Source: a virus. Taken from it: a DNA stretch of 21,987 nucleotides. The first letter of the stretch is position 1. Every line of letters begins with the position of its first letter. This document shows positions 1-21,987 of this stretch, piece after piece. The notes below the pieces were generated by a model. It saw only the letters and a program-made list of their open reading frames with translations. It was not told where the DNA came from and did not search any database. The stretch covers positions 1-21,987 of the IMG/VR virus record IMGVR_UViG_3300014838_000092, one strand, 5' to 3'. Position numbers and translations under genes: made by a program.

Positions 1-2814
1 CCTCGCTGGTACCAAAGAGAGGCTTTGGTATGCACCGCACCACGCAAGATTGATAGATGGGGCCGTGGTCTGGGCAAGGCGCTTTCAATCGACACACCTA
101 TTCCGTCGCCTGACGGTTGGACAATTATGGCCAATCTGAATCCTGGTGATTGGATCTTCGACGACAAAGGACAGCCTACCCAGGTAACCTTCGTTACTGA
201 CATCATGCATGATCGGGTTTGTTACGATGTAGTCTTCTCTGATGGATCAGTTATCACGGCTGATGCTGAGCATCTGTGGGAGACTTGGTCACGTAAGGCG
301 CGCAAGGCAGAAGGCAGGAAGTGGAGGCGTACCGGTAGGTTGGCTCATACACGGCCGTTCAAGAAGCCTTCGGTAGTGACTACTGAAGAGATTCTAGCCA
401 CTCTGTTCGAAGGCAAGGAACACAATCATTCTATCCCTGTGTGCCAGCCGTTGGAATACCCGGAAAGGGATCTGCCAATAGACCCTTATGTATTGGGCGC
501 TTGGTTAGGAGACGGTGGCCACAAGACTGGAACATTCTATACGGCCGATCTGGAGATTCTGGAGGAGTTCGCTTTAGTAGGTGTTGGGAACGATAAGATT
601 GCGGACAAGTACGGCTACGGTATAGGAAAGAAGCCCCAGCAGAGAAACCCAATTACCGGGAGAATAGTCAGCAATGATTCGCTTCATTCCAAGCTGAAGT
701 TACTGGGAGTATCTGGTAACAAGCACGTGCCTCGTCAGTATATGGAAGCTTCAATTGACCAACGCCTAGACCTGCTACAGGGGCTGATGGACACCGACGG
801 CAACATCCGGGCGGATGGATGGGCTGAGTTCGATAACACCAATCGTAGTTTGTCGGAGGCGGTCTTTGAACTGGTGATAAGTCTAGGGATGAAGCCTGTC
901 TTGGACGAGAAGCCTGCTACTTTGTATGGCAAGCCGTGCGCGATGAATTATAGGGTAGGGTTCTTCCCTACTGGACCGGTGTTTCGACTCAAGCGTAAGC
1001 TGGATAGAATCAAGCCTGTAACCAGACCTACTGTAGGACATCGGTACATCGTTGAGGTTAGGGAGCGTTCATCCGTTCCGGTGAAATGCATTCAGGTTAG
1101 CAACGAGAATCACCTCTATCTGGCCGGCCGTGCGTGCATTCCTACCCACAATACCCTTAATGGTGTGTGCGAGGAACTACACCTGTCCCTGACTCGCAAG
1201 AACCTGGATACAGCTATCATCTGTCCGCAGCAGACTCAGGCAGAACAGTGGTATGTGGAGATACTGGACCAGGTTGAGAACTCCCCATCCCTCAACGATG
1301 TCCTGGCCGGACAGAAGCAGTCGCCTTATTACCTGCTGAAGTTCAACAATGGATCCACTATCAAGATCTTCACTGCTGGATCGGGTTCCGGCAAGAAGGG
1401 TGGAGCTATTCGTGGACAGAACCCGCGCCGCATACGAATAGACGAGCAGGACTACTTGGCTGAGGGCGACTACGATGCCATCATGCCGCTGCTACGACGC
1501 TTTAAGGAACTGACCTTCCACGGGTCGTCGACTCCGACCGGTCTGCGCCAGACTTACTATCGTATGTGCCGGATCTTCCCCGACTATCGGGAGTTCTACC
1601 ATCCAATTACTGATCACCCGGAATGGTCGGAGGCCAAGAAGGAAGAGTGCATTCGTGAAGCCAAGACGACCGAGCGTTACCAGCACGAGTATCTGGCCGA
1701 GTTCGGATCTCCGACTGCTGGCGTGTACAAAGGCATCTTTATCGATCGGGTGGCAGACTTTCATCGTCACAGAGAAGTTAAGTGGGATCCTTCCAAGCGG
1801 TACGTAATGGGTGTCGACTGGAATGGCGAAGGCACTGGCACCAGGATCTATATCGTCGAATATGACCCGACTACCAAGAAGCGCCGCACTGTGGATCGTG
1901 CCGTGGTGGATGAAGAAGACGCTACCACAGTGAAGTCCATAGCAGAGATCAAGAGACTCAACAAGAAGTGGATGTGCGATCACATCTACGTAGACGCTGG
2001 ATTCGGTGCTTCCCAGGACGAGTTGATCAAACTGGAAGGGCAAATGGCTGGTAAGGGAGATGCCCAAACCTACAAGCTGAAGAACATACATAAGATCGAC
2101 TTTGGCGGGTCTCTTACCTTCAACAAACTGGTGCCGAACCGAGAGGCTGGAGAGAAGAAGACCAAAGAGTCCGTCAAGGAGGACGAGGAGAAGCGACGGA
2201 CTAAGCCTTTCATGGTGGAAGGCGCGGTAATGGCTCTGGAGCAGGAGCTAATAGAGCTGTCGTTGGATGATGACAAGGTTCTGATCGACCAGATGCGCGG
2301 GTATCGTGTAAAGACTTGGTCTGCACATGGCATGCCAGCCAGTTACGAGACTGATTCTGATACTGGTGATCACGATCACGATGCTTGGGTGCTTGCGATG
2401 CTAGGCATCGAGATCAATTACGGTCTCTATCACACTACTGAATCCGTCCGACGCTTGTCGCAGATCTTTCATGTGGCCAGTTGGGGTGCAGGGCCGGTAG
2501 CAGTGGCTACAGCTGATCCGATGCTATCCGACGAGTCTGTAGTGCTTGAGGATCCCAACCGCAGGGCAATGCGCAACCGTGCCGGCATACCATCCAGGGC
2601 TATCCAGAGCCCTCGTCCCGCTTCACGAGTTGTATATGGTGGAAGAGGAATGGCCTATGTAGCCAGAGATGCGACCGGGAAACAGACAGGCAGGGTTCCT
2701 TCGCGTACAGCATTCTTCCAGCAGGCCAATCTCAAGATCCCAAGTTCTCCATTCAACTCTATTGCCACGGGATTGGTCTTCGGTAAGGGGATGCCATTCG
2801 GGAAAGGGTGGTAA
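1..2814 (+). CDS. terL: Terminase large subunit (5'-partial), interrupted by an intein
   Basis: This is the ATP-driven motor and nuclease that packages phage DNA into the procapsid through the portal. The frame is open from base 1, and residues such as WYQREALVCTAPRK precede the P-loop as in other terminases, so the true start lies upstream; the TTG at 25 is not a convincing start. After removal of the intein (79-1152) the P-loop reads GRGLGK-T. Further landmarks are Walker B IRIDEQDYL (Asp 1441, Glu 1444), the coupling motif GSSTPTG near 1525, and an RNase H-like nuclease with acidic residues in MGVDWNG (1816), YVDAGFG (1993) and DHDHDAW (about 2374-2380). About 579 extein residues are visible. 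A tail of roughly 130 residues after the nuclease is Arg/Gly/Pro rich and of unknown role. The next gene starts 3 bases after the stop. Identification is firm from the motifs; the family assignment is by pattern, not by search. Confidence 0.95.
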   Translation, partial: PRWYQREALVCTAPRKIDRWGRGLGKALSIDTPIPSPDGWTIMANLNPGDWIFDDKGQPTQVTFVTDIMHDRVCYDVVFSDGSVITADAEHLWETWSRKARKAEGRKWRRTGRLAHTRPFKKPSVVTTEEILATLFEGKEHNHSIPVCQPLEYPERDLPIDPYVLGAWLGDGGHKTGTFYTADLEILEEFALVGVGNDKIADKYGYGIGKKPQQRNPITGRIVSNDSLHSKLKLLGVSGNKHVPRQYMEASIDQRLDLLQGLMDTDGNIRADGWAEFDNTNRSLSEAVFELVISLGMKPVLDEKPATLYGKPCAMNYRVGFFPTGPVFRLKRKLDRIKPVTRPTVGHRYIVEVRERSSVPVKCIQVSNENHLYLAGRACIPTHNTLNGVCEELHLSLTRKNLDTAIICPQQTQAEQWYVEILDQVENSPSLNDVLAGQKQSPYYLLKFNNGSTIKIFTAGSGSGKKGGAIRGQNPRRIRIDEQDYLAEGDYDAIMPLLRRFKELTFHGSSTPTGLRQTYYRMCRIFPDYREFYHPITDHPEWSEAKKEECIREAKTTERYQHEYLAEFGSPTAGVYKGIFIDRVADFHRHREVKWDPSKRYVMGVDWNGEGTGTRIYIVEYDPTTKKRRTVDRAVVDEEDATTVKSIAEIKRLNKKWMCDHIYVDAGFGASQDELIKLEGQMAGKGDAQTYKLKNIHKIDFGGSLTFNKLVPNREAGEKKTKESVKEDEEKRRTKPFMVEGAVMALEQELIELSLDDDKVLIDQMRGYRVKTWSAHGMPASYETDSDTGDHDHDAWVLAMLGIEINYGLYHTTESVRRLSQIFHVASWGAGPVAVATADPMLSDESVVLEDPNRRAMRNRAGIPSRAIQSPRPASRVVYGGRGMAYVARDATGKQTGRVPSRTAFFQQANLKIPSSPFNSIATGLVFGKGMPFGKGW
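79..1152 (+). mobile_element. Class 3-type intein with LAGLIDADG homing endonuclease, inserted in the TerL P-loop
   Basis: This in-frame 358-residue intein splits the terminase P-loop between Lys (76-78) and Thr (1153-1155). It starts ALSIDTPIPSPDG (block A, with Ala instead of Cys or Ser) and ends ACIPTHN before the +1 Thr. Block B reads ITADAEHLW, with His 65 and Trp 67 of the intein. Block F reads VKCIQVSNENHLYLAG, with Cys 337; Thr 356 lies in block G. Trp, Cys and Thr at these places form the WCT triplet known from class 3 inteins, which splice from the block F Cys instead of residue 1. The centre holds two dodecapeptide motifs, YVLGAWLGDGG (Asp 145) and LLQGLMDTDGN (Asp 240), so both endonuclease acidic residues are present and homing may still be active. 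Splicing is needed to make a working ATPase. Boundaries are precise because the rejoined extein restores GKT. Class assignment is inferred from motif alignment by eye. Confidence 0.93.
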
Positions 2815-2817
2815 GCT

Positions 2818-3264
2818 GTGGCAGTCCAAACGAACATCGCAGCTGGGTATCTGACTGCATTCGAAGGCCCTATAGGTGTGTCAATACAGGCCACAATGTC
2901 GAAGTGGCCGTTCCTGCAGCTATTGGGCTTCGCCGGAACGATAACTAACATGAATCAGACGTTCCATGGAGTGAAGGACTTCAATGATCAGATGTCTGCT
3001 TACTCCGGCACCAATCCTATGCTTACAGCTGCATGGAACTTGATCAAACAACTGGCACCGACGAATCCTGAGGTTCTACTACGCATGTTCCCTTCACCGA
3101 TACTGGGAATGGTAGGTACTGAGTTTCAAGCTTTGACTGGATTCGGAGAAGCTTTCGCTATCTCCCCTAATCAGCTCAAATCTCCGGCTGCCATCAATCT
3201 ACAGGTAGCTTCAGCAGCGGTACCAACCTCGCTTCCTATAGTAAGCACAGTAGGTGTTCTCTAA
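2818..3264 (+). CDS. Hypothetical phage protein, 148 aa
   Basis: I do not recognise this protein. It starts with GTG three bases after the terminase stop, with a purine-rich GGGAAAGGG stretch just upstream, and its TAA overlaps the next ATG by one base (TAATG), so it is probably translated coupled to both neighbours. The product is moderately hydrophobic with no signal peptide or clear membrane helix. It has aromatic/Gly patches such as WPFLQLLGFAG near residue 27 and a Pro/Leu-rich middle (MFPSPILGMVG), and ends in an Ala/Ser/Val-rich segment. Its place between terminase and portal suggests a virion or packaging-related protein, but no motif shows this. Confidence 0.8.
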   Translation: MAVQTNIAAGYLTAFEGPIGVSIQATMSKWPFLQLLGFAGTITNMNQTFHGVKDFNDQMSAYSGTNPMLTAAWNLIKQLAPTNPEVLLRMFPSPILGMVGTEFQALTGFGEAFAISPNQLKSPAAINLQVASAAVPTSLPIVSTVGVL

Positions 3265-4826
3265 TGTCTTTTGAGACGATCACGTTTGCCTATACCCCGC
3301 CGCCTACGATATCTGAGCAGGAGCCTACAGTTGCGGAGGTTGTAACTGCGCCGCCAGAGACCTCAACTGTACAGCCGGCGAATCAGTCCGTGGCAGCTTC
3401 ATTGGCGGCTCAATTGGGAGATTTGATAGACACTTCAGGATACCTTCAGTCAGTCATTATGAGTTTGCATCAAGGGTTGGGAATTACAGTGGATCAATCC
3501 AATCCGGATCTAGCTATGGCTCTTAGCACTATCTACAACGGACAAGTGCCGCCGGCTGTATCGCTGCTGATGTACAGTAACACTCTTGATGCAGAACTAG
3601 GCAGCCTGCAGGTCAATCTGGCGATCGGCCCAAATGCTGGAATAGAAGCCAACTCCTTCCAGCAGCAAGCATTGACTACCATCAACAAGTCGTTCGAGTC
3701 ACAGATGTCAGCCGATGGTAGTGTGGCTGCGCAATCGGCATTGCTATTGAGGCCTCTTAAGGCTGGCGCTCTGATGAACACTACTATACAAGGCCAACTA
3801 ATGGAGTATCCATCGGCTACTCCAGCTCCGTCGACACCCAGTCTGAATGTAGTTACAGCCAGCGGTATAGATATAAGTAGTGACACAGCTGCGTTGGTTC
3901 AATCGAATATAGACTCTACCGGACAAGTTTACTCTTCGATGTACCAGGTTATAGCGCAGCCAGATCCAATCGCTGCGGATGTAGCCAGTGTAGTTAACTC
4001 CTTGGCGACTGTAGCTGTGCCTGATCTTATCCGTATGAGCGCCGTGCTAAGCATGGCAGCGCAGTCTTTGTCGGTTTGCTGTGGGAAGAGTTTGTCCACG
4101 GGAATATCGGCTTTCATATTCCCTCAGGTTGTATCTCAGGCTTCCGGGCTGATGATGCAGCTGGATAGAATCGTGCAGATGGCTGTCGCTCCTCTCTCGA
4201 CAACAGCCAATGCAGTAAGCTCTGCGGTGAGTGCTTTATCCGGAGCAATGAAGTCTGTTGGCTCTTTGGTTGGAATAGTACGCTCCATGAAACTGCCAGC
4301 GGCGGCTAATTCCTCCTGTCCTCTGCCAGGCATGCCTAGTAATAACTCGGCAGTCAGCGGATTGCCAATAGGTAGTCCGATGCCTACGGCCGTGGCCAAT
4401 CTAGGATTCAGCAGTGGTATTAACGAGTTGAGCAGTATAATGAGCTTCTGTACCAGCCAGGTAAGCAGCGTCCAAGCTACGCAACAGGATGCATTCCAGC
4501 GCCTCGCTGCCAGAGTGAGTGGAGATCAGGCCAAGTCGACACAGATGCTGGCTGCCACTACCAGCATGAGTTCTCTGGGATCCCTGATAACAGCTTTCAT
4601 TAATAAGCAGCAGAACAGCTCGGCGATATCGTCTCAGAGTGCATCGACTCAGTTGGCGACAGTTGGAGGCATACTATCTAGTGCCCAAACAGGTTCCGGC
4701 TCTTCTTATGTAGTTCAGAACGGAGTAGTTTCCGTCATTCCTTTAGCTGTTCCTCCTGTGACTCCGGGGGCCGCTACTGTATTTGCCAAGTCTGGCATCA
4801 GGACTTCTCTGACCGGACTTAATTAA
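3264..4826 (+). CDS. Ser/Ala-rich hypothetical protein, 520 aa, probable structural protein
   Basis: No family was recognised. The ATG overlaps the previous stop by one base. The first 40 or so residues are rich in Pro, Thr and Glu and look disordered. The rest is dominated by Ala, Ser, Gln, Leu and Val with many short hydrophobic helices, for example SAVSALSGAMKSVGSLVGIV, and a Cys pair in SVCCGKS near residue 270. There is no signal peptide. The composition resembles long helical virion proteins (tape-measure-like or head-interior proteins), but the gene lies between terminase and portal rather than in a tail module, so a head-interior or ejection role is only a guess. Codons ending in A/T (ATA, GTA, TCT) are more frequent than in the capsid gene, which fits a less strongly expressed protein. 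Confidence 0.82.
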   Translation: MSFETITFAYTPPPTISEQEPTVAEVVTAPPETSTVQPANQSVAASLAAQLGDLIDTSGYLQSVIMSLHQGLGITVDQSNPDLAMALSTIYNGQVPPAVSLLMYSNTLDAELGSLQVNLAIGPNAGIEANSFQQQALTTINKSFESQMSADGSVAAQSALLLRPLKAGALMNTTIQGQLMEYPSATPAPSTPSLNVVTASGIDISSDTAALVQSNIDSTGQVYSSMYQVIAQPDPIAADVASVVNSLATVAVPDLIRMSAVLSMAAQSLSVCCGKSLSTGISAFIFPQVVSQASGLMMQLDRIVQMAVAPLSTTANAVSSAVSALSGAMKSVGSLVGIVRSMKLPAAANSSCPLPGMPSNNSAVSGLPIGSPMPTAVANLGFSSGINELSSIMSFCTSQVSSVQATQQDAFQRLAARVSGDQAKSTQMLAATTSMSSLGSLITAFINKQQNSSAISSQSASTQLATVGGILSSAQTGSGSSYVVQNGVVSVIPLAVPPVTPGAATVFAKSGIRTSLTGLN

Positions 4827-4857
4827 ACCGTGCCTCTTCAGGAAGTGAGTGTATAGC

Positions 4858-7029
4858 ATGCCTAAGGTTATGGATGACCGTCAGCTAGTCATTAATCGGC
4901 GCGTACGCGAGTGGGTGGTAGGTAATACGCCTACCTTTAGGCCGACGCGCAAGGTGCTGGCCGGCAAGACACCGGTTGAGTTAAAGCCATGTACCGAGAA
5001 ACTGAGCACACACACCGAGCTGAGTGTTATGGTACCAAGCACCGGTGAACGCTTTATAAGCGATGACGAGCTTTTCAATGGAGACGGGATCAAGAAGCTG
5101 GAGCCTGTGGGTATCACCATGGCCCAGAGGGTGGATGATGCCAATGCCACGTATCGTCGTTTATGGGGAATCATCCAGCCGGAATACAACCTGCTTGAGC
5201 CATTCACTATCTTTGACTCCGAGCCTTTCGTTCGCCAGGCCATCAATCGCAAGATATCCCTGATGTTCCGCAACGGCTTCGAGATCGTCGGTGATCAGGA
5301 TCCGGATATTGAGTACATCCAGCGCCGCCTGGATGCCATGGAATTCGTGATGGAGCGGAGCACGGAGAACTTCTACAAGCAGATCTTGACCAACCTGCTC
5401 CTGTGTTCCAACTGCTTCCTGCAGAAGATCCGTCTAGAATCGGCTACCATAGTCAGCCAGAAGCCCGGTCGGCCTGTACCGGTAGCCGCTTATAGGATGA
5501 TACCGGCGCATATGATCTTCCCTTATCTGGAGAATGGCGTACCTTCCAAATGGCGTCGCTTCTTCGACACCGGGGCTCCATTTGAGGACATCCCGCTCGA
5601 GGACATCATTCACCTGAAGTGGGACGTTAAGACCACGCATCGTTTCGGTACGCCTCGCACGGTAGGCGTCCGTGATGATCTATTCGCCCTGCGTCGGCTG
5701 GAAGAGAACGTCGAACTGTTGTTCATCAACTTCCTGTTCCCACTCTTCCACATTGCCGTGGGCAATGAGCAGAATCCGGCCGGATTCGATGGGGAAAGCG
5801 GACAGGACGAAGTGCAGATGATCCAGTGGCAAATACAGAACATGCCCAAGGAAGGTATGTTCGTCACTGATGAGCGAGTGGTGGTCAAATCGGTTGGATC
5901 GGAAGGCAAAGCTCTCGAATACTCCAAGCTAATGGATCACTACAAGAGCCGCATATACGTCGGTCTGGGGATGAGTGCGGTGGATATGGGTGATAGCAAG
6001 GGAGCAGGCAGTCGATCCACGGCCGATAACATCTCCCAGAACCTGAAGGACTCCATTAAATGTGACCTGGAGACGTTCGGCGGCCTTATTCGTATGTCCA
6101 TGTTCAAGGAGTTCTTCCTTGAAGCTACCTACTCGGTCTCTGTGCAGAAGGCTGTAGCCCGTACTTGGCTGCATTTCCACGAGATCGATCTGGACAACAA
6201 GATCAAGTTCGAGAATCATGTCATCCAATTGTTCCTGAATAACCTGGTGGATGAAGATGAAGCTCGTCAGTTGGTAGGCAAGAAGGCATTCAAGACTGCC
6301 CAGCGCAAGAAGCTGAACTTCGATCTCCACGTTGTCCGCTTGGTCAAGGAGACCGAGGAAGCCAAGGCAGATTCTGCTATCGAGATACAGGAGGAAGCTA
6401 CCAAGCAGCAGTTGAAGCTGATCCCAGTCCAGACCGAACACGCCGAGAAGCAGGCCAAGATACAGATGAAGCTATCGGCTACCCAGGTGGCTCATCATGA
6501 GCGCAAGAACCAGTCGACCATGCAACTACTGCAAGCCAAGACCGAGCATTTCAAGGCCACTGGGCAGGGCGGCGCACCTCAACGTGCCACCGCTAAGAAG
6601 TCGAGCCCAGCACGCAAATCAGTGCAGAACAAAGAGACGCCGACTAACCAACATGGGTCCAATCCTGGCCCGACAAAGGCCAAGAGTAGACTGGAGCACC
6701 TAGCTGCAGAGTGTACCGACACTCTTGTGCAACTAATGAATGAGCTTCGTGATAGGAACGGTACGGTCGATCACGAAGCTTATCAGAATAGAGTAGGTCC
6801 TACTCTGGCTGGAATCCTTTCTCGCGAAGAGGGACGAATCCAGAACGCTGACGACGAGTCCTATACTAGACAGGCACGAGAAGGGCTTAATAGGCTTGCT
6901 GCCATAGCAGCCACTACTTATGACCCTGAACTTCTCTCAGTACTGGCCTTATCGGCGCTGAGTTCAGACGAGGAGGGATATGTCAGAGTCTCACGTACCG
7001 ACTATTCGGAAGCAACCGTTGACGCCTGA
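4858..7029 (+). CDS. Portal protein with long C-terminal extension
   Basis: The portal is the dodecameric ring at one capsid vertex through which the terminase pumps DNA and to which the tail is attached. The order terminase-portal-protease-capsid and the portal-like core support the call: a region starting near FDSEPFVRQAINRKISLMF, an acidic stretch, then SKWRRFFDTG and LEDIIHLKWD, followed by a stem/wing region with YKSRIYVGLGMS. Residues about 498-568 form a Glu/Lys/Gln-rich coiled coil. The last 150 or so residues contain a basic linker and a helical domain, making it (723 aa) longer than common portals of 400-550 aa. I chose ATG 4858; an in-frame GTG at 4849 has better spacing to AGGAAG (4840) and adds three residues. 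The final 50 bases overlap the small gene starting at 6980. Confidence 0.88.
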   Translation: MPKVMDDRQLVINRRVREWVVGNTPTFRPTRKVLAGKTPVELKPCTEKLSTHTELSVMVPSTGERFISDDELFNGDGIKKLEPVGITMAQRVDDANATYRRLWGIIQPEYNLLEPFTIFDSEPFVRQAINRKISLMFRNGFEIVGDQDPDIEYIQRRLDAMEFVMERSTENFYKQILTNLLLCSNCFLQKIRLESATIVSQKPGRPVPVAAYRMIPAHMIFPYLENGVPSKWRRFFDTGAPFEDIPLEDIIHLKWDVKTTHRFGTPRTVGVRDDLFALRRLEENVELLFINFLFPLFHIAVGNEQNPAGFDGESGQDEVQMIQWQIQNMPKEGMFVTDERVVVKSVGSEGKALEYSKLMDHYKSRIYVGLGMSAVDMGDSKGAGSRSTADNISQNLKDSIKCDLETFGGLIRMSMFKEFFLEATYSVSVQKAVARTWLHFHEIDLDNKIKFENHVIQLFLNNLVDEDEARQLVGKKAFKTAQRKKLNFDLHVVRLVKETEEAKADSAIEIQEEATKQQLKLIPVQTEHAEKQAKIQMKLSATQVAHHERKNQSTMQLLQAKTEHFKATGQGGAPQRATAKKSSPARKSVQNKETPTNQHGSNPGPTKAKSRLEHLAAECTDTLVQLMNELRDRNGTVDHEAYQNRVGPTLAGILSREEGRIQNADDESYTRQAREGLNRLAAIAATTYDPELLSVLALSALSSDEEGYVRVSRTDYSEATVDA

Positions 7030-7144
7030 TTATCAGTTCGTTCCGCAGCCTGGGACTCGTAAGTCTCCCATCCCATCCCGGTTTGAAGGACAGATTCCAG
7101 TGAATATGCCCAACGGGACGCTGGTGAACGTACCAACGAAGTAG
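6980..7144 (+). CDS. Small 54-aa hypothetical protein overlapping the portal stop
   Basis: A short reading frame in another frame begins inside the portal gene and ends 14 bases before the protease gene. Its ATG (6980) follows a near-perfect AGGAGGG Shine-Dalgarno sequence at 6971-6977, though the spacing of about 3 bases is short. The 54-residue product is Pro-rich and polar (MSESHVPTIRKQPLTPDYQF at the start, NMPNGTLVNVPTK at the end) with no Cys and no hydrophobic segment. It fills what would otherwise be a 129-base gap in a tightly packed operon, which supports reality. Function is unknown; small head-associated or regulatory proteins are possible. Confidence 0.6.
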   Translation: MSESHVPTIRKQPLTPDYQFVPQPGTRKSPIPSRFEGQIPVNMPNGTLVNVPTK

Positions 7145-7158
7145 CTGAGGAGTGTGTA

Positions 7159-9543
7159 GTGAGCAATTGGCTCTCAATGAGGGACTTCCACACCTTCAAG
7201 ACTCTAAGTGTGGATCCACACCGCAGGCATCTTTTCGAATGCAAGGACTCGAAGTCCGACACTGGACACAGCCTGCTGGTGCGCATGGCGGCTACGCATG
7301 CTGGCATTGTGAACGGCAATAGACGGTTCTATCGGCCAGATAAGATGCAGGACGGAGTGCATACCTGGCTGCCGAAGATGACTAAGGACGGAGTGGTTAT
7401 ACAAACTCCCCGTCCAGTTCTGATACAGCATAATGAGCACGGAGATGTACTGGGACGTGTGCTGGAAGCCAGATATGTGGATGACAGCTGGCGGTATGTC
7501 AACGAATTCCCAATGGTCAAGGACTTCTTGTTCTACCAGAGGGATGGTAAGAAGCGTCACGACCTATTCAAGTCAGTAGACTGGGTAGTGAAGAACCTGA
7601 TGCCCCTGAATGAGTACACTGGGCTGGGTTACACCGAGCTGGGAGTTCGCATCACCAACCCGGACGGTATCCGCAAAGTGTTAGCCGACGAGTATCTGAC
7701 CGTGTCGGTAGGTTTCAAGACGGACTCAGCAATCTGCTCGATATGCCATACCGACTGGGCAGTGGACAGTAAGTGCGAGCATAAGGTAGGAGAGAAGGTC
7801 GACGGCGAGCAGATGTTTCTGATCGCTGGGTGTTTCGACAATGAAGAAGTTAGCTTCATCAACTTCGCTGCCGATCCTTTCGCGACCACGATCAGTAAGG
7901 AAATGCTGAACGATGGTCTGAACAAGAGCTTCTTCCTGGGCCTCAGCCTACAGAAGCAGCGTACTTTCGAAGCTACTGGTGGCGTGCACATGACAGACGG
8001 TCTAGTGTTCGAAGCCGACATTGTAGCGACAGAGGGACCGATGACTATAGCAGGTGTGGAGACACTCATAGATCCGGCAAAGGTACGCGACGAGATCAAG
8101 GCCGCCGATCTTACCAAAGATAAGGCCCTAGCTCTGAAGGCTGAGTTGGCAGCGTGGCAGCCTGAGACCGATGAGCTAAAGACCGATCGTCGTTCTCTGG
8201 TGTCTACTCTCAATGCTCGCATCCGCAAGAATGGATGGGACGCAGCCAACATAGCGCAGGACGAGCAGATTGCAGCTGAGCTTGCTGAGCTAATCGACGA
8301 TGCTCACAAGGAAGTGACAGTCGGTACCAGCGAGGTTGATGTTTGCAACTGGGACAACTGGGATCAGGAAGCTACCGAGGAAGACAAGTCGTTCTTCGCT
8401 GACATTGAAGGTATCAATGAAGAGATGGAGCTGGAGCTTGACGCAGCTGTAGCTGCTGGAGAAGTGCCGGCGCAAGACGCCAAGCTGTCGACGGAGTCAC
8501 GCAAGAAGCTTTCCGGAGGTACCTTCTGTGGGCCGGGCCGGTCCTTCCCCGTGCCTGATTGTGCACATGTTACTGCAGCCAGGAGACTTATTGGCCGGGC
8601 TAAGGTATCGGATGCTACCAAGGCGAAGATCTTGTCTTGCGTATCCGGCAAGGCTAGCAAGTTGGGTTGTGGCGCAGCGAAGAAGAAGGATGAGCAGACA
8701 GCAACTACCACAGGTACTATCGCTACAGTAGTTACTGTCGACTCCACTGCAGTTGTCAGTGAAGAGATCACCGCTTTGGCCACCGCAGCAAAGCTCCTCG
8801 ACGTTGACACTTCCGCTGCCGGAGCTGCCAACGAAGCAGTCAAGGCTAAGGAGGTACTGGGTCTCTATGACGGGCTAGATAAGCACCATAAGGGTGCTTC
8901 CGACGGCCTGAAGTGGAAGATGCAGGAACTGCACATGTCCCTGGGCGAGCGCTGGAGCAAGGACAACTGGGTTCAGTATTGCCGCAAGACCGTGGGCGAG
9001 CACAAGGATTATGTAGTACTGACCAAGGTAGAGCTTGGCGAGAAAGATGAAACGCTCAACGGATTGATGACCGAGAAGGATGCCCTGGCCAAGGAGAATG
9101 CGGCTCTCAAGGATTCTCGTCAGGCAATCTTAGATGCTTCCAAGCGCACTCTGGCGCAGCAGATAGTCATGCACGGTGTGCTCACTGGACAGGATGCTTA
9201 TAAGGATCTGAAACCAGAGCAGTTGGACGAGAAGGTCACTGAGCTGGCCAAGCGGCACATCACGAGCTTGAAAGACACGGTGCAGGATATTCTGTCCAGC
9301 ATCAAGTGGGTAAAGAACACCGATTCGACTTCCACGACCGTAGCGTCTCTGAAGCCGATGGACAACAATACGCGGGTAACGGACGACGTGAGAGTCGGGT
9401 CAACTGCTACCGACAGTGCACGCATTCAGGCTGAGGACCAGGCGTCCCACGAGAAGTTCCTGATCAAACTCCGTTATATGACCGTTCCCGAGAGGGACCG
9501 GTGCTTGGCCGATCTGGCCTTCGAAGCCGCGAAGAAAGCTTAG
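7159..9543 (+). CDS. Fused prohead protease-scaffold protein
   Basis: The first 250 or so residues look like a phage capsid-maturation serine protease. PVLIQHNEHGDVLGR carries candidate catalytic His 91/94, LTVSVGF carries candidate Ser 183, and EEVSFINFAADP (about 229-240) is typical of this group. Between them lies a possible zinc knuckle, CSICH...KCEH (Cys 193, 196, 206, His 208). A linker of acidic helices follows, then a second Cys-bearing module starting LSTESRKKLSGGTFCGPGR (Cys 457, 468, 494, 504). A charged coiled coil at about 619-668 and a helical C-terminus (to 794) fit a scaffolding core. Such proteases cleave scaffold and capsid proteins, so a fusion would deliver protease and scaffold in one chain. 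GTG 7159 follows GAGGAG with a 6-base spacer. Placement between portal and capsid supports the role; catalytic residues are inferred from motifs. Confidence 0.82.
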   Translation: MSNWLSMRDFHTFKTLSVDPHRRHLFECKDSKSDTGHSLLVRMAATHAGIVNGNRRFYRPDKMQDGVHTWLPKMTKDGVVIQTPRPVLIQHNEHGDVLGRVLEARYVDDSWRYVNEFPMVKDFLFYQRDGKKRHDLFKSVDWVVKNLMPLNEYTGLGYTELGVRITNPDGIRKVLADEYLTVSVGFKTDSAICSICHTDWAVDSKCEHKVGEKVDGEQMFLIAGCFDNEEVSFINFAADPFATTISKEMLNDGLNKSFFLGLSLQKQRTFEATGGVHMTDGLVFEADIVATEGPMTIAGVETLIDPAKVRDEIKAADLTKDKALALKAELAAWQPETDELKTDRRSLVSTLNARIRKNGWDAANIAQDEQIAAELAELIDDAHKEVTVGTSEVDVCNWDNWDQEATEEDKSFFADIEGINEEMELELDAAVAAGEVPAQDAKLSTESRKKLSGGTFCGPGRSFPVPDCAHVTAARRLIGRAKVSDATKAKILSCVSGKASKLGCGAAKKKDEQTATTTGTIATVVTVDSTAVVSEEITALATAAKLLDVDTSAAGAANEAVKAKEVLGLYDGLDKHHKGASDGLKWKMQELHMSLGERWSKDNWVQYCRKTVGEHKDYVVLTKVELGEKDETLNGLMTEKDALAKENAALKDSRQAILDASKRTLAQQIVMHGVLTGQDAYKDLKPEQLDEKVTELAKRHITSLKDTVQDILSSIKWVKNTDSTSTTVASLKPMDNNTRVTDDVRVGSTATDSARIQAEDQASHEKFLIKLRYMTVPERDRCLADLAFEAAKKA

Positions 9544-9558
9544 TAAAGGATAACCAAC

Positions 9559-11283
9559 ATGCCGACAGACATCAACGGACAGTTTTACGGTCAACTCTAC
9601 GGTCAGGATCGTATCGGTCAGACCACTCCAGATCTGGAATCTTCCGAGTGGTTGCGCCCATGGCTACCGGTAGCCTATCCGGCCCCATGGCTTCCCACCT
9701 TGCGCCAGGATCAGGGCCACCCGAAGTTGGCTGGCATCGTCATCGGCGCTCACATGCTTGTGGGCAAGGACAAGAACGGTGGTCTGGTGCCGGCTGGTTA
9801 TCTATGCGGCACGACTCAGATCAAGGCCGATGGCGGCCAATACTGCGTGGTGGTTTACCAGGCGGCCGACGTAGGCTTTGCCTATAACCCACGGACCTCC
9901 GCATATGTGGCGCAGGCCGGTGAGTATGCTCTTCTGGCCGCTCCTGCGGACGGAGTGGTGGGCGACGTCATTCTCCTACCCAACGGCATCACGGTAACAG
10001 TCAATGCTGGTGACCTGGACTTCGCCTGGAAGTGCGACTTGTTCCCATATGGCGTATCCACTGCTCAGAGTGGGACAGAAGCTTCCATTATCACCACTGC
10101 GGTTCCTCTGGACGCTCCGGTGATTGTGGCATCCACGACGGCGGTTGCACCGACCGCGAAGTTCACACTCGGTACCTCTACCGACAGCCTGTTCGGTTCA
10201 CTCACATTCAGCGCTGGGTCAGGCGGAGCACCGGTGACTGTGAATCTACTGGCCAACACCACACTGGCCAACACAGTGATAGCAATCAACGCAGCTATTA
10301 CTGCTGCCAAGACTGCTGCCACAGCTGTGGCTACAGCAGATACAGCTGCAGGTAATACTGCAGGTGCAACCGCCGCCACTGCTCAGGTAACAGTTCTCAA
10401 CAGCGTTGTAGCTTCTGCCTCTGGCGCTGTTCTTACCATCACCGGACCAGTCGATCAGACAGTCAACGGTACCAACACATTCGTCTTCAGCACCATCGCC
10501 TTGGACGATATAGGCACGGTAGGGACGGCAATCTCTTTCGCTTACGGTGTATGCCGACCCATCGGTTGCGCAGTACGCAACGTATACCAATACATCGGCG
10601 GAGTTCTGGTGGGACAGAACACGGCTGCGTCGCCATCGGCCACAGGCATCAACTACGTACTGGATGGTGTGGTTCCGATCAACTTCAACGTGCTGAACTA
10701 TATGCATGAGATGGGGACGGCCATTCAGACGCAGTTCGTTCTCAAGCTGCCGTGGATTGGCCCAACTGCATCGACTCTGGCTCAAGACGCTCTCACGGAC
10801 GGACTGGTCGGGTACATGCAGTTGTTCGGACGTACCTTCACTCATTTCACAGGAGGCAACACGAACGCCGGCTTTGCATCTGGCTTCTCAGCAGGCACCG
10901 GTATTGTGGCCGCATCCGGTGGCTCAGGAGTTCCGATCGTCAACGGTTCGACGTCGTTCGGAGTAGGCTCCGACGCTGGTAACTTCGCGATCTACAACCC
11001 GGCAGTCAACAGTCCTATGGACATAGTGGGACGCGTGCTCGATGTACAGAACCTGGCACCAGTAGGCTTCCTCAACCGTGTTCGTACCTTGTTCGATCGT
11101 CCAATGGTGGGGCCCATGGTCGATCCTAACCCGGCAGCTATCCGCATGGGCGGCTCGGCCACCGGTGGTATTCCGTATCACATCTCGGTTACTACGGACG
11201 CGATCTTCAAGCGTGCGTACGACCAAGGCAAGACACTTCGCCCCGAGTATTCAACGCACGTGATTGTGCGCGTAAACCTCTAA
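9559..11283 (+). CDS. Probable capsid-associated or decoration protein, 574 aa
   Basis: Family not recognised. The ATG has AAAGGATAA upstream. The N-terminus is polar with Gln/Tyr/Gly (FYGQLYGQDRIGQ) and is followed by a beta-rich region with aromatic residues. Residues about 201-313 form an inserted-looking module: strands (GSLTFSAGSGGAPVTVNLL), a helix (TLANTVIAINAAITAA), a long Ala/Thr-rich tract and closing strands (SGAVLTITGPVDQ). This strand-helix-strand pattern resembles flagellin-IN-type beta domains, a resemblance by eye only. The remainder is Gly/Ala/Phe-rich and ends in a compact domain (STHVIVRVNL). Lying between the protease-scaffold and the capsid gene, and having capsid-like composition with many C-ending codons, it is most likely an abundant head protein such as a decoration protein. 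A second capsid subunit cannot be excluded. Confidence 0.7.
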   Translation: MPTDINGQFYGQLYGQDRIGQTTPDLESSEWLRPWLPVAYPAPWLPTLRQDQGHPKLAGIVIGAHMLVGKDKNGGLVPAGYLCGTTQIKADGGQYCVVVYQAADVGFAYNPRTSAYVAQAGEYALLAAPADGVVGDVILLPNGITVTVNAGDLDFAWKCDLFPYGVSTAQSGTEASIITTAVPLDAPVIVASTTAVAPTAKFTLGTSTDSLFGSLTFSAGSGGAPVTVNLLANTTLANTVIAINAAITAAKTAATAVATADTAAGNTAGATAATAQVTVLNSVVASASGAVLTITGPVDQTVNGTNTFVFSTIALDDIGTVGTAISFAYGVCRPIGCAVRNVYQYIGGVLVGQNTAASPSATGINYVLDGVVPINFNVLNYMHEMGTAIQTQFVLKLPWIGPTASTLAQDALTDGLVGYMQLFGRTFTHFTGGNTNAGFASGFSAGTGIVAASGGSGVPIVNGSTSFGVGSDAGNFAIYNPAVNSPMDIVGRVLDVQNLAPVGFLNRVRTLFDRPMVGPMVDPNPAAIRMGGSATGGIPYHISVTTDAIFKRAYDQGKTLRPEYSTHVIVRVNL

Positions 11284-11303
11284 CCTGAACGAGCGAGACA
11301 CCT

Positions 11304-11519
11304 ATGGCGGTGCAGCAGGTGGTAATATCACGTGGCAAAGCTGTTATATCGAATGGCGGCCTACGCTGCAATAACGCTCTCATAGTTGGAGGTCGCAGTA
11401 GGACATGCAACAAGCTGCTTGTGAAAGCCAACGCGTCTGGGCAAATCGCAGGCTGCTTCCGATGCGATAAGTGCAAAGGGGAAGTGGAGGTCCACGTCCC
11501 TCAGCGCCATGACTATTAA
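11304..11519 (+). CDS. Small Com-like zinc-ribbon protein, 71 aa
   Basis: The C-terminal half reads TCNKLLVKAN then CFRCDKCKGEVEV, matching the pattern of phage Mu Com-type proteins (Cys-x-Lys-Leu-Leu, then Cys-x-x-Cys). Cys residues are at 22, 35, 51, 54 and 57, enough for one zinc site, but the first CxxC pair of classical Com is stretched: Cys 22 and Cys 35 are 13 residues apart. Com binds mRNA and activates translation of the mom DNA-modification gene; other small family members are of unknown role. Here there is no modification gene next door; the following gene encodes the major capsid protein. The ATG has only a weak GAGCGAGA upstream. Calling it a regulator is inference. Confidence 0.68.
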   Translation: MAVQQVVISRGKAVISNGGLRCNNALIVGGRSRTCNKLLVKANASGQIAGCFRCDKCKGEVEVHVPQRHDY

Positions 11520-11555
11520 CTCCAACTTCTGGTCCGAATAGGACTTAGGACTAAA

Positions 11556-11569
11556 CGCCTTAGGAGGCG
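11556..11569 (+). promoter_or_regulatory. Strong ribosome binding site of the capsid gene within a small hairpin
   Basis: AGGAGG (11562-11567) lies 9 bases before the capsid ATG, the best Shine-Dalgarno sequence in the head module. It is flanked by CGCCT (11556-11560) and AGGCG (11565-11569), which can pair into a 5-bp stem with loop TAGG, so part of the site could be hidden in RNA. Just upstream, AGGACT occurs twice in tandem (11540-11552). The stem is short and its effect is unproven. Confidence 0.45.
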
Positions 11570-11576
11570 AACTCAA

Positions 11577-12932
11577 ATGCGCACTGGATCCAGTTTCCAG
11601 ATGACTGATGAAGATGTTAGGAATCTGGGACGTCTTGAAGCTATATTCCGGAACAATGGATACGATCCGGAGTCGAAGAAGACGCTCACCATCCAGGACG
11701 CGATGGATATCCAGAACGCAGCGTTCTTGATTCCTCGTGTCATGACCACGATGGTGCAGGAAGGTATCGAGCCTCTTCTGATCGGTACAGCCCTGTTGCA
11801 GCGCATCGAATATGAGCAGGGAATGATGACAGTCTTCCCGGCTATCGAGCCGTTGCGAGCTGAAGAGGTCGCTGACGGTGCAGATGTTCCATTCGTGAGC
11901 ATCAACATCGGCGGAGCTCAGAGCTTCGCAGTCACCGTGAAGCGTCACGGCATTGGCCTCAAGATCCACGAGCGCTTCGTCCGCGAGTCGACATACCCGT
12001 GGATCAACTACTGGCTGCGCCTGGCCGGCAACGCGCTGGCTCGCCACAAGGAGGAATACATCTTCTCCTTCATCACTCAGCTGGGCACGGTTGTCTATGA
12101 CAACTCGACAGCAGCCCGTCTGACCACGGCACCTATCCAACCGGTGCGCGGCACGACCACTGGGCGTAACTACAAGGGCTTGCTCAATGGTTCGATGACT
12201 CTGGACGATGTCTTCGACATGTACGCTCAGGTCATGGCACAAGGTTTCATTCCGGATACCCTTCTCGTACATCCGATGACGTGGCTGATGTGGGTCAAGG
12301 ATCCAGTCCTCCGCGAGTTCGCTATCCAGGCTGGCGGCGGAAGCTTCTTCGCCAACTGGGGAGGGAATCCTGCTGAGCTGGGCAACAAGTTCTTCAACAA
12401 TCGTGGACTCGGTCTCGGACAAGGCCAGACCGGTAACTACGCGCACACTACCTCGTCCGGTGAGAACGGTGGCGGCCCGCAGACTGGACAGACTTCCAAG
12501 GCTGAAGGCCTACCACAGAAGCAGAAGTCGTACTTCGAACTGCCGAGCTATCTGGGTCTGCCGTTCAAGATCCTGGTATCGCCGTTCGTGTACTTCGATC
12601 CTATCAACCGGCTGTCGAACATCCTGATGTTCGAATCCCGCAACCTGGGTGCCCTGATCGTGGGCGAAGACGCTCACGTGAAGGATTGGCAGGATCCGCG
12701 CTATGGTCTGCAATACATGGCTATCGAAGAGACCTACGGCTTCGGTATCCTGCATGAAGCGCAGGCTGTGGCAGTCGCCAAGAACATCAAGGTACGCCCG
12801 AACGAGTTCACGCTGCCGGCACGTACTGTGTTCAACCTGTCGGAAGCCAACAACACGTTCCAGGATCTGATGGATCCGGCCAACAAGATCTTCGATCCGT
12901 CGGCACCTCTGGACGTCAACAACGCGATCTAA
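11577..12932 (+). CDS. Major capsid protein (HK97 fold)
   Basis: This 451-aa protein builds the icosahedral head. Its position after the protease-scaffold, its strong ribosome site, its C/G-ending codon bias typical of the most expressed gene, and the terminator right behind it all point to the capsid. Sequence features fit the HK97-fold capsids of large tailed phages: an N-terminal helical arm (LTIQDAMDIQNAAFLIPRVM), a long central helix-rich region (INYWLRLAGNALARHKEEYI), a P-domain and a C-terminal block with FKILVSPFVYFDP and MFESRNLGALIVGED. Residues about 275-314 form a Gly/Gln/Ser-rich loop (LGLGQGQTGNYAHT) that may be a flexible or surface-exposed insertion. No long cleavable N-terminal delta domain is evident, in line with a separate scaffold. 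The assignment rests on pattern and context, not a database search. Confidence 0.93.
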   Translation: MRTGSSFQMTDEDVRNLGRLEAIFRNNGYDPESKKTLTIQDAMDIQNAAFLIPRVMTTMVQEGIEPLLIGTALLQRIEYEQGMMTVFPAIEPLRAEEVADGADVPFVSINIGGAQSFAVTVKRHGIGLKIHERFVRESTYPWINYWLRLAGNALARHKEEYIFSFITQLGTVVYDNSTAARLTTAPIQPVRGTTTGRNYKGLLNGSMTLDDVFDMYAQVMAQGFIPDTLLVHPMTWLMWVKDPVLREFAIQAGGGSFFANWGGNPAELGNKFFNNRGLGLGQGQTGNYAHTTSSGENGGGPQTGQTSKAEGLPQKQKSYFELPSYLGLPFKILVSPFVYFDPINRLSNILMFESRNLGALIVGEDAHVKDWQDPRYGLQYMAIEETYGFGILHEAQAVAVAKNIKVRPNEFTLPARTVFNLSEANNTFQDLMDPANKIFDPSAPLDVNNAI

Positions 12933-12952
12933 TCATCTGTCGGTAGCATACT

Positions 12953-12986
12953 GGGCGGCGGCGTAATACGCCGTCGCCCTTTGTGT
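12953..12986 (+). terminator. Rho-independent terminator after the capsid gene
   Basis: GGGCGGCGGCG (12953-12963) and CGCCGTCGCCC (12969-12979) pair into an 11-bp GC-rich stem with one G-U pair and the loop TAATA, followed by TTTGTGT. It lies 20 bases after the capsid stop, in the only intergenic gap of this size in the head module. It separates head and fibre modules and may limit read-through or protect the 3' end of the capsid mRNA. Confidence 0.88.
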
Positions 12987-13010
12987 ATAGTGATCCAAGA
13001 GAGGTCCAGC

Positions 13011-13505
13011 ATGAGTTCAATCATTACGCTCGAGTCTCCTGTTATAGAAGGTCCCCTGACAGGCCGGGCACTGATGCTCAACACCGAGAAGGCCAAGCGA
13101 TTCCAGTGCTTTGGTTTCGTGGTTACAATCAACAGTCCGATACAGATCGTTCCTCTTCAGCATCAAGATGTGCCTCTGCGAAAGGCACTGGAAGACAAGA
13201 TCCTGCTGGACGTCAGCAGCATGAACGCGCCTACTGCTGTCGACAAGACCATCCAAGCCATCGATAAGGCAGTCCAGTCGGGATTGATGGACAACGTGAA
13301 GGAAGAGGACACAGGGCTCAAGGTTCTGATAGGAAAGGATGCGGCCGGCAACTCGTACATACTCGCTCCAAAGGATGAAGCCGATTACGAACGCATGCAG
13401 AGTGAACTGAAAGAGACCGGACGTCTGCGTGTGGAGAAGCCGAAGTCCACCCAGTTCACCGGCCTGAGCGGTGTCTATGAGCTTCCGATTGATAGGGAGA
13501 CTTAA
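13011..13505 (+). CDS. Hypothetical protein, 164 aa
   Basis: First gene after the capsid terminator. ATG 13011 follows AGAGAGG with suitable spacing and is preferred over a TTG ten codons upstream that would lie in the terminator tail. The product is soluble and mixed alpha/beta: a beta-like N-terminus (FQCFGFVVTINSPIQIVPLQ), a helical middle (TAVDKTIQAIDKAVQSGLMD) and a charged C-terminal half ending VYELPIDRET. No motif was recognised. Its stop overlaps the ATG of the Ig-like gene by one base (TAATG), suggesting coupled translation and a shared virion role. Function unknown. Confidence 0.8.
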   Translation: MSSIITLESPVIEGPLTGRALMLNTEKAKRFQCFGFVVTINSPIQIVPLQHQDVPLRKALEDKILLDVSSMNAPTAVDKTIQAIDKAVQSGLMDNVKEEDTGLKVLIGKDAAGNSYILAPKDEADYERMQSELKETGRLRVEKPKSTQFTGLSGVYELPIDRET

Positions 13506-14242
13506 TGGCTGCCCCAACAATCGTCCAGGTATACCCGAATCCAGGCGACGTTGATGTAGTGTTGGGCACCAGCATCAACATATACTTCGATCAGCCGATG
13601 GATATAACTACCATCACTCCTGCAACGTTCTCACTGACTGGGCCAGGTCAATCTCAAGTAGTATCTCCGGATGAGTTGAACTCTAGGTTCCCACGCCCAG
13701 TTGCAGGGCGAGAGTATATCCAGGGCACGTTCAGTTTCTCTTCAATAGCTATTCCAGGGCCGGCCGAGGGCAATACAGTAGCCTCTTTCAGTCCAGCTCG
13801 TCCGCTACGTCCTAATGTGATCTACACAGTTCTGGTCATAGGAAGCGACCTAACCTCGGCCACAGGAGTAGTGGTACAGAATCTCGCTAGCCCGCCAGTG
13901 CCGTTGGGTTCCACTAATCAATGGACATTCACCACTGGTGCTCTCAATGTATCGGTGCCTCCAGTAACGTCGCCGATTGCTCCTCTGGTGTTACCGCTGG
14001 ATCCAGGCAATGTGAAGATACAGCAGAAGTTGTGGGCAGTGGGTAATGATCTATCCCAGGAGCTAGATATCATCTTCCCTGCTCCGATCGATACGAGTAC
14101 AGTTACCCCGGAGCAGATTCTGCTATCCCTCGAGCCCATACTCAACGACCCATCGGTAATTGTCCCCGGAGGCTTGACGGCCGCAGTGACGATAACAGGC
14201 AACACGATAGCCGTACTGGTGACAGGCTGGCCAATGTCTTAG
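13505..14242 (+). CDS. Big_5-type Ig-like surface protein, 245 aa
   Basis: Residues about 3-138 match the pattern of bacterial Ig-like (Big_5/SbsA-type) domains: VQVYPNPGDVDVVLGTSINI, then the hallmark FDQPMDITTITPATFSL, later PLRPNVIYTVLVIGSDL, closing with NQWTFTTG. Such domains are common in phage fibres and adhesins, where they act as rigid modules or bind carbohydrate weakly. A second copy seems to begin near residue 165 (LDIIFPAPIDTSTVTPEQIL) but stops after about 80 residues at VLVTGWPMS, without the closing strand, so it may be truncated. There is no signal peptide, as expected for a virion protein. It sits in a coupled group with the genes on both sides. Role as a head- or tail-attached fibre component is inferred. 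Confidence 0.8.
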   Translation: MAAPTIVQVYPNPGDVDVVLGTSINIYFDQPMDITTITPATFSLTGPGQSQVVSPDELNSRFPRPVAGREYIQGTFSFSSIAIPGPAEGNTVASFSPARPLRPNVIYTVLVIGSDLTSATGVVVQNLASPPVPLGSTNQWTFTTGALNVSVPPVTSPIAPLVLPLDPGNVKIQQKLWAVGNDLSQELDIIFPAPIDTSTVTPEQILLSLEPILNDPSVIVPGGLTAAVTITGNTIAVLVTGWPMS

Positions 14243-14252
14243 GAGGTGGTAA

Positions 14253-14900
14253 GTGAGCCTATATCCAGGCGATCTCAAAACCATAGTATTATCAATCACT
14301 AACTCGGCTGGGACAGCTCCGAACGTGACTGTACAGCCTACTGTTATGGTGGTCCAACTGTCTACCGGAACAAGCGTTCTGGCCGCTAATCCTATGGCGT
14401 TGCTTGTTGGCACACAGGCGGTCTATACTTACTCGTGGTCGACAACAGGCATGTTGGTTGGAGATTACGCTTCCATAGTCTCATATGCGGCGGATGGTGT
14501 AACCATCAATGGCAGACTGCTGGAAGTGTTCCACTTAGGCGACACCAACATAACCGGGCCTGTAGCTTTAGCTGCTACGACAGCCCAGCAAGACACAGTG
14601 GCTTTGGATGCGACCGTAGCGCATCTGACGGACCTGGCGACTATCAACCCAAACACGTCGACTGTTGTGCTTTCCATCCAAGCTAAGACGAGCAATCTGC
14701 CTTCCGATCCGGTAAGTTATGCTACGCTGGCGACCTTGCTAAGCAACGTGCAAGGTATACACGACTACCAGTTCGGAACTTGGACGATAGACAAGACTCA
14801 GAATCCCAATGTGCTGACTATCTTGTCGCCGGCCCAAGCTGTACTGGCTTCGTTCACTCTGTCTGACAGTACTACCGCTACTCAGCGGCTTCCGCGATAG
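14253..14900 (+). CDS. Beta-domain virion protein, 215 aa, probable fibre or baseplate attachment protein
   Basis: GTG 14253 follows TTAGGAGGTGG, a strong ribosome site located in the 3' end of the preceding gene. The first 105 or so residues look like an Ig-like beta-sandwich of the type found at the N-terminus of phage baseplate and fibre proteins: LKTIVLSITNSAGTAPNVTV, then TYSWSTTGMLVGDYASIVSY and GRLLEVFHLGD. A Thr/Ala-rich helical linker follows, and the C-terminus (FGTWTIDKTQNPNVLTIL ... STTATQRLP) matches a pattern common at the ends of phage tail proteins. The 306-aa gene at 19004 begins with a similarly arranged domain. The next gene starts 5 bases after the stop. A role in anchoring the large fibre encoded next is inferred. 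Confidence 0.72.
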   Translation: MSLYPGDLKTIVLSITNSAGTAPNVTVQPTVMVVQLSTGTSVLAANPMALLVGTQAVYTYSWSTTGMLVGDYASIVSYAADGVTINGRLLEVFHLGDTNITGPVALAATTAQQDTVALDATVAHLTDLATINPNTSTVVLSIQAKTSNLPSDPVSYATLATLLSNVQGIHDYQFGTWTIDKTQNPNVLTILSPAQAVLASFTLSDSTTATQRLPR

Positions 14901-14905
14901 GTCAT

Positions 14906-17900
14906 ATGGCTCTGCAGTTCGACGCATCGGAGTACTTTACCAAAGCGCAGGTTAGAGCGCTCATACCAGGCCCTCCTGTGGCTCCGGTTGTAACATTGCT
15001 GGATGCCTCCGAAGCTTACATCGATATCCAAGTGACAGCCCCAGTGACACCAACTTGGGCATCTTCAGCGCCGCTCTACATAGTCGGCTATACGATTGAA
15101 TACACCGGTAATGGAAGCTTGGCTAGCGTTTACTTCCTCAATGTGGGGGGCAGTTATCGTATCAATGGGCTAATCCAAGGGGTGTCTTATTCGATCCAGG
15201 TAGCGGCTACTGACTTTCAGGGTCGACAAGGGTCCTTATCAGCTCCACTAGTAGTTTCCACTACGCCAAACACGGTACCGCCGGCTGTACCAGTCTTCAC
15301 AGTAACGGCACTGGCCATTGGAGCACAGATCACGCTCACTACATGGAATACCGAGGTTGACTTTGCCGGCTACGAGTTGTACAGAGATACCAATGCAGCA
15401 TTGGAGAGTGATCTAGCTCTGCTACCTGAGGCTTCTTTCCGGGGGATCAGCTTTACTGATATCGGCTACAGTGTAGGTGGGAATTACTGGTACTACCTAA
15501 AAGCTTCGAACTACTCCGGCCTGACCACTGACTCGGCAATAGTGGGTCCAGTCACGATCACTCCACAGCCGAATCTGGTGGCTGCCGAACTCAGCATGCT
15601 CACTGCCACTGCCGTGGCTAACGGAGACGGCAGCATCACTTTCACCTTCCCGGCAAGTACAGATATACACAGTCCTTACTATCACATATGGAGGCAGTGG
15701 GGAGGAGGGTTGTCTGGCTGGGTCTTGGTGGCTACGCTTCCTCTAGGAGAGCTACCGGTATACGTCGATAACGACACTGTCAGTGGGCTGACGTATCAGT
15801 ATTCGGCTTCGGTGGTGAACACTTACGGGGAGTCTGCTTTCGACACGTTGAATGCCCCTAAAGCCACGGCTGAGGACACCACAGCTCCGACAAGCGTCGT
15901 CAGCAACATAGCTTATTCCGGCACTCTGGGAGGAATCAATGTAACATGGGACGCAACAGAAGATCCCAACACAGCGTACTACATTATCCACTGGAGGTAT
16001 TACCAGACAGGTGGGTATAGTGCCTTCAACTCTGGTGAAGCGGTGATTACCAACTCGGATCTGTTGGATGGGTTGGAAGATCCTGTTACTACCTATCCAC
16101 CTACAAGGGATGCGCTTGCCAATGAGTTTGAAGTAGAGATTGCACCAGTCAACAGTAATAATGTGGCGGCGGCTTTCGTCTCGCGACGCGACACTGACGG
16201 TAATAGAGTACCTGTCGAGTATCCTGAGCTGAACAACTACCAACCGGCCGGTAATATACCTCCTGCCCCTCCGACCATGTTGGCTCCGACTATCAATCCA
16301 GACAACTCTATTGTTATCAATTGGAGCGCTTTAGGTATATCTACGCAGTACGGGTTCAAGATTGAGAAATTGATAAGCCCTGCCGTTATATGGGAGAACC
16401 TGCAGATCGTCGCAGACTCGACCGGAGGAACGAAGGCATACACAGCTACAGGTCTCGAGCCATACAAGTTCCGTAGCACTACATACACTTTCCGCGTAGC
16501 TACTGTAGACAACTCCGGCAATGTAAGCACTTGGGTCTCTACTGCAGCCTTGTCCGCAGTAGACACCACCGGTCCGGTGGCCTACACTTCTGGGTTTGCT
16601 GCGACTCCGGCTCTGGGATCCTTCCAGCTTAACTGGACCAACGGCACGGACCAGAGTTACTTCAGTTGTGTGTATGAGATCTGGAGGAAGCAGACAGCTT
16701 CGACCGCGCCTGGGTTCGTACCAGATTCACTGCTGATTAAGATAGTGGAAGTCTCTGGCACTTCCGACGGCAAGGCCAATACCTGGACGGATCTCAGCCC
16801 AACCATCAATAACAAAGTCACAGCTATCTTTGCTCTCCGGTCGGTAGACCGGTATGGCAATGGGCAGGTAGATGGGTCTGGGAATCCTATCTATCTGGCT
16901 ACATTGGCTGCGCAAACATCACTCGATATAGCGGATGTGAATATCGCCACATTGAGCGAGGTGGCAGCGCTCACGGTGACAGTCGAGGCTGCTGAGGCAG
17001 AGTTAGCGAACATTGCCAGTTCGAATGTGCTTAGCTCAGGAAACAAGGCTGCCGTAATTATGCTCTACACCAATATAGTCAATGCGCAGCCTGGTATAGA
17101 CGAGCAAGCAGAGTCATTTGGGATCACTACCGAGAGGACCACCTATGATAACTCTATCGGCAGCCTGACAGCTTACTTGTCAACCCTGACTACCCCAACT
17201 GCGTGGGATGTGACGCCAGGAGACACAACTATTGTAGGGACAGTCTTCCAGGCCAACTTCGTTGCTGTGTATTCAGCAGAGCAAACTCTTCTCAATGCCA
17301 TTGCTGGAGCATCTCTACTGCTAATCAATACTGCAACCGAATCAGCCGCTACCGCGACTGCTGAAGCGGCATCCGCTACTGCAGCTGCAGCCGCTGCTAC
17401 GGCACTCTTGGCTGAGATAACAGGAACCACTGTCCTGACTCCGGCAGAGAAGATGCAGCTGATTCCGGACTACGATGCTTTGGTAATAGACTGGGATGGC
17501 GGTGTTGGGTTGTACGATACGCAGGCTGCCGCTGTGGGTGTTTCGACGGCCGCATACGATGCGGCAATGACCAGTCTTGTCGCTGATGTGGCAGTTTTGG
17601 GCAGCACGTTCTTGGACTTTGCTGTGAATACCCCGATGACTGGTGCAGTAACAGGCACTGTCCTTGCCTCTGACTTTGAGGCAGTATACACGGCCCAAGA
17701 CGCATTGCTAGCCGCTATTGTTACGGCCATCAACGCTACAGCACAGACTGCATTGACAGGATCGATCGATGCAGCAGCTTCTGCTGCTGCTGCTATGGCT
17801 CTTGCAGAGAGTGCGATTGGCAAGGTTTTGGTCGTTACCGCTATGCCTGCCGCCACCACAGTCGCTGCCGGTAACTTCGTGTACCTGACAGTAACCGACG

Positions 17901-18643
17901 GTTCTTATGCGCCTGGCCTTTATGAATCTACTGGAGCTATCTGGACCCAGGGTAGTATTCAGGCTTCCTTGATCGTCGGGCAGATTATAGCTGGACAGAT
18001 AGCAGCCGGAGCAGTCACGGCCGAAGCGATCGCCGCCGGAGCAATCACGGCCGGTGCTATTGCTGCCGGTGCTGTGACAGCAGGTAAAATAGCTGTCGGG
18101 GCTGTAACTGCCACCATGATCACTACTGGCACACTCGATGCCTCTCTCGTAGACGTGGTCAATCTAAACGCCGCCAATATCACTACTGGCACGATGAGCG
18201 CAAACATGATTCTGTTTCCGGACGGCTCGGAGATGAGCACGGCCAGCCGTGTGATTACCTCGTCGGCTAACGCGGCCGTGACAACTGGCTATACGTACTT
18301 CCTCGTTCCAGCTTCATGGTCCGCGATCAACGGCTTAGGTTGGTCAACGACCTCCTCTGGAGCTAGTGACACGTTTAATATCCAGGCATCGATCATAGGT
18401 ACCGGGCAAGGCGTTACTATTAACTTAGCCATAGTAGTCGACGGAAACACTTCGACTTTGTATGGGAACGTGGCAATAGGTACTCCGTCGGGCTCGGGAG
18501 CTGAGTTCACGGCCCCGTTCTTCGCCTCTATCACTGGGCTGTCTGCCGGATCACACACCATCAGGATCTACGCTATCGCTTCCATGTCAGACACGGTTTC
18601 GATCCAGACAACAAGCTATGCTATCTGCCAGCGCATCTACTAA
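14906..18643 (+). CDS. Giant fibronectin type III fibre/host-specificity protein, 1245 aa
   Basis: This protein is assembled from repeated modules and is probably a central fibre or receptor-contact protein. Residues about 20-667 contain some six fibronectin type III-like domains (starting near 22, 123, 222, 327, 450 and 552), each with strand patterns such as YIVGYTIEYTGNG or ITLTTWNTEVDFAGYELYRD. Two divergent helical repeats follow, about 135 residues apart (SSNVLSSGNKAAVIMLY near 705, GTTVLTPAEKMQLIPDYDAL near 840); this type is known from tail-tip J-like proteins. An Ala-rich helix lies between them. Then comes a short beta segment, a run of IAAGAVTA-type repeats (1026-1075), and a beta-rich C-terminal domain ending SYAICQRIY, which could be the receptor-binding tip. 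The gene is followed 9 bases later by the 112-aa gene. Family membership is by pattern only. Confidence 0.88.
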   Translation: MALQFDASEYFTKAQVRALIPGPPVAPVVTLLDASEAYIDIQVTAPVTPTWASSAPLYIVGYTIEYTGNGSLASVYFLNVGGSYRINGLIQGVSYSIQVAATDFQGRQGSLSAPLVVSTTPNTVPPAVPVFTVTALAIGAQITLTTWNTEVDFAGYELYRDTNAALESDLALLPEASFRGISFTDIGYSVGGNYWYYLKASNYSGLTTDSAIVGPVTITPQPNLVAAELSMLTATAVANGDGSITFTFPASTDIHSPYYHIWRQWGGGLSGWVLVATLPLGELPVYVDNDTVSGLTYQYSASVVNTYGESAFDTLNAPKATAEDTTAPTSVVSNIAYSGTLGGINVTWDATEDPNTAYYIIHWRYYQTGGYSAFNSGEAVITNSDLLDGLEDPVTTYPPTRDALANEFEVEIAPVNSNNVAAAFVSRRDTDGNRVPVEYPELNNYQPAGNIPPAPPTMLAPTINPDNSIVINWSALGISTQYGFKIEKLISPAVIWENLQIVADSTGGTKAYTATGLEPYKFRSTTYTFRVATVDNSGNVSTWVSTAALSAVDTTGPVAYTSGFAATPALGSFQLNWTNGTDQSYFSCVYEIWRKQTASTAPGFVPDSLLIKIVEVSGTSDGKANTWTDLSPTINNKVTAIFALRSVDRYGNGQVDGSGNPIYLATLAAQTSLDIADVNIATLSEVAALTVTVEAAEAELANIASSNVLSSGNKAAVIMLYTNIVNAQPGIDEQAESFGITTERTTYDNSIGSLTAYLSTLTTPTAWDVTPGDTTIVGTVFQANFVAVYSAEQTLLNAIAGASLLLINTATESAATATAEAASATAAAAAATALLAEITGTTVLTPAEKMQLIPDYDALVIDWDGGVGLYDTQAAAVGVSTAAYDAAMTSLVADVAVLGSTFLDFAVNTPMTGAVTGTVLASDFEAVYTAQDALLAAIVTAINATAQTALTGSIDAAASAAAAMALAESAIGKVLVVTAMPAATTVAAGNFVYLTVTDGSYAPGLYESTGAIWTQGSIQASLIVGQIIAGQIAAGAVTAEAIAAGAITAGAIAAGAVTAGKIAVGAVTATMITTGTLDASLVDVVNLNAANITTGTMSANMILFPDGSEMSTASRVITSSANAAVTTGYTYFLVPASWSAINGLGWSTTSSGASDTFNIQASIIGTGQGVTINLAIVVDGNTSTLYGNVAIGTPSGSGAEFTAPFFASITGLSAGSHTIRIYAIASMSDTVSIQTTSYAICQRIY
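17981..18130 (+). repeat. IAAGAVTA-type octapeptide repeats in the fibre gene
   Basis: Codons for QIIAGQIAAGAVTAEAIAAG and its continuations repeat an 8-residue unit (about six copies, consensus A-I-A-A-G-A-V/I-T). This is the kind of repeat that forms a beta-helical or triple-stranded stalk in phage tail-tip proteins, immediately before a TTGTLDA-type segment. The copies differ in third codon positions, so they are old. Confidence 0.8.
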
Positions 18644-18652
18644 GGAGAGGCC

Positions 18653-18991
18653 ATGTCCACGATTTACACTCTCACCACACCAGTTACGCTAGGAGGGCTT
18701 GGCAGTCCGGTTACTGTCGCAGCTTTGGCCATCACTTCCGTATGGTTTACAACAACGCCTGCTCTGGCCCAGATTGGGACCGGAGAGTTGGATATAACCC
18801 TTACGGAGACGACCAACGGATGGCAGGAGGTCGTTAACTACAGGAATGCTTCTGTACTAACCTTCTTTGCGCAGGTAGCTCCGGCACCGCCAGCAGGAGC
18901 CACAGTCGAGGACGTCATGTGTGGACTACTGTTCACCAAACTAATCGCTGACGGAAAGCTTCCTCCGGGTACGATCACAAACACAGCGTAA
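18653..18991 (+). CDS. Hypothetical protein, 112 aa
   Basis: ATG 18653 follows AAGGAGAGG, a strong ribosome site overlapping the end of the fibre gene. The protein is Thr/Ala/Val-rich. Its N-terminal 40 residues include a hydrophobic stretch (VTVAALAITSVWFTTTPALA) that superficially resembles a signal sequence but lacks positive charge at the start and is better explained as beta-structure. The C-terminal half (VEDVMCGLLFTKLIADGKLP) is helical. Placed between two fibre genes, it may be a fibre-associated connector or chaperone; no motif confirms this. Confidence 0.78.
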   Translation: MSTIYTLTTPVTLGGLGSPVTVAALAITSVWFTTTPALAQIGTGELDITLTETTNGWQEVVNYRNASVLTFFAQVAPAPPAGATVEDVMCGLLFTKLIADGKLPPGTITNTA

Positions 18992-19003
18992 CGAAAGCTT
19001 CCT

Positions 19004-19924
19004 ATGGCAATGGTAGGTACAATCCGCTACATATACTTCCGTCTAGCCGACTCGTTTGAAGTCCCTATAACCGGTCGTGTGCAGTCTGACTTTGCTGTAA
19101 CTTTCACTCGCAACAATCTAGCTCCGCCGGATGTTATCACCATCGCGGAGATAGGAGCCGGCCGATACTATGCCAGTTATACACCGACCACGCAAGGGGA
19201 GGATTACGTCGAGATATACGACGCTCCCACTGACACTAGAGTCGAAGATGTAGAGCAGATACAATCTCCAAGCGACTTCCAACCCCCGCCCAGCTATATA
19301 GCGCTTGACCAGGACTACCCAACTACGGGTGCTTTAACAGTAACTGAGGTGGCATCACCGGAGACATACACGCTGTATGTGTTTGAATACGATGACTGGC
19401 AGATAGGGAATCAACTTCCTGCATATGCCAGGGGTCAATCTGAACTCAACTCGGACGGTAGTTGGGCGTCGACAATCTATGTGGTATATGGAGCATACAC
19501 TGTAGTAGTACGCAATGGTACAAGTACCGTAGTAATAAGGCCTTACTTGAATGTCGCTTCTGGATTGGGCGAGATGATTATGCCTATTCCAGGGCCTCCA
19601 GGGCCACCAGGACCTACCGGTCCAACTGGACCTGCTGGAGGTGGCGGCGGCGGGGCAGTCGTCGTAGTTTCGAAGTCAGCGGCCTACACCGCAGCCTCTG
19701 GACAGATGGTCCTATGCACGACAACCGGAGCGGGCTTCACGGTAACCTTGCCTGCACCTACAGTGGATTCGACCGTAAGCGTAAAGAAGGTCAGCGTAGA
19801 CTCGAATACAGTGACGATAGTGCCTTCGTCCGGACAGATCGACGGTTCTTCAACACTGATAGTCTCGGCTTTCGGCTCGTGTGTGGACCTGGTTGCAGAT
19901 GGAAGCGCTTGGTGGATTTACTAG
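19004..19924 (+). CDS. Collagen-stalk tail/head fibre protein, 306 aa
   Basis: Three parts are visible. Residues 1-95 form a beta-sandwich of the baseplate/fibre-attachment type (GTIRYIYFRLADSFEVPITG, then IGAGRYYASYTPTTQGEDYV), similar in layout to the 215-aa protein at 14253. A middle beta-rich region follows. Residues 197-211 are five collagen-like Gly-x-y triplets (GPPGPPGPTGPTGPA) and then six Gly, which make a short trimeric stalk. The C-terminal 85 residues (QMVLCTTTGAGFTVTLPAP ... LVADGSAWWIY) match the small beta-structured tip domains found at the end of many phage fibres. Collagen-like repeats in phage proteins are known to trimerise. A second ATG two codons in (19010) is an alternative start. 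Probable role: trimeric attachment fibre. Confidence 0.85.
   Translation: MAMVGTIRYIYFRLADSFEVPITGRVQSDFAVTFTRNNLAPPDVITIAEIGAGRYYASYTPTTQGEDYVEIYDAPTDTRVEDVEQIQSPSDFQPPPSYIALDQDYPTTGALTVTEVASPETYTLYVFEYDDWQIGNQLPAYARGQSELNSDGSWASTIYVVYGAYTVVVRNGTSTVVIRPYLNVASGLGEMIMPIPGPPGPPGPTGPTGPAGGGGGGAVVVVSKSAAYTAASGQMVLCTTTGAGFTVTLPAPTVDSTVSVKKVSVDSNTVTIVPSSGQIDGSSTLIVSAFGSCVDLVADGSAWWIY
19592..19636 (+). repeat. Collagen-like Gly-x-y triplets
   Basis: Five in-frame Gly-Pro-x type triplets followed by a Gly6 run are encoded here. The short length (15 residues) suggests a nucleation or hinge element for a trimer rather than a long stalk. Confidence 0.85.
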
Positions 19925-20000
19925 CGAAGTTATTGTGATAGACGCGCACTTAGGTCAAGTGGCGTGGAACAAGGGCGTGAAGCAGGGAGTTAAGCAGTGA
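19899..20000 (+). CDS. Candidate 33-aa mini-ORF coupled to the next gene
   Basis: The ATG at 19899 lies inside the end of the collagen-fibre gene, and the frame covers the 72-base gap before the next gene, ending in TGA that overlaps the following GTG start (GTGA). The product, with VIVIDAHLGQVAWNKGVKQG at its core, is basic and soluble. No good ribosome site precedes the ATG, so it may be chance; the stop-start overlap is the only positive sign. Without it, the gap at 19925-19996 contains nothing I recognise other than the AGGGAG ribosome site of the next gene. Confidence 0.22.
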   Translation: MEALGGFTSEVIVIDAHLGQVAWNKGVKQGVKQ

Positions 20001-21987
20001 GCTACATCGAAACCGTAAGACTAGAAGACGGCAGCGGCAATCCGATCTCCTCAACAAGCGGAAGCCTGAATGTGGAGGTCAGCAACCCTCAGGTTCCGCC
20101 CACAGCAGCGGCCATTGGCACAGCCGTAGCTGCGGCTATTCCCGACCCGCTCCCTGTTTCTGGTACAGTCACCGCCAACATCACCGCCGGCTCGGTGGAA
20201 GTTACAAACTACACCGACATCAACGGTACACACAGACTTCTGGTAGACGGCTCTGGAGTGACACAGCCCATATCGGGAACTGTGGCCATCTCATCTGTGG
20301 CTAGCGCTGTGGAAGTTGTCAACAACTCGGACATCAACGGCACTCACCCGCTTCTGGTAGATGGGTCAGGAGTAACACAGCCAGTATCGGGAACTGTGGC
20401 CGTATCTTCTGTCGGCGGTACGGTTGCTGTTTCTGGTGCCTACCAGGCTACGCAGCCGGTGAACAGCATGCAGCTTCCCGCTGCTCTCGGCACACAAACC
20501 GCCGCAAACTCGTTGGCTGTCACCCTTCCAACTGGTGTAATCACATCACTGACTCCACCGACCCCGGTTACAGCAGCCGCAATCGGATCAGCCGTGAGCG
20601 CGGCTCTCGCTAACCCACTTCCTGTCACCGGCACGATAGCCTCCACTGTGAGCGGTTCTGTCACGGCGAACCAGGGCACACCGGCTGTTCTTGCGAACGC
20701 ATGGCCTGCGGAGATCGTCGTCTCCAGCGCGGTCATCGACCCGCGTTCCATTCGTGCTCTTACTTCCGCTGATGTAGTTTCCCTGCCTTCTGCGACGGTG
20801 ACCGCTCTTACTCCACCCACTCCGGTAACTGCGGCTGCGATTGGCTCGGCTGTATCTGCCGCTCTGACCAACCCACTGCCGGTTTCGTTGCCGGCAGCGA
20901 CAGTAACAACCCTGACTCCGCCTACTGCGGCATCCATTGGAATAGCAGTCGCTGCTCCCACAGCGGCTGCGATTGCAAGCTCCATTGTCGGCAATCCACC
21001 GACGACACCGTTGCCGACCGCTCAGGTCACAACACTCACGCCGCCCACCGCTGCGGCAATCGGTACTGCGGTGTCCGCTGACTTGCTCACAGGCACGCAA
21101 CTTGCATCAGCGAGCGTTCCGGTTGCCCTGCCGACCGCAACTGTCACTTCGCTTACTCCACCGACAGCCGCTGCAATTGGTACTGCTGTAGCCGCCCCGA
21201 CCGCTGTGACTATCGCCTCTGCGATAGTCTCCAATCCACCGACCACACCACTTCCCACTGCACAGGTCACTACGCTGACACCGCCGACTGCGGCAGCCAT
21301 TGCAGCAGCCATTGCGGCAGCAGTGGTAAACCAACCCACCGACGTGGCTCAGTGGGGTGGAACCGCAGTTGCTGCTCCAGTCTCGTTTGGCACCTCTCCG
21401 ACAGGAACGGTAGGCACAATCACTACCTACAACACAACGGGCGTAACCACCCCAGCCGACATCGCGTTTGACGGTTCGGGCAATGTCTGGATTGCTGGTA
21501 ACGCCGTCATCCTTCAGATGTCCCCAACTGGCACGGTTTTGCAAACCATTGCGGTAACCGGCAATCTTCGCGGTATAGCCATCGACGCGACCGGAAACGT
21601 TTGGGTGGGCAATAACACGGTCTCGGGCGTTATCGAGTACACATCGGCTGGTGCGCTCGTCAACACCTACACGCCAACCGGGATCAATGGGCCTCGCAGA
21701 ATCGCCTTCGACAGCATTGGCAACCTATGGGTTCCCAACTCAAGCGGAAGCTCGATGCTGAAACTCAGTTCAGCGGGTGCCCTCCTCGCAACAGTTACAG
21801 TAGGCAGTGCCCCCCAAGGATTAGCGATTGACGCATCCAACAACGTTTGGGTGACTGTCTCCAACACGAACAGCGTTGTCAAGGTCAACACAGCCGGAAC
21901 CGTGGTGGGCACCTACCCCGTTGGCACAGGCCCCAATTGCGTGGCTATCGACCAAAACGGGAACATTTGGGTGGCGAACACTACAAG
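19997..21987 (+). CDS. Repeat-stalk protein with NHL/Vgb-like beta-propeller (3'-partial)
   Basis: GTG 19997 follows AGGGAG (19984-19989) with a 7-base spacer, and the frame stays open for 663 codons to the window edge. Residues 1-66 start SYIETVRLEDGSGNPISS, a short beta N-terminus. Two tandem 38-residue repeats (VEV-N-DINGTH-LLVDGSGVTQ) follow at 67-142. Residues about 177-450 are Ala/Thr/Pro/Val stalk repeats with the core LTPPTAAAIGTAV in six variants. From about residue 476 five blades of a beta-propeller follow, each with a motif like LRGIAIDATGNVWVGN, spaced 38-42 residues. This pattern is typical of NHL repeats and Vgb-type (virginiamycin B lyase-like) propellers; enzyme activity cannot be inferred. 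It is probably a surface fibre whose propeller binds or modifies a host glycan or other ligand. C- and G-ending codons appear more frequent than in the preceding gene, a possible sign of separate origin. Confidence 0.87.
   Translation, partial: MSYIETVRLEDGSGNPISSTSGSLNVEVSNPQVPPTAAAIGTAVAAAIPDPLPVSGTVTANITAGSVEVTNYTDINGTHRLLVDGSGVTQPISGTVAISSVASAVEVVNNSDINGTHPLLVDGSGVTQPVSGTVAVSSVGGTVAVSGAYQATQPVNSMQLPAALGTQTAANSLAVTLPTGVITSLTPPTPVTAAAIGSAVSAALANPLPVTGTIASTVSGSVTANQGTPAVLANAWPAEIVVSSAVIDPRSIRALTSADVVSLPSATVTALTPPTPVTAAAIGSAVSAALTNPLPVSLPAATVTTLTPPTAASIGIAVAAPTAAAIASSIVGNPPTTPLPTAQVTTLTPPTAAAIGTAVSADLLTGTQLASASVPVALPTATVTSLTPPTAAAIGTAVAAPTAVTIASAIVSNPPTTPLPTAQVTTLTPPTAAAIAAAIAAAVVNQPTDVAQWGGTAVAAPVSFGTSPTGTVGTITTYNTTGVTTPADIAFDGSGNVWIAGNAVILQMSPTGTVLQTIAVTGNLRGIAIDATGNVWVGNNTVSGVIEYTSAGALVNTYTPTGINGPRRIAFDSIGNLWVPNSSGSSMLKLSSAGALLATVTVGSAPQGLAIDASNNVWVTVSNTNSVVKVNTAGTVVGTYPVGTGPNCVAIDQNGNIWVANTT
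20195..20422 (+). repeat. Tandem 114-bp (38-codon) repeat, two copies
   Basis: Copies are at 20195-20308 and 20309-20422. Both encode a unit with DINGTH, LLVDGSGVTQP and SGTVA. Identity is highest around ATCGGGAACTGTGGCC, identical in both copies. The unit is in frame, so copy-number change would lengthen the stalk without breaking the gene. Confidence 0.85.
20888..21310 (+). repeat. 240-bp (80-codon) stalk repeat, two copies
   Basis: A unit starting LPAATVTTLTPPTAA at 20888 recurs exactly 240 bases later at 21128 (LPTATVTSLTPPTAA), including the shared inner segment NPPTTPLPTAQVTTLTPPTA. Similarity fades at about 21310. Earlier related copies start near 20525 and 20783 (258 bases apart). 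Many synonymous differences show the duplication is not recent. Confidence 0.8.
21452..21987 (+). other. Five NHL/Vgb-like beta-propeller blades (continuing past the window)
   Basis: Aspartates of the repeating A-I/F-D motif are encoded at 21470, 21584, 21710, 21830 and 21950, giving spacings of 38, 42, 40 and 40 residues. Each is followed by GN-x-W (Trp in every blade). NHL and Vgb propellers usually have six or seven blades, so one or two more are expected beyond the window. Confidence 0.8.

Follow-up and report, generated by a model that had tools for sequence, protein, structure and literature searches.

A class 3 intein with a predicted LAGLIDADG endonuclease between the Walker A lysine and threonine of a phage terminase

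Introduction

The large terminase subunit (TerL) encoded at the start of a virus fragment in IMG/VR is interrupted, in frame and exactly between the Lys and the Thr of its Walker A motif (GRGLGK^T), by an insert of 358 amino acids that has the residue signature of class 3 inteins and a predicted HINT fold, and whose site is empty in the closest relatives. Taken together, we consider it very probable that the insert is a mobile class 3 intein, with a LAGLIDADG homing endonuclease, in the TerL of a tailed phage. The fragment, here called the window, is the whole stretch of DNA analysed (21,987 bases) and carries a phage structural module of terminase, portal, major head protein and tail genes.

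Class 3 inteins have no nucleophile at position 1 and are defined by a Trp at B:12, a Cys at F:4 and a Thr at G:5, the WCT triplet (PMC5050341). An earlier note on this DNA had described them as a minority class, which is true, but they are not rare, as a 2020 survey counted 1701 of them, with LAGLIDADG motifs in 82.5% (PMC7891396).

Position and boundaries of the intein

The TerL frame (1-2814, + strand) is a single open frame of 937 amino acids that is open at its 5' end and lacks a start because the record begins inside the gene. Specifically, it incorporates the split Walker A motif, the Walker B sequence IRIDE and a C-extein that matches terminase large subunit PHROG 2 (E 2.2e-17), and it lies upstream of, and on the same strand as, genes for a portal (PHROG 9232, E 3.5e-32) and a major head protein (PHROG 3922, E 4.7e-19). 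Further along the window, positions 14906-18643 encode a protein of 1245 residues that contains fibronectin type III domains and also matches central tail fibre J (PHROG 31). The last frame (19997-21987) is cut by the end of the record; its C-terminal part matches NHL/SGL beta-propeller families and is preceded by a long, repetitive Ala/Pro/Thr-rich region, and it is probably a tail or fibre protein. The features of the TerL frame are collected in Table 1.

Table 1. Features of the interrupted TerL frame, with positions in the window
Feature	Position	Strand	Basis
N-extein of TerL (its last 26 residues), ending in Walker A GRGLGK (61-78)	1..78	+	
Class 3 intein with LAGLIDADG endonuclease, 358 aa	79..1152	+	Solved homologues, profile, empty site, AlphaFold model
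Ala1, non-nucleophile at intein position 1	79..81	+	Ala in 161/172 relatives
Cys48, equivalent to Cys48 of M. smegmatis DnaBi1	220..222	+	Alignment; PMC6195587; Cys in 162/172 relatives
Block B DxxHxW (Asp62, His65, Trp67)	262..279	+	Same numbering as Asp62/His65/Trp67 of M. smegmatis DnaBi1 (PMC6195587)
LAGLIDADG homing endonuclease domain (predicted)	472..978, limits approximate	+	Alignment; PI-SceI-like model; Pfam LAGLIDADG_3, E 0.007
Predicted catalytic Asp145, in LGAWLGDG	511-513	+	Asp in 164/172 relatives
Predicted catalytic Asp240, in LLQGLMDTDG	796-798	+	Asp in 164/172 relatives
Block F Cys337, predicted first nucleophile	1087..1089	+	Alignments with solved inteins and relatives
Block G Thr356-His357-Asn358 (THN)	1144..1152	+	Alignments with solved inteins and relatives
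C-extein of TerL, stop included	1153..2814	+	PHROG 2 match; relatives L002-L005 86-62% identical
+1 Thr, the Walker A Thr of TerL, predicted second nucleophile	1153..1155	+	Frame reading; junction in L002
Walker B IRIDE, in the C-extein	1432-1446	+	Frame reading

The limits of the insert were checked with a profile and with an empty relative, and both agree with the comparison with solved structures given below. A profile built from 172 class 3 relatives, the window intein excluded, gives a full-length match to frame residues 27-384, which correspond to positions 79-1152 (E 4.9e-134). It finds no other frame of the window at E<1, and neither of two class 1 TerL controls, from phages KLEB27-3 and ME3, reaches E 1. 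Moreover, the closest TerL (L002, 86% identical) is intein-free, and when its DNA is aligned with the window a single gap covers 79-1152, exactly 1074 bases, flanked by 65/78 and 78/90 identical bases. Where the window has its N-extein, L002 encodes ARWYQREALVCTAPRKIDRWGRGLGK, and across the junction it reads GRGLGK-TLNGVCEELHL. The site is also empty, at the same codon, in L003, L004 and L005, whose TerLs are 70-62% identical. The gap in L002 and the GRGLGK^T reading bear out the earlier proposal that the insert separates the Lys and the Thr of the P-loop of a phage terminase. No second copy of the window intein itself was found. Its G+C content (51%) is close to that of the C-extein (54%), so there is no sign of recent arrival in its base composition. 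Pfam and NCBIfam on their own would have missed the intein.

Residues that define the class

Comparison with solved structures using phmmer identified two class 3 DnaB inteins, that of M. smegmatis (6BS8, E 8.5e-28) and that of M. chimaera (6RIX, E 4.8e-27), with alignments that span intein residues 1-70 and 324-358. Like the window intein, both have Ala1, Cys48, Asp62, His65, Trp67, a block F Cys and Thr-His-Asn, and the Trp, the Cys and the THN are in register. They differ from it in being far shorter (139-145 residues as opposed to 358) and in their host protein, which is bacterial DnaB rather than TerL; the M. smegmatis DnaBi1 intein also has no endonuclease (PMC6195587). The other residues expected of a class 3 intein are present as well (His65 of block B, the C-terminal His357-Asn358 and, where a +1 Cys, Ser or Thr is expected, a Thr), and block B has Asp62 at the position of its usual Thr, as in M. 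smegmatis DnaBi1 (PMC6195587).

Trp67, Cys337 and Thr356 are invariant across 15 aligned phage sequences. His65, Trp67, Cys337, Thr356 and Asn358 are all invariant in the 172 relatives, where conservation of the Trp is partly ascertained since it formed part of one search pattern by which these sequences were gathered, the Cys, Thr and Asn lying outside the patterns. An alignment check proposed in the earlier note gave a clear answer, in that Trp67, Cys337 and Thr356 share columns with the W, C and T of 6BS8 and 6RIX. The class 3 assignment made there (Ala1, WCT) thus stands, and its numbering of A1, H65, W67, C337 and T356 is exact, with H357 and N358 next in the chain.

Class 2 inteins (KlbA type) also begin with Ala1. 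This shared residue is what would favour an intein of class 2, in which the +1 residue attacks directly, or one of class 1 with an altered first residue; we give such readings a negligible chance, because the block F Cys, the block B Trp and the block G Thr are all there, block B has Asp62 and not Thr, as in class 3, and the class 3 profile matches from end to end and misses the class 1 controls. On the basis of the WCT residues, Asp62 and this profile the class 1 and class 2 assignments are rejected.

Predicted fold and the endonuclease

The AlphaFold model of the intein has a mean pLDDT of 90.1 and is predicted to adopt a HINT fold (Z 21.4 to 6BS8). The modelled splicing domain superimposes on 6BS8 at 1.2 Å over 125 residues with 47% identity, and on 6RIX at 1.6 Å over 129 residues, identity to the two structures ranging from 45 to 47%, while the modelled whole chain resembles PI-SceI (Z 25-27). 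The Pfam LAGLIDADG_3 match falls under the curated cut-off, and the evidence for an endonuclease is consequently the alignment together with the model. Since both LAGLIDADG motifs are present with Asp145 and Asp240, the endonuclease between the two splicing halves looks intact.

It might be argued that the intein has decayed and that splicing or homing has been lost, and one class 3 pseudogene, Arthrobacter Arth_1007, is known (PMC3196547). However, the window has a single open frame in which the splicing residues and both endonuclease Asp residues are intact, the rest of TerL is open with its Walker B present, and a TerL intein unable to splice should be lethal, so that decay is hardly credible.

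Splicing and the packaging motor

We infer the splicing chemistry, the endonuclease activity and the need for splicing before ATP can be used from the comparison with characterised inteins. In the proposed sequence of events the TerL precursor would be translated straight through the insert and Cys337 would attack the bond preceding Ala1, as in the published class 3 pathway (PMC5050341; PMC7891396), so that the N-extein chain could be transferred to the +1 Thr. Cyclisation of Asn358 and formation of a peptide bond between the exteins would then give ...GRGLGKT... and restore the ATPase. A start at the block F Cys, as the earlier note had it, is the expected mechanism given these residues. For its part, the endonuclease would spread the intein gene by cutting TerL alleles that, like L002, have no intein. 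The TerL inteins of mycobacteriophages are reported to be splicing competent and some to be endonuclease active (PMC5050341).

Before splicing, the Lys and the Thr of the P-loop are 358 residues apart, and proper ATP binding by the motor would not be expected. Insertion inside the P-loop thus supports the earlier suggestion that the packaging motor would be inactive in the precursor. A further step, which the earlier note rightly marked as inference, is to suppose that conditional splicing serves as a timing switch for packaging, for example through an oxidation that joins Cys48 to Cys337 or through a metal bound at Cys337. It is true that Cys48 and the block F Cys match the two cysteines that are redox-active in M. 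smegmatis DnaBi1, in which H2O2 reversibly inhibits splicing and oxidation links Cys48 to the catalytic Cys (PMC6195587), and that in published assays the TerL precursor was slightly up in oxidising E. coli cells (PMC5050341). However, the class 3 TerL inteins of phages Bethlehem (gp10) and Gaia (gp2) proceeded quickly to ligated extein in E. coli (Kelley et al., 2016; PMC5050341), TerL relatives 86-62% identical do without an intein, and the P-loop GK^[S/T] is simply the usual site of these mobile inteins (157/172). Cys48, moreover, is found in 162/172 relatives and is needed for DnaBi1 splicing itself, so its presence is no sign of regulation. A packaging switch is thus disfavoured on this analysis and conditional splicing in general appears very unlikely; the specific form in which oxidation or a metal at Cys337, with Cys48 as partner, would delay splicing, so that the motor would not come on before the late phase of infection or outside a reducing cell, we regard as slightly less likely still. 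Splicing of the window intein would most likely be constitutive and fast. A switch, if proven, would matter.

Relatives and repeated use of the P-loop

The insertion site is GK^[S/T] in 157 of the 172 nearest relatives, whose hosts are phage and bacterial ATPases, and four of these lie in TerLs homologous to that of the window. When viral_contigs was searched directly with the single intein sequence no relatives were returned, which reflects a limit of that method, as an alignment-based search of the same collection gave 575 related sequences; with tblastn, inteins related to it turned up in 711 public phage records. Tori and Perler reportedly widened the class 3 definition in 2011 and proposed a phage origin.

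The inteins nearest in arrangement are found in several TerLs. Those of Vibrio phage 489E54-1, Synechococcus phage B23, Escherichia phage MIZ4 and Stenotrophomonas phage SOVA965 are, like the window intein, of class 3, at GK^T/S and with an endonuclease; they are 34-40% identical to it, and their TerLs gave no match when compared with the window TerL. In the IMG/VR sequences L036, L052, L062 and L087 a class 3 intein occupies GK^T/S of a homologous TerL, with exteins 27.7-28.6% identical and, for the first three, inteins 43-45% identical to that of the window. Identity to the Gaia and Nebkiss inteins is about 37%. The mycobacteriophage TerL inteins also lie in the TerL ATPase domain (Kelley et al., 2016; PMC5050341). 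There, TerL1-a occupies the same P-loop Lys^Thr as the window intein, described as the "classic" P-loop site, while the class 3 examples TerL1-c, -d and -e occupy other sites in a different TerL family (PMC5050341).

Distant TerL homologues carry other inteins in the same motif. The TerL of Bacillus phage KLEB27-3 (L022) is interrupted at this same GK^T by an apparent class 1 intein, and that of Acinetobacter phage ME3 (L020) by an apparent class 1 mini-intein whose site lies three residues upstream (GRR^TGKT), the class being read from sequence (Cys1, block F Asp and C-terminal His-Asn), while the TerL of Moorella phage MTATph1, also a distant homologue, is intein-free. On this reading these cases, together with the class 3 inteins of L036, L052, L062 and L087, show that the P-loop of distant TerL homologues has been struck repeatedly by different inteins. 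The annotation tables of the KLEB27-3 and ME3 records leave the intein unmentioned.

The TerL of L087 (IMG/VR 3300035181_001638) has two apparent inteins, the first class 1-like and ending ...FIANGIITHN^CSAKRKV, the second of class 3 and placed a few residues downstream at GRRTGK^SFA. Separately, the P-loop inteins of Acidovorax phage ACF1 TerL (L015, 460-1512), L089 and L092 combine Cys1 with the class 3 block F Cys and THN, and in principle their splicing could start from either Cys.

As regards descent, a quick tree placed the window intein beside those of L024 and L033, which lie in other TerLs, with a support of 91 that was not starred and is modest. A tree that grouped it with the inteins of L036, L052, L062 and L087 had a higher likelihood than the quick tree (p-AU 0.727). 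The same-family grouping is thus not rejected, and we make no claim of an independent jump into the window TerL.

Discussion

The window intein is ordinary, and many close examples are already known; it leaves the known picture of inteins and of packaging unchanged. With filled and empty alleles of one TerL family now in hand, a test of homing would be easy. The intein is one further well-supported instance of P-loop occupation, a known habit of class 3 inteins.
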